From: Leptolyngbya ohadii IS1
GTDB taxonomy: Bacteria > Cyanobacteriota > Cyanobacteriia > Elainellales > Elainellaceae
Assembly: GCF_002215035.1 (NCBI RefSeq)
Contig: NZ_NKFP01000006.1
Coordinates: forward strand, 2,695,080 to 2,759,079
Length of the DNA: 64,000 nucleotides
Reading direction: 5' to 3'
A program made the translations under genes and the position numbers. Shown here piece by piece: positions 1 to 64,000 of this stretch. Positions within the stretch are counted from its first letter, which is position 1. Each line of letters starts with the position of its first letter. The notes below the pieces were generated by a model that saw only the letters and a program-made list of their open reading frames with translations, was not told the origin of the DNA and did no database searches.

Positions 1-1191
1 ATAGCCACCCGATGCCGCATAGCTGCCCATTGACACAATCACGGGTTTTTTGTCGCGCAGCAGCTTCACCTCTCTGGCAATCAAATCTGATGCAGTTGCG
101 CTTCCTCCCGGACTGTTAATCCGCAGCACCACTGCCTTAATATCCTCATCCTGACGAATATCCCGCAGCGTGGAAGACAGCCGATCGCCGCCAATGGTTC
201 CTGCCCCGCCCCGTCCGCTTACAATGCTGCCCTCGGCGTATACCAGGGCAATGCGCTCTCCGCTCTGTCTTTCATTTCCTGCCGTCGCTTCAGCGTATTC
301 GTCAATGTCAATCTGGCGGAACGAATCTCCCTCGGATTCCTTGGTAATTTTTCGCAGCTCGGCAGTCACTTCGTCATCGTATGCCAGACGATCGACCAGC
401 TTGGCGGACTGTGCCTGTTCCGGCAACAAAATGCCCTGACGGTCGGCAATGGTCTGAAGCTGTTGAGGTGTCACCTTACGACTTTTTGCCGTGGTGGTGA
501 GAAACTCACTCCACAGATCCGCCAGCAAGCTCTGGGTTTCGCTGCGGTTTTCTGGGCTAATAGCACTGCGAACAAAGGGTTCTACAGCAGACTTAAATTT
601 GCCTGCGCGTAAGGGCTGTACTCCAATCCCGTATTTCTGGAGGGCTGCGCCGTAAAGGGTGGTTTCCGCGTTGAAGCCGTTGATCTCAAGCTGTCCAGAA
701 GGATTCAGCAGAATCGTACTCGCCACCGATGCCAGATAATAGCCCCGCTCCGACCAGCCGGTATCGTCATACGCCACGATCGGCTTACCCGCATCGCGAA
801 ACTTCTGGAGTGCCTGCCGGACTTCCCGCAGAGTAGCGTAGCCGGAATCCAGTCCAACCGCTGGAATATCGCCCGACAGATAAATGCCCGCAATCCGATC
901 GTCCTGTGCTGCCTGTTCAATCGTTGTTAGCACCGTTCGCAGCGGCACCGTCTGGGGCGATCGATTGCCGGAAATCGCCTCACTCAGGACATTACCTTCA
1001 TCCTGCTGTCCGTCACTGATCGGCTGGGACAGGTTGAGCTTCAGGATAGAATCTTTTGCAACTTCGGGAGCGGCATCCCGTGAAAAAAAAGCCACCGCAA
1101 ACAGCAGAGCCGTCAAACCGCCCACGCTCATCGCCGTAAACAGCGTCAGACCAACAACGGTGGCAAGTATTTGTTTGAGAAAATCGCGCAT
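1..1191 (-). CDS. sppA: Signal peptide peptidase SppA (protease IV), C-terminus cut by window edge
   Basis: Membrane-bound serine protease that degrades signal peptides left after export. Reading leftward from the ATG at 1191, the protein opens with a short cytoplasmic piece and one hydrophobic segment (about residues 8-30). The first half contains GKFKSAVEPF, which matches the catalytic-lysine region of SppA, and the second half contains INSPGGS and, at the very edge of the window, SMGSYAASGGY, whose Ser in A-A-S-G-G-Y is the expected nucleophile. About 397 residues are visible, so roughly a third of a usual 590-620 residue SppA lies outside. Both halves of the tandem-fold long form are recognisable. 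No frameshift is seen. Confidence 0.93.
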   Translation of the reverse strand, partial: MRDFLKQILATVVGLTLFTAMSVGGLTALLFAVAFFSRDAAPEVAKDSILKLNLSQPISDGQQDEGNVLSEAISGNRSPQTVPLRTVLTTIEQAAQDDRIAGIYLSGDIPAVGLDSGYATLREVRQALQKFRDAGKPIVAYDDTGWSERGYYLASVASTILLNPSGQLEINGFNAETTLYGAALQKYGIGVQPLRAGKFKSAVEPFVRSAISPENRSETQSLLADLWSEFLTTTAKSRKVTPQQLQTIADRQGILLPEQAQSAKLVDRLAYDDEVTAELRKITKESEGDSFRQIDIDEYAEATAGNERQSGERIALVYAEGSIVSGRGGAGTIGGDRLSSTLRDIRQDEDIKAVVLRINSPGGSATASDLIAREVKLLRDKKPVIVSMGSYAASGGY

Positions 1192-1372
1192 TGGAGAGGG
1201 AGAATCGGAAGAGGTGAAGAGAGCGCAGCCGCTATAGACAGGCAAAGCTGCTCATCTCAAGTTCTACTGTAAACCGTTCCTCCGGCGATCGTCTCTAACG
1301 TTTTCCTAGGGCATTTTCCCCAAATAGGATTTCAAGAAAATTGTTTTGGGAGATTTTTATCAGGATATTATT

Positions 1373-1696
1373 TCAGGACGTCTTCTCCACGTCTGCCTTC
1401 ATCCGCTCCAGCGTCATGTGCATCTGGTCGAACATCTGCTGAGGGGTAACGCCAAACTGACCGAGCTGGGTTTTAAGCTGCTCGACAGTCATCTGTGCCA
1501 TAAAATCTTCCGATAGCTCGAACCGCTTCATAAACACGCGGTAGCGATCCATCATTTCTTCCATCTTTTCGATGTAGAGCTTTTTGCCCTCGCGATCGAA
1601 CTTGCCGTAGTCTGATCCTAGGCGCATCAGGGATTGGTAGTCCTCAAATAGATTTTTGGCTTCCTGCTGAACGATTTCAGAATCAAAGAATCCCAT
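1373..1696 (-). CDS. DUF1825 family protein
   Basis: Small acidic helical protein of 107 residues starting MGFFDSEIVQQEAK. The sequence matches the DUF1825 family, found essentially only in cyanobacteria and of unknown function. It is rich in Met, Glu and Lys with heptad-like spacing, no signal peptide and no membrane segment, so it should be cytosolic. The length is typical for the family. It is transcribed alone, between sppA and the Hli gene, all on the minus strand but separated by 180-280 bp spacers. Confidence 0.85.
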   Translation of the reverse strand: MGFFDSEIVQQEAKNLFEDYQSLMRLGSDYGKFDREGKKLYIEKMEEMMDRYRVFMKRFELSEDFMAQMTVEQLKTQLGQFGVTPQQMFDQMHMTLERMKADVEKTS

Positions 1697-1892
1697 CGCT
1701 TCCCTTTACCGTGTTACGAAGGTGGTACGAATTTGTTAAACGATTTCTCAGCTAGTTTCATTCTACTGGAGTCGTCTAAGGAGAAAGAGATCGGATCTCT
1801 CTACCTGTTCGCTGCCGATTTCACTTGCCGATTCCACTTACTGTTTCCACTGAATATCTATTTCCGGTTAATGTCCACAGGAACAGTACCTG

Positions 1893-1920
1893 CAAAAAAA
1901 GGGAACCGATCGGCTCCCTC
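1893..1920 (-). terminator. Rho-independent terminator of the Hli gene
   Basis: On the minus strand a hairpin GGGAGCCGATCGGTTCCC (one internal G-T wobble pair) is followed directly by seven T. It lies about 50 bp beyond the stop of the Hli gene at 1971. Confidence 0.8.
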
Positions 1921-1970
1921 TAAGGATTTCTGAAAGATAGATTAAGAAACTAGGGTAACTAGAGGAGGAA

Positions 1971-2114
1971 TTACATCAGACCCAGCTGGGACAGAATGCC
2001 CTGACCCGTCAAGAACTCAGTTGCAATTCCGATCACAAAGCCCAGCATTGCCAGACGACCATTCCAGGTTTCTGCGAACTGGGTAAAACCGAACTTAGTT
2101 TGCTGGCTTTCCAT
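1971..2114 (-). CDS. High-light-inducible protein (Hli/Scp), one-helix chlorophyll a/b-binding-like
   Basis: A 47-residue protein beginning MESQQTKFGFTQFAE. It carries the chlorophyll-binding motif E-T-W-N-G-R-L-A-M-L-G-F in a single membrane helix, which defines the Hli/Scp family. Members sit in the thylakoid membrane, bind chlorophyll and carotenoid, and protect photosystem II assembly and chlorophyll recycling in strong light. A GAGG lies about 11 bases before the ATG. The gene has its own terminator at 1893-1920, so it is probably monocistronic. Which Hli subtype (HliA/B/C/D) it is cannot be fixed from sequence inspection. Confidence 0.93.
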   Translation of the reverse strand: MESQQTKFGFTQFAETWNGRLAMLGFVIGIATEFLTGQGILSQLGLM

Positions 2115-2385
2115 AGCGGTTTAGACCTCGCTTAAGATTCAACCTTGATGTCACCAAACTTAACATAACTTCAAGAAAAGCTGCAACTCTTAACAGATGT
2201 CAATCTCTGACCTCTTCCTTAAGAAAGGTTAGAGGTTAACAATAGGGAAGTCCTGGGGGTAGGGCGATCGGGTGGTCTGTGAGTGTTCGAGGTCTTGCAG
2301 CCCCCTAAATTCCTCACCAGTGGGGGACTTCTGACCCTTTGCGTAGCGATCGAGCCATTTCACAAACAGAAGAAATCCTATTCGG

Positions 2386-3309
2386 TCAACGATCGCCAAA
2401 CCGCCGCCAGCCATGCCCTTTGTAGCCAAAGCTAAATCGGTTGGGATGCAAAATTTCCGCCAGGATCTCCAGAGAGTCTACCAAACGGGGTCCGGGACGA
2501 TTGAAATACTGATTACCGTCCGTGACATAAACGCGATCGGTTTGCACAGCTCGCAGGGTTGCCCAATCCGGATGCTGCTGGAGGGTTCTGGCTTCCTGCA
2601 CAGTGCGCTCAAGATCGAAACCACAGGGCATAATCACGATTGCCTCCGGATTTGCCTGGATCAGATCCTCCCACTTCAGCCAGGGGGAATGCTGCCCCAC
2701 CGTGCCAAAGAGTGATTGTCCGCCCGCCAGGTTGACCAGTTCAGGAATCCAGTTACCCGCCGCCATCAGGGGTTCAATCCATTCAATGCAGGCAACCATT
2801 GGACGTTCTGCCGCTGAAAGCAGTCGAGTTTTCTCAACGCAAAAATCTATTCTCGTTTGCAGGTCAGCCGTTAACGCCACCGCCGAAATCCCAAACGCTG
2901 ATGCCACGCGATCGAGGTCTGTCCAGAGTTCCGAGAGCCGATTGGGCTGGAGCGAAATAATCTGGGGTTGACTGCTTACCAGCGTCCCGACCGCCTGTTC
3001 CACATCCGCTAAGCTAACCGCACAAACTTCGCACTGCGCCTGGGTCAGAATATGCGTAGGCTGAAGCTCTTCCAGCACATCGGTTTTAACACGATACACG
3101 CTTAACGCGGACTGAAGGAGGTTGGTGACGCGATCGTGGATTTCCTGACTTGTCCCTTCCGGATTAAATTTTGGTTCCGTGCAAATTGGCAGATTCTTCA
3201 CCTGCACCGGATAGTCGCACTCGTGCGATCGACCGACCAGGGCATCGGTGAGTCCAAGGCGGTGAACAATTTCTGTGGCGCTGGGAATGAGGGAGACGAT
3301 GCGGGGCAT
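2386..3309 (-). CDS. BtuF-like cobalamin/iron-chelate binding protein (TroA-type fold)
   Basis: The protein of about 307 residues starts MPRIVSLIPSATEIVHRLGL, the usual beginning of the BtuF/COG0614 periplasmic-binding family. It has the two lobes of that fold (first lobe to about residue 120, second with VACIEWIEPLMAAGNWIPELV and an R-P-G-P-R-L-V-D-S-L end). No signal peptide or lipobox is visible from this start, as in many cyanobacterial and archaeal homologues that may be cytosolic cobalamin-binding proteins. I chose the ATG at 3309 because upstream codons translate low-complexity DNA. No permease or ATPase genes are beside it, so the ligand is inferred only. Confidence 0.8.
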   Translation of the reverse strand: MPRIVSLIPSATEIVHRLGLTDALVGRSHECDYPVQVKNLPICTEPKFNPEGTSQEIHDRVTNLLQSALSVYRVKTDVLEELQPTHILTQAQCEVCAVSLADVEQAVGTLVSSQPQIISLQPNRLSELWTDLDRVASAFGISAVALTADLQTRIDFCVEKTRLLSAAERPMVACIEWIEPLMAAGNWIPELVNLAGGQSLFGTVGQHSPWLKWEDLIQANPEAIVIMPCGFDLERTVQEARTLQQHPDWATLRAVQTDRVYVTDGNQYFNRPGPRLVDSLEILAEILHPNRFSFGYKGHGWRRFGDR

Positions 3310-3310
3310 G

Positions 3311-3366
3311 GTGGGTTGGGGGAATGGGGAGTAGGGGCAGGGGAGCAGGGGAGCAGGGAGCAGGGA
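3311..3366. repeat. G-rich low-complexity tract (GGGGAGCAGG type)
   Basis: Imperfect repeats of GGGGAGCAGG and GGGAGCAGG occupy the leader of the BtuF-like gene. Tracts of this kind are common in cyanobacterial spacers. Read on the minus strand they give a false N-terminal extension to the neighbouring protein. Confidence 0.7.
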
Positions 3367-3433
3367 AGAAAAGCAGTGAGTACAACGATAGACTAAATCA
3401 CCCCTCATCCCTTGTTCCAATGCTCGTCCCTTG

Positions 3434-3500
3434 TTCCAATGCTCTGCGTTGGAATACCTTTAGGAGGCTCTGCCTCCCGATCGTGTAGCGGCAGAGCCGC
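3434..3500. repeat. Cluster of three small inverted repeats
   Basis: Three consecutive hairpins are seen: TTCCAA/TTGGAA (3434-3454), GGAGGC-TCT-GCCTCC (3463-3477) and GCGGC-AGA-GCCGC (3488-3500). Just before them TCCCTTGTTCCAATGCTC occurs twice in tandem (about 3408-3443). The arrangement looks like a dispersed cyanobacterial intergenic palindromic element. It lies between the BtuF-like gene and pgk. Confidence 0.65.
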
Positions 3501-3600
3501 TTTTCGGAGTATCTAGGCTGAGTCCAGACACCAGATTAACGAATGGCTATGGTCATACGCCAGACACGAGACTTCCAGATGGAAGTGAAGTAGAAATATC

Positions 3601-3632
3601 AAAAAAAAGACTGAGCAGAAATTCTACCCAGC
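3601..3632 (-). terminator. Rho-independent terminator of pgk
   Basis: On the minus strand CTGGGT and GCTCAG pair (with G-T pairs) around a 9-base loop and are followed by TC and eight T, about 70 bp after the pgk stop. Confidence 0.65.
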
Positions 3633-3701
3633 CTCCGATTCACTTCTCTATCAACGTTTCCCTGAGGAAAAACTTAACGACTGACCCCCTGAGGAATGCT
3701 T

Positions 3702-4907
3702 TTACGCATCGTTCAGGGCAGCAATTCCTGGCAGCACTTTGCCTTCCAGCAGTTCCAGGCTGGCTCCACCGCCAGTCGAAATGTGGCTCATTTGATCTGC
3801 CAGACCGACTTTCTCTACGGCTGCAACCGAGTCACCGCCACCGATGATCGTGCAGGCACCCTTACCCGTGAGGGTCGCAAGGCTCTTGGCAACGGCTTCC
3901 GTGCCCTTGGCAAATTTGTCGAATTCAAACACGCCCATCGGACCATTCCAGATCACGGTCTTGCAGTCTGCCAGAGCGGCTTCAAACTCTTTGATCGAGT
4001 CGGGACCAATATCCAGACCCATCCAGCCGTCGGGGATATTGCTGATGCTGACGGTTTGAGCATTCGCATCGGGGGCGAAATTATCGGCAACCACGACATC
4101 CGTAGGCAGCACGAGCTGTACGCCCTTCTCTTTTGCTTTTGCTTCCAGCTTTTGTGCCAGTTCCAGGTACTCGTCCTCCACCAGGGATTTGCCCACGTTC
4201 AAGCCGCGTGCCTTGTAGAAGGTGAAGATCATACCGCCGCCGATCAGCAGTTTGTCTACTTTCTCCAGCAGGGTTTCGATCACGATGATTTTGCTGGATA
4301 CCTTAGAACCACCGATGATGGCTGCGAGAGGACGCTGGGGTTCTTCGATCGCTCCCTGCAAATACTGCAATTCCTTCTCGATCAGGAAGCCTGCCACGCT
4401 GGGCTTGAGGTAGTGGGTTACACCTTCCGTTGAAGCATGGGCGCGGTGAGCGGTACCAAAAGCGTCGTTGACATATAGATCCGCTACGGACGCCAGATTC
4501 TTCGAGAATTCCGCATCGTTCTTTTCCTCTTCGGCGTAGAAGCGCACGTTTTCCAGCAGTGCCACGTCGCCATCCTTCAGACCTGCAATCGTGCTGGCGA
4601 CCGCTTCACCGATACAGTCATCGCACTTGGTGACGGGCTGACCCAACAGCTCCGACAGACGAGTGGCAACGGGGGTGAGCCGCATACTGTCTACCACTTT
4701 CCCTTTGGGACGACCAAAGTGGCTGGCGAGAATGACCTTTGCCCCGTTGGAGGTGAGGTGCTGAATGGTGGGGAGCGCGGCACGAATCCGGGTGTCATCT
4801 GTAATGTTGCCCTGCTCATCCAGCGGCACGTTGAAGTCAACCCTTACAAAAACACGCTTTCCTGATAAATCCGCAGCAGATAAACTGTTCAGAGCTTTTT
4901 TTGCCAC
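3702..4907 (-). CDS. pgk: Phosphoglycerate kinase
   Basis: Transfers phosphate between 1,3-bisphosphoglycerate and ADP (glycolysis) or, in the light, the reverse step of the Calvin cycle; cytosolic. The 401-residue length is standard. The N-terminal domain has [13 protein letters not shown] and the substrate-binding SHFGRPKG, and the C-terminal domain has the nucleotide-binding WNGPMGVFE and the glycine-rich GGGDSVAAV and [13 protein letters not shown] near the end. The start MAKKALNSL is preceded by an AGGG. It is a single-gene unit with a terminator at 3601-3632, divergent from the universal stress protein gene. Confidence 0.98.
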
Positions 4908-5079
4908 CGCTTAAACTCCCTTTGATGAGTCTTTTTACCTATCAGTATTGTAAAGTCTTATGGAGCATTTCTAAAAAACGATCGCATTTTCTTGACCAAA
5001 CTTTGCTGAAAAAATCTGTAGCCGTTGAGTCTAGTAAACTGAGGGCAGGGCAAGTTCCATAGCCAAACGGAGAGGGGAA

Positions 5080-5493
5080 ATGTTCAAGACGGTACTATTC
5101 CCGATCGACCACAGCCGAGAATCGCGGGAAGCCGTGGACACGGTCATCAACCTCGTTAAAACCTATAGCAGTCGTCTGGTACTGCTGTCCGTTGTGGAAG
5201 CTTTTGAAGGGGAAACCGCTACGGTTGCGGATCGGGAAAGAACCTCCCCGGAGGCAATCGCGCAGCTCCTCACCGAATTTAAATCCCTATTTCAGCAGCA
5301 GGGCATCGATACCGAGGCGATCGAGCGGGAGGGTGTTCCTGCCTTTGTGATCTGTGATGTGGCGGACGAGGTGGATGCCAATCTGATTGTGATGGGCTGT
5401 CGCGGACTGGGACTGACGGAAGAAGGAGCGTCTGAAAGCGTGACGAATCGAGTAATTAATCTGGCTCCCTGTGCGGTATTGGTTGTGCCGTAG
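5080..5493 (+). CDS. Universal stress protein (UspA family)
   Basis: A 137-residue single-domain Usp protein starting MFKTVLFPIDHSRESREAV, the usual beta1-alpha1 start. The C-terminal ATP-binding region reads VMGCRGLGLTEEGASESV; it keeps G-x2-G, but the following G-(S/T) of the classic G-2x-G-9x-G(S/T) motif appears as E-S, so ATP binding is uncertain. A strong ribosome site GGAGAGGGG lies just before the ATG. It is transcribed divergently from pgk. Such proteins are cytosolic and respond to stress; the specific trigger is unknown. Confidence 0.9.
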   Translation: MFKTVLFPIDHSRESREAVDTVINLVKTYSSRLVLLSVVEAFEGETATVADRERTSPEAIAQLLTEFKSLFQQQGIDTEAIEREGVPAFVICDVADEVDANLIVMGCRGLGLTEEGASESVTNRVINLAPCAVLVVP

Positions 5494-5732
5494 GCTTAAA
5501 CTTTTGCCTCAAATCTGGGCATTCTAAACTCCATCAACTCCCACAACGAATCGAACTTCGATCGCTGGATCTTGCGACGGATATTAATTAAATCCCTGTG
5601 CCTCTTTTGGCGATTGCTCTTATTATGAGTTAGGACTTTGTGACGGAAAGAAAGAATTGGCAGCTGCCGTCAATCAATCTCTAGCAAAGGCTTCCTGCTC
5701 TTTTTTCACCTTTGGCTGTGAGGATAGAAACG
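5494..5732. other. Spacer without recognised gene
   Basis: A spacer of about 240 bp between the Usp gene and the next reading frame. It is AT-richer than its surroundings. I see no terminator, RNA or small gene that can be defended. Confidence 0.4.
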
Positions 5733-6284
5733 ATGGGCAAATTTTCAGAATTTTCAGAAAGACAATCTCGATCGCCACGGATTGATCAGCGGGATCAGTC
5801 CCAGTTTTTGAGTCAGTTTTCTAAGTATGTTTTCCGATGTGGGCTGGGGCTTTTCTCGATCGTTGCAGGAATGGCTCCTAGCTATCAGGCAATGGCGCAA
5901 ACGGCAACGCTGGAACCCACGATTCCCCAGGCATTCAACGATGCCTTTTACTCGAACGCCGACACCTTCTTTGGCAACCGTAGCCTGGGCGGACAGCTTT
6001 CGCTGATTCTTGGCATTCCCGGTTTTCCGGAAAACCAGATTCGGCGCGATGGTCGAGCAGTCGATCGGTTATATCAGGAAGTTCTGGAACAGCAGGTTGC
6101 CAGCGATCCCACGCTTCGCACTCCCGATTTGCCCAACCCATTTAGCGGTTCCCTGCTGACCACGCCGCTGATCGCCGCAGAAGAACCCATTCCCCCCGCT
6201 CCGCCGCCAGTCATTTTCCAGCAGCCCTCAGTTGCTCCTCCCCTGCCCCCTGCCCCCGCCCGTCCAGTTCCGGCACTGTGGTAA
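5733..6284 (+). CDS. Hypothetical exported protein with proline-rich C-terminus
   Basis: I do not recognise the family. The start ATG at 5733 is favoured over an in-frame TTG upstream (5712) because GAGGA precedes it by about 8 bases. The 183-residue product has a long charged N-region, a hydrophobic stretch CGLGLFSIVAGMAP (about residues 35-50) and a plausible signal peptidase site after A-M-A-Q-A-like residues (QAMAQTA), so it is probably exported. The mature part contains a short globular segment around GGQLSLILGIPGFPENQIRRDGRAVDR-type sequence and ends in a proline-rich tail (IPPAPPPV, PPLPPAPARPVPALW). It stands alone. Confidence 0.7.
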   Translation: MGKFSEFSERQSRSPRIDQRDQSQFLSQFSKYVFRCGLGLFSIVAGMAPSYQAMAQTATLEPTIPQAFNDAFYSNADTFFGNRSLGGQLSLILGIPGFPENQIRRDGRAVDRLYQEVLEQQVASDPTLRTPDLPNPFSGSLLTTPLIAAEEPIPPAPPPVIFQQPSVAPPLPPAPARPVPALW

Positions 6285-6286
6285 TT

Positions 6287-6342
6287 GGTTTTGGCAACTG
6301 AGTTTCGGTAATTTAGTTTCGGCAACTGAGTTTTGGCAACTG
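6287..6342. repeat. 14-bp tandem repeat, four copies
   Basis: Four head-to-tail 14-bp units of consensus AGTTTYGGCAACTG begin two bases after the stop codon of the proline-rich protein. Units 3 and 4 differ by one base, unit 2 is the most diverged (AGTTTCGGTAATTT), and unit 1 starts with GG. A related AGTTCCGGCACTG sits in the end of the gene itself. Confidence 0.85.
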
Positions 6343-6408
6343 GTCGCGGTCATGGGTCTAGTTTGGACAGCATCACTGCACAGGCTAAAAACGACTGAAA
6401 GCACTAAG

Positions 6409-6432
6409 ATCCCTCAGCAATGGGGGATTTTT
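6409..6432 (+). terminator. Weak Rho-independent terminator
   Basis: ATCCC and GGGAT pair around a short loop and are followed by a run of T. It lies between convergent genes, about 125 bp after the proline-rich protein stop. Confidence 0.4.
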
Positions 6433-6488
6433 GCTTGGCAGCAGCGTTGGCTTCGCTAGCGGAGGAAGGGAAATCTTGCAGCTAAGCC

Positions 6489-7241
6489 TCAGCCGGTCTT
6501 GAGCCGATCGCCGTAATAGGATTTGTAATAATCTCCCCAGGTCTGGCTGTTGTAGGTGAGGTAGAGGGTGCGGCGGGGAGCCTGGGAGCGGTTGGGGGCG
6601 CTGTAGTGGGGCGTCAGGCTATGGAAGATCAGGAGGTCGCCGGGTTGGGTGCTAACCAAAACAGGATCGGTGGACTGAACAGCCGTTGGTGAAACGTCGC
6701 GAGGGTGGTCGGGTGGGGCAGGTAAACGGTGCTGATGCAGCCCTGGATACAGGACAATTGCTCCATTATCCGCATCGGCAGCATCGATCGCGACCTGAAC
6801 TGAGAGCAGGGCGTCGGCAGGAACACCGAGCTGTTCCCAGTAGGCGTAATCCTGGTGCAAATCATAGCCCTTAGTCCCCGGCGGCTTCAGAATCAGTTTG
6901 TCCTTAAACAAAATCGGCTCGTCGTCAAACAAATCGCGCAAGACCTGGAGCAGGCGGGTGTCATACACCATTTGGCGAATCCTGTCCGATAGGTGAATCA
7001 CAGGGTCGAGGCGATCGCGCACAATTTCGCCCGCCAGGTTAGTTCGCGTTGCGGCTTCGGGGATGTGTTGCGTAAAGAGGCTCTCCTGGGTACTGAGCCG
7101 ATCGCACTCTGCGCTAAGCCGATCGATCTCCTCTTGCGAAAAGAAGTTGGGGAGTGTCAGGTACCCAGTTTCCCAATATTGCAGCCTTTGCTGGGTTTTA
7201 GATGAATTTATTGTGGATAGCATTATTTGGGGTGACATCAT
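6489..7241 (-). CDS. Phytanoyl-CoA dioxygenase (PhyH) family protein
   Basis: A predicted Fe(II)/2-oxoglutarate-dependent oxygenase of about 250 residues. The iron site is visible as LHQDYAYW (H-x-D) and the distal His in LLIFHSLTPHYSAPNRS, with the 2-oxoglutarate-binding Arg in RRTLYLTYN. The fold pattern and length are normal for PhyH proteins, which hydroxylate a wide range of small molecules; the substrate is not predictable here. The start lies one base after the stop of the GNAT gene, so the two are almost certainly co-transcribed and perhaps translationally coupled. Confidence 0.9.
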   Translation of the reverse strand: MMSPQIMLSTINSSKTQQRLQYWETGYLTLPNFFSQEEIDRLSAECDRLSTQESLFTQHIPEAATRTNLAGEIVRDRLDPVIHLSDRIRQMVYDTRLLQVLRDLFDDEPILFKDKLILKPPGTKGYDLHQDYAYWEQLGVPADALLSVQVAIDAADADNGAIVLYPGLHQHRLPAPPDHPRDVSPTAVQSTDPVLVSTQPGDLLIFHSLTPHYSAPNRSQAPRRTLYLTYNSQTWGDYYKSYYGDRLKTG

Positions 7242-7242
7242 T

Positions 7243-8088
7243 TCAGAACTCCGATTTGTACCATTCCACCTGTTGCGTGGCGATCGTTAATCCTGCCCGT
7301 TCGTACAGCCGCTGACCCGCACCGTTCAGCAAGGCGAAACAGCCAAATGCACCTTTCCCCAGGCAAACTGCTTCCCTGCGAAGTGCTTCAACCGTTGCCT
7401 GACCAATGCCGTGTCGCCGCCACTCCGGATGAACGACCAGGTTTTTGAGGCGCAGCAGATCACCCACCTCCATTGCGCCGACCGTGCCACACACTTCACC
7501 ATCTCGGCACACGAGGTAAACCCGCATAGCATCTGCCTCGCATTTGCGTCGCTCTAGCGCTACCCATTCCTCTGCATCTGTGATGTGTCCGTCGGGACCG
7601 ACCTGAACGGCGCGATGCAGGTAAATCTTCTGCTGCCAGTCTTGCTCTGTAAGGACAGGGTGCAGCGATACCGCTGGAGTTTCCGATGAGCTGGGATGGA
7701 ATAGATCAGTGTCGAGCAAACCCACTTCAACCTGGGGCAAATAGCCCTGGCTCTTCAGCGCATCCTCCAACACAGGTGCGTTGTTCTCAAGATAAATTCG
7801 GGGGGCTGTGCAGCCAAAGTGCTTTAGCCGAGTTTCCAGCCCAGCTAGCCAATGATGGGGTTCTGCGATGTCTTCAGCAATAATGCGGTGAGCGACACAG
7901 CCAGCGGCAATGTGGGTAAGGTCGGGCATGGCAGCGATCGATCCACCAGGATAGGTACTGATCTGAGCAGCGGCTTCAAAATAGAGACGGTCACTCTCTA
8001 GCAGCAGTCGGACGAATTTCTCCAGATCAGGGGCGATCGAAGAATTGACAGCGCGATCGGAAGTCAGAGGGGGGCGATGGGTTGTCAT
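7243..8088 (-). CDS. GNAT family N-acetyltransferase
   Basis: 281 residues. The C-terminal half is a clear GNAT domain: RLKNLVVHPEWRRHGIG (acetyl-CoA motif A, R-x2-G-x-G) followed by an alpha helix and LLNGAGQRLYERAGL (motif B). The N-terminal half is less conserved and includes a region on which many two-domain GNATs carry a degenerate second domain. It is the first gene of a two-gene unit with the PhyH protein downstream. The acceptor substrate cannot be told. The leader contains the 17-bp tandem repeats at 8132-8207. Confidence 0.88.
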   Translation of the reverse strand: MTTHRPPLTSDRAVNSSIAPDLEKFVRLLLESDRLYFEAAAQISTYPGGSIAAMPDLTHIAAGCVAHRIIAEDIAEPHHWLAGLETRLKHFGCTAPRIYLENNAPVLEDALKSQGYLPQVEVGLLDTDLFHPSSSETPAVSLHPVLTEQDWQQKIYLHRAVQVGPDGHITDAEEWVALERRKCEADAMRVYLVCRDGEVCGTVGAMEVGDLLRLKNLVVHPEWRRHGIGQATVEALRREAVCLGKGAFGCFALLNGAGQRLYERAGLTIATQQVEWYKSEF

Positions 8089-8131
8089 AGAAATGAAGTC
8101 TCGGATAGTTGAGTACTAAATAGGGGCGAAT

Positions 8132-8207
8132 GCTAAATGGAGATAAAGGCTAGATGGAGATGAATGCTAAATGGAGATAAAGGCTAAATGGAGATAAAGG
8201 CTAAATG
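8132..8207. repeat. 17-bp tandem repeat, four and a half copies
   Basis: Units of GCTAAATGGAGATAAAG are arranged head to tail at 8132, 8149, 8166 and 8183 with a partial fifth at 8200. Units 1, 3 and 4 are identical; unit 2 has three changes. The array lies in the leader of the GNAT-PhyH unit, about 45 bp upstream of its start codon. Confidence 0.9.
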
Positions 8208-8243
8208 AATTATGGGAAACCGCAGACTGGCGTACGCAGTTTG

Positions 8244-9353
8244 TTAGCGCAGGAATTGCTTAAGCTTGCGAAAGGTCTGTTTGAGCAGCTGTGGTCGAAT
8301 CTTGCTCTGAATTGCCCGATGAATTGGAGAAGATGTTTCTGTGGTGGCAAGATCTCGCCAAAGTTCCAGCAGATGGGGACTCGCCTGGTTAAGCTGCCTG
8401 ACCCGATCCTCCAGCGCTATGGATCGGTCAAACGTTTGGCAGGCGTGGAAGACTCGAAGCTGATTCAGTGCCAGCATCGTCATCACGCATTTTTCACATG
8501 CCGAGCAGTTCATCGCACTAGTGTCTGCGTAACAGATTCGCAGGTGTTGCTGCACGAGTGGATTAGAGGCAATCGACTTAATCCGACCAAACCGAATCTC
8601 ATCGGTCTCGTGATGCAACATTTTGCAGCGGCTGGTTGAATAGAGCGAATCAGTCTCTGGATGAGAACCCCAGGGTTGCAGGCGAAACATGGCGTAGCTG
8701 GGGGGAATAATCAACCGTCCGATTTCGCCGGAAAGCAAAATGCCCAGAGCCGTTAGCGCACTTCCATGCAGGCGTTCCCACGAGATGGAGCGAATTAGGG
8801 GATGTTCGCGTAGATTGGTGGAAATTACAATGGGTGCAGTTTGGGTGTGGGCAGCGATTTGATCGAGCGATCGGCGAAAGGCGCTCATTTTGGCAGGTTG
8901 CTTCAGCGGGATATCGTACCCCCAGGCAAAAACGAGCCGACTGACCTCAGCTTGAAAGCTTTGTAGCGAAAAGAACGAATCCACTCCCCCTGTAAAGCAA
9001 ATGCCCGTCCGATTAGACCGATGGGTTGAGCGATAGGTTTCGGCTGCATCAATCGGGCAGTCCGACGAATAGCCCCACCAGCTGCCATAAATTGGGCTGA
9101 GCTTTTGCATTCCCTGCAACCAATCGGCATCGATCGGCGTATTGATTTTGATGCGATAACCGTGGTTTAGAGCAGGCAATAACAGAACGTTCGCAAATGC
9201 TTCGATCGCAGGTTCAAGAATTGCATCGCTAGATTCAAACCAAATGGGACGGTCTTGAACGATCAAACTCACTCTGGATAAAGTTGATAATCGCTCAACC
9301 TGAACATCTTGAAGCTCTATGCAAGTAGATTTCTGAACAACAGCTTGAGCCAT
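8244..9353 (-). CDS. QueC-like PP-loop ATP pyrophosphatase with four-cysteine zinc pattern
   Basis: A 369-residue protein from the ATG at 9353 (an in-frame TTG exists at 9368). At about residues 120-126 it has FTGGVDS, a PP-loop (family consensus SGGxDS, first Ser replaced by Thr). At residues 274-289 it has C-x8-C-x2-C-x2-C, exactly the spacing of the zinc ligands of QueC, the 7-cyano-7-deazaguanine synthase. It is much longer than QueC (about 225 residues): about 115 residues precede the P-loop. No queuosine or deazaguanine genes are nearby, so a role in preQ0 synthesis is not implied. I regard it as an amide- or nitrile-forming adenylating enzyme of unknown substrate. Confidence 0.75.
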   Translation of the reverse strand: MAQAVVQKSTCIELQDVQVERLSTLSRVSLIVQDRPIWFESSDAILEPAIEAFANVLLLPALNHGYRIKINTPIDADWLQGMQKLSPIYGSWWGYSSDCPIDAAETYRSTHRSNRTGICFTGGVDSFFSLQSFQAEVSRLVFAWGYDIPLKQPAKMSAFRRSLDQIAAHTQTAPIVISTNLREHPLIRSISWERLHGSALTALGILLSGEIGRLIIPPSYAMFRLQPWGSHPETDSLYSTSRCKMLHHETDEIRFGRIKSIASNPLVQQHLRICYADTSAMNCSACEKCVMTMLALNQLRVFHACQTFDRSIALEDRVRQLNQASPHLLELWRDLATTETSSPIHRAIQSKIRPQLLKQTFRKLKQFLR

Positions 9354-9464
9354 ATTTTCACTACACAATTAGTCAGCAGTAAAAACCCGCGCAATCGCTA
9401 CACAGGGCTCAGAAACCCTTCAATAGGCTAAGCCTTGCTGCAATGCGAGAGTAATGTTTTATTG

Positions 9465-9479
9465 ACAAGACTGTCTTGT
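9465..9479. promoter_or_regulatory. 15-bp near-perfect palindrome, possible operator
   Basis: ACAAGACTGTCTTGT is a palindrome except for its central base. It lies about 110 bp upstream of the start of the QueC-like gene, where an operator could sit. No second copy was seen. Function is inference only. Confidence 0.35.
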
Positions 9480-9833
9480 AAGTGATTCTACGCAGCTCAA
9501 ATGCTACCTCCGGCAGAATATAATCTCTTTACAGAAGATTCATGTAAAAGCTTTTGATGTTCTCAATGCCTGTCAAGAAATGGGTTCAAAAACTGGGTTC
9601 AAACGAACCGCGGTATTTCTGAATACTGAGTCATCAATCTCGAAACGCAAATCATTCTAGTTCTGGAACTTATTCAGACGACTTGCGCTGAAGTTTGAAA
9701 CTTCGCCGAAGGAGAGTGTACGATCGCCCCAGTTTCTCCTACTTCACTTGAAAGCAAAACAGGTTCTTGAGGAGAAGTAGCTGTGACGATCGCCCTATAT
9801 TTTGTAAAGGGAAGTGGTCTTTAAGAGGTCGAG
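9480..9833. other. Spacer of about 350 bp with a second palindrome
   Basis: No gene is recognisable. GAAGTTTGAAACTTC at 9690-9704 is another 15-bp near-perfect palindrome, and CTACTTC/GAAGTAG (about 9739-9780) could form a longer hairpin just beyond the 3' end of the PTPA-CTERM gene, perhaps its terminator region. Confidence 0.4.
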
Positions 9834-10348
9834 CTAGGCTACCTCACGCTTTCGCTTTTTTAGAAAAGCAACACCCATGCCAACAAGACCAGGTAGAAGG
9901 GTAGGTGTGGGAATTGGCTGCACTCCATAAGTAATAATTCCCCTAGAATCTGTCTCTGGATTGAAAGGAGCACTGGGATTTACAACTGCTTCAAAGATCG
10001 GAATGCGAAGCATAGGATTATATCCCGTAAAGAATCCGCTGATTGAACCTGGAATTACAATATCTGGACTAATCGGAGATTCAGCAACAACAAAGTCTAA
10101 ACCCAGAAGTACGCCATCCTTGAAATACAGTCTTGGAAAGCCGACTGGACTGACATCATAAGCACCATCACTGAATTGAGTGTAGGTAGTGCCCAGGAAG
10201 TTGAAAACAACTTGGAGCGAACCGTTAAAAGGATTGACGTATGGAACCCGTGTTTTAGTTGGAAAACCGATGTCAATTTCGTCAGTGAGTTGACGGCTAG
10301 GGTCAGTTAGAGCTGCATCATCATAGGTAAAGCTTCCAAGAAAATGCT
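9834..10348 (-). pseudogene. PTPA-CTERM surface protein, C-terminal fragment, disrupted by IS
   Basis: C-terminal part of an exported protein ending in PTPTLLPGLVGMGVAFLKKRKR, a PTPA-CTERM sorting signal: a P-T-P motif, a hydrophobic helix and a basic tail. Proteins of this class are handed to an exosortase-type system and placed in the cell envelope. The reading frame continues exactly into the fragment at 11509-11661 when the IS and one 8-bp target copy are removed, giving an intact protein of about 219 residues with V-L-K-G-E-H-F-L-G-S-F-T-Y-D-D across the join. The fragment now lacks a start and a signal peptide. The mature domain is not recognised. Confidence 0.88.
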
Positions 10349-11508
10349 GGGAGCATCCCACTTATGCAAAAACAGAGAAGGGAGCGACAATAGAGGGGTT
10401 GGGCAAGAGGTAAGGTTGATGACTCCAGAAGAGCAGGAACGGATCAGAGCTTGCAGTCAAGAGATCGCAGAAATTCTGTATCGCAATAGCGACAAAGCGA
10501 GCCTGAAGACGCTAGAGGGGATTGAGCAAACGGTTCGCCAACAGATGCTCGAACACGTTAGTCCGGAAGTTGCCCTTTTTTTGTCAACGGTGCAGTCCGA
10601 CCCGGCAAAGGACGAAGCCGACCGCTAAAGAGTCTGGTGGGTAAGTTGTGCTTGCAAAAGCATCAAGCCGAACGGTTGGGAGTCAAGCCCCGGAGTCGGA
10701 TAAGTGGAGGCTTAGAGAAGGCTTGCTTACGGCTGAGTGCGAATGAGTCATTTCAGAATGCGGAAGCAGACATTGCTGCATTGACGGGGATAGCGGTGGG
10801 GCACTCGACCCAACAACGCTTGGTAGGACGGCAGGCATGGGAGTTGCCGGAGGCGAAACAAGGCGTCAGTGAGATCAGCATTGACGGCGGGAAAGTGCGC
10901 TTGCGTGACCTCCAAGACAGCGACAGCCGATGGCGGGACTATAAAGCAGTGCGGTTGCAGGGAACATACTATGCTGCCTTTTATCAGGACAATGAGAGCT
11001 TGGTCGATTACCTCAATGCTCAACGGTTGCTTAAGCCTGTAGTGTGTTTAGGCGATGGGCATGAGGGGGTGTGGAATCTGTTTGGTCAAATCGCCTCTGC
11101 CGATGAGCGGCGAGAGATTCTCGACTGGTATCACCTCAAAGAGAATCTCTACAAAGTGGGCGGGTCGCTCAAACGCCTGAAAAAAGCTGAGTCCTTGCTG
11201 TGGCAGGGGCAGGTGGAACAGGCGAAGGCACTGTTTGCCGATTGTCAAAGGAAACAGGCGCGCAATTTTGAAGCCTATCTAGACAAACATCGTTCCCGGA
11301 TTGTCCATTATGCCGACACCCAGACCCAACAACTCTGCTCGATTGGTTCAGGGGCAGTGGAATCGGCGGTCAAACAGATTGGGCGACGTTTACAAATATC
11401 GGGGGCGCATTGGAACAGGGTGTCGGTCAATCCGATGTTGAACCTACGCTGTGCTTACCTCAATGGGCTGCTTGCTAGTTGATATTTCTGCATAAGTGGG
11501 ATGCTCCC
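10349..11508 (+). mobile_element. Insertion sequence, ISKra4 family (ISMich2-like), 1160 bp
   Basis: The element has 24-bp terminal inverted repeats starting GGGAGCATCCCACTTATGCA with one mismatch (10349-10372 and 11485-11508). It is flanked by a perfect 8-bp target duplication AAAATGCT (10341-10348 and 11509-11516). GGG ends, an 8-bp duplication, a size near 1.2 kb and two overlapping reading frames fit the ISMich2 group of the ISKra4 family. The element looks complete and recent: both ends, the duplication and the transposase frames are intact. It lies inside a PTPA-CTERM gene in the opposite orientation. Confidence 0.9.
10419..11482 (+). CDS. Transposase, two frames joined by probable -1 frameshift
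   Basis: The first frame starts at ATG 10419 (MTPEEQERIRACSQEI) and stops at 10628. The second is open from before 10577 to the stop at 11482 and lacks a convincing start of its own. The frames overlap at a run of seven T (10576-10582), read T-TTT-TTG in the first frame, a proper slippery heptamer; a -1 slip gives a protein of about 354 residues. DDE-type acidic residues can be placed at SIDGGKV, LGDGHEG and GSGAVESAVKQIGRR. Alternatives are transcriptional slippage on the T run or use of the GTG at 10637. The stop lies beside the right inverted repeat. Confidence 0.85.
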
Positions 11509-11661
11509 AAAATGCTCGCCTTTTAACACTCCCTCCGTGATGTCTACCCGAAAGTTAGTCGTAATCGTAAGGGCTTGAGCGGAACTCGCTGCAATTCCTA
11601 AACCTACGGTAGTGCAGATTGTTCCGGCGATCGCCATTGATAATGCTTGAATTCTAACCAT
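11509..11661 (-). pseudogene. PTPA-CTERM surface protein, N-terminal fragment with signal peptide
   Basis: The start ATG at 11661 is preceded by GGAG. The first 30 residues form a classical signal peptide (MVRIQALSMAIAGTICTTVG, then A-S-S-A-Q-A before the mature start LTITTNF). The frame then meets the IS after G-E-H-F and would run into the element for 18 more codons before stopping. The product would be a short secreted peptide without its sorting signal, so the gene is inactive unless the IS is lost precisely. Confidence 0.88.
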
Positions 11662-12141
11662 GAGAAATCTCCGTCTTGTGTGAATGAATGACGGTAGATG
11701 CAGGTTGATTATGATGAAATTGATTTGAGCAATGAACTTTTGCGAAAGCGAATTAAACCTACAGCCGGAAAAGCAGGAGTTCCTGAATTTTCAGCATGAG
11801 TGAGTTTCAGAAAGCAATAGAAATTCTGAGGTCGAAACTGCGATCGAAAGCCTTCAGAAAGAAACAGAGTTGACCTGCTCTCCTGACAACGAATTAATTA
11901 AGCGAACCGATCAAGCGAAGCAATGAAGCAAATACTGAAGCCATGCTGGCAATTAATCTGCCGCTCAGGGCAATGATTATAGTGACGCTACCGCTGCGAT
12001 CGTGACGTCGAACTTTTGTTTACCCTATTGCTCGAAATTATAATTAGATTTACGGTTTGGCGTCAAACAAATTCTTTGCCCTTGAAAGTGGGCATTTCTG
12101 TCTAAATAGAAAGCTTTTCCTTCGACTTTCTTGACCTTTGG
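11662..12141. other. Spacer of about 480 bp, no gene seen
   Basis: Upstream region of the disrupted PTPA-CTERM gene and downstream region of the copper ATPase. It is AT-rich. I see no coding frame above about 25 codons with a ribosome site and no clear terminator. Confidence 0.4.
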
Positions 12142-14616
12142 CTAGTGAAATCGCCGTCTCAGCAGTAGCGAATTTGTCACTACACTTACGGAACTAAACG
12201 CCATAAATGCCCCCGCCGTTGCCGGGCTGAGCGCAACTCCTAGGGTAGGCAGCAGTAGCCCAGCAGCGATCGGGATGCCCAGCAGGTTGTAGACAAACGC
12301 CCAGAAGAGATTTTGCTGAATCTTACTAAAGGTGGCGCGGCTGAGCCGAATCGACTCCACCACATCACTCAGGCGATCGCGCATCAGCACAATTCCGGCG
12401 GACTCCATTGCCACATCGGTTCCAGAGTAGAGGGCAATGCCTACATCTGCCTGAGCCAGGGCAGGCGCGTCGTTAATGCCGTCTCCCACCATGCCGACCG
12501 TTCCCTGCTGCTGAAGCTGGGCGATCGTTTTTGCTTTCTCGTCTGGACGCACGTTTGCCAGGACATCCTGTGCCGATAATCCCAGCAGGGTTGCCGCTGC
12601 CTGTGCCGCCGCTGGCTGATCCCCCGTCAGGAGCATGACGCGCAGTCCCATTTGCTGGAGGCGATCGACGGTTTCCTGGGCATCGGGTCGCAGGGTATCC
12701 TGTGCGGCAATCAGTCCGACTAACTCACTGTTGACCGCCACGTAAACCAGGGATTTGCCTGCTGCTGCCAGCGTTTCTGCCTGAGTTCGGGCAGCTTCGG
12801 AAATGGAAACCCCCGCCCGATCGAGCCACTGGGCATTGCCGACAATAATTCGCTTTTGATCGAGCTTGTCTTGATCGAGCTTGTCCTGATTGAGCCTATC
12901 CTGATTAATCGTTGCCGCGACGCCTAAACCCGCTTCGGTTTGAAACTGATCCGCTTCCAGTAAAGGGAGTTCCTGCTGTTGGGCAGACTGCCGAATCGCG
13001 ACTGCCAGGGGGTGCTGTGTCCCGCTTTCCACCGTCGCCGCAAGCTGAAGCAGATCGTTTGCAGAAATTTTATCGGTCAGGGGCAGGCAATCTGTAACAG
13101 CAGGTTGTCCGATCGTCAAAGTTCCCGTCTTGTCAAATACGATCGTCTTGAGCTGATGCACCTTTTCCAGCACATCGCCACCCCGAATCAGCAAACCTCG
13201 CTCGGCACCAATGCCCGAACCGACGAGAATGGCAGTTGGCGTCGCTAATCCCAGCGCACAGGGGCAGGCAATCACCAGCACTGCGATCGCAAGCTTTAAG
13301 CTAAGCAGCAGGGGAGAGGTTGGAAGTTCACCCATATCCGCCATGCCGCCGCCCATCGCACCGTGATGCATCAGGGAATGGGAAGCCCCGATCGCATGAT
13401 GTCCTAGCTGCTGAATTTTTTCTGCCCAGACTCGGCTACCGATGAAATACCAGAAGCTAAATGTGAGCGTGGCGATCGTCATCACGCCGTAGGTAAAATA
13501 GCCCGCCACCGTATCGGCAAGGCTCTGAATTGGGGCTTTGCGGGTTTGCGCCGTTTCCACCAGATTGATGATTTGCGCCAGCGTTGTATCCTTGCCCGTG
13601 CGGGTTGCCCGAATCACTATCACGCCAGAGAGGTTCAGCGTCCCAGCTGCTACATAGTCCCCCGCCTGCTTCAGCACCGGAACCGCCTCTCCGGTCAGCA
13701 TCGATTCGTTGATGGTAGTTTGTCCGGCAATTACTTCGCCATCCACGGGAATTTTTTCACCGGGGAGAACTTGCAGCCACTCGCCCACCTTCACCTGACT
13801 GGCAGGAATTTCCGCAGAGGTAGCAGGCGTTAGCGTTGCCGCCTGGGTCGAACCGTTCGCCGAATTATTGGCTGGAATTAAGCGAGCGATCGTCGGCTGG
13901 AGGTCAAACAAAGACTGAAGCGCTGCCGTTGCCCGACTTCTTGCCCCCTGCTCCAGCGATCGGCCCAGCAGAATAAAGCCCACCAGCATCACGGGTTCAT
14001 CGAAGAAGCATTCCCAGCCCAGTTGGGGAAACAGCAGGGCAATCAGGCTTGCCGTATAAGCCGTCACTGTTCCCAAACCGACCAGGGTGTTCATGTTGGG
14101 GGCATTTCGCCGCAGACCGCGCCACCCGTCCACCAGGATCGATCGCCCCGGAAATAGCAGTGCCAGGGTTGCCAGCCCCCAGTGAAACCAGATATTGCTG
14201 AGTCCCGGAATCGTCACCCAGCCAAACTGATGCAAATGCCCGATCGCCGAGAGAACGACCAGCGAGATTGCCACGATCGCCCGACGGGTCTGCTGTCGCG
14301 TTTCCTGCTGCTGACGTTCCGCCGGAGTTAGCCCATCGGGAGAGAGCCGATCGCTCTGCCGCGACTGACTGGGAAAGCCCGCCTGGGTAAGTTTGTCCGC
14401 CAGGGCTACAGAATCCACCCCCGGATCGCACTCCACCACCGCCACCTCTGTCACCAGGTTGACGATCGCGTTTTTCACGCCCGCCTCGGATTTTAAGGTA
14501 TTTTCGACGGTTCGCACACAGCCCGCACATTTCATGCCGCTCACATCGAGCGTATAGGTTTCGATGACGGATTCAGCGGCGGGAGGGGCAATCGGTTTTT
14601 CGGGAATAAGCTGCAT
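12142..14616 (-). CDS. Copper-translocating P1B-type ATPase (CtaA/PacS type)
   Basis: Heavy-metal pump of about 824 residues from the ATG at 14616 (another ATG at 14658 would add 14 unconserved residues). Order of parts: HMA metal-binding domain with GMKCAGC (C30, C33), membrane helices, actuator loop with TGEAVPV, an unusual His/Met-rich lumenal stretch (GHHAIGASHSLMHHGAMGGG), the intramembrane CPC metal site (CPCALGLATPT), the phosphorylation motif DKTGTLT, the HP motif (GTQHPLA), and GDGINDAPALAQADVG. CPC with CxxC indicates Cu(I). Cyanobacteria use CtaA at the cytoplasmic membrane and PacS at the thylakoid for plastocyanin copper; which one this is cannot be decided here. No copper chaperone or regulator gene is adjacent. 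Confidence 0.93.
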   Translation of the reverse strand: MQLIPEKPIAPPAAESVIETYTLDVSGMKCAGCVRTVENTLKSEAGVKNAIVNLVTEVAVVECDPGVDSVALADKLTQAGFPSQSRQSDRLSPDGLTPAERQQQETRQQTRRAIVAISLVVLSAIGHLHQFGWVTIPGLSNIWFHWGLATLALLFPGRSILVDGWRGLRRNAPNMNTLVGLGTVTAYTASLIALLFPQLGWECFFDEPVMLVGFILLGRSLEQGARSRATAALQSLFDLQPTIARLIPANNSANGSTQAATLTPATSAEIPASQVKVGEWLQVLPGEKIPVDGEVIAGQTTINESMLTGEAVPVLKQAGDYVAAGTLNLSGVIVIRATRTGKDTTLAQIINLVETAQTRKAPIQSLADTVAGYFTYGVMTIATLTFSFWYFIGSRVWAEKIQQLGHHAIGASHSLMHHGAMGGGMADMGELPTSPLLLSLKLAIAVLVIACPCALGLATPTAILVGSGIGAERGLLIRGGDVLEKVHQLKTIVFDKTGTLTIGQPAVTDCLPLTDKISANDLLQLAATVESGTQHPLAVAIRQSAQQQELPLLEADQFQTEAGLGVAATINQDRLNQDKLDQDKLDQKRIIVGNAQWLDRAGVSISEAARTQAETLAAAGKSLVYVAVNSELVGLIAAQDTLRPDAQETVDRLQQMGLRVMLLTGDQPAAAQAAATLLGLSAQDVLANVRPDEKAKTIAQLQQQGTVGMVGDGINDAPALAQADVGIALYSGTDVAMESAGIVLMRDRLSDVVESIRLSRATFSKIQQNLFWAFVYNLLGIPIAAGLLLPTLGVALSPATAGAFMAFSSVSVVTNSLLLRRRFH
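12850..12906. repeat. Short in-frame repeat inside the copper ATPase nucleotide-binding domain
   Basis: Related 15-bp units (ATCGAGCTTGTCTTG type) in tandem encode DQDKLDQDKLDQK-like sequence between the HP motif and GNAQWLDRAG. It lengthens a surface loop of the nucleotide-binding domain. Confidence 0.6.
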
Positions 14617-14801
14617 AGGCGGAGCCAGGAAACGAACAGGAAGCACTCTGCAATCCATACCTGAAGCAAAACTTCCTTATCCAGCCTAGCGAACCGCTCC
14701 CCAATTGGATACAGAAGATAGGTTGATTTTAGGTTTTGTAGAATTCGTAGGGAAATCTCAAATCCCAACCCCAAATCCCAACCCCAAATCTCGAACTCTA
14801 A

Positions 14802-15248
14802 TCAAACCCAGAACCGATCGCCCGAAATAATCCAGTACACCAGACGCATTCCGTAATAAAGCAAAAATCCGCCGCCAAGACCAAGCTGCCAGCGACGATC
14901 GCGAATCCATCTACCGTAAAACGTCCGGACGCGCCGCCCAGTCCCCAGTTCGGTTAACCAATGCAGCACAGCCAGCAGCAGCACCCCAACCAGCAGTACC
15001 CCAAAAGCGTGATAGTCAATCGCCTCCACAAAATTGCCCCTCGCAGCCGCCATTAACGATCGCGTCATGCCGCAGAAGGGACAGGGAATTCCTGTGAGCG
15101 ATCGCAGAGGACAGACCAGCCAGGAAATCCGATAGCCGTGGTTATAAAAAACGGCACCCAGGAAAGGAGCCGTCACCCCAGCAAGACCAATCAAACGCGA
15201 TCGGGCTTCGGTTTTGGAAAGCGGTGTGGAGGAGAAAGAAAACAGCAT
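14802..15248 (-). CDS. DUF2752 family membrane protein
   Basis: 148 residues from the ATG at 15248. It carries the DUF2752 signature CPLRSLTGIPCPFCGMTRS followed by A-A-A-R-G-N and A-I-D-Y-H-A-F-G, and has about three membrane helices. Function is unknown; the conserved cysteines suggest a redox or metal role, but this is conjecture. The next gene upstream on the same strand (15310-16014) is another membrane protein 60 bp away, so they may form a two-gene unit. Confidence 0.85.
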   Translation of the reverse strand: MLFSFSSTPLSKTEARSRLIGLAGVTAPFLGAVFYNHGYRISWLVCPLRSLTGIPCPFCGMTRSLMAAARGNFVEAIDYHAFGVLLVGVLLLAVLHWLTELGTGRRVRTFYGRWIRDRRWQLGLGGGFLLYYGMRLVYWIISGDRFWV

Positions 15249-15309
15249 GGGCAAAATTGCGAGGGCAGAATCACGTTAGCCATACAAAAGCGAACGCCAG
15301 CCGCGCAGT

Positions 15310-16014
15310 CTAGATTGCCATCTCGCTAGAAGCATTCAGCCCGACGATATCCCGGTAGGCAGCAACGATCGCGCAAGAGGTTAGCGGAATCGTGACTAGC
15401 AAGCCCAGTCCGCAGAGCAGCGCCCCAACAAAATTAACGAGCGCCAGCAGCAGCAAAAAGCCAAAAAAGGAAAACCACCGCTTTGAAATTACCTTACGGC
15501 TCGTCTCCATCGCTTCCCAGAAGCCCAGCTTGCGATCGACCATAAACGGTACGGTGAAACTGTAGGCGATCGCCAGATAAATTCCCGGCAGGATCAGCAA
15601 AATGAGTCCCAGAACTACCAGCAAACCCACAACCAGACTGGCGAGGAAAAACTGGAGAAATTTGCCGTTCTGAAACCCCTTAAAGAAATCGCTGAACGTG
15701 GTTGCCTGCCGCTTCAGAATTTTGAAAGCGACGAAAATAATCCCTGCATTCAGGGGTCCAGAAATCACCCCGTTAATGAGGCTGCCGACACTGCTCCATG
15801 TCCTGGCGAAATTGCTCACTTCCTCTGGATCGGAAGTAAAGTTAGCAGGTCCGCCGAGAATCAGGCTGATTACAGCACAGAGCAGAAAAAAGCTAATAAA
15901 GCCGCCTGTATTCTGCTTAAAAATTTCCCAGCCCTGATTGAGATATTCGATTGGCGTAACCCGATAGCCTTCCCGAATCACGCTATTGATATCTTTAGGT
16001 GAATCATCAAACAT
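15310..16014 (-). CDS. Predicted multi-pass membrane protein
   Basis: About 234 residues from the ATG at 16014 (MFDDSPKDINSVIREGYRV); a GTG at 16062 would add 16 residues. The N-terminal third is soluble (VTPIEYLNQGWEIFKQNTGG) and is followed by about five to six hydrophobic helices, including LVVGLLVVLGLILLILPGIYL, then an amphipathic segment with VDRKLGFWEAMETSRKVISKRW. This order (W-x-x-F-K-x-N start, L-P-G-I-Y, W-E-A-M-x-x-S) resembles YciC/UPF0259 and related DUF975-like proteins of unknown function. No ribosome site is obvious. Confidence 0.75.
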   Translation of the reverse strand: MFDDSPKDINSVIREGYRVTPIEYLNQGWEIFKQNTGGFISFFLLCAVISLILGGPANFTSDPEEVSNFARTWSSVGSLINGVISGPLNAGIIFVAFKILKRQATTFSDFFKGFQNGKFLQFFLASLVVGLLVVLGLILLILPGIYLAIAYSFTVPFMVDRKLGFWEAMETSRKVISKRWFSFFGFLLLLALVNFVGALLCGLGLLVTIPLTSCAIVAAYRDIVGLNASSEMAI

Positions 16015-16353
16015 AGTATTAAGTGATTTTGCGAATGAGTGAATTGAAACATCTGCGTACACTTCGCCAGATTATACCCATCGCCTCTGTTCCCCTCGCA
16101 GGAAACAACAAATCATTAAATATTTTGTTGAAGTTTAACTGAGTTGCACATCAGCGGTAGCAGAGCGACTCCTCAAAACCGATACTCCTGCGCTTTAAAT
16201 TCTGCGGACACTCGATCGCCCTCAAAAGAAGCTGACCCATTGCAGATCTGTTGCCCTGCCCATCTGTTCGGCACTGCATGTATTTGGCTGTCCATCTATT
16301 TAGTAGAATCAGGGTTTGGCAAACGAAGTTAAGGCTAAGGCGGCATAGAACCT

Positions 16354-17127
16354 ATGGATGTGATCCCGGCGATCGACCTGCTTGAGGGCAAATGTGTGCG
16401 GCTGTATCAGGGAGACTATGCCCAGTCCCAGGTGTTTGACGAAAATCCCGTGGCAGTGGCGCGGCAGTGGGCAGACCAGGGCGCAACCCGGCTGCATTTG
16501 GTGGATCTGGATGGAGCAAAGGCAGGTCATCCGGTGAATCAGCAGGCGATCGAGGCAATTGTGCGGGCGATCGATATTCCGGTTCAGGTGGGCGGCGGTT
16601 TGCGCGATCGAAATAGCGCGGCGGATTTGCTGAATCTGGGCGTGCAGCGGGTGATTCTAGGCACGGTGGCAGTAGAGCAGCCCGATCTGGTAAAGCAGCT
16701 CTGTCAGGAATTCCCCGATCGCATCATCGTTGGGATTGATGCCCGTAATGGAAAGGTTGCGACTCGTGGCTGGCTGGAAACCTCGGAGGTAGAAGCCGTT
16801 ACCCTGGCACAGCAGATGGCAGAGTTTGGCGTCGCGGCAATCATCTACACGGACATTCATCGGGACGGTACGCTTCAGGGCGCGAATCTGGAGGCTCTGC
16901 GCGAACTGGCAAACGCGATCTCGGTTCCCGTCATTGCCTCCGGCGGCGTTAGTTCCGTCAATGACTTAATGCAGCTCCTTCGGCTGGAAGCGATCGGCGT
17001 AACGGGAGCGATCGTCGGACGTGCCCTCTACACGGGAGCCGTTTCTCTGAAGGAAGCCATTCGTGCCGTGGGTCAGGGTCGCTGGCAGGACATCCCGCCG
17101 GACTTTGGTTCTTCGACGATCGCCTAG
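16354..17127 (+). CDS. hisA: Phosphoribosylformimino-5-aminoimidazole carboxamide ribotide isomerase
   Basis: Fourth step of histidine synthesis: an Amadori rearrangement of ProFAR to PRFAR in a (beta/alpha)8 barrel. The 257-residue protein begins [22 protein letters not shown] with the catalytic Asp in the first strand, has [10 protein letters not shown], the second catalytic Asp in [14 protein letters not shown], and the phosphate sites ASGGVSS and [11 protein letters not shown]. It is complete and of normal length. It stands alone on the plus strand and ends 8 bp before the convergent MOA-like gene. hisZ of the same pathway is at 45540. Confidence 0.97.
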
Positions 17128-17135
17128 ACCCGGAA

Positions 17136-17723
17136 CTAGACCAAAAGCAGTTGAATATCGCCCACGCAATCCTCTGCGCTGTAGATGCTATCGTTCTGAG
17201 GCTCGATAAATCGCAGTTTTTTATCAACTCCGATAAACCAGTTCACTGCATGGTAGCCTTCCAGCCAGTTGAAGTATCCCCAGACGATACCCACACATAG
17301 CCCAAAGCGGCTGGGTCCAATGTCATAGGCGTGGGCGCTCATCTCGCCTTTCAGCACATAGGCAAAATCATCGCAATCAAACCGTTCCTCTGTCCAGGTC
17401 CGTCGTTCCAGTTCACTCGCTTTCAGGATAAACTGCACCTCCTCCAGGGTGGGCAGATAGTAAAAAGCATCGCCATAGCGCATTCCTGGGTCGGCTGCCA
17501 GCTTGCCCACAAGCGATCGCTGCACAACTTCGCTGACATAGTATCCAGGAACAGCAACGCCTCTTGCCAGGGGAGCTTCTGCCTCGTGGGGAGCAATCGT
17601 CATCGATCGGGTTTGGCTATCCTGCCCCGCAGCAGCAATATCAGTAACCCCAGCAACTCGTCGTCCAACCAGTCTGCCGCGCATTAAGTTAGGCATTACT
17701 TCAGGCATTAATACAGAAGTCAT
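17136..17723 (-). CDS. Putative papain-like cysteine peptidase, MOA/agglutinin-C-like
   Basis: About 195 residues from the ATG at 17723 (a GTG at 17732 is the alternative). The C-terminal half has E-E-R-F-D-C-D-D-F-A-Y with Cys about residue 117, E-G-Y-H-A-V-N-W-F with His about 158, and L-R-F-I-E-P-Q-N with Glu about 174. Spacing and context recall the papain-like C-terminal domain of Marasmius oreades agglutinin and bacterial 'lectin MOA-related' proteins. There is no trefoil lectin domain, and no clear signal peptide. The N-terminal 60 residues are low in conserved features. Peptidase activity is inference from the Cys-His-Glu pattern. The gene upstream (17799) is on the same strand, 75 bp away. 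Confidence 0.6.
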   Translation of the reverse strand: MTSVLMPEVMPNLMRGRLVGRRVAGVTDIAAAGQDSQTRSMTIAPHEAEAPLARGVAVPGYYVSEVVQRSLVGKLAADPGMRYGDAFYYLPTLEEVQFILKASELERRTWTEERFDCDDFAYVLKGEMSAHAYDIGPSRFGLCVGIVWGYFNWLEGYHAVNWFIGVDKKLRFIEPQNDSIYSAEDCVGDIQLLLV

Positions 17724-17798
17724 AGGTTGCACCTGTTTCAGTTTGTTTTTAGATGTTCGCTGTATTTTGAATCTGATTAAATTTGTGAATTTGCAAAC

Positions 17799-18410
17799 CT
17801 AAAGCTGCCAGCCCAGTACCGATCGCATTTCGGCAACTTCCGGTTCGCGCAGCCAGTCCTGAATATGTTTTTCCGTGGCTTGACTGTCGTTTAAGCCCAG
17901 AATTTTCACGGCATAGAGCCGATTTCCTGTTCCAAAGTCGATCGTGGTTGCCTCCGTCCGGTAAGCGTTCGTTCCAGACACCGCCACTAAACCGTACTGC
18001 CGGAAGATTTGCTCAACGCGGTCGCGGTAAATTGGAAAGCTCGTCAGGTATTCCCGGAAGTTGTGCCCCTGAATATAAAAATCCCAGCTCAGGGTGGTGT
18101 CGCTCCAAGGTTTGGCATCGTCCGGCAACCGCAGCTTTTGCACCGGAGCAAGCTGGGGATAGAAGTACAGCAGCGAAATCTCAAATGCCTTGGCAACCAG
18201 AACATCACACCAGGACAACCGCTGGCGATCAGAGCGAGCAGTCTTTCCGTAACGCTGTTTTAGAGAATCTTTTGTGCCGCTATAGCTGATATAGCCGAGG
18301 GCGGAAGTCCAGTAATCGTAGGTGTTAATGGTCACACTTTCTGCCAGGGGAACGCCAGGAATCTCACCGGGAATTAAAACCCTGGGAAACTGAAGGAGGG
18401 TGGCTGTCAT
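17799..18410 (-). CDS. Hypothetical protein
   Basis: I do not recognise this 203-residue protein. It has no signal peptide or membrane helix. Sequence shows aromatic-rich central blocks (ISLLYFYPQLAPVQKLRLPDD-like and SWDFYIQGHNFREYLTSFP) and a C-terminal mixed region IDFGTGNRLYAVKILGLND. Two Cys-poor halves and normal codon use suggest a genuine cytosolic protein. It overlaps the upstream small frame by four bases (ATGA) and precedes the MOA-like peptidase by 75 bp, so the three may be one transcript. Confidence 0.6.
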   Translation of the reverse strand: MTATLLQFPRVLIPGEIPGVPLAESVTINTYDYWTSALGYISYSGTKDSLKQRYGKTARSDRQRLSWCDVLVAKAFEISLLYFYPQLAPVQKLRLPDDAKPWSDTTLSWDFYIQGHNFREYLTSFPIYRDRVEQIFRQYGLVAVSGTNAYRTEATTIDFGTGNRLYAVKILGLNDSQATEKHIQDWLREPEVAEMRSVLGWQL

Positions 18411-18595
18411 AAATGGTTTTTGCTACAGGTGATCGCAAGAATGGGGGGCTGAATCGAATCGGGCACTGCATTCGCACGGGTTGGCTTGGCTGCGGTGCTA
18501 TTCAATTCATCAACGGCGATCGGCTCATTTCCATTCAGCAACCCAGGAAAATTAAAAAATCCGTGCGGCTCCAGAATTCCTAGCAGCAATAGCAT
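18407..18595 (-). CDS. Small hypothetical protein, possible leader frame
   Basis: A 62-residue frame (MLLLLGILEPHGFFNFPG...) overlaps the next gene by ATGA, the usual sign of translational coupling. The start is hydrophobic but too short for a clear signal peptide. There is no recognised family. It could be spurious, since the coupling overlap alone is weak evidence. Confidence 0.3.
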   Translation of the reverse strand: MLLLLGILEPHGFFNFPGLLNGNEPIAVDELNSTAAKPTRANAVPDSIQPPILAITCSKNHL

Positions 18596-18607
18596 CGCCC
18601 GGAAACT

Positions 18608-18637
18608 AAAAATAAACCCCCCTTATGAAAGGAGGGC
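18608..18637 (-). terminator. Rho-independent terminator of the alpha-oxoamine synthase-like gene
   Basis: On the minus strand CCCTCC and GGGGGG pair around an 8-base loop and are followed by TTTATTTTT. It lies 30-60 bp after the stop at 18668. Confidence 0.75.
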
Positions 18638-18667
18638 TGGAAAAAATAGCCGGAGCTAGAGCACGTT

Positions 18668-19951
18668 CTAGGCGCTAATCGTCGTCTTATACAGCGAATC
18701 GCGCACTGAGGTCATTGCCGCCACCAGCTTATCCATCTCTTCGCGGGTGTGCAGCGCATTTGCCGTAATCCGCAGACGGGGCTTAGCGATAAACCAGATG
18801 GGCGACACCCAGATGCCATGCTCGTACATTAGCTGACGGGCAAAGTGCTTGGGATTGATGTCCGTCGGCAGAAGCACCGGAACCACGTTCGTTTCGCCGA
18901 TCGCCTCAAAGTCATGCTCTGCCAGGATTGCCCGCAAATAGCGGGTGTTTTCATGCAGACGCTTCACCAGGTCGGGGTCTTTGCGTACCTGCCGAATGCT
19001 TTCCAGCGCCGCAGCCGTGGTGGGGGCAGGCAGGGAAATGGTGCCGATCGAGGTGGGCGAGACGTTCAGCAGGGGCTTCAGTTCTGGGATGTGGCTGCTA
19101 ATGGCAGCTCCAGCGGAAGCGGCAAACTTGGAGAAGGTCGTCATGATCAGCGGATTCACACCCCGATCGATCGCGTCCTGAGGCAGAATGCCAAAATAGT
19201 CGTAAATGCCGCCGCCTTTCTCACCTAAAGCACCGCTGGCGTGAGCTTCATCCATCACCAGCACGCTGTCTTCGTAGTTGGCGAGGATATCGATCATTTC
19301 GGGCAGGGGCGCAATGTCGCCATCCATCGAAAACACCGCATCGGAGACGACCATAATCCGATCTTCTGGACGGGCATAGCGCTGAAGTTTGCGCGTCAGG
19401 TCTGCCATGTCGCAGTGGCGGTAAGCCCGCACCCGGACTCTGGGACTGTGTCCAAACATTTTGCCCGATCGGGTTCCGGCATTTGCCACAGCAGAGACAA
19501 TACAGCCGTGGTTGAGAACGTCCGTTAAAATCAGGGTTTCGCGGGTGTGCTTGAATCCGGGAACCGGAATTGCCAGATGACAGAAGGCATCCATCAGTGC
19601 CTGCATTGCCATCCATGCATTCAAAAATAGCTGCGTGTGGGGCAGATGCTTAAAGGCAGAAATTTCGTCTTCGAGCTGGCGATGCAAATCAATCCGACCG
19701 CTCAGCACCGAGCAGGAACTATTCGACGTGCCATACTGCACAATGGCATCGATCGCTGCCTGCTGTACGGCTTTGTTTTGCACCAGTCCCAGCACATCGT
19801 TTGTACAAAAGGTGAGAACCGTGCGGCGGATGCCCGTTGCCGTCTCTTCGATCTCCACTAGATTGCCCGCTTTACTGCCGTGGCAGATGTACTCGTCGGG
19901 ATCTAGTCCACTTTCATACCAGCGTTGAACGTATTCCTTAACAACTTGCAC
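18668..19951 (-). CDS. Alpha-oxoamine synthase-like PLP enzyme (AONS/KBL/SPT family)
   Basis: A 427-residue fold-type I PLP enzyme with a GTG start at 19951 behind a strong GGGGAG site. It has the family landmarks: FCTNDVLGL near the N-terminus, GTSNSSCSVLSGRIDLHRQLE, the Asp and His of VMDEAHASGALGEKGGG, and the PLP lysine in TTFSKFAASAGAAIS, then LRITANALHTREEMDKL at the end. The family condenses an amino acid with an acyl-CoA (8-amino-7-oxononanoate, 2-amino-3-ketobutyrate, 3-ketosphinganine, 5-aminolevulinate). It differs from plain BioF in the N-terminal 45 residues (YVQRWYESGLDPDEY) and an extended central loop, so the substrate is open. It is followed by its own terminator. Confidence 0.85.
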   Translation of the reverse strand: MQVVKEYVQRWYESGLDPDEYICHGSKAGNLVEIEETATGIRRTVLTFCTNDVLGLVQNKAVQQAAIDAIVQYGTSNSSCSVLSGRIDLHRQLEDEISAFKHLPHTQLFLNAWMAMQALMDAFCHLAIPVPGFKHTRETLILTDVLNHGCIVSAVANAGTRSGKMFGHSPRVRVRAYRHCDMADLTRKLQRYARPEDRIMVVSDAVFSMDGDIAPLPEMIDILANYEDSVLVMDEAHASGALGEKGGGIYDYFGILPQDAIDRGVNPLIMTTFSKFAASAGAAISSHIPELKPLLNVSPTSIGTISLPAPTTAAALESIRQVRKDPDLVKRLHENTRYLRAILAEHDFEAIGETNVVPVLLPTDINPKHFARQLMYEHGIWVSPIWFIAKPRLRITANALHTREEMDKLVAAMTSVRDSLYKTTISA

Positions 19952-20296
19952 AGTTAACTCCCCTCACCTCAATTTCGTTGTTGTGAATGAATGTCCTTGA
20001 GTTCAGACAAGACCCGTTGAATGAAGCCTGTTTGAACTCGATCGAACTCTTTTGTTTGCAGTTCAACCCTGGCGGAAAGCGGGATTGATTGACTCATAAT
20101 ACTGATTACTCGTCCTTGACCGATCGACTGATCGAAAAGTTGCGGCTACCCGTCCCCCTATGCCTGAATGTGACAATCTTTCGCTTAAGAAAAGTTTATA
20201 GTCCAGGGTGCCACTAATCAAACGTTTTTGGCAGGGCATTTGGTACAGTTGCAGGACAGGCACAGCTAACTGAAGTACGCCTGAAATCAAGCATTG
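19952..20296. other. Spacer of about 345 bp
   Basis: Region between the Rieske oxygenase stop and the start of the PLP enzyme. It must hold the promoter of the latter. No gene, RNA or strong repeat is visible. Confidence 0.4.
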
Positions 20297-21460
20297 CTAA
20301 AGCGTGGGAACAGCTTGTTCTGCGGAGGCAGTATGGGCTTCTACAGCAAGGCTACCCGTGGCAGATTCCGAAGATCTATCCTCAGGAGAAGATTGATCGG
20401 GCAATGCATCAGATTGTTGCATAAATTGCTCATATTGCCGGACGATCACCCGCTGGAGGGCGATAATTGCTGGATTAATCTCCACGTAGCGACGCTTGGA
20501 GTTCAGCCCATAGTTGCGCTGCTCGCTTTCCATCATTTCCACGTCCTGTTCTAGAAAACGCATAAACAGGAACTTCCGCACCAGCGGTACAGCCACGGGC
20601 TTGACCGATCGCAAGAGCCACTTGGGCAGTCTCACCAGCGGTAAGCAGAGCATAGAAAACGATCGCGTTTCCGTCGGGCTGACGGGCAACCGCATCAGAT
20701 AGAGGGAGGACACCCCTTCCATCGTGCTGTGGTAGTGGGGATAGTGATATTCGATCGTCACAATTCGCTGGGTCACGCCATTGCTGTCGGCGCTAAGTCC
20801 CAAAAACTTGGATAGAAAGCCCCGGTACGAGACGCGATACTGTGCTTCGATCGATCCTTCCGCTTCGCGCAGTTTCAGCAGCACCGGGTCAAACCAGCCC
20901 TGCAAGTTACGGTGAAGGAAACCGTGGAACACATCCATCGTGTTTTCGTTGCAGATCGAGAAGTGCGCCTGGAAACGCCCCGTAATTGGAATAATTAGAC
21001 AGTTGGGGTCATCGTATTCGGGCACTTCGGGCAGCGATCGTTCCTGTGCCAGGGCTGGATCGCCGGGAAAGACCCAGACGATGCCGTATCTCTCCTGTGC
21101 GGGATAGCTGCGTGCCTGGGCGCAGGGCAATTTTTGACCTTTTGGCAGGTAGGGAATGTTGACACACTGTCCTTGCGGGTCAAACTCCCATCCGTGGTAG
21201 GGGCAGACCAGTCGATCGCCCGTCACCTCGCCCTGATGTAGCTCCACGCCCTTGTGTGGACAGGCATCCTCCAGCGCATAAACCCGACCGACCGCATCCC
21301 GATAGACCGCGATCGGCTGCTGCCAGACCTTCACCGGAATCACCTGATTTGCCTTTAGCTCATATGACCAGGCAATTGGATACCAGTGGTTTGGGTTAAT
21401 CCCGACCTCGCGAATTTTATTCTGAACCGTCTGACCTTTAAGCGTTGTCGCCAGTTCCAT
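20297..21460 (-). CDS. Rieske non-heme iron oxygenase (PAO/Tic55-like)
   Basis: 387 residues. The N-terminal Rieske domain binds a 2Fe-2S cluster through CPHKGVELHQGE (C-x-H) and CPYHGWEFD (C-x2-H). The catalytic domain has the mononuclear-iron motif NENTMDVFHGFLHR (N, D, two His). The C-terminal part is rich in aromatic residues and has a hydrophobic stretch (PVAVPLVRKFLFMRFLEQD), then a low-complexity Ser/Ala/Glu tail. The organisation matches the PAO/Tic55/choline-monooxygenase-like group found in cyanobacteria and plastids, which act on ring compounds such as pheophorbide; the substrate here is unknown. It is a single gene divergent from the GH3 gene. Confidence 0.88.
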   Translation of the reverse strand: MELATTLKGQTVQNKIREVGINPNHWYPIAWSYELKANQVIPVKVWQQPIAVYRDAVGRVYALEDACPHKGVELHQGEVTGDRLVCPYHGWEFDPQGQCVNIPYLPKGQKLPCAQARSYPAQERYGIVWVFPGDPALAQERSLPEVPEYDDPNCLIIPITGRFQAHFSICNENTMDVFHGFLHRNLQGWFDPVLLKLREAEGSIEAQYRVSYRGFLSKFLGLSADSNGVTQRIVTIEYHYPHYHSTMEGVSSLYLMRLPVSPTETRSFSMLCLPLVRLPKWLLRSVKPVAVPLVRKFLFMRFLEQDVEMMESEQRNYGLNSKRRYVEINPAIIALQRVIVRQYEQFMQQSDALPDQSSPEDRSSESATGSLAVEAHTASAEQAVPTL

Positions 21461-21836
21461 GCGCGTAACCTACATGAGCAACAGGGGGAACCCTTCGGAT
21501 GGATTGTGAACTATTTTGACAGAGGATGCAAGTCATCATCCAAGTCATCATCCCCCAGGTCATGTGACGATCGGATGAGCGGACAGGTTTCTAAAGAACG
21601 CAACTCAATGGGAATTTTCTCGTTCTAGAGAGTTGGCGGGCGTTTTTCCAGAATCCGTCAGTGCCTCGTAGTACGGGATTTTAGGGGTTTACCGCTGAGG
21701 CGATCGAGGGTCTAAGCCCCGGATTGTTTCCCTATTTTCTAACTGTGACGCTTCACGTTCAGGACTGCCTGACAGCCTCAGCCCATGTCAATGAGTGTCA
21801 TGATTGGATCTGGTTTAGGATGACCAACGACTCAAT
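21461..21836. other. Divergent intergenic region of about 375 bp
   Basis: Shared upstream region of the Rieske oxygenase (minus) and the GH3 gene (plus). CAAGTCATCATC occurs twice in tandem at about 21533-21556. Promoters of both genes must lie here; none could be assigned with confidence. Confidence 0.4.
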
Positions 21837-23531
21837 ATGAACTCTCTCGTTTTGCCCTTCCTTAAAGCCTACGGTGCATTTGCGAAAAACAATCTGGTGC
21901 GTCTGGCACGAGATCCGATCGCCGCTCAAGACATCTATTTACAGACGCTTCTGCGGAGGCAGCGGGGAACCGAACTGGGGCAGAAGTTTGGACTGGGAGA
22001 GGTTCAGACGATCGATCAGTTTCGGGAACAGGTGCCCATCTGGTCTTACGAGGACTATGAGCCGTTTATGCAGCGCATTGCGAACGGAGAGTCGAATGTA
22101 CTGACGGCTGATCCGGTTGTGTACCTTAATCTGACGAGCGGCACCACGGGCAAACAAAAAATGATTCCCGTGACAAAGCGATTTCAGCGATCGCTGGGAC
22201 AGGCAAACGCGGCGAGTTTTGGCTTTATTTTTGACGCGATTGAGCAGCGGCGGAAGCAGGGCAAACCTCCGGTGCATTTTGGTAGGCTGCTCTCTACCAA
22301 CTCTGTGAAGCTTCAGGGACACACCCCCGCCGGGATTCCCTATGGTCCCGTCACCGTGGGCAGCTTCCGGATGAATCGCCGACTTTGCGAGATATCATTT
22401 GCTCAGCCGTTTGCCGCAATGGAAATCGGAGAGAGCCTCAGCCGTCACTATGCCTGCATTCTGTTTGCGCTGGCGAATCCTCATGTGCGGGGAATGTCGT
22501 CTAATTTTCCCATGTCGATCCTGCGAACCTGCGGCATTTTGGAGGAGTACGGTGAGCAGATGATCGAGGATATCGATCGGGGGACGATTGCGCCCTGGCT
22601 GAACCTTGACCCGAAAATTCGCGCAAATTTAGAGCAACGCTGGCGATCGAATCCCCGACGGGCAGCGGAACTGCGATCGATCCTGAAGGCGGAGGGCAGA
22701 TTAACGCCCAAGACAGTCTGGTCAGAGTTATCGTTTATTGGCACATCGCGAGGCGGCACGTCGGACTTTTACTTTGAGCGATTCCCGCAATACTTTGGCA
22801 ATACACCTGTGTTTGGCGGCGTGTATGGGACGGCAGAAGGCACCTTTGCGATCTACACCGAGTTCGATCGAGATGCGGCAGTGCTGGCACTGGAGAGCGG
22901 CTTTTATGAATTCATTCCCTCCGACCAGTGGGATGTAGCGGAACCCAGGACTCTGCTGGCATCGGAGTTGAAACAGGGCGAACATTACCGAATTCTTGTC
23001 ACCACCTACAGCGGTGTGTATCGCTACGACATTGGCGATGTGATTCAGGTCGTGGGCTTCCTGGAAAATACGCCCCTGATCATCTTCCGGCATCGGCGCG
23101 GCGGACTGCTTTCCTCCACCACCGAGAAAACCACGGAATTCCATCTGGCGCAAACGCTGCAAGTGCTTCAGCAGGAATTTGGGCTGACCCTGAACGATTT
23201 CTGCGTCACCCTCTCCGATCGCGAATTTCCGGCACGCTATTTGCTCAATATCGAACTGGCTCCGGGGCAAGCACTATCCCAACCCCAGGCATTTTTGCAT
23301 CGGTTCGATCGCCTGCTGGGGGAGTTTAACAATCCCTACGCCACGGTGCGATCGGCTGAAGTTCCACCCCCGTTTCTGCGGATTTTGGCTCCCGGCAGTT
23401 TTGATATCGTCAAGCAGCGGCAGATCCTTCGCGGCGCATCGGATACCACGTTAAAGGTGCCCCACCTGAGTGAAGATCGGCAGTTTTTAGCGGATCTGGA
23501 AGTCCGGGAAGAAATCAAATGGGAGGCATAA
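21837..23531 (+). CDS. GH3-family acyl-adenylating enzyme
   Basis: A 564-residue protein of the GH3 family (ANL superfamily). The ATP/AMP motifs are visible: LTSGTTGKQKMIPVT (motif 1), GVYGTAEGTFAIYTE (motif 2) and YSGVYRYDIGDVIQVVGF (motif 3), with RHRRGGLLSSTTEKTTE near the hinge. Plant GH3 enzymes join amino acids to acyl hormones; bacterial members are found with other biosynthetic genes, and their substrates are mostly unknown. The ATG at 21837 is taken because MNSLVLPFLKAYGAFAK matches the family start. It converges with the JmjC gene with only 5 bp between stop codons. Confidence 0.9.
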   Translation: MNSLVLPFLKAYGAFAKNNLVRLARDPIAAQDIYLQTLLRRQRGTELGQKFGLGEVQTIDQFREQVPIWSYEDYEPFMQRIANGESNVLTADPVVYLNLTSGTTGKQKMIPVTKRFQRSLGQANAASFGFIFDAIEQRRKQGKPPVHFGRLLSTNSVKLQGHTPAGIPYGPVTVGSFRMNRRLCEISFAQPFAAMEIGESLSRHYACILFALANPHVRGMSSNFPMSILRTCGILEEYGEQMIEDIDRGTIAPWLNLDPKIRANLEQRWRSNPRRAAELRSILKAEGRLTPKTVWSELSFIGTSRGGTSDFYFERFPQYFGNTPVFGGVYGTAEGTFAIYTEFDRDAAVLALESGFYEFIPSDQWDVAEPRTLLASELKQGEHYRILVTTYSGVYRYDIGDVIQVVGFLENTPLIIFRHRRGGLLSSTTEKTTEFHLAQTLQVLQQEFGLTLNDFCVTLSDREFPARYLLNIELAPGQALSQPQAFLHRFDRLLGEFNNPYATVRSAEVPPPFLRILAPGSFDIVKQRQILRGASDTTLKVPHLSEDRQFLADLEVREEIKWEA

Positions 23532-23536
23532 CGTTC

Positions 23537-24514
23537 TTAAAGCATCTGTAGAATTTGTCGAATCCGCTGTTTGCGATCGGGTTGAAACAGAGCCACAGCC
23601 AAGCTGCCGATCGTATGAGGGATGGCACACAGTGAGCCGAGGTAGCCGCGCCAGCGTCCCCAAAAGAAAACGGCGCGTGGGGTGGGATAAACTCGCCAGA
23701 ACCGATTCAGCGAACAGACCATTTCCCCGTCCAGGGCAGAAACTTCGTGCCACCACCCGGCAGGGATATAAAGCAATTCCCCTGGATGCAAAATCACTTC
23801 AACCCTGTGTTGCATTGCCGCTTTCAGTTTGGGAAATGCTGCGTAATCGGGACGATCGGGATAGACCTGACTAAACCACGATCGTAGTTTCAATCCATGC
23901 CACAGATGCACATAAAACGGAAAGGGATACAGGTTGCTGGTTTGCGATCGCGGAAACAACACCACCCGCTTAGAGCCATGAAGCTGAATCAGCGTCCCAT
24001 CCATCACGTCATAGTGCAGCGACTCGACATGCCCCCCCGGACCCGCCCAGAGGTTAATCGTGCTGGCAGGCTGGGTAAAGCCAATTTGTTCCATTGCCGC
24101 TTTGTAATCTGCGATCGCTTCCGTGTCGATCAGGGGTGTCTTGTGAATCGGGCATTTTGCCAGATAAATGTCCTGCATCTGTGCCTCGCCGCTTCGCAGT
24201 AGTTCTGCGTATTTCACAAACGATTTGGTTTGAGGTGCAACCCCGCTGCCGATACTCGTCCACTGGCGTTTGTCCTGCTGATATCGCGCCTTACCGTAAT
24301 AGCGCAGCACAAATTCCTGGTTGCCCAATAAATCAGAGAGATAATCTAAATTCCAGTCTGTATTGGGCTGAAAAATTCCCGTTAAAACAACTGGAATACC
24401 TGATTTTTTGTACTCCCGAAAAAACCAATCGGCGGTGAGATTGGCAATATTAATTCTGGCGATCGAGTGATGAGTTTGAGAAGTATCAACAGGTGAAATT
24501 GGATTCGCAGTCAT
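23537..24514 (-). CDS. JmjC/cupin-like Fe(II)/2-oxoglutarate oxygenase
   Basis: 325 residues. The metal-binding residues of a JmjC-type cupin are seen as LHYDVMDG (H-x-D) and IPAGWWHEV (distal His), with the co-substrate Lys region GSKRVVLFP between them. The first 40 residues and the last 60 are outside the core. Such proteins hydroxylate protein side chains or small molecules; in cyanobacteria the target is not known. It converges with the GH3 gene and is not in an operon with other genes on the minus strand. Confidence 0.88.
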   Translation of the reverse strand: MTANPISPVDTSQTHHSIARINIANLTADWFFREYKKSGIPVVLTGIFQPNTDWNLDYLSDLLGNQEFVLRYYGKARYQQDKRQWTSIGSGVAPQTKSFVKYAELLRSGEAQMQDIYLAKCPIHKTPLIDTEAIADYKAAMEQIGFTQPASTINLWAGPGGHVESLHYDVMDGTLIQLHGSKRVVLFPRSQTSNLYPFPFYVHLWHGLKLRSWFSQVYPDRPDYAAFPKLKAAMQHRVEVILHPGELLYIPAGWWHEVSALDGEMVCSLNRFWRVYPTPRAVFFWGRWRGYLGSLCAIPHTIGSLAVALFQPDRKQRIRQILQML

Positions 24515-24597
24515 GGGAAAACACGACGGGAATGAATGTCAGTAGCGCACCGTTCATCGTTACTCTTACTCCTGATGTTTGCTCCCGATCAATGCCC

Positions 24598-25734
24598 TTA
24601 TTTTTCTACCACAGCCTGATCCAATGCCTGTGTCAGGTCAGCCACTAAATCCTCTGGACTTTCTAAGCCGATCGACAATCGCAGCAAATTTTCTGGGGTT
24701 TGGGTTCCTTCCCCTTCGATCGAGGCACGATGTTCAATCAAGCTTTCAACCCCTCCGAGACTGGTGGCACGGGTAAAAAGTTTCACGCCTGCCGTTACCG
24801 CAAATGCTGCTTCTCTGCCGCCCTTGATCTGGATCGACATCATGCCGCCAAAGTCTTTCATCTGTTTTGCGGCGATCGCGTGTCCTGGATGATCCGGCAA
24901 CCCTGGATAGTGAACTGCCTCCACTGCTGGATGGTTAACCAGCGCCGATGCCAGCTTCAGGGCGTTTGCCGAATGTCCCCGCATCCGATAGGGCAGGGTC
25001 TGAATTCCCCGCAGCACCAGCCAGCAGTCAAACGGAGCCGCCACCGCTCCCCCTGCAATTTGAATCTGGCGAATTCGCTGAAATCGATCGTCCTCCACTT
25101 TCGCGATAACTACACCTCCCAGCACATCGCTATGTCCGCCCAGATACTTCGTCGTGGAATGAACCACCAGATCCGCCCCCTGCTCGAACGGTCGCTGAAG
25201 CACGGGAGAAGCCCAGGTATTGTCACAGGCGCAAATTGCGTTATTTTGATGGGCGATCGTCGCTACTGCCGCAAGGTCGGTAATTCGCAGCATTGGATTC
25301 GAGGGCGTTTCTGTCCAGATCAGCTTTGTGTTGGGGCAAACTGCCTGCTCCACCTGCCCCAGATCCGTCAGATCTATAAAGGAAACCTCTAAGCCCCAGG
25401 GCATCATCACGTTTTTCAGCAGTGCCGTCGTCCCCGAATAGGCATCCAGCGGCGCAATCACATGATCCCCCGGTGAGAGAGCTTGAAATACGCTCATCGT
25501 TGCCGCCGACCCGGAGGAAAACGCTGCCGCCGCTTCTCCCCCCTCCAATTGAGTCAGACAGTCCTCCAGCATTTCCCGATTCGGGCTTGCCATGCGAGTG
25601 TAGAGGAATCCCTGCGGATAGCTGCCGTCCGGCTCCCGTTCAAACGTCGTGGACAGATAGAGCGGTGCTGTGACAGATTTGGTGGTGGGATCGATCGATC
25701 GACCCGCATGAATCGCAAGGGTTTCGATGTTCAT
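24598..25734 (-). CDS. Cys/Met metabolism PLP enzyme (cystathionine gamma-synthase type)
   Basis: About 378 residues from the ATG at 25734; an in-frame TTG at 25758 would add eight. Features of the family are FSSGSAATMSVFQALSPGDH, TETPSNPMLRITD, DNTWASPVLQRP and the PLP lysine in VHSTTKYLGGHSDV, then SLGGVESLIEHRAS and R-L-S-I-G-L-E. This is the transsulfuration enzyme family; gamma-synthase, gamma-lyase and beta-lyase cannot be separated safely by eye, though the YTRMASPNREMLE and EHRAS forms favour gamma-synthase or lyase. No other sulfur genes are beside it. Confidence 0.9.
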   Translation of the reverse strand: MNIETLAIHAGRSIDPTTKSVTAPLYLSTTFEREPDGSYPQGFLYTRMASPNREMLEDCLTQLEGGEAAAAFSSGSAATMSVFQALSPGDHVIAPLDAYSGTTALLKNVMMPWGLEVSFIDLTDLGQVEQAVCPNTKLIWTETPSNPMLRITDLAAVATIAHQNNAICACDNTWASPVLQRPFEQGADLVVHSTTKYLGGHSDVLGGVVIAKVEDDRFQRIRQIQIAGGAVAAPFDCWLVLRGIQTLPYRMRGHSANALKLASALVNHPAVEAVHYPGLPDHPGHAIAAKQMKDFGGMMSIQIKGGREAAFAVTAGVKLFTRATSLGGVESLIEHRASIEGEGTQTPENLLRLSIGLESPEDLVADLTQALDQAVVEK

Positions 25735-25833
25735 AGGATGGGTGGTGAGGATGGACAATGGAACTCAAACCGTCTCCAAAGCTTTTAGCCTAGCGCGAAT
25801 CCCCTGCCCAGAACTTCCCCCTCCTCGTCGCCT

Positions 25834-26625
25834 ATGTTTCTCTTCCTCTCCAAACTTCTGCCTCTCCTCATCTACCCCCTGGGACTGTCCTGCCTGCTGC
25901 TGATCGTCTCCCTCTTCACCCTCTGGAAACGTCCCCGCTTAGCCGCCGCCTGTATTGGCTTTGCCCTGGCACTTCTCCTGATCTCCAGCAATCGATTAGT
26001 CTCCGGGAACCTGGTGCGATCGCTCGAACAGCAATATCTTCCCCCCACCAGCCTCCCCACCGCTGATGCGATCGTTGTACTGGGCGGCGCAACCAAACCC
26101 CAAATGTCCCCTCGTCCTTGGATCGATGTCATGGAAGCAGGCGATCGACCCATTCACGGTGCAAGGTTGTATCAAGAGGGCAAAGCTCCTCTGGTGATCC
26201 TCAGTGGCGGACGGATTTCCTGGCAGGGTGGGGGTGGTCCAGAATCGACGGATATGGCAGCACTGATAGAAGCATTAGGCGTTCCCAAGTCGGCGATCGT
26301 CGAAGACCCCACTTCCCTCAACACCCGTGAAAACGCCGTAAACGTGCAAAAAATCCTCCAGTCCCGCCAGATTAATCGAATCCTGCTGGTGACATCCGCG
26401 ATGCACATGCCGCGATCGATCCAGATTTTCCGTCACCTGGGAATCGATGCCATCCCCGCCCCCACGGATTTTCTGATTACCGATGAGGAATTTGCCTCCG
26501 CCACCGACAGTTCCCAGGCAAGACTGATCAGCCTCCTCCCCGACATCGACGGTCTTTACGGCTTCACCCGTGCCCTCAAAGAGTACATTGGCATCTTCGT
26601 CTACCGTCTACGCGGCTGGCTCTAA
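25834..26625 (+). CDS. YdcF/DUF218 family membrane protein
   Basis: 263 residues. Two N-terminal membrane helices (about residues 7-30 and 35-55) precede the DUF218 domain: ADAIVVLGGATKP, H-G-A-R-L-Y-Q-E-G, LVILSGGRISW, ENAVNVQKIL and LVTSAMHMPRSIQIF. The layout is that of ElyC/SanA-type envelope proteins, which affect peptidoglycan or surface polysaccharide synthesis. Function in cyanobacteria is unknown. It runs toward the small protein at 26730. Confidence 0.9.
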   Translation: MFLFLSKLLPLLIYPLGLSCLLLIVSLFTLWKRPRLAAACIGFALALLLISSNRLVSGNLVRSLEQQYLPPTSLPTADAIVVLGGATKPQMSPRPWIDVMEAGDRPIHGARLYQEGKAPLVILSGGRISWQGGGGPESTDMAALIEALGVPKSAIVEDPTSLNTRENAVNVQKILQSRQINRILLVTSAMHMPRSIQIFRHLGIDAIPAPTDFLITDEEFASATDSSQARLISLLPDIDGLYGFTRALKEYIGIFVYRLRGWL

Positions 26626-26729
26626 AAGCTCTCAAGACTTTCCTCCAACCAACTGGTAGCCCCACTCTAGAACCGCTACCCTAAAAGAACTCCCCCTCTC
26701 CCCTGCTCCCCTGCTACTCATCCACCCTT

Positions 26730-26960
26730 ATGTCCGACCCTCTCCACCACATCATCCCCATCCCCCAGGCAGACGTTGCCGAAGTTTTCACGGTCTACCA
26801 GACAACTCACCAGTTTTATCATGAGGTTGAGTTGCGGGAAGAATGGGAACAGCACTGCCTCTGGTACGCCCAGGTCGCCGCAGAACATCGGCGCGATCTG
26901 GAAAAGATGCAGAATGAGCCAAGCATTATCGGCTGGTTTTACGGCTGGAAAAATCGCTAA
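26730..26960 (+). CDS. Small hypothetical protein, 76 residues
   Basis: A short soluble helical protein (MSDPLHHIIPIPQADVAEV...) rich in Glu, Trp and Tyr, ending in IIGWFYGWKNR. No family is recognised. The reading frame uses the same codon preferences as neighbouring genes, and it fills the gap between YdcF and cysS exactly, overlapping the convergent cysS stop by four bases. I rate it likely real, possibly co-transcribed with ydcF. Confidence 0.6.
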   Translation: MSDPLHHIIPIPQADVAEVFTVYQTTHQFYHEVELREEWEQHCLWYAQVAAEHRRDLEKMQNEPSIIGWFYGWKNR

Positions 26961-28453
26961 ATGGTGTGCCACTCCACAACACCGCCCGGTTTATCGACGA
27001 GCGCGATCCCCTGTGCCTTCAGTTCGTCTCGGATGCGATCGGCTTCGGCAAAGTTTTTGGCTTTCTTGGCGGCTTGACGCTGTTCGATTAATGCTTCGAT
27101 TTGGGCGGGATCAAGGGCGATCGTCTCCTCTACTGGCTTCGCTTCCAGTCCCAGAATTTGGGCGAGGCAGACCAGGGTTTGCCACTGTTGTCGCAGGGTT
27201 TGAGCGTCGGAGAGGGATTTGCCTTCGTGGGTGAGGCGATTGCCTTCTTTCTGGAGATCCTTTGCCAGGTCGAAAATTGCTGCCATCGCACCTGCGGTAT
27301 TCAGGTCGTCGTCCATTGCTTCCTGGAACTGCTTAGTCGCTTCACTGTCGGGAATTCGCATGGCGGCGGGATCGCCGAACGAGGAATCTTTTTTATCCGT
27401 CCAGCCCAGAGATTCCCCGTGCTTGTAGCCAAACAGCAGTCCCTCGGTCAGCGTTTCCCAGGCATTCTCGGCGGACTGTAAGCCTTCCTCCGTGAAGTCC
27501 AATGGTTTACGATACTGAGCTTGCAGCAAAAATAGCCGCACCGCCATCGGGTCAGGGGCATTTTCCGAATCCAGCAGGGCACGAACCGTCGTAAAATTCC
27601 CCAGCGACTTGGACATTTTCTCGCCGCCCACGTTCAGCATTCCGTTGTGCAGCCAGTACCGCGCCAGGGGATGTCCCGTCACCGCTTCCGACTGAGCAAT
27701 TTCATTTTCGTGATGCGGGAAGATCAGATCCGCGCCGCCCATGTGGATGTCGATCGTCTCTCCCAGTTCCTTGCCTTTGGCATCTGCGAAGCACTCGCGC
27801 ACCATTGCCGAGCATTCAATATGCCAGCCCGGACGACCCGCCCCCCAATCCGACTCCCAGGAAGGCTCTCCCGGCTTCGCGGCTTTCCAGAGGGCAAAGT
27901 CAAACGGGTCTTTCTTCTTCTGGGCATCGGGATCAGCTTCGACTCGACCGCTCGCGCCTGCCTGCATATCCTCTAGCTTGCGTCCGGACAGCTTGCCGTA
28001 CTGGGAGAAATTCCGCACCGAGTAATAGACATCCCCTTCGGCAGCGTAGGCAAAGCCCTTTTGCTCCAGTTCGTGGATCAGTCGCTTAATGCCGTCTAGC
28101 GTATGGGTGGCACGGGGATACTCATCGGCATCCAGGATGTTCAGTCGCCGCATATCCTCGAAGTAGGCATCCGTGTAGCGATCGGAGACTTCCTGCATCG
28201 TGGAGCCTTCTTCCCGCGCTTTGTTGAGAATCTTATCGTCAATGTCGGTAAAGTTCTGCACGTACCGCACATCAAATCCGCGCCAGCGCAGGTATCGTCG
28301 CAGGGTATCCCACACCACGTAGGTTCGCGCATGACCCAGGTGGCTGTAGTTGTACACCGTTACGCCGCAGCAATACATCTTCACCTTACCGGGTTCGATC
28401 GGCTCAAAGGGTTCCTTGCGTCGGGTCAGGGTGTTATAGAGCGTCAGGGTCAT
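26957..28453 (-). CDS. cysS: Cysteinyl-tRNA synthetase
   Basis: Class I synthetase attaching Cys to tRNA-Cys. The ATG at 28453 (MTLTLYNTLTRR) is preferred to the TTG at 28463. The sequence has the HIGH-like HLGHARTYV, the zinc-site Cys (first in YCCGVTVY), and KMSKSLGNF near the middle. The 498-residue length is somewhat longer than the usual 460-480. C-terminal helical domain runs to LVDKPGGVVEW. No neighbours of related function. Confidence 0.97.
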   Translation of the reverse strand: MTLTLYNTLTRRKEPFEPIEPGKVKMYCCGVTVYNYSHLGHARTYVVWDTLRRYLRWRGFDVRYVQNFTDIDDKILNKAREEGSTMQEVSDRYTDAYFEDMRRLNILDADEYPRATHTLDGIKRLIHELEQKGFAYAAEGDVYYSVRNFSQYGKLSGRKLEDMQAGASGRVEADPDAQKKKDPFDFALWKAAKPGEPSWESDWGAGRPGWHIECSAMVRECFADAKGKELGETIDIHMGGADLIFPHHENEIAQSEAVTGHPLARYWLHNGMLNVGGEKMSKSLGNFTTVRALLDSENAPDPMAVRLFLLQAQYRKPLDFTEEGLQSAENAWETLTEGLLFGYKHGESLGWTDKKDSSFGDPAAMRIPDSEATKQFQEAMDDDLNTAGAMAAIFDLAKDLQKEGNRLTHEGKSLSDAQTLRQQWQTLVCLAQILGLEAKPVEETIALDPAQIEALIEQRQAAKKAKNFAEADRIRDELKAQGIALVDKPGGVVEWHTI

Positions 28454-28588
28454 GGTATCTGTCAAACCTCATCGTTTGAGGAAATTAGCAATAATATGAA
28501 GAAGGATCATCCGCAAACGTCAGCATTCCAGAAAAGGAGGCGACGTTGCAAGCTTTCCTTCCTATTTTGACGCTTTCTCCTAAGGGTT

Positions 28589-29761
28589 ATGACATCAGCA
28601 GCCACGACAAATTCGCCCTCGAAGATGGACAATGCCAAGCACGGGCTTCCGGTTACGATCATTACCGGGTTTCTGGGAAGCGGTAAAACCACCCTGCTCA
28701 ACCACATCCTGACTAACCAGGAGGGTCTGAAGACCGCCGTTCTGGTGAACGAGTTTGGCGAAATCGGCATCGACAACGAACTGCTGATTACCCTGGACAA
28801 CAACGAAGACAACATGGTGGAACTCAGCAACGGCTGTATCTGCTGCACCATTAATAATGATCTGGTGGAAGCTGTCTACAAGGTGCTGGAACGCCGCGAC
28901 AATATTGATTACCTCGTCGTCGAAACCACCGGACTTGCCGACCCCCTGCCGATCGCCCTCACCTTCCTGGGAACCGAACTGCGCGATATGTGTCGTCTGG
29001 ATTCGATCGTCACCGTGGTTGACTCCGAAAACTACAGCCTCGACCTCTTCAACAGTCAGGCGGCATACAACCAGATCCTCTACGGTGATATCATCCTGCT
29101 CAACAAAGCCGATCTGGTAGACGAAGCAAACCTCGATCTGCTGGAAGTTAAAATCCGTGACGTGAAGGACGGGGCACGCATCCTCCGAACCCAAAAGGCA
29201 CAAGTTCCCCTGCCGCTCGTCCTTAGCGTAGGACTGTTTGAGTCCGATAAGTACTTCGCCCCGGAAGACAAAGGGCACGATCACGACCATCACGATCATG
29301 ATCATCACGATCATGACCACGCACACGATCACCACGATCACGGGCATGATCACCATGATCATTCCGCCTGCGACCACGATCACGGGCACTGCGCTCACGA
29401 CCACGATCACGATCATCACCATCACCACTCCGATCACCTGGCGATCGATGGCTTCACCTCTATCTCAATCGAGAGCGACAAGCCCTTTGCGATCAAGAAA
29501 TTCCAGCATTTCCTGGACAATCAGCTTCCTGCTTCCGTCTTCCGTGCCAAAGGCATCCTCTGGTTTGACGAAAGCCCGAAGCGTCACATTTTCCACCTCA
29601 GCGGCAAACGCTTTTCCCTCGACGACGAAGAGTGGGGCGATCGTCCGAAGAAAAACCAGATCGTACTGATTGGACAAAACCTCGATCACGATACCCTGCG
29701 CCAGCAGATTCAAGACTGCTTCTGCATCCCCTCCACACGCGGCAAGGGCTTCGGTAAGTAA
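28589..29761 (+). CDS. COG0523-family GTPase metal chaperone with His-rich insert (CobW/ZigA-like)
   Basis: 390 residues. The G3E GTPase domain has the P-loop GFLGSGKTTLLNHIL, the metal-binding C-x-C-C of NGCICCTI, and N-K-A-D (LLNKADLVD). A long His/Asp-rich insert occupies about residues 229-281, with more than 25 His in 53 positions, followed by the CobW C-terminal domain (IWFDESPKRHIFHLSGKR-type sequence). Members hand zinc, or cobalt, to target enzymes in the cytosol, and His-rich inserts are thought to bind Zn or Ni. No metalloenzyme gene is adjacent and no Zur-box-like palindrome was seen in the 120-bp leader. Terminator at 29790-29819. Confidence 0.9.
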   Translation: MTSAATTNSPSKMDNAKHGLPVTIITGFLGSGKTTLLNHILTNQEGLKTAVLVNEFGEIGIDNELLITLDNNEDNMVELSNGCICCTINNDLVEAVYKVLERRDNIDYLVVETTGLADPLPIALTFLGTELRDMCRLDSIVTVVDSENYSLDLFNSQAAYNQILYGDIILLNKADLVDEANLDLLEVKIRDVKDGARILRTQKAQVPLPLVLSVGLFESDKYFAPEDKGHDHDHHDHDHHDHDHAHDHHDHGHDHHDHSACDHDHGHCAHDHDHDHHHHHSDHLAIDGFTSISIESDKPFAIKKFQHFLDNQLPASVFRAKGILWFDESPKRHIFHLSGKRFSLDDEEWGDRPKKNQIVLIGQNLDHDTLRQQIQDCFCIPSTRGKGFGK

Positions 29762-29789
29762 GACACAATTTCATTTCTGAAGTAAGGCG

Positions 29790-29819
29790 ATCGGGTGGAG
29801 TGACATCTGCCCGATTTTT
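29790..29819 (+). terminator. Rho-independent terminator of the COG0523 gene
   Basis: ATCGGG and CCCGAT pair around a 14-base loop and are followed by TTTTT. It lies about 30 bp after the stop and before dtd. Confidence 0.7.
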
Positions 29820-29842
29820 CACGAAGTTCCGGCAAATTCCCT

Positions 29843-30301
29843 ATGCGTGCTGTCCTCCAGCGAGTCACCGCTTCCCAAGTCACAGTCAACGGCGAAGTCA
29901 TCGGCAAGATCGGATGCGGATTAAACCTGCTCGTGGGCATCTCCGATACTGATACCGAAGCTGAGCTGGACTGGATGGTGAAAAAATGCCTGGATTTGCG
30001 GCTCTTTCCTGGGGAGGAAGGCAACCGATTCGACCGCTCAATTCTGGAAATTCAGGGAGAAATTCTGGTCATTAGTCAGTTCACCCTTTACGGTGACTGT
30101 CGCAAAGGCAGAAGACCCTCCTTCGATCGAGCGGCTGCTCCCCCTTCTGCTGAGAAGTATTACGAAATGTTTGTGGCAAAACTGCGGCAGAGCGGACTGA
30201 AAATCGAGACGGGCAAGTTTGGCGCAATGATGCAGGTCTCGATTGAAAACGACGGTCCAGTCACGATCCTGTTAGAGCGAGAAGCGGCGATCGCCGACTA
30301 G
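29843..30301 (+). CDS. dtd: D-aminoacyl-tRNA deacylase
   Basis: Removes D-amino acids (and glycine mis-charged to tRNA-Ala) from tRNA. The 152-residue protein starts [19 protein letters not shown] and has [17 protein letters not shown] (family Ser-Gln-x-Thr motif) and, near the end, NDGPVT (family N-x-G-P-x-T). Length is normal. It follows a terminator by about 25 bp, so it likely has its own promoter. Confidence 0.96.
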
Positions 30302-30478
30302 TTCTTCAGCCATTCTTCTATCGCTGCCATTGGGGAAGTCCACGGTATCTGTTCACAAACTGTATCCTATGATATAAAATCTTCTGATGTAAAATTCCTT
30401 TGTAATGATTGACACCTTATTAGATCCGTTGCTAATGTGAACCAATGTTACGTTAGTTCCCTCACGCGGTTTACTTCT

Positions 30479-31321
30479 ATGGCAGGTGTTGCCGTCTCGA
30501 CTGCTCAGCAACGGGTGCAAGTTTTTCACAGAAATAGTCTCTACAACGCTTCAGGCGCTGTTTCAATCAGTTCTACGACTCCCATGACCGTATTTTGCGA
30601 CTTTGATGGTCCGATCGTGGATGTCTCCGAACGCTATTACAGCACTTATTGTCAGGGCTTGGACGCCGTTCAAACGGTTGCAGCCCAGCGAGGCACCTAC
30701 ACACCGCTCTGCCGCCTCAGCAAGTCCCAATTCTGGCGCATGAAGCAGGAACGCACCCCCGATCGGGAAATCGCAATGCGATCGGGACTTCAGGGCAACC
30801 AAATCGATTTTTTCCTTGAGCAGGTTAGCGAGATTGTGAACCGGGCAGAACTGCTGCACCAGGACAAGCTACAGCCCGGTGTCCGTCATGCCCTTACCAT
30901 GCTGCATACTCAGGGAGTGCGGCTCATTCTGGTAACGCTGCGCCGTCAGACCCAGGCATCTCAGTGGCTTGAGCGGGAAGGATTAGCACACCTGTTTACG
31001 CAAATTCGCGGTACGTCCGACGATTCCTTCGCCTACGTTAATCTGGCACAGCACAAAACAGATCTGCTGAGCGGTGTAATCTCCGAGTGTTCCTGGCGCA
31101 ATCCTGGAGCCATCGGCACTTCCGCCTGCATGATTGGCGATACCGAAGCGGATATTCTGGCGGGTCAAGCAGCAGGTATTCCTACGATCGCGTTGACCTG
31201 CGGGATTCGGAGTCAGACTTACCTTCAGTCTTTCCAGCCCACTGCCATTCATGCCAATTTGGTTGCAGCAGTGTACGATTTGCTGAATACCCGCCGCCTC
31301 TTGGCTTCCGTGATGGCTTAG
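30479..31321 (+). CDS. HAD-superfamily hydrolase
   Basis: The core begins at MTVFCDFDGPIVD (residue 36 from the ATG at 30479), with the nucleophile and acid Asp pair in FCDFDGP; the thr/ser motif is LVTLRRQ, and the acidic motif is MIGDTEADILAGQAAG. The product is about 280 residues with a helical cap (residues about 55-130). The start is uncertain: GTG 30437, ATG 30479 and ATG 30584 are all in frame with no strong ribosome site; 30584 sits just before the conserved core. It is a cytosolic phosphatase-type protein with unknown substrate. Confidence 0.85.
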   Translation: MAGVAVSTAQQRVQVFHRNSLYNASGAVSISSTTPMTVFCDFDGPIVDVSERYYSTYCQGLDAVQTVAAQRGTYTPLCRLSKSQFWRMKQERTPDREIAMRSGLQGNQIDFFLEQVSEIVNRAELLHQDKLQPGVRHALTMLHTQGVRLILVTLRRQTQASQWLEREGLAHLFTQIRGTSDDSFAYVNLAQHKTDLLSGVISECSWRNPGAIGTSACMIGDTEADILAGQAAGIPTIALTCGIRSQTYLQSFQPTAIHANLVAAVYDLLNTRRLLASVMA

Positions 31322-31338
31322 GGAACAAGGCAAAATCA

Positions 31339-31368
31339 AGGGCGATGAGAAATTATCCCGATCGCCCT
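31339..31368. terminator. Hairpin between convergent genes
   Basis: AGGGCGAT and ATCGCCCT form an 8-bp perfect stem with a 14-base loop just after the HAD stop. No T run follows, so it may act as a weak bidirectional terminator. Confidence 0.45.
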
Positions 31369-31394
31369 GCAATCCTTCCTATCGCACCTTACTT

Positions 31395-32651
31395 CTATCG
31401 CACCTCAATTCGCTGCAACTGGACATCCTTGTAGTAGTGGCTGACAATCTGCTGATAGTTCCAGCCGCGCAGAGCTAGCGCATAGGCACCGTACTGGCTC
31501 ATGCCAACGCCATGCCCAAATCCACTGCCGCTAATCTGAAACGACACCGGAACCGAAGGGACGTTATCTCCCGCACTGGCAACGCGCCCCAACACCGGGT
31601 CGATCGAGAACAGGGTACTTCTTAAGTCCATCTTGGCGCGAAACTCGTCCGCATCGATCGTCACATCTCCAGCAGTTCCGTTGATTTGCAGCGACAAAAC
31701 TCGCCCATGCTGATGACGGTTTGGCACGATCGCCGTAATGGTTCCCTGATATCCGATCGCCTGTGCAACTTCCTGAGCGGAGACAGTGCGAGGATTCCAT
31801 TTGCAGCCCTGCATATCCTGATCTGGACTGGGGACTCCTCTCAGGTAAGGCAGAGGATTAGTCCAGATGTCCTCCACGTTCTCCGTGTGCCCCCCCGCAC
31901 AAGAATGGAATACTGCGTTAATAATCTGTCCTTGATAGGTTAAAACCTGTCCTTTCGTCGCATCTACGGCAGCTCTGGTGCTGGCGGCTTCTGCTTCCAG
32001 TCCGTTATAAACTTGCCAGCGGGTGGTGTCGCCCACATCAAAGACCGCATTGGCGCTGTTTTGCCGCTGATACAGCACATAGGAACGAGCCGCCACCGCC
32101 TGTGCCTTCAGTGCTTGAATATCCCAGTTTGCAGGCATTTCCGCGCCAACAACGCTGTAGAGATACTGCTCCAGGTCAACATAGTTGACTGCCGTCAAAC
32201 CACCCGCCGTCGGAGTAACCAGCGTTCTGCCGCGATACCATTTATCGCCAATAAACACATAGCCATCTGCACTCTTCGGCTCAACCCAAAGCTGGGTTGT
32301 TTCAACCTCGTTAATTGCAATCTGTCCATCCTCGGACTGCGCCATCACCGCATTCATGCCCGGAATCTGTGCCAGCACCTTGCCAGAACTATCCCGCAGC
32401 ACTGCATCCGTAGAACTCCCGACTTTGACCTGGCTAACATCCTGCTCGATCGCCACCCGCAGCTCCAGATTTGCCAAAGCAGGTGCGATCGCCAGCAGCC
32501 AAAACAACAGCGTCATCCAGCCTGACTTCTTGCCGTAATGCCCGATCCACCTCAGCCACCGCAACCCGATCGAAGTCTCGGCAGTTCCTTCCGCAGGCGA
32601 TTGAACGGCTTGATCGATCGCTGCCTCAGCAGCAGGCTGTGTATTTATCAT
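31395..32651 (-). CDS. SpoIID/LytB domain protein
   Basis: 418 residues. A hydrophobic helix at about residues 45-60 (WMTLLFWLLAIAPALANL) acts as a signal or anchor. The SpoIID domain follows: VDLEQYLYSVVGAEMPANWDIQALKAQAVAARSY region, C-A-G-G-H-T-E-N (NAVFHSCAGGHTENVEDIW), and GFGHGVGMSQYGAYALA near the end. SpoIID-type proteins cut glycan strands stripped of stem peptides, so a role in wall remodelling is expected. Length and order are normal for cyanobacterial members. The gene converges with the HAD gene. Confidence 0.93.
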   Translation of the reverse strand: MINTQPAAEAAIDQAVQSPAEGTAETSIGLRWLRWIGHYGKKSGWMTLLFWLLAIAPALANLELRVAIEQDVSQVKVGSSTDAVLRDSSGKVLAQIPGMNAVMAQSEDGQIAINEVETTQLWVEPKSADGYVFIGDKWYRGRTLVTPTAGGLTAVNYVDLEQYLYSVVGAEMPANWDIQALKAQAVAARSYVLYQRQNSANAVFDVGDTTRWQVYNGLEAEAASTRAAVDATKGQVLTYQGQIINAVFHSCAGGHTENVEDIWTNPLPYLRGVPSPDQDMQGCKWNPRTVSAQEVAQAIGYQGTITAIVPNRHQHGRVLSLQINGTAGDVTIDADEFRAKMDLRSTLFSIDPVLGRVASAGDNVPSVPVSFQISGSGFGHGVGMSQYGAYALALRGWNYQQIVSHYYKDVQLQRIEVR

Positions 32652-33075
32652 TTATCAGGCTCCTCTCACCTCAATATCTATCGACAGCACGGATACAGTG
32701 TGATGAACGCTGCACGCATTGGCACTGCACGCATTTGGTACTGCACGCACTCTGCGCGAATTTTGTGCGATTGATTACGAGATTGCAATAACCCTGGTAC
32801 ATCTTATTGCAACTTTTTAAACTTCCGCCACTTCTTTCCGAAATCAAGACATTCGCTCGTGAAGCTATTCAAAATTTTGCGATCGTCCCCTCCCTTCCAG
32901 ACCCACCTTTCGCGATCGGGTTCCCCCACTCAAGGGTTTCGGTGAGGCGATCGACTCCCTCAGGACACGTGAGTATTGGAACCAGGCTCCCTGCCCACCC
33001 TATTCCCCACTCCCCACTCCCCAGATATGTCACGATAGAAGAAATCCAACTCACCGCCCCAGGTAGGTTTAAGCT
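32652..33075. other. Spacer of about 420 bp with direct repeats
   Basis: Three copies of CTGCACGCA spaced 15-16 bp apart (32710, 32725, 32741) follow the SpoIID start. Further on, a pyrimidine-rich tract (CCCCACTCCCCACTCCCC, about 33009-33026) stands before rnz. No gene is recognised. Confidence 0.5.
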
Positions 33076-34260
33076 TTGCAGATCACATTCCTCGGCACTA
33101 GTTCCGGTGTGCCAACCCGATCGCGTAATGTGTCCAGTGTTGCCCTGAGACTGCCCCAGCGGGCAGAGGTTTGGCTGTTTGACTGCGGCGAGGGAACGCA
33201 GCACCAGATCCTTCGCAGCGATTTGCGGGTCAGCCAGATCACCAAGATCTTCATTACTCATATGCACGGTGATCACATCTACGGGCTGATGGGTCTGCTG
33301 GCAAGCTGTGGATTGGCGGGGAACCCTAGCCGAATTGATATCTACGGTCCGCCCAATCTCAATGAGTATTTGAAAGCGGCAAGACAGTTCTCCCAAACGC
33401 ACTTTTCCTATCCAGTGAAGGTGCATACGGTGGAACCGGGGCTGGTGCTGGAGGAAGAGGAATTTACGGTGATTTGTGCGCCGCTGACTCACCGCCTGCC
33501 TGCCTTTGGCTATCGGGTGGCAGAGAAAGATCGTCCAGGACGGTTTGATGTCGATCGCGCAATTGCACTGGGCATTCCTTCAGGTCCGCTCTACGGCAAA
33601 CTGAAGCGAGGCGAGGCAATTACCCTGCCCGATGGACGGATTGTGAACGGCAAAGACCTCTGTGGCGAAACGGAAATTGGGCGCAAGTTTGTTTACTGTA
33701 CCGACACAATCTACTGTGACAATGCGGTGAAGCTGGCGCAGGATGCCGATGTGCTGGTGCATGAAGCTACCTTTGCCCACCAGGATGCCGAGCTTGCCTA
33801 TCAGCGACTTCACTCCACCTCCACAATGGCGGCGCAGACTGGTCTGGGTGCCCAGGTCAAGCAGCTGATTATGACCCACTTCAGCCCCCGCTATGCCCCC
33901 GGAAATCCGATCGTTCTGGAAGACCTTCTGATCGAAGCAAAAGCTATCTTTCCGCAAACGATCATGGCGCACGACTTCATGACCTACGAAATTCCGCGTC
34001 GCTTGGCGGACGGTCAGCCCTCAACAGCCGAAACTGCTAAAACCCAAAACTCAAAACCTCAAAACCCTAAACCTCAAAATCCTAAACCCCAAAACCCTAA
34101 ACCTCAAAACTCTAAGACCCAGAATCCTGAGGCTCAAAATCCTGAGGCTCAACCCGGAGAAAAATCGGAAAAACCCAAGAAGGGTGCTGCAAAAACACCC
34201 GGAAAATCCGCTGCGAAATCTTCCGGTAAGCCAGTGGCTACAAAGCCAAAATCTGTGTAA
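33076..34260 (+). CDS. rnz: Ribonuclease Z with repeat-rich C-terminal tail
   Basis: Endonuclease that trims the 3' ends of tRNA precursors. The start is a TTG at 33076 behind AGGTAGG (about 8 bases), giving [17 protein letters not shown], the usual beginning. Zinc ligands are in [11 protein letters not shown] (H-x-H-x-D-H), [12 protein letters not shown], and [10 protein letters not shown] near residue 275. The enzyme core ends near residue 312 ([12 protein letters not shown]). The remaining ~80 residues are unusual: repeats of P-Q-N-P-K followed by a Lys/Ala/Pro-rich tail ending [10 protein letters not shown]. The tail is absent from typical bacterial RNase Z (about 310-320 residues). Confidence 0.95.
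34049..34153. repeat. 15-bp in-frame tandem repeat, seven units, in rnz
   Basis: Seven 15-bp units with consensus ACCCTAAACCTCAAA encode N-P-K-P-Q repeats. The middle three are nearly identical; the last two (ATCCTGAGGCTCAAA) have changed to encode N-P-E-A-Q. Confidence 0.9.
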
Positions 34261-34360
34261 GTGGCAGCAGGACTACCGTTCAGGAGCAATTCTCAGGGCA
34301 GTGATGCGATCGAGCAGGGGAAGAGTATAATCTCTCTGATCTTCCCTCACACCGCCTCCC

Positions 34361-34948
34361 GTGAAACTGACTGCACCCACCCAACTCCTCTGGGCTTTAA
34401 TTGGGCTGATCCTGACGATCGGCGGCACGCTGGTTGAGGCATTTATTACCAGTCCGCCGTGGGCTTGGGGGCAGGGAGTCCATCCGGTGTCGCTGGGTGT
34501 CACCTGTCAGGTAGGAGCGGTGCTGTTAACGGGGTGTTTAGCGGGAAGTCGGGCGGCTGCCATTTCCCAGATTGCCTACCTGTTGCTGGGGCTGACCTGG
34601 TTTAATGTCTTCACGCAGGGCGGTGGGTTTGACTATTTGTTCCGCCCCACGTTTGGCTATCTGCTGGGGTTTGTGCCCGGAGCCTGGGTCTGCGGATGGC
34701 TGGCATTTCGACTCCCCCTTCGGCTGGAATTTCTCACCCTAAGCAGTCTGGCGGGCTTACTCACCATTCATCTCACCGGAACCCTCTATCTAATGCTGGC
34801 GCACGTCTTCAGCTGGGTGAACCTGGGCAGTCAGTCGATCGCCAATGCCCTCCTCACTTATTCAGTGCAGCCGCTTCCGGGTCAGCTTGCGGTCGTTTGT
34901 GCCATTTCGGTGCTGGCTTTTCTCCTGCGCCACCTGCTGCTTTACTGA
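34361..34948 (+). CDS. bioY: Biotin transporter BioY-like
   Basis: 195 residues with about six membrane helices. The start is GTG at 34361. It carries the BioY signature GLVLG-like GGTLVEAF and the family pattern around VHPVSLGVTCQVGAVLLTGCLAGSRAA-type sequence, then GPTFGYLLGFVPGAW-like RPTFGYLLGFVPGAWVCG. BioY is the substrate-binding S component of the biotin ECF transporter and can work with or without EcfA-T. It ends 4 bp before lspA, so they are co-transcribed. Biotin specificity is inferred from the family. Confidence 0.88.
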   Translation: MKLTAPTQLLWALIGLILTIGGTLVEAFITSPPWAWGQGVHPVSLGVTCQVGAVLLTGCLAGSRAAAISQIAYLLLGLTWFNVFTQGGGFDYLFRPTFGYLLGFVPGAWVCGWLAFRLPLRLEFLTLSSLAGLLTIHLTGTLYLMLAHVFSWVNLGSQSIANALLTYSVQPLPGQLAVVCAISVLAFLLRHLLLY

Positions 34949-34952
34949 TGGT

Positions 34953-35438
34953 ATGAGAGTAAAAAATCCGTTCTTTTGGGCTGCTGCAATCGTCGGGCTG
35001 ATCGTGGATCAGGTGACAAAGCTTCTGGTACTCAATACCTTTGAGCTAGGGCAAACCATTCCGCTGATTCAGGGCGTGTTTCACTTAACGTTTGTCACCA
35101 ATAAGGGGGCAGCCTTCAGCTTATTCAGCGAAAGCGGCGAATGGCTGCGGTGGCTCTCCCTTGCCGTTAGTCTGGGCTTAATTGCGCTGGGCTGGTTCTC
35201 TCGGCTGACTCGCTGGGAGCAGTGGGGCTATGGATTTATCTTGGCAGGGGCAGCAGGGAACGGGATCGATCGCTTTTTACGCGGCGAAGTGGTGGACTTC
35301 TTTGATTTCCGCCTGATTCAGTTTCCCGTCTTCAACGTAGCGGACGTCTGCATCAATATTGGAATTGTTTGCCTGCTGATTGCGGCATTTCGTCCTCAAA
35401 ACGGCAATGGGCAGCCGAAGCGATCGCCAAGGGACTAA
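34953..35438 (+). CDS. lspA: Lipoprotein signal peptidase (signal peptidase II)
   Basis: 161 residues from the ATG at 34953 (MRVKNPFFWAAAIVGLIVDQVTK); longer in-frame versions overlap bioY and lack similarity. The membrane aspartyl peptidase cleaves prolipoproteins. Catalytic Asp residues are in AAGNGIDRF and FNVADVCINIG; other marks are DQVTKLLV and TNKGAAFS. Four membrane helices. It follows bioY closely. Confidence 0.96.
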   Translation: MRVKNPFFWAAAIVGLIVDQVTKLLVLNTFELGQTIPLIQGVFHLTFVTNKGAAFSLFSESGEWLRWLSLAVSLGLIALGWFSRLTRWEQWGYGFILAGAAGNGIDRFLRGEVVDFFDFRLIQFPVFNVADVCINIGIVCLLIAAFRPQNGNGQPKRSPRD

Positions 35439-35620
35439 TTTCTAGGACTCATCCCGCTTTCTCTCTGCATCGGGATCAATCCCTGGCAGCGGTAACACTC
35501 TATGTCATAATCTTTAATGTCATAATCTTTAACAGAGTTTCTCAGATTTCTGTTGGATCGTCCTGTCGCCTTTACCGTCCTGTCCCTTTTACACCTGTCG
35601 CCTTTGAAAGTAGTGCCGCT

Positions 35621-35956
35621 ATGAGTACGGAAGCACTTGATCCCAAAACCCTCGATCGCTATGAGTGCGGGGCTTGCGGTTACGTTTATGAGCCAGTCCG
35701 GGGGGACAATACCAGCAAAATCTCCGCTGGAACGGCGTTTACCGACCTGCCGGAAAACTGGCGCTGTCCCGTTTGTACAGCCCGAAAGAATCGATTCAGC
35801 AATGTAGGTCCGGTCGGAAATCCCTCTGGCTTCAAGGAAAATTTGGGCTACGGATTAGGGGTAAACACGCTCACCCCCGGTCAAAAAAACATTCTCATTT
35901 TTGGCGGTTTGGCACTGGGCATTATTTTCTTTCTCAGCTTGTACGGCTTGAAATAG
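35621..35956 (+). CDS. rubA: Membrane-anchored rubredoxin
   Basis: 111 residues. The N-terminal rubredoxin domain binds one iron through Y-E-C-G-A-C-G-Y and W-R-C-P-V-C-T (two C-x2-C). A C-terminal membrane helix (KNILIFGGLALGIIFFLSLYGLK-type) anchors it in the thylakoid membrane. RubA of oxygenic phototrophs is needed for photosystem II assembly and is commonly encoded just before ycf48 and psbEFLJ, as here. Start is at ATG 35621 (MSTEALDPKTLDRYECG). Confidence 0.96.
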   Translation: MSTEALDPKTLDRYECGACGYVYEPVRGDNTSKISAGTAFTDLPENWRCPVCTARKNRFSNVGPVGNPSGFKENLGYGLGVNTLTPGQKNILIFGGLALGIIFFLSLYGLK

Positions 35957-36011
35957 CAAGGCTGAAGCTAGCTGATTCTCTGACCCGAACTACTCTCTTC
36001 TAGAAAGTCCG

Positions 36012-37016
36012 ATGTATTCATTCGTTAAGTCCTTCAAGCAAGTTGTGATTGTGCTGGTAGCAGTGCTGCTCTGTAGTAGCTGCGCCCAGACTTATCTCCC
36101 TTCTACCAGTACAAATCCCTGGCAGGTCTTGACGCTGCCCACGGATGCCACGATCGCCGATGTTGCCTTTACGGGCGATAAAAAACATGGCTGGATGGTT
36201 GGCACCAACGAGGCACTGCTGGAAACTGCGGACGGCGGCAAAACCTGGGAGCAGCGCGAACTAGACCTGGGCGACAGCACCAACTATAGCTTCTCCTCGG
36301 TCAGCTTCTCCGGACAGGAAGGATGGATCGTGGGACAGCCCAGCCTGATGCTTCACACCACCGATGGCGGCAAGTCCTGGTCACGGGTTCCGCTGAGTGA
36401 GAAGCTTCCCGGCGCACCCAATACGATCGTTGCCCTGGGTGAAAAGAAAGCGGAAATGACTACCGATATCGGTGCAATCTACCGCAGCCAGGATGGCGGA
36501 CGGACCTGGCAGGCAATGGTTCAGGAAGCGGTGGGTGTCCTGAGAAACATTGAGCGATCGTCAGATGGAAAATATGTCGCAGTTTCAGCACGGGGAAGTT
36601 TCTTCTCCACCTGGGAACCGGGACAGGAAGCCTGGACTCCTCACAACCGCACCAGTTCTCGTCGTCTGCAAAATATGGGCTACGGGCAGGATGGGCAGCT
36701 CTGGCTACTGGCAAGAGGGGGACAGGTACAGTTTAGCGATCCAAACGACGCAGAAAGCTGGTCGGAAACGGTGAATCCAGAATTTTCAACGAGCTGGGGC
36801 TTGTTGGATTTGGCGTACCGCACAAACGACGAGATCTGGGTAGCGGGCGGTAGCGGCAATCTAATGGTGAGCTACGACGGCGGGCAAACCTGGGAGAAAG
36901 ACCGGGCGGTTGAAGATGTGCCCTCCAACTTCTACAAAATTTTGTTTCTCTCGCCAGAGCAGGGATACATTTTGGGTCAGCGCGGTACGGTTCTGAGATA
37001 TGAGCAGTCTGCCTGA
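36012..37016 (+). CDS. ycf48: Photosystem II assembly factor Ycf48 (HCF136-like)
   Basis: 334 residues. The N-terminus is a lipoprotein signal (VLVAVLLCSSCAQTYLP) with a lipobox L-C-S-S-C, so it is anchored on the lumenal or periplasmic side. The rest is a seven-bladed propeller made of W-x-A-S-G-E-like repeats seen as GWMVGTNEALLETADGGKTWEQ, GWIVGQPSLMLHTTDGGKSW, and VAGGSGNLMVSYDGGQTWE. Ycf48 helps D1 insertion and reaction-centre assembly. It sits between rubA and psbE in the conserved order. Confidence 0.96.
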   Translation: MYSFVKSFKQVVIVLVAVLLCSSCAQTYLPSTSTNPWQVLTLPTDATIADVAFTGDKKHGWMVGTNEALLETADGGKTWEQRELDLGDSTNYSFSSVSFSGQEGWIVGQPSLMLHTTDGGKSWSRVPLSEKLPGAPNTIVALGEKKAEMTTDIGAIYRSQDGGRTWQAMVQEAVGVLRNIERSSDGKYVAVSARGSFFSTWEPGQEAWTPHNRTSSRRLQNMGYGQDGQLWLLARGGQVQFSDPNDAESWSETVNPEFSTSWGLLDLAYRTNDEIWVAGGSGNLMVSYDGGQTWEKDRAVEDVPSNFYKILFLSPEQGYILGQRGTVLRYEQSA

Positions 37017-37231
37017 GGATTGCGGTTGAGAATTACTCACGATCGCCCTTAATTCCGACAGGAATTCTAATAGAAATCCGCAGGGAGATGGGTACGTTTA
37101 ACTGTCTCAAATCGTCCAGAAGAATAGTCTTGGACAAAGGAAATGGAGAGTCGATGATTGGCTTGTGACCGACTACACTCTCCCGTATGATATAGATTAG
37201 GATTTCAGTTGTTTTAATCGGAGGAAGCTGA

Positions 37232-37483
37232 ATGGCAGGTACTACTGGAGAGCGTCCCTTTGGCGATATTGTAACCAGCATTCGCTACTGGGTCATTCAC
37301 AGCATTACGATCCCGGCACTGTTTATTGCAGGCTGGCTGTTTGTTAGCACGGGTCTGGCATACGATGTGTTTGGTACGCCGCGCCCCAACGAATACTACT
37401 CGCAAACCCGTCAAGAACTGCCGATCGTTTCCGATCGCTTTGAAGGGAAGCAGCAAATTGAACAGTTTTTACAGCAAAAGTAG
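37232..37483 (+). CDS. psbE: Cytochrome b559 subunit alpha
   Basis: 83 residues. The single helix carries the heme-ligand His in [16 protein letters not shown]. Complete, standard length. GGAGGAAG lies before the ATG and a TATGAT stands about 50 bp upstream and could be the -10 of the operon promoter. First gene of psbEFLJ. With PsbF it forms the heme of cytochrome b559 in the photosystem II core, in the thylakoid membrane. Confidence 0.98.
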
Positions 37484-37516
37484 TCTCTAGCATCAAATCC
37501 CTATCATCAGGCGACT

Positions 37517-37651
37517 ATGACGAGCAATACTCCAAATCAACCCGTTACCTATCCTATTTTTACCGTTCGCTGGTTGGCGGTTCACACCCTGGCAGTGCCC
37601 TCCGTTTTCTTCCTGGGCGCAATTGCTGCAATGCAGTTCATTCAGCGATAG
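37517..37651 (+). CDS. psbF: Cytochrome b559 subunit beta
   Basis: 44 residues ([15 protein letters not shown]...). The heme-ligand His is in [15 protein letters not shown]. It follows psbE by 33 bp and precedes psbL by 10 bp. Complete and of normal length. Confidence 0.98.
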
Positions 37652-37661
37652 GAGTTAAACT

Positions 37662-37790
37662 ATGGCACCTTTAGACCGTTCATCTAACCCGAATAAGCAG
37701 CCCGTTGAGCTGAATCGGACTTCGCTTTATCTCGGTTTGCTGCTGGTTTTTGTGCTGGGTATTTTGTTCTCCAGCTATTTCTTCAACTAG
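37662..37790 (+). CDS. psbL: Photosystem II protein L
   Basis: 42 residues ([27 protein letters not shown]...). The conserved block N[16 protein letters not shown] and the C-terminal S-S-Y-F-F-N identify PsbL, a small membrane subunit at the monomer interface needed for stable Q-A function. GGAG precedes the start. Confidence 0.97.
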
Positions 37791-37852
37791 CGTTTTTTTG
37801 AACTTGCACTATTCATTTAACGTTATTAGCAGTGGGAGGTTAAAGTAGGCTT

Positions 37853-37972
37853 ATGCTTCAGTCAGGCAGAATTCCCCTCTGGGTTGTTGCAACGATCGCT
37901 GGCACGGGTGTGCTGGTTGTGGTTGGTCTTTTCTTCTATGGCGCTTACGCAGGACTCGGCTCCTCGATCTAG
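37853..37972 (+). CDS. psbJ: Photosystem II protein J
   Basis: 39 residues ([20 protein letters not shown]...). The GRIPLW start and [12 protein letters not shown] end are typical of PsbJ, a single-helix subunit next to cytochrome b559. GGGAGG precedes the ATG by about 11 bases. Last gene of the operon; terminator at 38005. Confidence 0.97.
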
Positions 37973-38004
37973 GCTCTCCGTTGCCATTGAAATTATTCTA
38001 TTAA

Positions 38005-38038
38005 TTGCCCTTTCTGTTCAGGAGGGGCAAATTTTTTT
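38005..38038 (+). terminator. Rho-independent terminator of psbEFLJ
   Basis: TTGCCC and GGGCAA pair around a 14-base interior and are followed by A and seven T. It is 30 bp after the psbJ stop. Confidence 0.85.
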
Positions 38039-38390
38039 GTCCTCATTTTTTGCTGCCTTCTAAACGATCGCCTCCTACATCAGCTCACCTAAATCTTCCA
38101 GAAATCATTGAGTGAGTTCTGAGAGGGATTCAGCTCCAACAAATAGCTGCTATTTCATCTCCCAGTTTTCGATTGGCTTAGTTTTCCCAATGGTTATGAT
38201 TGGGCATTGAAAACAACCCGACGAGAATTCTTTGATAGGGTAATGAAAATCGAGGATTGTAGCCCCTAACACAGAAAGTAAGCTCAATTACAAAATTCAA
38301 TGCCTTAGTAGTTGTGTCATTTTTCCTGGCATCCCGCTTGTTTTCATCGATCAGGCAATTCTCAGCATTACATAGGGGATTTTTGAGTTT
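38039..38390. other. Spacer of about 350 bp before the ABC importer
   Basis: Contains no recognised gene, repeat or RNA. It should hold the promoter of the importer operon. I could not identify a riboswitch or NtcA-type GTA-N8-TAC site with confidence. Confidence 0.4.
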
Positions 38391-39533
38391 ATGGCAAAGC
38401 GTTTGTCTCTTAAGCAGTGGTCGGGGATTTCTCTGTTAACGGCATCGGTTGTGATGTTTGCAGGCTGTACTGCTCCAACAGCCAGTAATTCGACTGCGCC
38501 GACTGAAAGCACAACAGCTCCCGCTGCCCAAACTGCATCTCCGGCTCCGCAGGAATTGAAAACCGTTAAGGTGCAGCTCTCCTTCCTGAAACAGAGCATT
38601 GATGCGCCGCTGATTGTGGCGATGAATAAAGGCTATTTTGCTGAAGAAGGGCTGAATGTCGAGTATGAGCGGGGTTTTGGAAACGCCGATACGATCAGCA
38701 AACTGGGGGCAGGCTCCTTCGATCTCGCGTTTAGCGATATGTATAACGCGATGGAGTTCAACAACAAGAACCCGAACAATCGCATTATTGCCGTGGCGAC
38801 CGTTCACAGCAAAGCCCCCTTCGCTATCATGACCACCAAGGACAGCGGCATTAATTCGCCGAAAGATCTGGCAGGCAGAACGCTGGGTGCGCCCGCAGGT
38901 GACGGACCCCGCAAACTCTTCCCGGTATTTGCCAAAGAGGTCGGAATTGACCCCAGTTCTGTGCAGTGGACGACCATGGATCCTAAACTGCGAGAAAGCT
39001 TCCTGCTGCAAAAGCAGGTGGACGCCATTAGCGGGTTTGCCACCTCGGCGCTGCCCGGTTTGCTGAAGGGCGGTAAGCAGATGAGCGACCTCAATGTCTT
39101 CTACTACACCGACAACGGCATGGACTTCTACGGCAACTCGATTCTGACCCGAGCCGATTTTGCTGAGCAGAATCCGGAAGCCGTGAAGAGCTTTGTGCGG
39201 GCATACCTGCGCGGCTTGCAGGATGTTCTACGTGACCCGACTGCCGGACTGGATGCGGTCATGGCATCGGACGACAGCAAACTGATGGATCGCAATGCTG
39301 AGAAGGTGCGGATGCAGATTGCGCTAGACCGGATGTTTATCACACCAGAAGCTGAAAAGCTGGGGCTGGGTGCGGTCGATCCGAAGCGCCTGGAAACCAC
39401 GATCGAGCAAACGGTAGAAGGTTTTGGTCTGCCCAGCAAGCCAGCCGTTTCAGATATCTTTACCGATCAGTATTTGCCGCCTGCCTCCGAGCGTCAGGTT
39501 CCCCCTGCCAGCGATCGCAAGCCTCTCAGCTGA
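38391..39533 (+). CDS. ABC transporter substrate-binding lipoprotein (SsuA/ThiY/NrtA-like)
   Basis: 380 residues. A lipobox is visible in VVMFAGCTAPTAS (Cys about residue 25), followed by a Ser/Thr/Ala-rich linker. The mature domain matches the NMT1/ThiY-like periplasmic-binding group: VQLSFLKQSIDAPLIVAMNKGYFAEEGLNVEYE, GSFDLAFSDMYNAMEF, K-D-L-A-G-R-T-L-G-A-P. Relatives bind sulfonates, taurine, nitrate or thiamine-pyrimidine precursor. It is first in a substrate-binding/ATPase/permease unit. Confidence 0.9.
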   Translation: MAKRLSLKQWSGISLLTASVVMFAGCTAPTASNSTAPTESTTAPAAQTASPAPQELKTVKVQLSFLKQSIDAPLIVAMNKGYFAEEGLNVEYERGFGNADTISKLGAGSFDLAFSDMYNAMEFNNKNPNNRIIAVATVHSKAPFAIMTTKDSGINSPKDLAGRTLGAPAGDGPRKLFPVFAKEVGIDPSSVQWTTMDPKLRESFLLQKQVDAISGFATSALPGLLKGGKQMSDLNVFYYTDNGMDFYGNSILTRADFAEQNPEAVKSFVRAYLRGLQDVLRDPTAGLDAVMASDDSKLMDRNAEKVRMQIALDRMFITPEAEKLGLGAVDPKRLETTIEQTVEGFGLPSKPAVSDIFTDQYLPPASERQVPPASDRKPLS

Positions 39534-39627
39534 GACAGTTTCACTGCAACGGGGCTGGGTGGTTTCACCCGCCCATTTTTTCCGCACCTCGTATTTCGGA
39601 TGTCCCTGCACCCCCCTGTCGATTTCT

Positions 39628-40455
39628 ATGTCCCAACCTATCGCCGATTCTGTTAAAGTTCAGCCCGTGTCTGTTCCTGGAGATCCCTTGCTGGAGTTCG
39701 ACGGGGTGGGGCTGGAATATCCGTTTGAGGGTTCAACGCGCCGCATTATTCAGGATATGACGCTTTCGATTCAGCCTGGGGAATTTGTGGCGATCGTGGG
39801 TCCGTCGGGCTGCGGCAAAACCTCGATTCTGCGGATGGTTTCGGGCTTGAGTCCTGCCCCGATCGGTGCGGTGAAATACCGGGGGGAAACAATTCGCCGA
39901 CCGATGAAGAATGTGGGAATGGCGTTTCAAAATCCGGTGCTGCTGCCCTGGCGATCGACGCTAGACAATGTGCTGCTGCCGCTGGAAATCGTACAGCCCT
40001 ACAAGCGAGAGTTGAAGCATCGCAAAGCCGAATACAAGCAGATGGCACAGGATTTGCTGAAAACGGTCAAGCTTCAGGACTTCCAAAAGCAGTTTCCCTG
40101 GCAGCTTTCGGGCGGGATGCGGCAGCGGGCTTCCCTCTGTCGGGCACTGATTCACCAGCCGGAAATTCTGCTGCTGGATGAGCCGTTTGGGGCACTGGAT
40201 GCCTTCACGCGGGAGGAAATGTGGGTGATGCTGCAAGCCCTCTGGATGCGGGTTCAATGTGTCGGTGTTCTAATTACCCATGACCTGCGCGAAGCGGTCT
40301 TCCTCGCCGATCGCGTTTATGTGATGAGTTCCCGTCCCAGTTCGATTATTTACGACGTGAAGATCGATCTGCCCCGTCCTCGGACGCTGGAAATGGAACT
40401 CTCAGACGAGTTTAATCACTATTTCTCCAACATCCGGCGACATATCCAGCACTAA
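39628..40455 (+). CDS. ABC transporter ATP-binding protein
   Basis: 275 residues from the ATG at 39628 (MSQPIADSVKVQ). Walker A GPSGCGKTS, signature LSGGMRQRASL, Walker B ILLLDEPFGALDAFTREEM and the switch His in LITHDLREA are all present. D-A-F-T-R and LWMRVQ are typical of the SsuB/TauB/NrtC class. It follows the binding protein by 94 bp. Confidence 0.94.
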   Translation: MSQPIADSVKVQPVSVPGDPLLEFDGVGLEYPFEGSTRRIIQDMTLSIQPGEFVAIVGPSGCGKTSILRMVSGLSPAPIGAVKYRGETIRRPMKNVGMAFQNPVLLPWRSTLDNVLLPLEIVQPYKRELKHRKAEYKQMAQDLLKTVKLQDFQKQFPWQLSGGMRQRASLCRALIHQPEILLLDEPFGALDAFTREEMWVMLQALWMRVQCVGVLITHDLREAVFLADRVYVMSSRPSSIIYDVKIDLPRPRTLEMELSDEFNHYFSNIRRHIQH

Positions 40456-40471
40456 TCCTTTCGCCCCTGCC

Positions 40472-41233
40472 ATGAACAACTTTCTCAAATCTAAAAGTGC
40501 CAGCTTTATCCTACCTTTCATCGCAACGGTGCTGCTGTTTGTCTTCTGGGAACTGGTGGTTATTATTTTCAAGATTCCGCCGTTTAGCCTGCCCGCTCCC
40601 TCAAATATTCTGGCAGCGACGATCCAATTCGCCCAGCCACTAATGGCAAACGCCATGCGAACCCTCTGGACAACGCTACTAGGCTTTTCGTTCGCGGTTC
40701 TTGTGGGGGTGCTGCTGGGCTTTGTCATTGGCTACTCGCGCATTGCTTACCTGATGCTGTATCCGCTGCTGGTGGCGTTTAATACTATCCCCAAGGCGGC
40801 GATCGTGCCCCTGCTGGCAATCTGGTTTGGCGCAAATGCGATTCCGGCAACAATTACGGCATTTCTGCTGGCGTTCTTTCCAATCGCCGTTAACGTCGCG
40901 CTGGGATTGGATACGGTAGAACCCGAAATGAAGGACGTGCTGCGATCGCTGGGCGCAAGCCAGGTCGAAACCTTCCAGAAAATTGGGTTTCCCCATACTC
41001 TGCCCTACATCTTTGCCTCCCTCAAAATTGCCGTCTCTTTTGCCTTCATTGGCGCAGTGATTTCAGAATCGGTTGCGTCTAACGCAGGACTGGGCTACCT
41101 GATTGTGCAGGCAACGGCTGACTTTAACGTGCCCCTCGCCTTTGCTGGACTGATGGTGCTGGCGCTGATGGGCGTCATTCTCTACGGCTTCTTTGTGCTC
41201 GCAGAGAAGAAGATTATCTACTGGGCACGATAG
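40472..41233 (+). CDS. ABC transporter permease (SsuC/TauC-like)
   Basis: 253 residues with about six helices. The EAA loop is seen as AAIVPLLAIWFGANAIPATI-and VLRSLGASQVETFQKIGFPHTLPYIFASL, the motif that contacts the ATPase. It starts 16 bp after the ATPase gene. The last codons (W-A-R-stop) are copied in the 11-bp repeats that follow. Confidence 0.93.
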   Translation: MNNFLKSKSASFILPFIATVLLFVFWELVVIIFKIPPFSLPAPSNILAATIQFAQPLMANAMRTLWTTLLGFSFAVLVGVLLGFVIGYSRIAYLMLYPLLVAFNTIPKAAIVPLLAIWFGANAIPATITAFLLAFFPIAVNVALGLDTVEPEMKDVLRSLGASQVETFQKIGFPHTLPYIFASLKIAVSFAFIGAVISESVASNAGLGYLIVQATADFNVPLAFAGLMVLALMGVILYGFFVLAEKKIIYWAR

Positions 41234-41253
41234 GGGCACGATAGGGGCACGAA
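41222..41253. repeat. 11-bp tandem repeat over the permease stop codon
   Basis: GGGCACGATAG occurs three times (the third ending AAAG), so the stop TAG of the permease is repeated in the spacer. Replication slippage is the simple explanation. Confidence 0.75.
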
Positions 41254-41282
41254 AGAAACACACAGGCAAGGCGGGGCGAGTT

Positions 41283-41327
41283 CTAGTCTGCAAAATTCCG
41301 GTCTGCAAAATTCTAGTCCGCGAAAAG
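41283..41327. repeat. 15-bp tandem repeat, three copies, running into the DUF1824 gene end
   Basis: Units CTAGTCTGCAAAATT (41283), CCGGTCTGCAAAATT (41298) and CTAGTCCGCGAAAAG (41313). The third unit contains the stop codon and last codons of the DUF1824 gene on the minus strand, so the spacer copies look like duplicated gene end. Confidence 0.8.
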
Positions 41328-41738
41328 ATCGATCGGTAAGTGACCGTACATTTCGTTGATTCCCTCGCCATCAGTGGATTGGCAGGACACCAAAACGCCC
41401 CGGTGTTCCCCCTCATAGGGGCTGGAATAGCAGGACATTGCCTTGGAATTGAACTTGATATATACGGGTCCGTCGATGCATTGAACCTCCAAATTCGGTG
41501 GATATCCGAGTGCTTTGGCGTAGCTCACCAGCGCCTTCTGTCCCTGTTCAATCGAATCTGCACAAATACCAAGCATCTGGTAATCCGATTCCGCCACCAC
41601 CTGAAGTAAAGCCTGTCGAAGCTGAGCGCGATCGCCAGAACTGTCCTGATCGGATGGATTGTCCAGCGGTTTCAGACAGCTAAATTGCTTGAGTAAGCGA
41701 TCGGCTTCAGCAAGGGTAAGAACAGTTGGGCTGGGCAT
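41313..41738 (-). CDS. DUF1824 family protein
   Basis: 141 residues from the ATG at 41738 (MPSPTVLTLAEADRLLKQF); a TTG at 41756 is a weaker alternative. It matches DUF1824, a small cyanobacterial/plastid-line family of unknown function: N-terminal helix, ESDYQMLGICADSIEQG, VSYAKALGYPPN, G-P-V-Y-I-K-F-N, S-P-Y-x-G-x-x-R-G-V-L-V-S-C-Q. Cytosolic, no signal. It converges with the ABC permease. Confidence 0.85.
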   Translation of the reverse strand: MPSPTVLTLAEADRLLKQFSCLKPLDNPSDQDSSGDRAQLRQALLQVVAESDYQMLGICADSIEQGQKALVSYAKALGYPPNLEVQCIDGPVYIKFNSKAMSCYSSPYEGEHRGVLVSCQSTDGEGINEMYGHLPIDLFAD

Positions 41739-42180
41739 AAATGTTACAAGTGTCAATCGTAGAAATAAGCAGAACTGAAGCTACAACTGATCGCAATCAC
41801 TGTGTTTCTACAGGGAGTCGAGCGTAAATAGAACTAGGAAGAACTCAGGGATTTAATTCGCTTCTACCTGTCCTTGAAAGACTTTCAGAGTGCAAAAAAG
41901 TTTGTGAAGAGGGTGCCGCGCTGAAAGTGAGTTTCCGCTGATCCCCATTTGGTTTTCCTCCAGAGCAAAGGGTTAGCCGTAGGGAAACTCATCGATCGCC
42001 TTATGCAAAACCGGGGACGAATTGAGCGATTCTAAAGAGAATCTGAATAGCGATCCCCGCTGTTAAATCGCTAGAAGCCTGGCTGAATATAGTCTTCTTG
42101 GATTTTTGATTAGAAAAATAAATAGTCACCCTAGAAGAGAATCGAGATTAGCCTTGTTTCACCAACCAGACACAGACCCT
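41739..42180. other. Spacer of about 440 bp
   Basis: No gene is recognised. Nothing resembling Yfr1 (ACTCCTCAC) or another known small RNA was found by eye. The reading frame that continues from 42106 into the next gene lacks a ribosome site. Confidence 0.4.
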
Positions 42181-42555
42181 ATGGATACGACGGCTCGCGG
42201 GGTTTCATCCTGTCGGCATTGCCAATTTTACAAGATGGAGGGACGGCGTGGTGGCTTTTGCCATCAGCTTGGAGTGCTAGTTCAGGGACGCTGGCGATCC
42301 TGCACCTTTGCGACTCCCCTATTTGCGGCTCCGGTTTCTCCCCAGTTCCAAGCCGATCAGTTGCAATCCGCAGAGATCCCATCTGATGCCTCGATCATGG
42401 TGCCCTTGCAGAAGGTTTTAGAGCTAGAACCGCTGGCGTCGTGTATGGAACTAGAACCGATCGCTGCCGAATCTTCTTCATTGCAGCCTTCGTTGCAGGA
42501 AAATCCTTCCGAGTCTGTATGTAGCGATTCCATCTCGGTGTTTCCACTGCATTGA
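42181..42555 (+). CDS. Conserved cyanobacterial CxxC protein
   Basis: 124 residues from ATG 42181 (MDTTARGVSSCRHCQFYKMEGRRGG); an in-frame upstream start at 42106 is less likely. The N-terminal 50 residues hold C-R-H-C, F-C-H-Q-L and R-S-C, a C-x2-C...C...C arrangement that could bind zinc. The C-terminal part is acidic, Ser/Leu-rich and low in complexity. The N-terminal block resembles short cyanobacterial proteins of unknown function. No ribosome site is obvious. Confidence 0.75.
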   Translation: MDTTARGVSSCRHCQFYKMEGRRGGFCHQLGVLVQGRWRSCTFATPLFAAPVSPQFQADQLQSAEIPSDASIMVPLQKVLELEPLASCMELEPIAAESSSLQPSLQENPSESVCSDSISVFPLH

Positions 42556-42633
42556 ACGTGAGCTGCCCAGAAGGTTTCTAGCTTTTCTCTGGCTCTCTGG
42601 CTGATACCCTTATTCAGTTTCTTATTCAGTATA

Positions 42634-42684
42634 GGTTGTTGAGTTACGCTCTACCCCACCTGGAGTAGGGCTAAGTCAACAACC
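42634..42684. other. Strong two-part hairpin
   Basis: GGTTGTTGA and TCAACAACC form a 9-bp outer stem; inside, CTCTAC and GTAGGG form a second stem (one G-T) around CCCACCTGGA. It lies between the CxxC gene and the tRNA-Ser gene and could be a terminator or a small structured RNA. No T run follows on the plus strand. Confidence 0.5.
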
Positions 42685-42807
42685 CAAAATTTATTTCAGA
42701 GCGAATTCAGCTAAGGGCAAATCTAGAAGATTGGATACTTTTCAGGCAATTTTTGACCGATGCCTGAATCTATAGTTCCCGACTTCGGATTGTTTCTAGC
42801 TTTAGAA

Positions 42808-42894
42808 CGGAGAGAGAGGGATTCGAACCCTCGTTAGAGTTACCCCTAAACAGCATTTCCAGTGCTGCGCCTTCAACCACTCGGCCATCTCTCC
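42808..42894 (-). tRNA. tRNA-Ser (anticodon GGA)
   Basis: 87 nt on the minus strand. The acceptor stem GGAGAGA pairs with TCTCTCC, discriminator G; the D-arm has GCCGAGTGGTTGAAGGC, the anticodon loop reads CTGGAAA (anticodon GGA), there is a long variable arm as in tRNA-Ser, and the T-arm has GGTTCGAATCCC. The 3' CCA is not encoded. Confidence 0.95.
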
Positions 42895-43210
42895 AGGGGA
42901 TATGATACGTGACGCTTTTGCAGTCACAAGATAAGTATGTTAGCAGAAATTTGCCGCAGAAATATCGATCGCCTCCAAAAAAATCTCCTTAATTTCTGCC
43001 ATTCCTGTCAAATGGGCTAAATCTTTTGCATCAACCTTGTGCTGAAGGGCGATTCCGGCAGGTCGAATGTCCTGCTTAACGGTTCAGCCAGAGAGTATCG
43101 CCAACCACTATCATAGGCAATTGGGCATAAGCAATTAGGCATTGGGAGGAGGGGCTGCTGATCATTTCCCCTGCTTAAACCTTGCTAGAAGCAAATTGAG
43201 GCTGAAATTC
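42895..43210. other. Spacer of about 315 bp
   Basis: No gene is recognised. An AT-rich segment with the direct repeat GGCAATTGGGCAT/GCAATTAGGCAT (about 43117-43145) stands 70 bp before the ferredoxin start. Confidence 0.4.
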
Positions 43211-43579
43211 ATGACGCGCGTTTACACGGTTCGGATTCACCATCCGCAGAAGGACATCTGCTATACCGTCCAGGTTGCCGAAGATCGCTACATTCTGATG
43301 AAAGCAGAGTCGCAGGGCGCGGATTTGCCCTATTCCTGCCGTAATGGAGCCTGTACTGCCTGTGCAGTGCGGATTCAATCTGGGGAGATTTATCAGCCAG
43401 AGGCAATGGGGCTTTCTCCCAAACTGCGCGAACAGGGCTATGCATTGCTCTGCGTAAGCTATCCGCGATCGGATCTGGAAGTCGTGACGCAAAACGAGGA
43501 TGAAGTGTATGAGCTTCAGTTTGGGCAGCATTTTGGGAAAGGCAAGGTGCGGCGTGGACTGCCGCTGGATGAGGAATAG
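43211..43579 (+). CDS. 2Fe-2S plant-type ferredoxin
   Basis: 122 residues from the ATG at 43211 (MTRVYTVRIHHPQKDI). Cluster ligands are C-R-N-G-A-C-T-A-C (C-x4-C-x2-C) and the distant Cys of LLCVSYPRSDL. It is longer than PetF (about 98) at the C-terminus, with F-G-K-G-K-V-R-R-G-L-P-L-D-E-E, and its loop lacks the usual A-G-x-C-S-S-C. It is therefore a divergent ferredoxin paralogue rather than PetF; its electron partner is not known. Next gene begins 5 bp downstream. Confidence 0.92.
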   Translation: MTRVYTVRIHHPQKDICYTVQVAEDRYILMKAESQGADLPYSCRNGACTACAVRIQSGEIYQPEAMGLSPKLREQGYALLCVSYPRSDLEVVTQNEDEVYELQFGQHFGKGKVRRGLPLDEE

Positions 43580-43584
43580 TACCC

Positions 43585-44466
43585 ATGATTGATTCGGCTA
43601 TTGATTCGGTTCCCGACCACGATCGCGATCAGCGGTTGACGAATTTGCAGATTTTTCTAGAGGTTGCAACCGAAGCAGCTCTGGCGGGTGGGGCTGTCCT
43701 GCAAGCGTTTTCCGGCAAGCTGGAGCAAGTCCAGGAAAAGGGGCGACCCGGTGATCTGGTGACAGAGGCAGACAAAGCAGCGGAAGCGGTCATCCTGGAG
43801 GTCATTCGGCGACATTTCCCCGACCACGGCATTCTGGCAGAGGAATCGGGGCGGTCTGGCTCGGAGACGGCGGGGTATTTGTGGGCGATCGATCCGCTGG
43901 ACGGCACCACGAACTATGCCCATCAGTATCCGGCGTACACTTGCTCGATCGGCTTATTAATTGACGGCAATCCCCAGGTTGGAGTCATCTTCGATCCGGT
44001 GCGGCAGGAACTCTTTCGCGCCGCGACAGGACTGGGGGCAACCTGCAATCGGCGATCGATCCGGGTGTCCCAAACCGCCACGCTGAGACAGAGCTTATTA
44101 GTCACGGGCTTTGCCTACGATCGCCACCAGACGGCGGATAATAACTATGCTGAATTCTGCCATTTCACCCACCTGACTCAGGGGGTAAGACGGAGCGGAT
44201 CAGCCTCACTCGATTTAGCTTCTGTTGCCTGCGGACGACTGGACGGCTACTGGGAACGGGGGCTTTCTCCGTGGGATCTCGCAGCCGGAGTGGTGCTGGT
44301 GCGGGAAGCAGGTGGAGAAGTCACGGCATACGATCTCAGTCCGTTTGACCTGTACTCCGGGCGAATTCTGGCAACGAATGGACGCCTTCATGGGGCGATC
44401 AGCCAGGAATTGCTGCAAGTCAAGCCGTTGGTGAATAGCGGGCAGCTTCCCCTACCAGAGAACTAA
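43585..44466 (+). CDS. Inositol monophosphatase-family protein
   Basis: 293 residues. The Mg-binding motif A is W-A-I-D-P-L-D-G-T-T-N-Y-A-H and motif B is WDLAAGVVLVREAGG. EAD (VTEADKAAE) and EE (ILAEESG) metal sites are present too. Cytosolic lithium-sensitive phosphatase fold; substrates include inositol phosphate, fructose bisphosphate or PAP depending on member. It lies 5 bp after the ferredoxin, so they form a two-gene unit. Confidence 0.93.
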   Translation: MIDSAIDSVPDHDRDQRLTNLQIFLEVATEAALAGGAVLQAFSGKLEQVQEKGRPGDLVTEADKAAEAVILEVIRRHFPDHGILAEESGRSGSETAGYLWAIDPLDGTTNYAHQYPAYTCSIGLLIDGNPQVGVIFDPVRQELFRAATGLGATCNRRSIRVSQTATLRQSLLVTGFAYDRHQTADNNYAEFCHFTHLTQGVRRSGSASLDLASVACGRLDGYWERGLSPWDLAAGVVLVREAGGEVTAYDLSPFDLYSGRILATNGRLHGAISQELLQVKPLVNSGQLPLPEN

Positions 44467-44579
44467 CGATCAGACGCGGGATCGCCCAGGCGGAGACGGA
44501 TTCAAGCAGTTCTCATTCACCGGATAATCACAGTACACTGAAGGGAACCCTAGAACTGTAGGGGTGTGGGATCAGCAGT

Positions 44580-45536
44580 ATGGCTTTCAAAATTGAACAA
44601 GGGCTTTTTAGTCTCAACTTTACCGACTACCACGCAATTTTGGGCGTCCCGGTCGATGCAGACCTGAATGCGATTCGCAAGCGATATCTGCAAATTGCCC
44701 GTCGCCTTCACCCGGACAGTAACTCTGCTGAAGACGAAACCAATCGGCAGAGGGCGGCTGCGTTCTTGTCGAAACTGGTAAATCCTGCCTACGAAAAACT
44801 GTCGCAGGAAAAGAACTATAACGAATACTGCATCCTGGTGCGGCTCAAGGGGCAGCAGGCACTCCAGCAGCAGGAAACGGTCATCCTGACATCGCCCTCC
44901 GCGCTAAAACTGGCAAATGCTGGCGATATTACCAACACCTATCGATCTGAGCTGCGGGAATTAGTCGCTCAGCAGTATGAACAGCTTGACCAGACGATCG
45001 ATTTGATTGGGCAAATCAGCGAACTGAATCTGGTTTACCTGATGCGAAAGGAGAAAAAAGGAGAAACCCCGCTTGCCTCTCCTGCGACCAGTCCAGCTAC
45101 TACTGCCTCCAGGGCTGCGAACTCACAGGCGGCAACTCCTGCGGCAACAGCTGCTCCACCCACTCGCGATGCCCTGATCGAGTCTTACCTCTGGCGTGCC
45201 CAGGAACTCGAAAACCGCAAGGATTACCCGAAAGCGATTCTGGAACTCCGTGAGGCGCTGAAGCTAGAGCCGACTAGCAGCACCTGTCACAGTCGGCTAG
45301 GTGCGATCTTCTTGAAGACGAACCAGCCCACGATGGCGAGGATTCACTTCAACAAAGCGTTGGAGTTAAACCCTCAAGATGAGGTAGCCTTGGAAGGTAA
45401 AGCTAAACTGGAAGGCTCAAGCAGTTCCACAACCGCTACCAAGCCCACTGCGGCAAAATCCAATCCGAAGGGTAAAAAACCTGATACGAAAGGGGGTGGA
45501 GGTTTATTTGGGCTGTTTGGCGGCAAGAAGAAGTAA
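44580..45536 (+). CDS. J-domain protein with C-terminal TPR repeats
   Basis: 318 residues. The N-terminal J domain (about 17-80) has the H-P-D motif in ARRLHPDSNS. The middle is an Ala/Thr/Pro linker (PATSPATTASRAANSQAATP...). Two TPR units follow (AILELREALKLEPTSSTCHSRLGAIFLKTNQ and ARIHFNKALELNPQDEVALEG), then a Lys/Gly-rich tail. It lacks the Gly/Phe and zinc domains of DnaJ proper, so it is a co-chaperone-like type III J protein. hisZ begins 3 bp after it. Confidence 0.9.
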   Translation: MAFKIEQGLFSLNFTDYHAILGVPVDADLNAIRKRYLQIARRLHPDSNSAEDETNRQRAAAFLSKLVNPAYEKLSQEKNYNEYCILVRLKGQQALQQQETVILTSPSALKLANAGDITNTYRSELRELVAQQYEQLDQTIDLIGQISELNLVYLMRKEKKGETPLASPATSPATTASRAANSQAATPAATAAPPTRDALIESYLWRAQELENRKDYPKAILELREALKLEPTSSTCHSRLGAIFLKTNQPTMARIHFNKALELNPQDEVALEGKAKLEGSSSSTTATKPTAAKSNPKGKKPDTKGGGGLFGLFGGKKK

Positions 45537-45539
45537 GTA

Positions 45540-46784
45540 ATGGTCTATCAACCGCCTGTGGGGGCGCGGGATCTCTTTCCCCTGGATGTCGCGCAAAAAC
45601 GCTGGATCGAGGAACACATTCAAACTGTTTTTCACCGCTGGGGCTATCACCGCATCATTACATCGACGCTGGAGCGACTAGAAACCCTGATGGCAGGGGA
45701 CGCGATCGATCCGGCAACGGTGATTCAGCTTCAGGATTTGGAGGGACAGCCCCTTGGTCTGCGTCCTGAGTTAACCGCCTCGATCGCCAGAGCTGCGGTA
45801 ACGCGCATGGCAGGTGTCCCCTACCCGCAGCGCCTCTATTACAATGCCAATGTGTTTCGGCGAGCAGCGCAGGGCAGCCATAATCGACAGCAGGAGTTTT
45901 ATCAGGCAGGGGTAGAGCTACTGGGGGCGGGCACGGTTGCCGCCGATGCAGAAATTCTGCTACTGCTGACGGACGCTTTGCAGGCGTTGGGTCTACCGGG
46001 CTGTCATCTAATTCTGGGAGAAGCGGGTCTAACGCGATCGCTGCTGTCTGCCTTCCCCAATTCCGTACGAGATCAGGTGCGGGAAGCCATTGCCACCCTC
46101 GATCGAATGCGGCTGGAAACAATGAAGCTCTCTCCCGAACTGCGGGAACGGGCGCTGCTGCTGCTGGATTTGCGGGGCAACCCGGCGGATGTGCTCCAAC
46201 GGATTTCGAGCTTTGACCTGGAACCTGCCCAGCGAGAAACGGTAAACAATCTAAAGCTACTGCTGGAACTGCTGCAAGCCAGCCAAGCATTCAGCCAGTC
46301 CTCCCACGGCAAACCGCTGTCGATCGTTCTGGACTTGAGCCTGATTCAAACCTTTGACTACTACACAGGCATTGTCTTTGAGGTGGTGAGCGGTACGGCT
46401 TCCGGTCAGCGGGTTCTGGGGCAGGGCGGACGCTACGACCAACTCCTAGAGCTTTATCACCCCCAGGGAAATCCTTGTCCGGGCATTGGCTTTGTGCTGA
46501 ATATCGAGGAACTGCATCAGGTGCTGCTCTCCCAGGAGAAACTGCCGCTCCAAACGCCCGCCTGCGATTATCTGGTCGTTGCAAAAACGCCCGATGCGAT
46601 GGCAAATGCCTTTGCCTATGCGGCTAGCTTACGCGAATCGGTAGGTCTGACGCGGGTTGAGGTGGAGCTGGGCAACCGATCGACTCCAGAGGATGTTCGT
46701 GACTATGCCCGTCACCGCAGAATCCATCAGATCGCCTGGGTTGATCAGGAGGGGCGATCGGATTTGGAGCAGGTGGACAAATAA
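45540..46784 (+). CDS. hisZ: ATP phosphoribosyltransferase regulatory subunit
   Basis: 414 residues resembling a class II histidyl-tRNA synthetase without catalytic function. MVYQPPVGARDLFPLD, LRPELTASIARA, Y-N-A-N-V-F-R and GQGGRYDQLLELYH mark it as HisZ. It joins short-form HisG to give active ATP phosphoribosyltransferase, the first step of histidine synthesis. hisG is not beside it. The 3-bp gap from the J-domain gene suggests one transcript. It reads through 40 bp of the convergent hypothetical frame. Confidence 0.93.
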   Translation: MVYQPPVGARDLFPLDVAQKRWIEEHIQTVFHRWGYHRIITSTLERLETLMAGDAIDPATVIQLQDLEGQPLGLRPELTASIARAAVTRMAGVPYPQRLYYNANVFRRAAQGSHNRQQEFYQAGVELLGAGTVAADAEILLLLTDALQALGLPGCHLILGEAGLTRSLLSAFPNSVRDQVREAIATLDRMRLETMKLSPELRERALLLLDLRGNPADVLQRISSFDLEPAQRETVNNLKLLLELLQASQAFSQSSHGKPLSIVLDLSLIQTFDYYTGIVFEVVSGTASGQRVLGQGGRYDQLLELYHPQGNPCPGIGFVLNIEELHQVLLSQEKLPLQTPACDYLVVAKTPDAMANAFAYAASLRESVGLTRVEVELGNRSTPEDVRDYARHRRIHQIAWVDQEGRSDLEQVDK

Positions 46785-47146
46785 TCGGTGCCTTCTTCAG
46801 GTCGCAGAGATTCAAAACCACGCTGGTTCAAACTGCTCCACGTTAATGACTCTGCCGTAAAATCGGGTTTCACCAACCTTCGGCGCGGCGAAGCCAGAAA
46901 GTTGAACAAAGCCCGCGTAGTTGTCGATCGCATTACATTAATGGTCGCTGGAAGGAAGGCTTTGAGCTTGAGCCTGGGAAATTGCCGAACTGCGTGGACG
47001 ATCGACCAGATCAGCACAATCCCAAACAGGCAGAATAGTCCGAGCTGAAGCAGCGCAACCAGCATAAACAGCGGAAAGGGAAAGAACCACTGAAAGAGCA
47101 TTGGCGGCAGAGCCACATAAAAAATATCCAGGCTGAGCCTGGACAC
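46745..47146 (-). CDS. Possible small membrane protein
   Basis: A frame of 133 residues (MSRLSLDIFYVALPPMLFQWFFPF...) with one or two hydrophobic segments in its first 55 residues, then a basic region and a low-complexity tail that overlaps the end of hisZ. No family is recognised. The N-terminal part has genuine membrane character and fills the gap to the DHH gene, but the overlapping tail is suspicious. An ATG at 47101 is a shorter alternative start. Confidence 0.4.
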   Translation of the reverse strand: MSRLSLDIFYVALPPMLFQWFFPFPLFMLVALLQLGLFCLFGIVLIWSIVHAVRQFPRLKLKAFLPATINVMRSTTTRALFNFLASPRRRLVKPDFTAESLTWSSLNQRGFESLRPEEGTDYLSTCSKSDRPS

Positions 47147-47210
47147 CAGAAGTAGGGTTAGCTATAAATCAAGACAGTTTCAATCAAGACAATTCACGCC
47201 AGGCTATGAA

Positions 47211-48605
47211 TTAAACGGTGCGGATGATGCCGTTTTCCGGGTTGACCAAACGATAGAGCTTTTGTTTGACCTGGGCGTCGTAGACCTCCCACTTCATGCG
47301 GGTGTACTCGGCGTTTTCGTTGAAGCCGGATAGGAAGCCCATCGGAATCTCGAAGCCGCCCGCCATCGATCGTCCGCCGCCAAAGAACCGCCCGTGGGTG
47401 TCTTGCCCAAAGGCTTCCTTGATGAACTCGTCGGGGTCAAGGGTGATTTTATTCGTGCGAAGCGAACCGACGACGACCTCCAGATCTTCATCCTCGTCGT
47501 GGACGATGCCGTAGACAACAGCAGTGTGGACGTTCTCCTCCGTCACCAGAAAGTCCGCTGCCTGGGGAATTGCATCCCGATCGTCATAGCGCAGATAGCC
47601 CACTCCGGCGATCGAGAAGTTGTTTTGTAAGACCCGGTTGCGGAGCGATCGTTCGATCACGTCCATCACCCGCTTTGAGCGGGAGGCTTGCAGCACCGAG
47701 TTCAAAAGCTGGGAGTCGTAGTAGCGACTGAGATAACCCGCTGCCAGAAAGTCCTCTTCCTGTGCCTGCATCAGTCGATTGGTGTCCGATCGGATGCCGT
47801 GCATCAGGGCAGTCGCGCATTTGATGTGTTCGCTGTTGCTGCTGTCCAGCTTGAGCAGTCCGGCTTGCAGGTATTGGGTGAAGATCGTTGCCGTGGCGCG
47901 GGTCTGGGGACGCAGATCGACAAATTCTGCTTTCAGTTCGCCCTGGCTCGTATGGTGGTCAATCACCGCCAGAATCGGCAGGTTTGCCTGCTGCACGAGG
48001 GGCATGAACTGGGTCGTGGTGCCCTGGTTATCGATTAACACACAGCCCTGGTAGTGGGACAAATCCTTCTCCTTCAGGGCTTGACCAGAGCAACGCTGAG
48101 CAGGCAACCCTGTCAGGCGAACCAGCGCAATATTTTCCTGGTGGCTGAGCGTTCCGGCGTACACAATGTCGCAGGTAATGTCAAACTGCTCCGAGATCAG
48201 ACGATATGCCCAGGCACCCGATAGCGCATCCGGATCGGGAAAGTCTTGCAGAAGAACAAGGTGACGTTCGCCCCGGTGCTGTTCTAGCAGTCGTCTCAAG
48301 GCTTCAGTGCGCTGCTCTGTCACCCGCCATCCCTGGGGAGTCAGTCCGTTGTAGGGCGGCTGATTTGCCCGGCTCGATTCTCGTCCCGATTCAGCAGAAC
48401 TTACCTGAGCAGGGGACGATCGGCGAGATGCCGCCGCTGATGGTTCATCTGACAATTCGGCAGACGACACAGCGGACTTGGGCGATTTAGCCTTAGCACG
48501 TTCTCGATCGGCATCCACATCGGACTCCCTATCGGACTCTACAGTGGCAGTTTCAGTCATCAACAGCGAACCGTCGTAGGGTTTAAGCGAATTTAATTGC
48601 TGCAT
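47211..48605 (-). CDS. DHH-family phosphoesterase (NrnA/RecJ-like)
   Basis: 464 residues. The first ~100 residues are a polar Ser/Ala/Glu-rich region with low conservation. The DHH domain follows: LQDFPDPDALSGAWAYRLI (D-x-D), VIDHHTSQG (DHH), and DTNRLM. The C-terminal DHHA1-like part contains G-R-x-F-G-G-G-R-S-M-A-G-G-F-E-I-P. The family degrades oligonucleotides or cyclic dinucleotides. Two in-frame starts (48605 and a downstream ATG near 48560) are possible. No partner gene is adjacent. Confidence 0.9.
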   Translation of the reverse strand: MQQLNSLKPYDGSLLMTETATVESDRESDVDADRERAKAKSPKSAVSSAELSDEPSAAASRRSSPAQVSSAESGRESSRANQPPYNGLTPQGWRVTEQRTEALRRLLEQHRGERHLVLLQDFPDPDALSGAWAYRLISEQFDITCDIVYAGTLSHQENIALVRLTGLPAQRCSGQALKEKDLSHYQGCVLIDNQGTTTQFMPLVQQANLPILAVIDHHTSQGELKAEFVDLRPQTRATATIFTQYLQAGLLKLDSSNSEHIKCATALMHGIRSDTNRLMQAQEEDFLAAGYLSRYYDSQLLNSVLQASRSKRVMDVIERSLRNRVLQNNFSIAGVGYLRYDDRDAIPQAADFLVTEENVHTAVVYGIVHDEDEDLEVVVGSLRTNKITLDPDEFIKEAFGQDTHGRFFGGGRSMAGGFEIPMGFLSGFNENAEYTRMKWEVYDAQVKQKLYRLVNPENGIIRTV

Positions 48606-48905
48606 ATAGGGCGAGGGTCAACAATAGGCTGACACTGTTTTTCTCCATCCCTCGCGAAAACAGGTCAGATTAAACGGAGTTAGGGTAAATCCCTTAGATT
48701 TGATCTTTGCAAAAAAACGGTGCAGCGGCATCCTGCCTTTTGAGATTCCGCCTTTTGACTGAGTGGAAAACATGCGTAGAAATTCGCAGGTACGTCTTTA
48801 GGGATCTCTCTAGCCATCGAAAGTTCGACCGCCCGACCGCTTCGCGCAACCGCCACAGGCGGATCGTCTGCCAAAAACCCCCGGTGTCTCCTCACAGCCA
48901 GGGGT
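48606..48905. other. Spacer of 300 bp
   Basis: GCGAGGG and CCCTCGC (48611-48617 and 48649-48655) form a 7-bp stem just upstream of the DHH start. Nothing else is recognised, apart from the imperfect direct repeat TGCCTTTTGAGAT/CGCCTTTTGACTG. Confidence 0.4.
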
Positions 48906-49403
48906 TCAGGTACCAATCACATATTTCTGCCATTCCTTGTGAAGACCGCTTTTTATATGCTTCGTCACTTCAAAGTACAGCCCGCTGTAAGGCTTGTGCG
49001 GTTCATTTCGCAGCGGCATCCCGGCTTCCCTGGGTGTCCGGTTGCCCTTCTTGACGTTGCAGCGAACGCAGGCAGTCACAATGTTTTCCCAGGAATCGCC
49101 GCCGCCACGCGATCGCGGGATCACATGATCTAATGTTAGCTCATCTCCCGTATAGCCGCAGTATTGACAGGAATGGCTGTCCCGATGCAGGATATTGCGG
49201 CGAGTGAGCGGAATCTCTTTGTAGGGAACCCGGACATAGTGGCGCAGCCGGATTACCGTTGGCAGGGGCATTTCGGAATACACAACTTTCCCATTGTGTT
49301 CGACCTGCTCTGCCTTTCCCTTAATCAGTAGAACCACTGCCCGTCGCCAGCTCGTAATGTTGAGTGGTTCGTATGAGGCGTTCAGTACAAGAACCTTGCC
49401 CAT
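48906..49403 (-). CDS. HNH endonuclease
   Basis: 165 residues. The HNH core is C-Q-Y-C-G-Y-T-G-D-E-L-T-L-D-H-V-I-P-R-S-R-G-G with zinc-binding C-x2-C and ACVRCNVKKGNRTP as the second C-x2-C. The N-terminal region MGKVLVLNASYEPLNITSWRRAV is conserved in a widespread cyanobacterial HNH family found outside phages and restriction systems; its target is not known. It is a single gene on the minus strand. Confidence 0.93.
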   Translation of the reverse strand: MGKVLVLNASYEPLNITSWRRAVVLLIKGKAEQVEHNGKVVYSEMPLPTVIRLRHYVRVPYKEIPLTRRNILHRDSHSCQYCGYTGDELTLDHVIPRSRGGGDSWENIVTACVRCNVKKGNRTPREAGMPLRNEPHKPYSGLYFEVTKHIKSGLHKEWQKYVIGT

Positions 49404-49687
49404 TGACAGAATCTGATTCAGAAGGTTTTACAGATAGTAACATATTGGCACTAAAGCGTGGGAGATAGTGACATTTTGTCAAGAGGGGATTTAGGGATTC
49501 GGGAGTAATTTTCGATCCCAAATTCAGAATTTCAGTCTGAAGCTGGTTTTATTGGCTTTCATTTTGGGCTAGATACTTCTGGCTAGATAGAGTACAAATT
49601 GCGTGTGGTGTTTCGCAGAGATAAAGATTTCGGTCGCGAATTTCAGTAATGTGGTGCGGGTTGTGTGAGCAAGAGGAGTGAATCAAA

Positions 49688-50887
49688 ATGCTGAGCTGGG
49701 AACTTTCGCCCGATCTGGCAACCCATCGGCGCGATCGAGCATGGGTAGAAATTAATTTGAATGCGCTGGAACACAATGTCCGGCAAATTCGACGGAAACT
49801 GTCGCCCCATACGGCACTATTGGCAGTCGTAAAAGCTGATGCCTACGGACATGGAGCCGTTACCATTGCCCGATCGGCGCTTCAGCAGGGAGCGAGCTGG
49901 CTAGGAGTGGCTACGATCCCGGAGGGCATTGAACTACGAAAGGCGGGGATTAAGGCTCCGATTCTGCTGCTGGGCGCAACCAATACCCCAGAGGAAGTGG
50001 AAGCTGTTTCCCAATGGCGAATTGAACCAACCCTCTGCACGCCGAAGCAAGCATGGGTGTTTAAAGAAACGATCGCCTCAGAAGGACGGAATCGCCTCCC
50101 TGTGCATTTAATGATTGATACCGGAATGTCGCGTCTGGGGGTTCCCTGGCAACAGACCGCAGAGCTTGGGCAGCTTGTCTCCGGCATCCCTCAGCTGCAA
50201 ATCGCCAGCGTTTATTCCCATCTGGCAACGGCGGACAGTCCCGACCCCACGATCATGCAACTCCAGCATCAGCGCTACCAGACGGCGATCGCCCAACTGA
50301 AATCGATCGGGGTTCATCCGCCCCGCTTACATTTCGCCAATTCTGCTGCCACGCTGGTTGATTCGGCACTGCACTACGACATGGTGCGCGTGGGGCTGGC
50401 AATGTATGGGCTTTATCCCGCTCCCCACCTGCAAGGGACGATCGACCTCCAGCCCGTAATGCAAGTGAAGGCAAGAGTGACCCAGGTGAAGGAAATTGCT
50501 GCCGGAACGGGGGTGAGCTACGGCTATCAGTACGTTGCCGATCGCGATATTCGGTTAGCAGTGGTGGGCATTGGCTATGCGGACGGCGTGCCGCGCAATT
50601 TGTCCAACCGGATCGAAGTGCTGATTCGCGGTCAGCGGGTGCCCCAGATCGGTGCGATCACAATGGATCAGCTGATGCTGGATGTCAGCCGCATTCCCAA
50701 CCTGCGCGAAGGGGAAGTGGTCACGCTGCTAGGACAGGATGGCAACGATCGGATTACGGCGGACGATTGGGCAAACAAGCTAGGTACGATTTCCTGGGAG
50801 ATTTTGTGCAGCTTTAAGCATCGGCTGCCCCGGATTGCGATCGGCTCAACGTCTGAGCGGCAGCCCGAAATTTTTGTGCGCGAATAA
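49688..50887 (+). CDS. alr: Alanine racemase
   Basis: Converts L- and D-alanine for peptidoglycan; cytosolic and PLP-dependent. The PLP lysine is in AVVKADAYGHGA, and the catalytic Tyr in ISYGYQ-like VSYGYQYVAD; further marks are HLMIDTGMSRLG, SVYSHLATAD, RVGLAMYGLYP and ITMDQLMLDV. 399 residues, normal. The first ~15 residues (MLSWELSPDLATHRRDRA) lie before the conserved WVEINLNAL. Confidence 0.97.
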   Translation: MLSWELSPDLATHRRDRAWVEINLNALEHNVRQIRRKLSPHTALLAVVKADAYGHGAVTIARSALQQGASWLGVATIPEGIELRKAGIKAPILLLGATNTPEEVEAVSQWRIEPTLCTPKQAWVFKETIASEGRNRLPVHLMIDTGMSRLGVPWQQTAELGQLVSGIPQLQIASVYSHLATADSPDPTIMQLQHQRYQTAIAQLKSIGVHPPRLHFANSAATLVDSALHYDMVRVGLAMYGLYPAPHLQGTIDLQPVMQVKARVTQVKEIAAGTGVSYGYQYVADRDIRLAVVGIGYADGVPRNLSNRIEVLIRGQRVPQIGAITMDQLMLDVSRIPNLREGEVVTLLGQDGNDRITADDWANKLGTISWEILCSFKHRLPRIAIGSTSERQPEIFVRE

Positions 50888-51142
50888 TCCTGAAAATCCC
50901 CTGCAAATAACCCGTCCAGAAATAAAACTTCATCGACTCTCCACAGACTTTCCTGGGAGAATCACCGGAACGGCAACCGATCGCCCTGTATCAGCACCTA
51001 AGCCAACCCCAGGGAAACCCTAGATGAACCCAAACGGTCGCTAAGCAAAGCTTTGTGCCCCCGCAGGGAATAGGATTTGCCCATTTTGCGGTGCTGCCTG
51101 GGTGCTTTTTACGGGTGTCTTTCAACAAGGAGCGCGATCGAT

Positions 51143-52294
51143 ATGCTGGATACAAATCAGATTTTGGAAGAATCAGGACTTCGCCTCACCAGAAACGAAA
51201 TCGATTTAATCCGCCAGCGGATGCCTCCTCCTGCACCCAATGGAAAAATCTATGTCGATGGGGTTTTTGAAGGAGGTGGAGTTCGAGGCATTGCTTTTTT
51301 GGGTGCCCTGCGCTGCTGTGCCGATGTGGGAGTGACCTGGCGTAAAGTGGCAGGAACTTCGGCTGGTGCAATTACCGCCGCCCTAGTTGCCGCCGACTTT
51401 CCGATCGCCCACCTGGAGAAGATCATCGGCAGCATGAACTTTATGGAGTTCCTAACGGAAAAAACCAGTCCGCTGATTTTCAATGGCGATCCGGCAGATG
51501 ATCTGGGTCATCCCCTCTGGCTGATTCTGTGGCTCCAGCTTGCGGGCAAATCGGGGCAGTATTCAGGAGAACCCTTTCGCCGCTGGATGGCAGGAATTTT
51601 GCGGAAACAGGGATTGACCGATTTTGTCAGTCTCAGGGAGCAATCGACGGACGGGGTAAAACGCGAACTGAAGGTTGTTGTCTCCGATGTCTCCAAAGGC
51701 GAGATGCTGGTTTTGCCGGATGATCTGACCCTGATGCAGGAGCAGTTGGGCTTCCGCGATGCGGGCGAGTTTGAAATTGCCGAGGCGGTGCGGCTCTCGA
51801 TGAGTATTCCGCTGTTTTTTGAAGCGGGAAAGCTGGGCAGTTCCAGAATTGTGGATGGCGGCATTCTCAGCAACTTTCCGCTGTGGATCTATGACTTTAA
51901 GCCGGGAGTCAGTCAGCAAACCTGTCCCCGTTGGCCCACCTTTGGTCTCCGGCTGACCCAGAACAACAATCAGCAGGGTAAGCCGATTAACGGACCATTT
52001 GATATGCTGCGCGCCATGTTCAGCACGATGATGGTGGCACGCGATCAGTATCACCTGAGCCAGGGCAAACAGGATCGCGTTGTGGAAATTGATGTCGCCC
52101 AGGCAAACGCCACCGCAACGGAGTTTAATCTGAGCGATGACAAAAAGCGTACCCTCTACCGCATCGGCTACAAGGCAATGAAGCAGTTCTTCCTGGGGGA
52201 TGCTCGGCAGCAACCCTGGGACTGGGATGAGCATCTGCGCCGCCGGGGGTATGACCCCGTCCAGTGCCGTGAGGAATACGCCTCAAAATCGTAG
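51143..52294 (+). CDS. Patatin-like phospholipase
   Basis: 383 residues from the ATG at 51143, behind AAGGAG 11 bases upstream (the longer frame from 51077 lacks a ribosome site). The glycine-rich oxyanion loop is F-E-G-G-G-V-R-G-I-A, the catalytic Ser is in G-T-S-A-G, and the Asp is in V-D-G-G-I-L-S-N-F-P. The first 40 residues precede the domain. Such enzymes hydrolyse membrane lipids; in cyanobacteria the physiological target is unknown. Confidence 0.9.
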   Translation: MLDTNQILEESGLRLTRNEIDLIRQRMPPPAPNGKIYVDGVFEGGGVRGIAFLGALRCCADVGVTWRKVAGTSAGAITAALVAADFPIAHLEKIIGSMNFMEFLTEKTSPLIFNGDPADDLGHPLWLILWLQLAGKSGQYSGEPFRRWMAGILRKQGLTDFVSLREQSTDGVKRELKVVVSDVSKGEMLVLPDDLTLMQEQLGFRDAGEFEIAEAVRLSMSIPLFFEAGKLGSSRIVDGGILSNFPLWIYDFKPGVSQQTCPRWPTFGLRLTQNNNQQGKPINGPFDMLRAMFSTMMVARDQYHLSQGKQDRVVEIDVAQANATATEFNLSDDKKRTLYRIGYKAMKQFFLGDARQQPWDWDEHLRRRGYDPVQCREEYASKS

Positions 52295-52307
52295 TTCCTG
52301 AGCTTAC

Positions 52308-52355
52308 CCTCAAGACAATCTATGAATATAGGCTGAATCATAGATTGTCTTGAGG
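52308..52355. repeat. 18-bp perfect inverted repeat
   Basis: CCTCAAGACAATCTATGA at 52308-52325 is exactly complementary to TCATAGATTGTCTTGAGG at 52338-52355, with a 12-base loop. It lies 14 bp after the patatin stop and 57 bp before tRNA-Ser. No T tail follows on either strand in the plain terminator sense (CAAAAAACC on plus). Confidence 0.9.
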
Positions 52356-52412
52356 CAAAAAACCGATCGCTTGCAGAAGAAGAAGAATCTGATATACTAA
52401 GATTTTGTCAGC

Positions 52413-52506
52413 CTGGAGAGGTGGCTGAGTGGTCGAAAGCGGCAGATTGCTAATCTGTTGTACGGCAGGTAACTCCGTACCGAGGGTTCGAATCCCTCTC
52501 TCTCCG
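52413..52506 (+). tRNA. tRNA-Ser (anticodon GCU)
   Basis: 94 nt. The acceptor GGAGAGG pairs with TCTCTCC (one G-T), discriminator G. D-arm GGCTGAGTGGTCGAAAGC, anticodon stem-loop CAGATTGCTAATCTG with anticodon GCT, long variable arm, and T-arm GGTTCGAATCCC. CCA is not encoded. TATACT about 20 bp upstream is a likely -10. Confidence 0.95.
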
Positions 52507-52530
52507 TCAGGTTATCGCTTTAGGTACTTT

Positions 52531-52561
52531 AAATCACCTTTGGTTCTGCTGAAGGTGATTT
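52531..52561 (+). terminator. Hairpin terminator of tRNA-Ser
   Basis: AAATCACCTT and AAGGTGATTT form a perfect 10-bp stem with an 11-base loop, 25 bp after the tRNA. The stem itself ends in T-rich sequence. Confidence 0.6.
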
Positions 52562-52663
52562 CGTCATACTTACTTGCCTTATCTACACTTGCTTTATCTA
52601 CGATGTTCGCTCCGCTCCCCTAACCTCCTAGCGTGTAAACACCAGTCACTCTCTTAGCAGCAC

Positions 52664-52730
52664 GGGTTCCGAACGCCCCCTAGCCTCCCAATTCTGGGGG
52701 GAACTCTATTGCTGATTCATTTGGGAGGGC
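52664..52730. repeat. Palindromic intergenic element
   Basis: CCCCC/GGGGG and CCTCCCAA/TTGGGAGG are nested around ATTCTGGGGGG. Sequences of the CCCCCTAGCC...CAATTCTGGGGG type are dispersed in many cyanobacterial genomes. It ends just at the stop of the large exported protein. Confidence 0.55.
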
Positions 52731-52739
52731 AAGAGGTGC

Positions 52740-55199
52740 TTAGGGCTGGGAGTTCGATCGCCGCTCCAGCAAAAACCGGGCTTCAGTCACCCGATCGCCC
52801 GACGGATAACGAGTCACAATCTCTTCCAGATAACGACTCTCTCCGCTCATGGCAAAGCGGGAAAACAGCAGGTCGTCGATGTACTGGCTCTGGGGGAATT
52901 CCTGCTGCATCCGGGCGATCGCCTGATCGAGAAGTTTCAGGTAGTCCTGTTCAATTTGCTGGTAATTCTGCTGCTGGGCTTCGTGTGCCTGCTCAGAGTC
53001 TGCACCGGGACTGGGGGAAAGTCTAGTTAACGAGCCTGTCATGCCGGGAAGGGGATGGATGCGGAAGGTTTCACCGAGGGGATAGTCTTCCCACTGTGCC
53101 AGGGCGGTATAGGCTGCCATGTAAAGCGCTTTTTCCCGCAGGTCTGCCGGAGCGGACTCGTCGGTGAGTGGAGTTTGGAACAGGTTGAGGGCGATCGCGT
53201 TCTGGCTGCTTTGCTGGTAGCTGTCGTACACTGCCTCAATTCCGCGTAGCGGGGTATTACAAGCCCAGTAGATTTCGCAGTAGCGGTTCGACCAGTCTCC
53301 AGTAGGAAGGAGAATTGTGCGATCGTTGTCCCACACGGGTAGATAGCCGTTTTTCCAGCCCTCTGCCCCTGCCCAGTTGGACGCAAGCTGATAGCGCGAT
53401 TCCGGCGTGTTTTTCTGCTTGAGCTGCCCCAGGGTTTGCCAGCGTTGCCGCTGTTCGGTCAGCATCGTCTGCATTCTTGCCTGGACTGCCTCTGGTTTGT
53501 AGAATGCGTTGAGATCCGAGCCCGGTCGATAGCTGCCAAATAGCTGCTTGCTGTAGTAGCTGCCCAGCACCGTGGGCGACATCTGGGTGAGATCCAAATT
53601 CTCTGATATTCGGAGTGCCTCAGCGTAATTGTGGCTGCGGGCTTCTCGGACAGCCAGAGCATAGCGGAACAGGGGCGCGATCGCACTATTCTGATATCTC
53701 TCCGTTGCCTGCTGAAGCTGGGGGTAGGGCAGTCCGACATCCAGAAGGGTTCGCAGGTGTCCCCAGGCAAGGTACGTGGCATCGCCATCGCCAATCGTCT
53801 CGGTCATCAGTTTGACCCACAGATCCAGCGCAGACAGAATTTGATTCTGATCCTGGAAGCTCCTCGCCAGGAAATAGGTGGCGTCATCAGCTCCCGGATG
53901 GTCGGGGTAGCGGTTCAGCCAGTCCTGCCAGCTTGCCGTCCTCTGGGCAGGTGTTTTTTGCTGAAGGCGATCGACTAAAATCGGACTGCGAGGTTCTCCC
54001 CCAAAATACGATCGTCCCGTCAAATTGCCGTATTCCCTTGCCGCACGAACAAACCGGGAACTGGGATATTTCTGCGCCATGTTCAGCAGCAGATAGTAGG
54101 CATGGGTTGCCTTATCGAGTTCCTGGGCAAAGAAATCGCCGTAGCTCACCAGCTTTGTCAGGGAGTAGAGCGGCTTCAGGTCGCCGTTGAGCAGGGTTTC
54201 CAGCAGTTCCTCAGCACGGGGATCGTTATGGCGATCGAGTTCTGCCAGTGCCCAGGTGCGGTCAGGCGATTGAGGATTGCGGAAGATGGCGTTGAAGAAC
54301 AGCCGCCCTGCGGTAGAAAGCTGTCCTGCCTTCATACTGCCCAGTCGCTTGACCAGAATATAGTCCTGAGTTTCCTGAGGAAGCTGATTATAGTAGGCAA
54401 CGATTTCCTCTACCTGAGCATCGGTCGGGTTCACCAGTTGTTCATAGCGATCCCATTCGGGAATGGCGGGCGCAGCGGGTTCGACAGGCGGGGATGGAAA
54501 GATGGCATCATAGCCCAGTACAGCACCCAGGAAAGCCACATTAAACTGCTCGTAGTAGGTAGGGGAGTTGCGCGGCTCCAGATTTTCGCGAGCAATTTGT
54601 ATCAGACGATCGCGCACCTGGGGATCATTTAACCCAAAATCTTTCTGCCAGTCGTATTCCTCCGCCCCGTAGTCATCGGGATTTTTGAGCGTCCGGGGAT
54701 CTGCCGTCAGCACATAGAAATCCGGCTGATAGGCACGTCGCTGAAGCTGTTTCTCTAGCCAAAGAGTGCTGTAGGGTTTGCCCAGACTGCGAATTCCCAG
54801 GAGTCCATACGCCTGACGAGTGGGATCGGCAGATCGCGCATAGTAGTCCAGCAGCGGGTAAGCCTTTGCACCGTATTGCTGCCACACGGGATTTTCGAGC
54901 TGTCCGTTGCCCCATTTCAGCAGCATCACATCCTGACGAATTGCCTGGGCGATCGGTTGCCATTCCGGATCAAACCGGAGGCGATCGCGGGTTGCGGCAT
55001 CAAGCTCGATCTGGGTTAAACGTCCTGGTAACTCAGCGGCGGCAATCTGGTCGGCTTGAGCGATCGCGGCTTCAGGACTGGGGAGGTCTGGCATGAGCTG
55101 ACTGCGGAGCGGGGAAAAGAAGGATAAACCGATCGCGGCTCCCAGCATCAGTAGCCCATAGCGGATGATTTTAAGCGTCGGTCTGGCGAAATGCGGCAT
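52740..55199 (-). CDS. Large membrane-anchored or exported alpha-helical repeat protein
   Basis: About 819 residues from the ATG at 55199 (MPHFARPTLKIIRYGLLMLG); the upstream extension to 55319 is not convincing. One N-terminal membrane helix (about residues 12-30) anchors it outside the cytosol. The rest is helical with repeats suggestive of TPR-like or solenoid units (e.g. DATYFLARSFQDQNQILSALDLWVKL, ALYMAAYTALAQWEDYPLG). No enzyme motif is seen. It resembles large cyanobacterial proteins of unknown function with tetratricopeptide-like architecture. Not in an operon. Confidence 0.7.
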   Translation of the reverse strand: MPHFARPTLKIIRYGLLMLGAAIGLSFFSPLRSQLMPDLPSPEAAIAQADQIAAAELPGRLTQIELDAATRDRLRFDPEWQPIAQAIRQDVMLLKWGNGQLENPVWQQYGAKAYPLLDYYARSADPTRQAYGLLGIRSLGKPYSTLWLEKQLQRRAYQPDFYVLTADPRTLKNPDDYGAEEYDWQKDFGLNDPQVRDRLIQIARENLEPRNSPTYYEQFNVAFLGAVLGYDAIFPSPPVEPAAPAIPEWDRYEQLVNPTDAQVEEIVAYYNQLPQETQDYILVKRLGSMKAGQLSTAGRLFFNAIFRNPQSPDRTWALAELDRHNDPRAEELLETLLNGDLKPLYSLTKLVSYGDFFAQELDKATHAYYLLLNMAQKYPSSRFVRAAREYGNLTGRSYFGGEPRSPILVDRLQQKTPAQRTASWQDWLNRYPDHPGADDATYFLARSFQDQNQILSALDLWVKLMTETIGDGDATYLAWGHLRTLLDVGLPYPQLQQATERYQNSAIAPLFRYALAVREARSHNYAEALRISENLDLTQMSPTVLGSYYSKQLFGSYRPGSDLNAFYKPEAVQARMQTMLTEQRQRWQTLGQLKQKNTPESRYQLASNWAGAEGWKNGYLPVWDNDRTILLPTGDWSNRYCEIYWACNTPLRGIEAVYDSYQQSSQNAIALNLFQTPLTDESAPADLREKALYMAAYTALAQWEDYPLGETFRIHPLPGMTGSLTRLSPSPGADSEQAHEAQQQNYQQIEQDYLKLLDQAIARMQQEFPQSQYIDDLLFSRFAMSGESRYLEEIVTRYPSGDRVTEARFLLERRSNSQP

Positions 55200-55637
55200 A
55201 GCAGTACGGGTTTGCAGCGAAATCACAGCAGGCTCATATAAGGACAGGCATAGTCCAGCGACACAACCTGTCAGACTGCATAGATACCCGTTTTGCGGAG
55301 CTTGTTTCTCAAGAAGCAAAAATTTAACAGATTTTCTATCGCAGGATTTCCTGTTTCAATTTTCCCGTTTGAACAGTTCGTTTAAAGAAAGAGCAGCCCC
55401 ACCGCAAAACCCGAAGGAATTTTGATGAGACTGGAGACGCAGTTAGGAGGTATCTTGTTTCTCAAAGTAACTGCAAAATGTTTCCCTTTCCTGTAGCTTA
55501 ATAACTTCTTAAGCTCACGCTTCAACCCAAATTCTTCATTTGATCGAACTTTGTATCATTCTGTTAGAAAAGCTACAAAAATTCACAGTTTTTCACCGGA
55601 ATCGATCGCCGGGAAGAACTCAAAGATTTATAAGTAT
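55200..55637. other. Spacer of about 440 bp
   Basis: AT-rich region between the large exported protein and the NfeD-like gene. No gene, RNA or repeat was identified. Confidence 0.4.
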
Positions 55638-55937
55638 TTATGCTTGTTGAGGAACAGGTTGAACGAGCAGCGTCAGGTTCATTCTGCCTACCACGGTTAC
55701 AGTTTGTTCCGGGAGCAGGGTCACGTTTTGCAGACATCGAGCAGACCACCAAATACCCTGATATTTAACACGACCGGGCTTTCCAGGCTGAATTGCTTTT
55801 TCGACAACGGCTTCATTCACGATTGTCTCCTCCAGCATAGAATTCTCCTCGAATGGTTCTAGTGTTGGTAGGGATGAATCAGAAAAAAACTGATTAAATA
55901 AGTGAGAAGAAAAGGAAAAATTGCGATCGATTCTCAT
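55638..55937 (-). CDS. NfeD-like small OB-fold protein
   Basis: 99 residues from ATG 55937 (MRIDRNFSFSS...), with AGGAG before it. A second in-frame ATG at 55838 (MLEETIVNEAVVEKAI) also has a perfect GAGGAG six bases upstream and starts the conserved part. The core GKPGRVKYQGIWWSARCLQNVTLLPEQTV-type sequence matches the NfeD C-terminal OB domain (G-x-V-x-x-x-G-x-W-x-A). Short stand-alone NfeD domains like this occur in cyanobacteria, with unknown function. The N-terminal 33 residues may be dispensable or absent. Confidence 0.8.
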   Translation of the reverse strand: MRIDRNFSFSSHLFNQFFSDSSLPTLEPFEENSMLEETIVNEAVVEKAIQPGKPGRVKYQGIWWSARCLQNVTLLPEQTVTVVGRMNLTLLVQPVPQQA

Positions 55938-56652
55938 AATTGAACTCCTGGGGGCTGAGCAAACGGAGAAGAAACAGCGAAGAAGAAACAAAGTAACAGA
56001 CAAAAGATGAAGCTTTGCACTGATAAACCGCATCTAGACTGAACCGGATGAGTTATCCAAACGGCGGCAAAACCAATTTCCAAAACGTTATGGCAGAAAC
56101 TTGATGACAGCGATCGTGGGGTTCACCGCTGAACGGATGCCTGCATTAGAACAACTGGAGCCAACAGGAACCGCTCTGGAGAGGTAAACCTCAAATTTGT
56201 CTGAAAAGCAATTGAATTAATGGAATGGTGAATGAAATGTCTTTACGCTAACAAGATGGACAAGACCTTGAGCAGTAGAGTTCCGCAAAACGACTAGAAT
56301 CCCTCTGACGATAGAGCGTTTACGAAGTTGGGCAAGTGACGACGATCCGCTGCTGCCGTGATTTTCCTCAAGTAAAAATATTCAGTGTTCTGATTCGGTT
56401 TGTGCCTCAGGGTAGATTCGCTCCTGTCGTAAAATCAACGTCGAGAACAGCGCTTTCGATCGCCTGACCGTTCTGCGAAGAAGATGCACCAAGAGATGTG
56501 CTAAGAAAAGATGTGCTAAGACAAAACAAAGGGATAACCCTATTTTGGCGATCGCGATCGATCACCCTCATAAATAACCTCCCCTGACCTCTAGGGAAAA
56601 CCGCATCGCGTCGCATATATTGATCTGATTCACCGATTAATCTAAAAGTCCT
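55938..56652. other. Spacer of about 715 bp upstream of asnS
   Basis: The longest gene-free stretch in the window apart from the IS locus. AGATGTGCTAAGAAA occurs twice in tandem (about 56493-56520). No RNA gene, conserved protein or terminator could be supported; reading frames here have no ribosome site or family likeness. Confidence 0.5.
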
Positions 56653-58044
56653 ATGACCACCCGCCGTATTGTAGACCTGCTGAGACATGGACAGCCCGAT
56701 GAAACCGTCACTATCCAGGGCTGGGTTCGGACAAAGCGCGAACAGAAGGAATTTACCTTTGTCGAAATCAACGATGGCTCCTCCATGTCAGGACTTCAGG
56801 CGATCCTGAACCAGGATTTACCGGGCTATGCCGAAGCCGTTCGCAAGCTAAATACGGGTGCTTCTGTGGCGATCGACGGGGTGCTGGTTCCCTCTCCGGG
56901 CAAGGGACAGCGGATTGAACTCCAGGCAACCTCGGTGACAGTTTACGGCGAGGCGGATGCGGAAACCTATCCCCTCCAGAAAAAGCGGCACTCCTTTGAG
57001 TTTCTGCGGGATATTGCCCATCTACGGGCGCGCACGAATACGATCGGGGCGGTCTTCCGGGTGCGAAACGCCTGCTCCACCGCAATTCATCAGTTCTTCC
57101 AGGAGCGGGGCTTCCTCTGGGTTCACACGCCGATTATTAGCGCGAATGACTGCGAAGGTGCAGGGGAATTGTTCACCATCACCACAATGGATCTGAAGCA
57201 GGTTCCCAAAACCGATGCAGGCGAAATTGACTACAGCCAGGACTTCTTTGGTAGACGGGCATTCCTGACGGTGAGCGGTCAGCTCGAAGCGGAAATTATG
57301 GCGATGGCGTTTTCCAACGTCTACACCTTTGGACCTACCTTCCGTGCAGAAAATTCCAACACCTCGCGCCACCTGGCGGAGTTCTGGATGGTAGAACCGG
57401 AGATGGCTTTCTGCGACTTAGTGGGCAACATGGATCTCGCCGAAGCATTCCTGAAGCATATCTTTCGCTATGTGCTGGAGCATTGCCCGGAAGATATGGA
57501 ATTCTTTAACCAGCGCATCGACAATTCCGTTCTCGCGACCGCTAACAATATCATCAATAATGAGTTTGAACGAATTACCTACACGGATGCCATTGGAATG
57601 TTAGAAAAAGCCGATCGCAAGTTTGAATTTCCTGTCTCCTGGGGTTTAGATTTGCAGTCGGAACACGAACGCTATCTGGCAGAAGAACTGTTCAAAAAAC
57701 CTGTGATCGTCACGGACTATCCCGCGCAAATCAAAGCCTTCTATATGCGCCTCAGCGACGACGAAAAAACGGTTCGCGCAATGGATATCCTCGCTCCAAA
57801 GATCGGCGAAATCGTGGGCGGTTCCCAGCGGGAAGAACGGTTGGATGTGCTTCAGCGGCGGATTCAGCAGCTCGGACTTCCTGAGGAGGATCTGTGGTGG
57901 TATCTGGATCTGCGGCGCTTCGGCACCGTTCCCCATGCAGGCTTTGGTCTGGGATTTGAACGAGTGGTGCAGTTCATGACGGGCATGACCAACATCCGCG
58001 ACGTGATTCCTTTCCCCCGGACGCCGCTCAACGCGGAATTTTAA
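56653..58044 (+). CDS. asnS: Asparaginyl-tRNA synthetase
   Basis: Class IIb synthetase, 463 residues. N-terminal anticodon-binding OB domain ([26 protein letters not shown]), motif 2 [21 protein letters not shown] and motif 3 [12 protein letters not shown]. The first Met at 56653 fits the family start [10 protein letters not shown]. It is followed 30 bp later by pyrC. Confidence 0.97.
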
Positions 58045-58074
58045 TAAAACAGGAGGCGGTTTTATAATTGAGGG

Positions 58075-59103
58075 ATGCAAAAACTCACCCTCACCCGACC
58101 TGACGACTGGCATCTCCATCTCCGAGACGGCGCAGCCTTGAAAGCGGTTTTGCCCCATACGGTGCGTCAGTTTGCCCGCGCAATTGTGATGCCAAACTTG
58201 AAGCCTCCCATTCGGACGGTCGCTGAAGCCGCCGCCTACCGCGATCGCATTCTTGCAGCAGTTCCCGATGGGCAACAGTTTGAGCCACTGATGACGCTCT
58301 ACCTCACGGACAACACCAGCCCGGAAGAGATTGTCGCGGCGAAGGAATCGCAGTTTGTTAAAGCGGTTAAGTACTACCCCGCCGGAGCAACGACCAACTC
58401 AGACCTGGGGGTGACGGATATTGGCAAGTGCGATCGCGTGTTTGAGGCAATGCAGCAGGTCGATCTGCCGTTACTCCTGCATGGGGAAGTCACCGATCAT
58501 CAGGTTGATATGTTCGATCGCGAAAAAGTATTTATCGATCGGCATTTGATCCCGCTCAAGCAGCGATTTCCCAACCTGCGCGTCGTGCTGGAACACATTA
58601 CGACCTCAGAGGCAGTGCAGTACGTCCTCTCTGCAAATAACGTTGCCGCAACCATCACGCCCCAGCATTTGTTATTTAACCGCAATAGCCTATTTCAGGG
58701 CGGCATTCGTCCCCACTTTTACTGCCTGCCGATTCTAAAACGGGAGGAGCATCGATCGGCGCTTCTGCAAGCTGCAACCTCTGGAAATCCTAAATTTTTC
58801 CTGGGTACGGATAGCGCCCCCCATCCTCGCAACAGCAAAGAAAGTTCCTGTGGCTGTGCGGGCTGCTATTCAGCTCTGCACGCAATGGAACTGTACACCG
58901 AAGCGTTTGAAAGCGTCGATGCTCTGGATAAACTGGAAGCGTTCGCTAGCTTCTATGGAGCCGATTTTTATCAGCTTCCCCGCAATACCGAACAAATTAC
59001 GTTAACCAAAACAACTTGGCGCGTTCCCGATGAAATTCCGTTCACGGAATCCGGACTGGTGCCCTTGTTAGCAGGTCAAGAAATGTCCTGGCAAATGGCT
59101 TGA
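58075..59103 (+). CDS. pyrC: Dihydroorotase
   Basis: Third step of pyrimidine synthesis; cytosolic zinc enzyme of the short (E. coli-like, type II) class. 342 residues. Metal ligands are in [11 protein letters not shown] (H-x-H), the carboxylated Lys in [13 protein letters not shown], His in LLHGEV and [10 protein letters not shown], and the Asp in [16 protein letters not shown]. Start ATG 58075 ([15 protein letters not shown]). It probably shares the asnS transcript. Confidence 0.97.
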
Positions 59104-59214
59104 CCTCAGCATAAGAGTAGCGACTTGATAGGAATAATCGTGTTATCTAATATGCCATTCCTTAATCATTAAAGATTAAAGGCTCGCACAGGAGCTTTAT
59201 GACGGAAAAAATGT

Positions 59215-59895
59215 TTATGGGCTACTTGCTGCTGCTTCCCTAATTACTCCTAGAACTTCTTGTGGATGCGAAATCATAGGGAAATGGCTCGATTCTACGG
59301 TAATTGTTTCTGCTCTCATTCGCTCCGATAGGTCGCGTTGTAAGTCAGGCGGAACAGCCTTATCGTTTGTCGCGATGATGTACCAACTTGATTTATCTTT
59401 CCAGGCTGGCGAACTTGCCTTGACTTCTGTAAGCGATGTCGATGGTGGTGTTTGGGTTGCATAAATGAGTTTCCTTCTTTCATCAGAGAGACCGTTTGCT
59501 AAAACTTCATCAACACCTTCTTTTGAAATCCAAACAAACCCATTTTGTTCTTGAAAATGTGGAGAAGGAGTTCCGTATTTACTCATCAAATCAATCATAG
59601 ACTCGCCTGCATCGGGAGCGAGCGCGGCAATATACACTAAGCCGGAAACTCGTTCATGATTGCCGATTTCAGTAATGACAAAACCACCCCATGAATGACC
59701 CACCAAAATGCAATTTCCCTCAGTGCGATCCAGAACGCGCTTCGTCGCAGCAATATCGTCTGCTATCGATGTGAGCGGATTTTGAACTGCAATCACTTCG
59801 TAGCCTTCTGCCAAAAGCGTTGGGATAATCTCGTCGTAACAGGAGCCGTCTGCCCAAAAACCGTGAACCAGTATAATGTTTTTGACTTTGCTCAT
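59215..59895 (-). CDS. Alpha/beta hydrolase
   Basis: 226 residues from the ATG at 59895 (MSKVKNIILVHGFWADGS); ATG 59907 would add four. Nucleophile G-H-S-W-G-G, oxyanion H-G-F-W, Asp in ATNDKAVPP, His in ESSHFPMISHPQ. It resembles EstC/pyrethroid-hydrolase or salicylate-esterase-like members. The DNA is clearly richer in A and T and has none of the full HIP1 sites found around it, so it may be recently acquired. Substrate unknown. Confidence 0.85.
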   Translation of the reverse strand: MSKVKNIILVHGFWADGSCYDEIIPTLLAEGYEVIAVQNPLTSIADDIAATKRVLDRTEGNCILVGHSWGGFVITEIGNHERVSGLVYIAALAPDAGESMIDLMSKYGTPSPHFQEQNGFVWISKEGVDEVLANGLSDERRKLIYATQTPPSTSLTEVKASSPAWKDKSSWYIIATNDKAVPPDLQRDLSERMRAETITVESSHFPMISHPQEVLGVIREAAASSP

Positions 59896-60089
59896 AGGGT
59901 TAAGCATTTCTTAGCAAATTCAGATGTGGGTACACATCATTTTAGAAAGAATTAGCAGAAGCGATCGAACGATTAATTAGTCGATCCGACTGAATATTTC
60001 GCGGAAGATTCCGATCTGGATTGTTTAAGTAGAAATGTGTTTGCTTAAAATCTGAATTCGGGTATTTGGGCAGAAAAATTCAGTTTTAT

Positions 60090-61775
60090 TTACTTATTCA
60101 GCCGCACCAGCAGCCGCCGCAGTACCGCAATCTGAACGCCGATCGTCTTATAGCCCACGCGATCGAATAGCACCACGACCTTATCGCCTTCGTAGCGCAT
60201 TACGGTTCCCATACCCCAGGATTTGTGAACGACTTGGCTGTTGAGGGGGAAGGGTTGGCGATCGGACTCCTCTGCTAGAACACCGTTTTTGCAGTTGTCG
60301 CAGTTGTTGCAGGGCTTCTGGAATTCCTCGCCAAAGTAGTTGAGCAGGTATGCTCGCCGACAGTCCCGCACTTCTGCGTAGCTTCGCATCATTTCCAGCC
60401 GGGATTTCTCAAACTGGCGTTGTCTTTCCTGTGCTTCAACAGCCGCCGCCGCCGCAACTTCCAGATCTTCCACCTGTTCACAGACGGTCACTTCTCCGGT
60501 CGGCAGGGTTTCCACAACACCTACTTCTGTGAGACGGCTGAGGGCTGTTTTCAGTTTGCTCTGAGACAAATCGGTTTGCTCCTGGAGGTCTTTGGGGGCG
60601 ATCGGTTCTTCCTGCTCCTGAAGCATCTCTGCGATCTGTTTTACCTCTTCGGTGTCCAGGTGTCCGCCGCTAGCAAAAAATCGCCGCAGTCGCAGATCGT
60701 CGGGATTGTAGAACAGAATAATTTCTGCTGGATTGCCGTCCCGTCCGGCTCGCCCAATTTCCTGATAGTAGGAGTCGATCGAATCGCTGATATCCGCGTG
60801 GAACACAAACCGCACATTGGGCTTATCCATCCCCATCCCAAAAGCAGTCGTAGCAACCAGGACATCAATTTCGTCCTGTAAGAACGCCGCCTCTGTTTCA
60901 GTTCGGTCGCTCGACTTCATTCCTGCATGGTAAAAGTGCGAGCGCAGTCCCACCTCCTGAAGTTTCTGAGCAATTTCCTCCGTGCGCTTCCGAGTTGCCG
61001 CATAGATAATCCCTGGTTTTTCTGCCTGCTGCACACAGGCAATCAGCGCATCCTGCTTTTCCGCCTCGTCGTCAAGTCGCCGCACGTCCAGATATAAATT
61101 GGGGCGATCGAATCCCCGCACAATTACCGCTGGATTTTTCATGCCGAGCCGCTGCACAATTTCCTCCCGCACTGGAGGCGCAGCCGTTGCCGTTAATGCC
61201 AGAATGCGCGGATGTCCCAACGCCTCGATCACCGTTCCCAGCCGCAGATAGTCCGGGCGAAAGTCATGCCCCCAGGAACTCAGACAGTGCGCCTCATCCA
61301 CCACAAATAAGGAGGGCTGCGCCGCCTGCAATTGCTCCAGTGTTTCGGGATTGTTGAACTGCTCTGGAGCCAGAAACAGGAACTCTAGATCGCCTTCTTT
61401 AAATCGCTCAAATGCCTCCTGGCGATCGCAGGGCTTCACCGCCGAGTTCACGACCGCCGCCTCTCCCACATCCTGCTGGGCGATCGACTGCACCTGATCT
61501 CGTTGAAGCGCAATCAACGGAGAAACGACGACTGTCGCTCTGGGCATCACCGAAGCGGCAAGCTGATAAATCGCCGACTTCCCGGCTCCCGTGGGCATGA
61601 CTGCCAGCGTATCGTGACCGTCTAGAATTGCCCGAACCGCCATCTCCTGACCGGGTTTCAATTTGTCGTAACCAAATCGTTTCTGCGCGAGTTCGTTCAG
61701 TTCCTCAAGACTCAGCGTTTTCTTGCGCCGTTTACTGCTGACCCGTTTGCTGCTGACTGGGTTACTGCTGACCAT
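60090..61775 (-). CDS. RecQ-family DNA helicase
   Basis: 561 residues. Helicase motifs: AVMPTGAGKSAIYQ (I), VVSPLIALQRDQ (Ia), VDEAHCLSSWGHDFRPDY (II, DEAH), ALTATA (III), YHAGMKSSDR (IV), ATTAFGMGMDKPNVRFV (V), and YQEIGRAGRDG (VI). A winged-helix/RecQ-zinc-like C-terminal region with C-x16-C-x2-C-x2-C (about YCRRAYLLNYFGEEF and CNNCDNC) follows; there is no HRDC domain. The extreme N-terminus has a small duplicated V-S-S-K-R. It is a short RecQ, as in many cyanobacteria. Confidence 0.93.
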   Translation of the reverse strand: MVSSNPVSSKRVSSKRRKKTLSLEELNELAQKRFGYDKLKPGQEMAVRAILDGHDTLAVMPTGAGKSAIYQLAASVMPRATVVVSPLIALQRDQVQSIAQQDVGEAAVVNSAVKPCDRQEAFERFKEGDLEFLFLAPEQFNNPETLEQLQAAQPSLFVVDEAHCLSSWGHDFRPDYLRLGTVIEALGHPRILALTATAAPPVREEIVQRLGMKNPAVIVRGFDRPNLYLDVRRLDDEAEKQDALIACVQQAEKPGIIYAATRKRTEEIAQKLQEVGLRSHFYHAGMKSSDRTETEAAFLQDEIDVLVATTAFGMGMDKPNVRFVFHADISDSIDSYYQEIGRAGRDGNPAEIILFYNPDDLRLRRFFASGGHLDTEEVKQIAEMLQEQEEPIAPKDLQEQTDLSQSKLKTALSRLTEVGVVETLPTGEVTVCEQVEDLEVAAAAAVEAQERQRQFEKSRLEMMRSYAEVRDCRRAYLLNYFGEEFQKPCNNCDNCKNGVLAEESDRQPFPLNSQVVHKSWGMGTVMRYEGDKVVVLFDRVGYKTIGVQIAVLRRLLVRLNK

Positions 61776-61858
61776 GAGCGATCGTGCCCTGCGGAAGTTG
61801 TGATGATACCCGCAGCATAGTCAAACAGAAGCATCGCCGGGATCGTCACCAGGAGAGA

Positions 61859-62374
61859 TCAGATGTTCCCCGACTTCTCCCCATGCGGAAGGAGCGACCG
61901 CTGTAACACCCACAAAACTCCGGCTGTGATCGTGCCTCCCAGCAGCATCCAACTCGTTTGCTGATTGCCCAAAATCACAGAGCTGATTGTCAAAAGACCC
62001 AGGACGATTGCCAGTCCTCTTGCAAACGCCAACATTCGCTGAACTGCCTGCTGTGCCTCCGTCACTCGCTGAAGCAAATCCGCATCCTTACCCAGATACT
62101 CGGCACTGTGGAGCAAATGCTGATTCGCCTGATACTTCACCAGGTCTACCTGATAGTACGTGCCCAGTTCTCCATCCCGCAGGCTTGCCACCGAATGCAG
62201 ACCAAACCGCTTTGCATGGGCGATCGCCGTCCGAATTTGCCGCTTTGTGGCGAGGGGTTGCAGCGCCTCAAACACCGATTCCCGGTACACCCCCGTTTTT
62301 GCCATTTGCAAAATCTGTTCGCTCAGTTCCGAGATAGACATGCGGCGCGTAATGGTTGCTCTAGCTGGAGTCAT
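61859..62374 (-). CDS. Hypothetical membrane protein
   Basis: 171 residues. The first ~110 residues are soluble and helical (MTPARATITRRMSISELSEQI, ...TAIAHAKRFGLHSVASLRDG), then two closely spaced helices (RGLAIVLGLLTISSVILG and WMLLGGTITAGVLWVL) near the C-terminus. No family is recognised; topology suggests a C-terminal membrane anchor. It is alone between recQ and the TIGR03643-like gene, all on the minus strand. Confidence 0.7.
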   Translation of the reverse strand: MTPARATITRRMSISELSEQILQMAKTGVYRESVFEALQPLATKRQIRTAIAHAKRFGLHSVASLRDGELGTYYQVDLVKYQANQHLLHSAEYLGKDADLLQRVTEAQQAVQRMLAFARGLAIVLGLLTISSVILGNQQTSWMLLGGTITAGVLWVLQRSLLPHGEKSGNI

Positions 62375-62471
62375 ACGATCGACAAAGGAGAGGCATCTGG
62401 GCTTTTATCTTAACTCTCTTTGTACCAAAATCGTACTACTCGCAATTAATTTATTTTTGAGTTCTGATTGA

Positions 62472-62723
62472 TTACTTCTGATTGTCTGACTTAAACCGCC
62501 CCGCTATAAACGATCGCTGCTGAAGATGTTTCGTTTTGCGTCCGCTCACCCGCTTGCGCCACATCCGAAAGCTGGACGGCTGCATTTCTCGCCGCATCAG
62601 CGCGATCACCTGCTTTTCACTCAAGCCATACTGAAGCGCGATCGCCTCAAACGGAGTGCGGTCTTCCCATGCCATTTCAATGATGCGATCGATCGATTCA
62701 CTGTCGAGTTGCGGTAAGTCCAT
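62472..62723 (-). CDS. TIGR03643/DUF2805-like small protein
   Basis: 83 residues (MDLPQLDSESIDRIIEMAWEDRTPF...). The block R-I-I-E-M-A-W-E-D-R-T-P-F-E-A-I-x-x-Q-Y-G-L-S-E-K-Q-V-I-x-L-M-R-R-E-M-x-x-x-S-F-R-M-W-R-K-R-V is that of the TIGR03643/DUF2805 family, with a helix-turn-helix-like start and a basic C-terminus. DNA binding is plausible but unproven. It lies between the previous gene and psbA. Confidence 0.88.
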   Translation of the reverse strand: MDLPQLDSESIDRIIEMAWEDRTPFEAIALQYGLSEKQVIALMRREMQPSSFRMWRKRVSGRKTKHLQQRSFIAGRFKSDNQK

Positions 62724-62743
62724 ACTGATAAAAATATTTACCT

Positions 62744-62776
62744 AAATTAAAAAGACACCCCCCGGAGGGAGTGCCT
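62744..62776 (-). terminator. Rho-independent terminator of psbA
   Basis: On the minus strand GGCACTCCC and GGGGGTGTC pair (with one mismatch) and are followed by TTTTTAATTT, 25 bp after the psbA stop. Confidence 0.75.
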
Positions 62777-62798
62777 TCAACTAGCAGGAAGCTAGAAC

Positions 62799-63881
62799 TT
62801 AGCCGTTGATGGCAGGAGCGGTCAGCGCCACAGGAGCAGCCTCGCCAGCAGCCAGGTCAAGCGGGAAGTTGTGAGCATTGCGCTCGTGCATCACTTCCAT
62901 ACCCAGGTTCGCACGGTTCAGTACGTCTGCCCAGGTGTTCACTACACGACCCTGAGAATCCAGGATGCTCTGGTTGAAGTTGAACCCGTTCAGGTTGAAC
63001 GCCATCGTGCTGATGCCCAGCGCCGTGAACCAAATCCCGATTACAGGCCATGCACCCAGGAAGAAGTGCAGTGCACGAGAGTTGTTGAACGAAGCATATT
63101 GGAAGATGAGACGACCGAAGTAGCCGTGGGCTGCCACGATGTTGTAGGTCTCTTCTTCTTGTCCGAACTTGTAGCCGTAGTTCTGCGACTCGGTCTCGGT
63201 CGTCTCACGCACCAGCGAAGACGTCACCAAGGAACCGTGCATTGCAGAGAACAGAGAGCCACCGAACACACCCGCCACACCCAGCATGTGGAAGGGGTGC
63301 ATCAGGATGTTGTGCTCTGCCTGGAACACGAACATGAAGTTGAACGTGCCAGAGATACCCAGGGGCATCCCATCCGAGAACGAACCCTGTCCGATCGGGT
63401 AGATCAGGAACACAGCCGTTGCAGCAGCCACAGGAGCGGAGTAAGCCACACAGATCCAGGGGCGCATACCCAGACGGTACGACAGTTCCCACTCACGACC
63501 CATGTAGCAGAACACGCCGATCAGGAAGTGGAACACCACCAGTTGGTAGGGACCACCGTTGTACAGCCACTCGTCGAGAGAAGCCGCTTCCCAGATGGGG
63601 TAGAAGTGCAGACCGATCGCGTTCGAGGAAGGAACGACAGCACCGGTAATGATGTTGTTGCCGTAGATCAGAGAACCAGCGACGGGTTCACGGATACCAT
63701 CGATGTCCACGGGAGGAGCAGCGATGAAAGCGATGATGTAGCAAGTAGCAGCAGCCAGCAGGGTGGGGATCATCAGAACGCCGAACCAGCCGATGTAGAG
63801 GCGGTTGTCGGTGGAGGTGATCCAGTTGCAGAACTGCTCCCACAGGTTCGCGGATTCGCGACGCTGAAGAGTAGTTGTCAT
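62799..63881 (-). CDS. psbA: Photosystem II D1 protein, E130 (high-light) form
   Basis: 360 residues from ATG 63881 ([18 protein letters not shown]), standard D1. Residue 130 is Glu ([14 protein letters not shown]), which in two-form cyanobacteria marks the high-light D1:2 type; low-light D1:1 has Gln. Ligands and landmarks: D170 and other Mn-cluster residues region [18 protein letters not shown]-type, non-heme iron His, and H332/E333/D342 in [15 protein letters not shown]. CtpA cuts after A344 ([11 protein letters not shown]), removing the 16-residue tail. A longer start at 63911 is only spacer. Other psbA copies must be outside this window. Confidence 0.97.
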
Positions 63882-63949
63882 AGTTCGATGAGTGCTTTTA
63901 GCAATTATCAAAGTTTGGGGCAGGCGTTAATTTGCTTGCCTTGATAAAT

Positions 63950-63978
63950 ACTCTAAGGGGTTTATTGCTTTTTGTAAA
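63950..63978 (-). promoter_or_regulatory. psbA promoter
   Basis: On the minus strand TTTACA (63973-63978) and TAGAGT (63950-63955) are 17 bp apart, a fair sigma-70-type -35/-10 pair, about 70 bp upstream of the psbA start. The start site would be near 63943. Confidence 0.6.
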
Positions 63979-64000
63979 GATGCTGAGAGTATTTACTCAT

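What the first reader, a model, noticed from the sequence alone, without database searches (positions are those of the whole stretch)
9834..11661. Fresh insertion sequence splits a PTPA-CTERM surface-protein gene
Removing 10349-11508 and one copy of the 8-bp duplication AAAATGCT restores one open frame with V-L-K-G-E-H-F-L-G-S-F-T-Y-D-D across the join. The host gene has an intact signal peptide and an intact PTP-type C-terminal sorting signal. Both pieces and both IS ends are undamaged, so the insertion is probably young.
Basis: seen in the sequence. Interest (0 to 1): 0.6.

Follow-up and report, generated by a model that had tools for sequence, protein, structure and literature searches.

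The report
Jumping gene splits cyanobacterial protein gene

Summary
An insertion sequence (IS) of 1160 bp occupies 10349-11508, with 25-nt inverted ends and AAAATGCT on both sides. Taking out the IS and one repeat gives a 219-codon frame on the minus strand. All 15 distant homologues that I aligned run through the join with at most two gap columns. The host protein carries a PTPA-CTERM signal over the curated cut-off. The IS is an ISKra4-family element (NF033572, E 1.6e-77) with the two-ORF, -1-frame layout reported for the ISMich2 group (PMC3942029). The genome holds seven identical copies, each with an exact duplication (8 bp in 2 of 7, 9 bp in 5 of 7), plus two diverged copies without one. 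The insertion is therefore one of a recent burst; two other copies split a methyltransferase and a TniQ-like gene. The sister-strain test could not be completed: the one same-genus genome has no orthologue beyond the C-terminal signal, so the empty site is inferred, not observed. A real, correctly read, ordinary event.

The parts
10349..11508 (+). insertion sequence, 1160 bp, ISKra4 family
   Evidence: seven identical copies in the genome; transposase NF033572 E 1.6e-77
10349..10372 (+). left inverted end
   Evidence: inverted repeat I1, which also takes in one neighbouring base at 10348
11485..11508 (-). right inverted end
   Evidence: inverted repeat I1, which also takes in one neighbouring base at 11509
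10341..10348 (.). target duplication AAAATGCT, first copy
11509..11516 (.). target duplication AAAATGCT, second copy
10419..10628 (+). ORF A of the transposase (first ATG wholly inside the IS is at 10419; the listed frame opens at 10344, in the duplication)
   Evidence: weak match to the N-terminal part of NF033572, E 0.0037
10637..11482 (+). ORF B of the transposase, in the -1 frame relative to ORF A; its open frame reaches further upstream and overlaps ORF A
   Evidence: NF033572 261.4 bits, cut-off 205
10576..10582 (+). T7 run in the overlap of ORF A and ORF B, proposed slip site
   Evidence: kept in both diverged own copies and in L038, L039 and L040, not found by the same pattern in L041
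11509..11661 (-). N-terminal part of the host gene (51 codons, with one copy of the duplication), signal peptide by eye
9834..10340 (-). C-terminal part of the host gene with the PTPA-CTERM signal
   Evidence: NF033465 45.2 bits, cut-off 29

Best explanation
Transposition of an ISKra4-family IS with ISMich2-like layout put a 1160-bp copy into a PTPA-CTERM protein gene and duplicated 8 bp of target. The insert breaks the frame: translation from the host start codon reads 51 host residues, then 17 from the IS, then a stop, so signal peptide and sorting signal are no longer in one protein. The event is recent and is one of at least seven insertions by identical copies. Shown: the element, its ends, the duplication, the identical copies and the split frame. 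Inferred: order of events, loss of function, export of the intact protein, and slipping at the T7 run to make the full transposase.
For: Seven identical copies, 7 of 7 with exact duplications. Frame restored on removal and 15 of 15 homologues continuous through the join. NF033572 over its cut-off, NF033465 over its cut-off. Duplications of 8 or 9 bp and a conserved two-ORF, -1-frame layout in the ISMich2 group are in print (PMC3942029, section 11 read). The same-genus genome G001 has no IS end within 2 mismatches and only two weak transposase matches, E 2.7e-5 and 8.0e-4.
Against: No empty site in any genome was seen. The rebuilt gene scores lower in codon usage (-0.019) than every one of 31 long frames of the window (0.119 to 0.396) and is poorer in G+C (44.7% against 52.9%), though it beats its five other frames and 500 of 500 shuffles. 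Gene conversion could keep copies identical for longer than their age.
Confidence: 0.95

Rival explanations
1. The host gene was already a pseudogene or out of use before the IS arrived, so the insertion did no harm.
For: Codon usage below all 31 training frames of the window and low G+C; no close orthologue found.
Against: 219 codons without a stop, the start, the PTPA-CTERM signal and the motif at the join all kept. Foreign origin or amino-acid make-up would explain the codon usage as well.
Confidence: 0.1
2. The C-terminal fragment is still made, from a start codon in the left IS end, as a protein without signal peptide.
For: The 175-aa frame 9834-10361 opens at a GTG inside the left IS end.
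Against: The promoter scan of 9700-11900 found one site, on the other strand and outside the IS; 1.8 are expected by chance. The scan does not cover all promoter types.
Confidence: 0.05
3. The split is an assembly error.
For: Repeats of 1160 bp can be misplaced in assemblies; reads were not available.
Against: Each of the seven copies has its own exact 8- or 9-bp duplication at the IS ends, which a misjoin would not make.
Confidence: 0.02

Closest known systems
ISKra4 family of insertion sequences (NCBIfam NF033572); ISMich2 group of the p-MULT 4 transposases (PMC3942029)
   Same: Transposase over the NF033572 cut-off; two ORFs in -1 relation; duplications of 8 or 9 bp; inverted ends in the printed range of 18-39 bp.
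   Different: No difference in kind found. Relatives on plasmids reach 66.7% identity in ORF B; 28 plasmid records match, and the listed ones include ISOni1 and ISMic1 family names. Placement in the ISMich2 group rests on layout only; no tree was made.
PTPA-CTERM sorting-signal proteins of cyanobacteria (NCBIfam NF033465)
   Same: 45.2 bits against a cut-off of 29; one of nine such signals over the cut-off in this genome, which also has three exosortase genes.
   Different: This gene is split by an IS. The other eight were not examined for insertions beyond the tool's report that no stop lies inside the match.

Membership tests
ISKra4 family IS | transposase over the NF033572 curated cut-off | tested here: met
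   ORF B 261.4 bits, cut-off 205; the related ISH6 and ISLre2 models stay below theirs (55.6 of 240 and 54.4 of 200)
ISKra4 family IS | inverted ends and a target duplication of 8 or 9 bp | tested here: met
   25-nt inverted repeat; 8 bp in 2 of 7 and 9 bp in 5 of 7 identical copies; not met in the two diverged copies, which show none; printed range in PMC3942029
ISMich2 group | transposase in two ORFs joined by a -1 frameshift | tested here: met
   layout and T7 run; that slipping happens is not tested
ISMich2 group | place in the transposase tree | not tested
   no ISfinder reference sequences were fetched and no tree was made
PTPA-CTERM protein | C-terminal signal over the NF033465 curated cut-off | tested here: met
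   45.2 bits, cut-off 29
PTPA-CTERM protein | signal peptide, and an exosortase in the genome | tested here: inconclusive
   signal peptide by eye only; three PF09721 matches over the cut-off; that any of them acts on this protein is not tested

The most novel reading that the evidence does not exclude
The IS acts as an on/off switch of an exported protein in the population, by precise excision of the IS and one 8-bp repeat.
Probability: 0.03. Interest if true: 0.45.

Novelty: new member of a known kind. Interest (0 to 1): 0.15.

Why it matters
It is a clean example of a recent IS burst breaking genes in a cyanobacterium, and a reminder that such a locus is easily annotated as two unrelated short genes. 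It has little wider importance.

Tried and rejected
Sister-strain test. The C-terminal part of the host protein was sought in 60 genomes, the own one included (23 of 60 match, nearly all in the C-terminal signal only), the first 200 residues of the rebuilt protein in 386 genomes drawn from the phylum, the own one included (14 of 386 match), and the rebuilt protein in one scan of genome contigs (41 stretches matched a peptide pattern, none was confirmed as a relative). Only distant homologues and no empty site were found. Synteny: the neighbour 8244-9368 has no match in G001, G002 or G006, so I did not pursue it.

IS distribution by exact end sequence: 14 stretches in genome contigs, from four organisms (11 from one uncultured cyanobacterium MAG, one each from Xenococcus sp. 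PCC 7305, the MAG Xenococcus sp. MO_188.B8 and Nostoc sp. CHAB 5836). In the three of these 14 loci that I checked for a second end (L089, L091, L094) the pattern found none, so they gave no further duplications.

Promoter and terminator scan: one site of each kind, not above chance (1.8 and 2.4 expected). Recombination between the two diverged copies as the cause of their missing duplications: no match of 3-12 bp in any of six flank combinations.

Papers. 'PTPA-CTERM' gave no hit in the held library. ISKra4 with cyanobacteria gave 7 papers, ISKra4 with frameshift 5, PEP-CTERM with exosortase and cyanobacteria 9. I read passages and section 11 of PMC3942029; all others I saw only in the listing with the start of the abstract.

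Full report
Observation. The window carries a 1160-bp element at 10349-11508 with inverted ends (96% complementary over 25 nt) and an exact 8-bp repeat AAAATGCT on either side. The host genome (7.9 Mb, 8 contigs) holds seven copies identical over all 1160 bp, each flanked by an exact duplication of its own: 8 bp at the window copy and at C6:3961485, 9 bp at the other five. Two further copies on contig C1 are 88-89% identical to this one. They have no mismatch to each other, only two gap columns, and show no flanking duplication.

Host gene. Removing the IS and one repeat gives one frame of 219 residues on the minus strand. I aligned 15 homologue loci to it: L010 and all 14 loci that are not the window's own. 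The other 18 foreign loci match mainly in the C-terminal signal and were left out. All 15 align through the join: 0 gap columns at residues 47-55 in 8, one in 5 and two in 2. In 12 of 15 the join is followed by G-x-x-x-Y-D-D as in the rebuilt protein. The joined sequence is therefore very probably the original one. The last 25 or so residues match PTPA-CTERM (NF033465) over the cut-off. The genome has nine such signals over the cut-off and three exosortase genes; two of the nine signals lie within about 2.6 kb of one exosortase gene (coordinates).

Element. ORF B matches ISKra4 transposases at E 1.6e-77; Pfam gives only UPF0236 below its cut-off. ORF A and the ORF B frame overlap in -1 relation with a T7 run at 10576-10582. 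The run is kept in both diverged own copies and in three relatives of 72-75% DNA identity, L038 to L040; the same pattern was not found in a fourth, L041, at 69%. PMC3942029 (section 11 read) reports this two-ORF layout for the ISMich2 group, and duplications of 8 or 9 bp for the whole set of families, so the mixture of 8 and 9 bp seen here is expected. Insertion upstream of promoters, which that paper ties to some members of the ISKra4 group (passages), was not tested. Plasmid records hold 28 relatives of ORF B, the best at 66.7% identity.

Age. No difference among seven copies of 1160 bp (8120 bp in all) puts the mean divergence below about 4 in 10,000 by the rule of three (my arithmetic; gene conversion is a caveat). 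Seven of seven duplications are exact. The one same-genus genome, G001, has no IS end within 2 mismatches, no DNA match (where 2 of its 22 first-look candidates were scored) and only two weak transposase matches, E 2.7e-5 and 8.0e-4. This fits arrival or expansion after the two species parted. In the family, 12 of 36 genomes, the own one included, have such an end; by DNA similarity 60 of 195 genomes, the own one included, match some part of the IS.

Other insertions of the burst. Reading across the empty sites, the copies at C6:3961485 and C6:1547305 split a methyltransferase (254 aa) and a TniQ-like protein (541 aa); the copy at C6:737005 sits at the start codon of a short PIN-domain frame (domains over the Pfam cut-offs). 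At the other three sites, C6:3147633, C4:547053 and C4:523491, the frames that span the junction are short or doubtful (62 to 177 aa).

Consequence. Translation from the host start codon yields 68 residues, 51 of the host and 17 from the IS, so signal peptide and sorting signal are separated. Loss of function is inferred. Against a simple reading: the rebuilt gene has unusual codon usage, below all 31 long frames of the window, though above its five other frames and 500 of 500 shuffles. An earlier loss of constraint, or foreign origin, is not excluded.

Verdict. The event is ordinary: a known IS family, a known duplication length and a known kind of consequence.

Noticed in passing
L036 (own contig C1:1339563) and L029 (own contig C1:1045820): Two diverged copies of the IS have no mismatch to each other (two gap columns) yet neither has a flanking duplication; the ORF B frame of L029 is broken.
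   Followed up: partly
L033, own contig C6:737005: An identical IS copy sits at the start codon of a short PIN-domain frame, and the 9-bp duplication includes the ATG.
   Followed up: partly
genomes G011, G032, G004 and G008 of the same family: Many IS-like ends with 1-2 mismatches (51, 22, 21 and 19 sites); some may be short elements without transposase.
   Followed up: no
own contig C6:1422346-1425686: An exosortase gene with two PTPA-CTERM signals within about 2.6 kb, perhaps a dedicated sorting unit.
   Followed up: no
window 8244-9368: A 374-aa frame without a Pfam match at E 0.01 and without a match in three relatives, but with two distant paralogues (26-28%) in the own genome.
   Followed up: no
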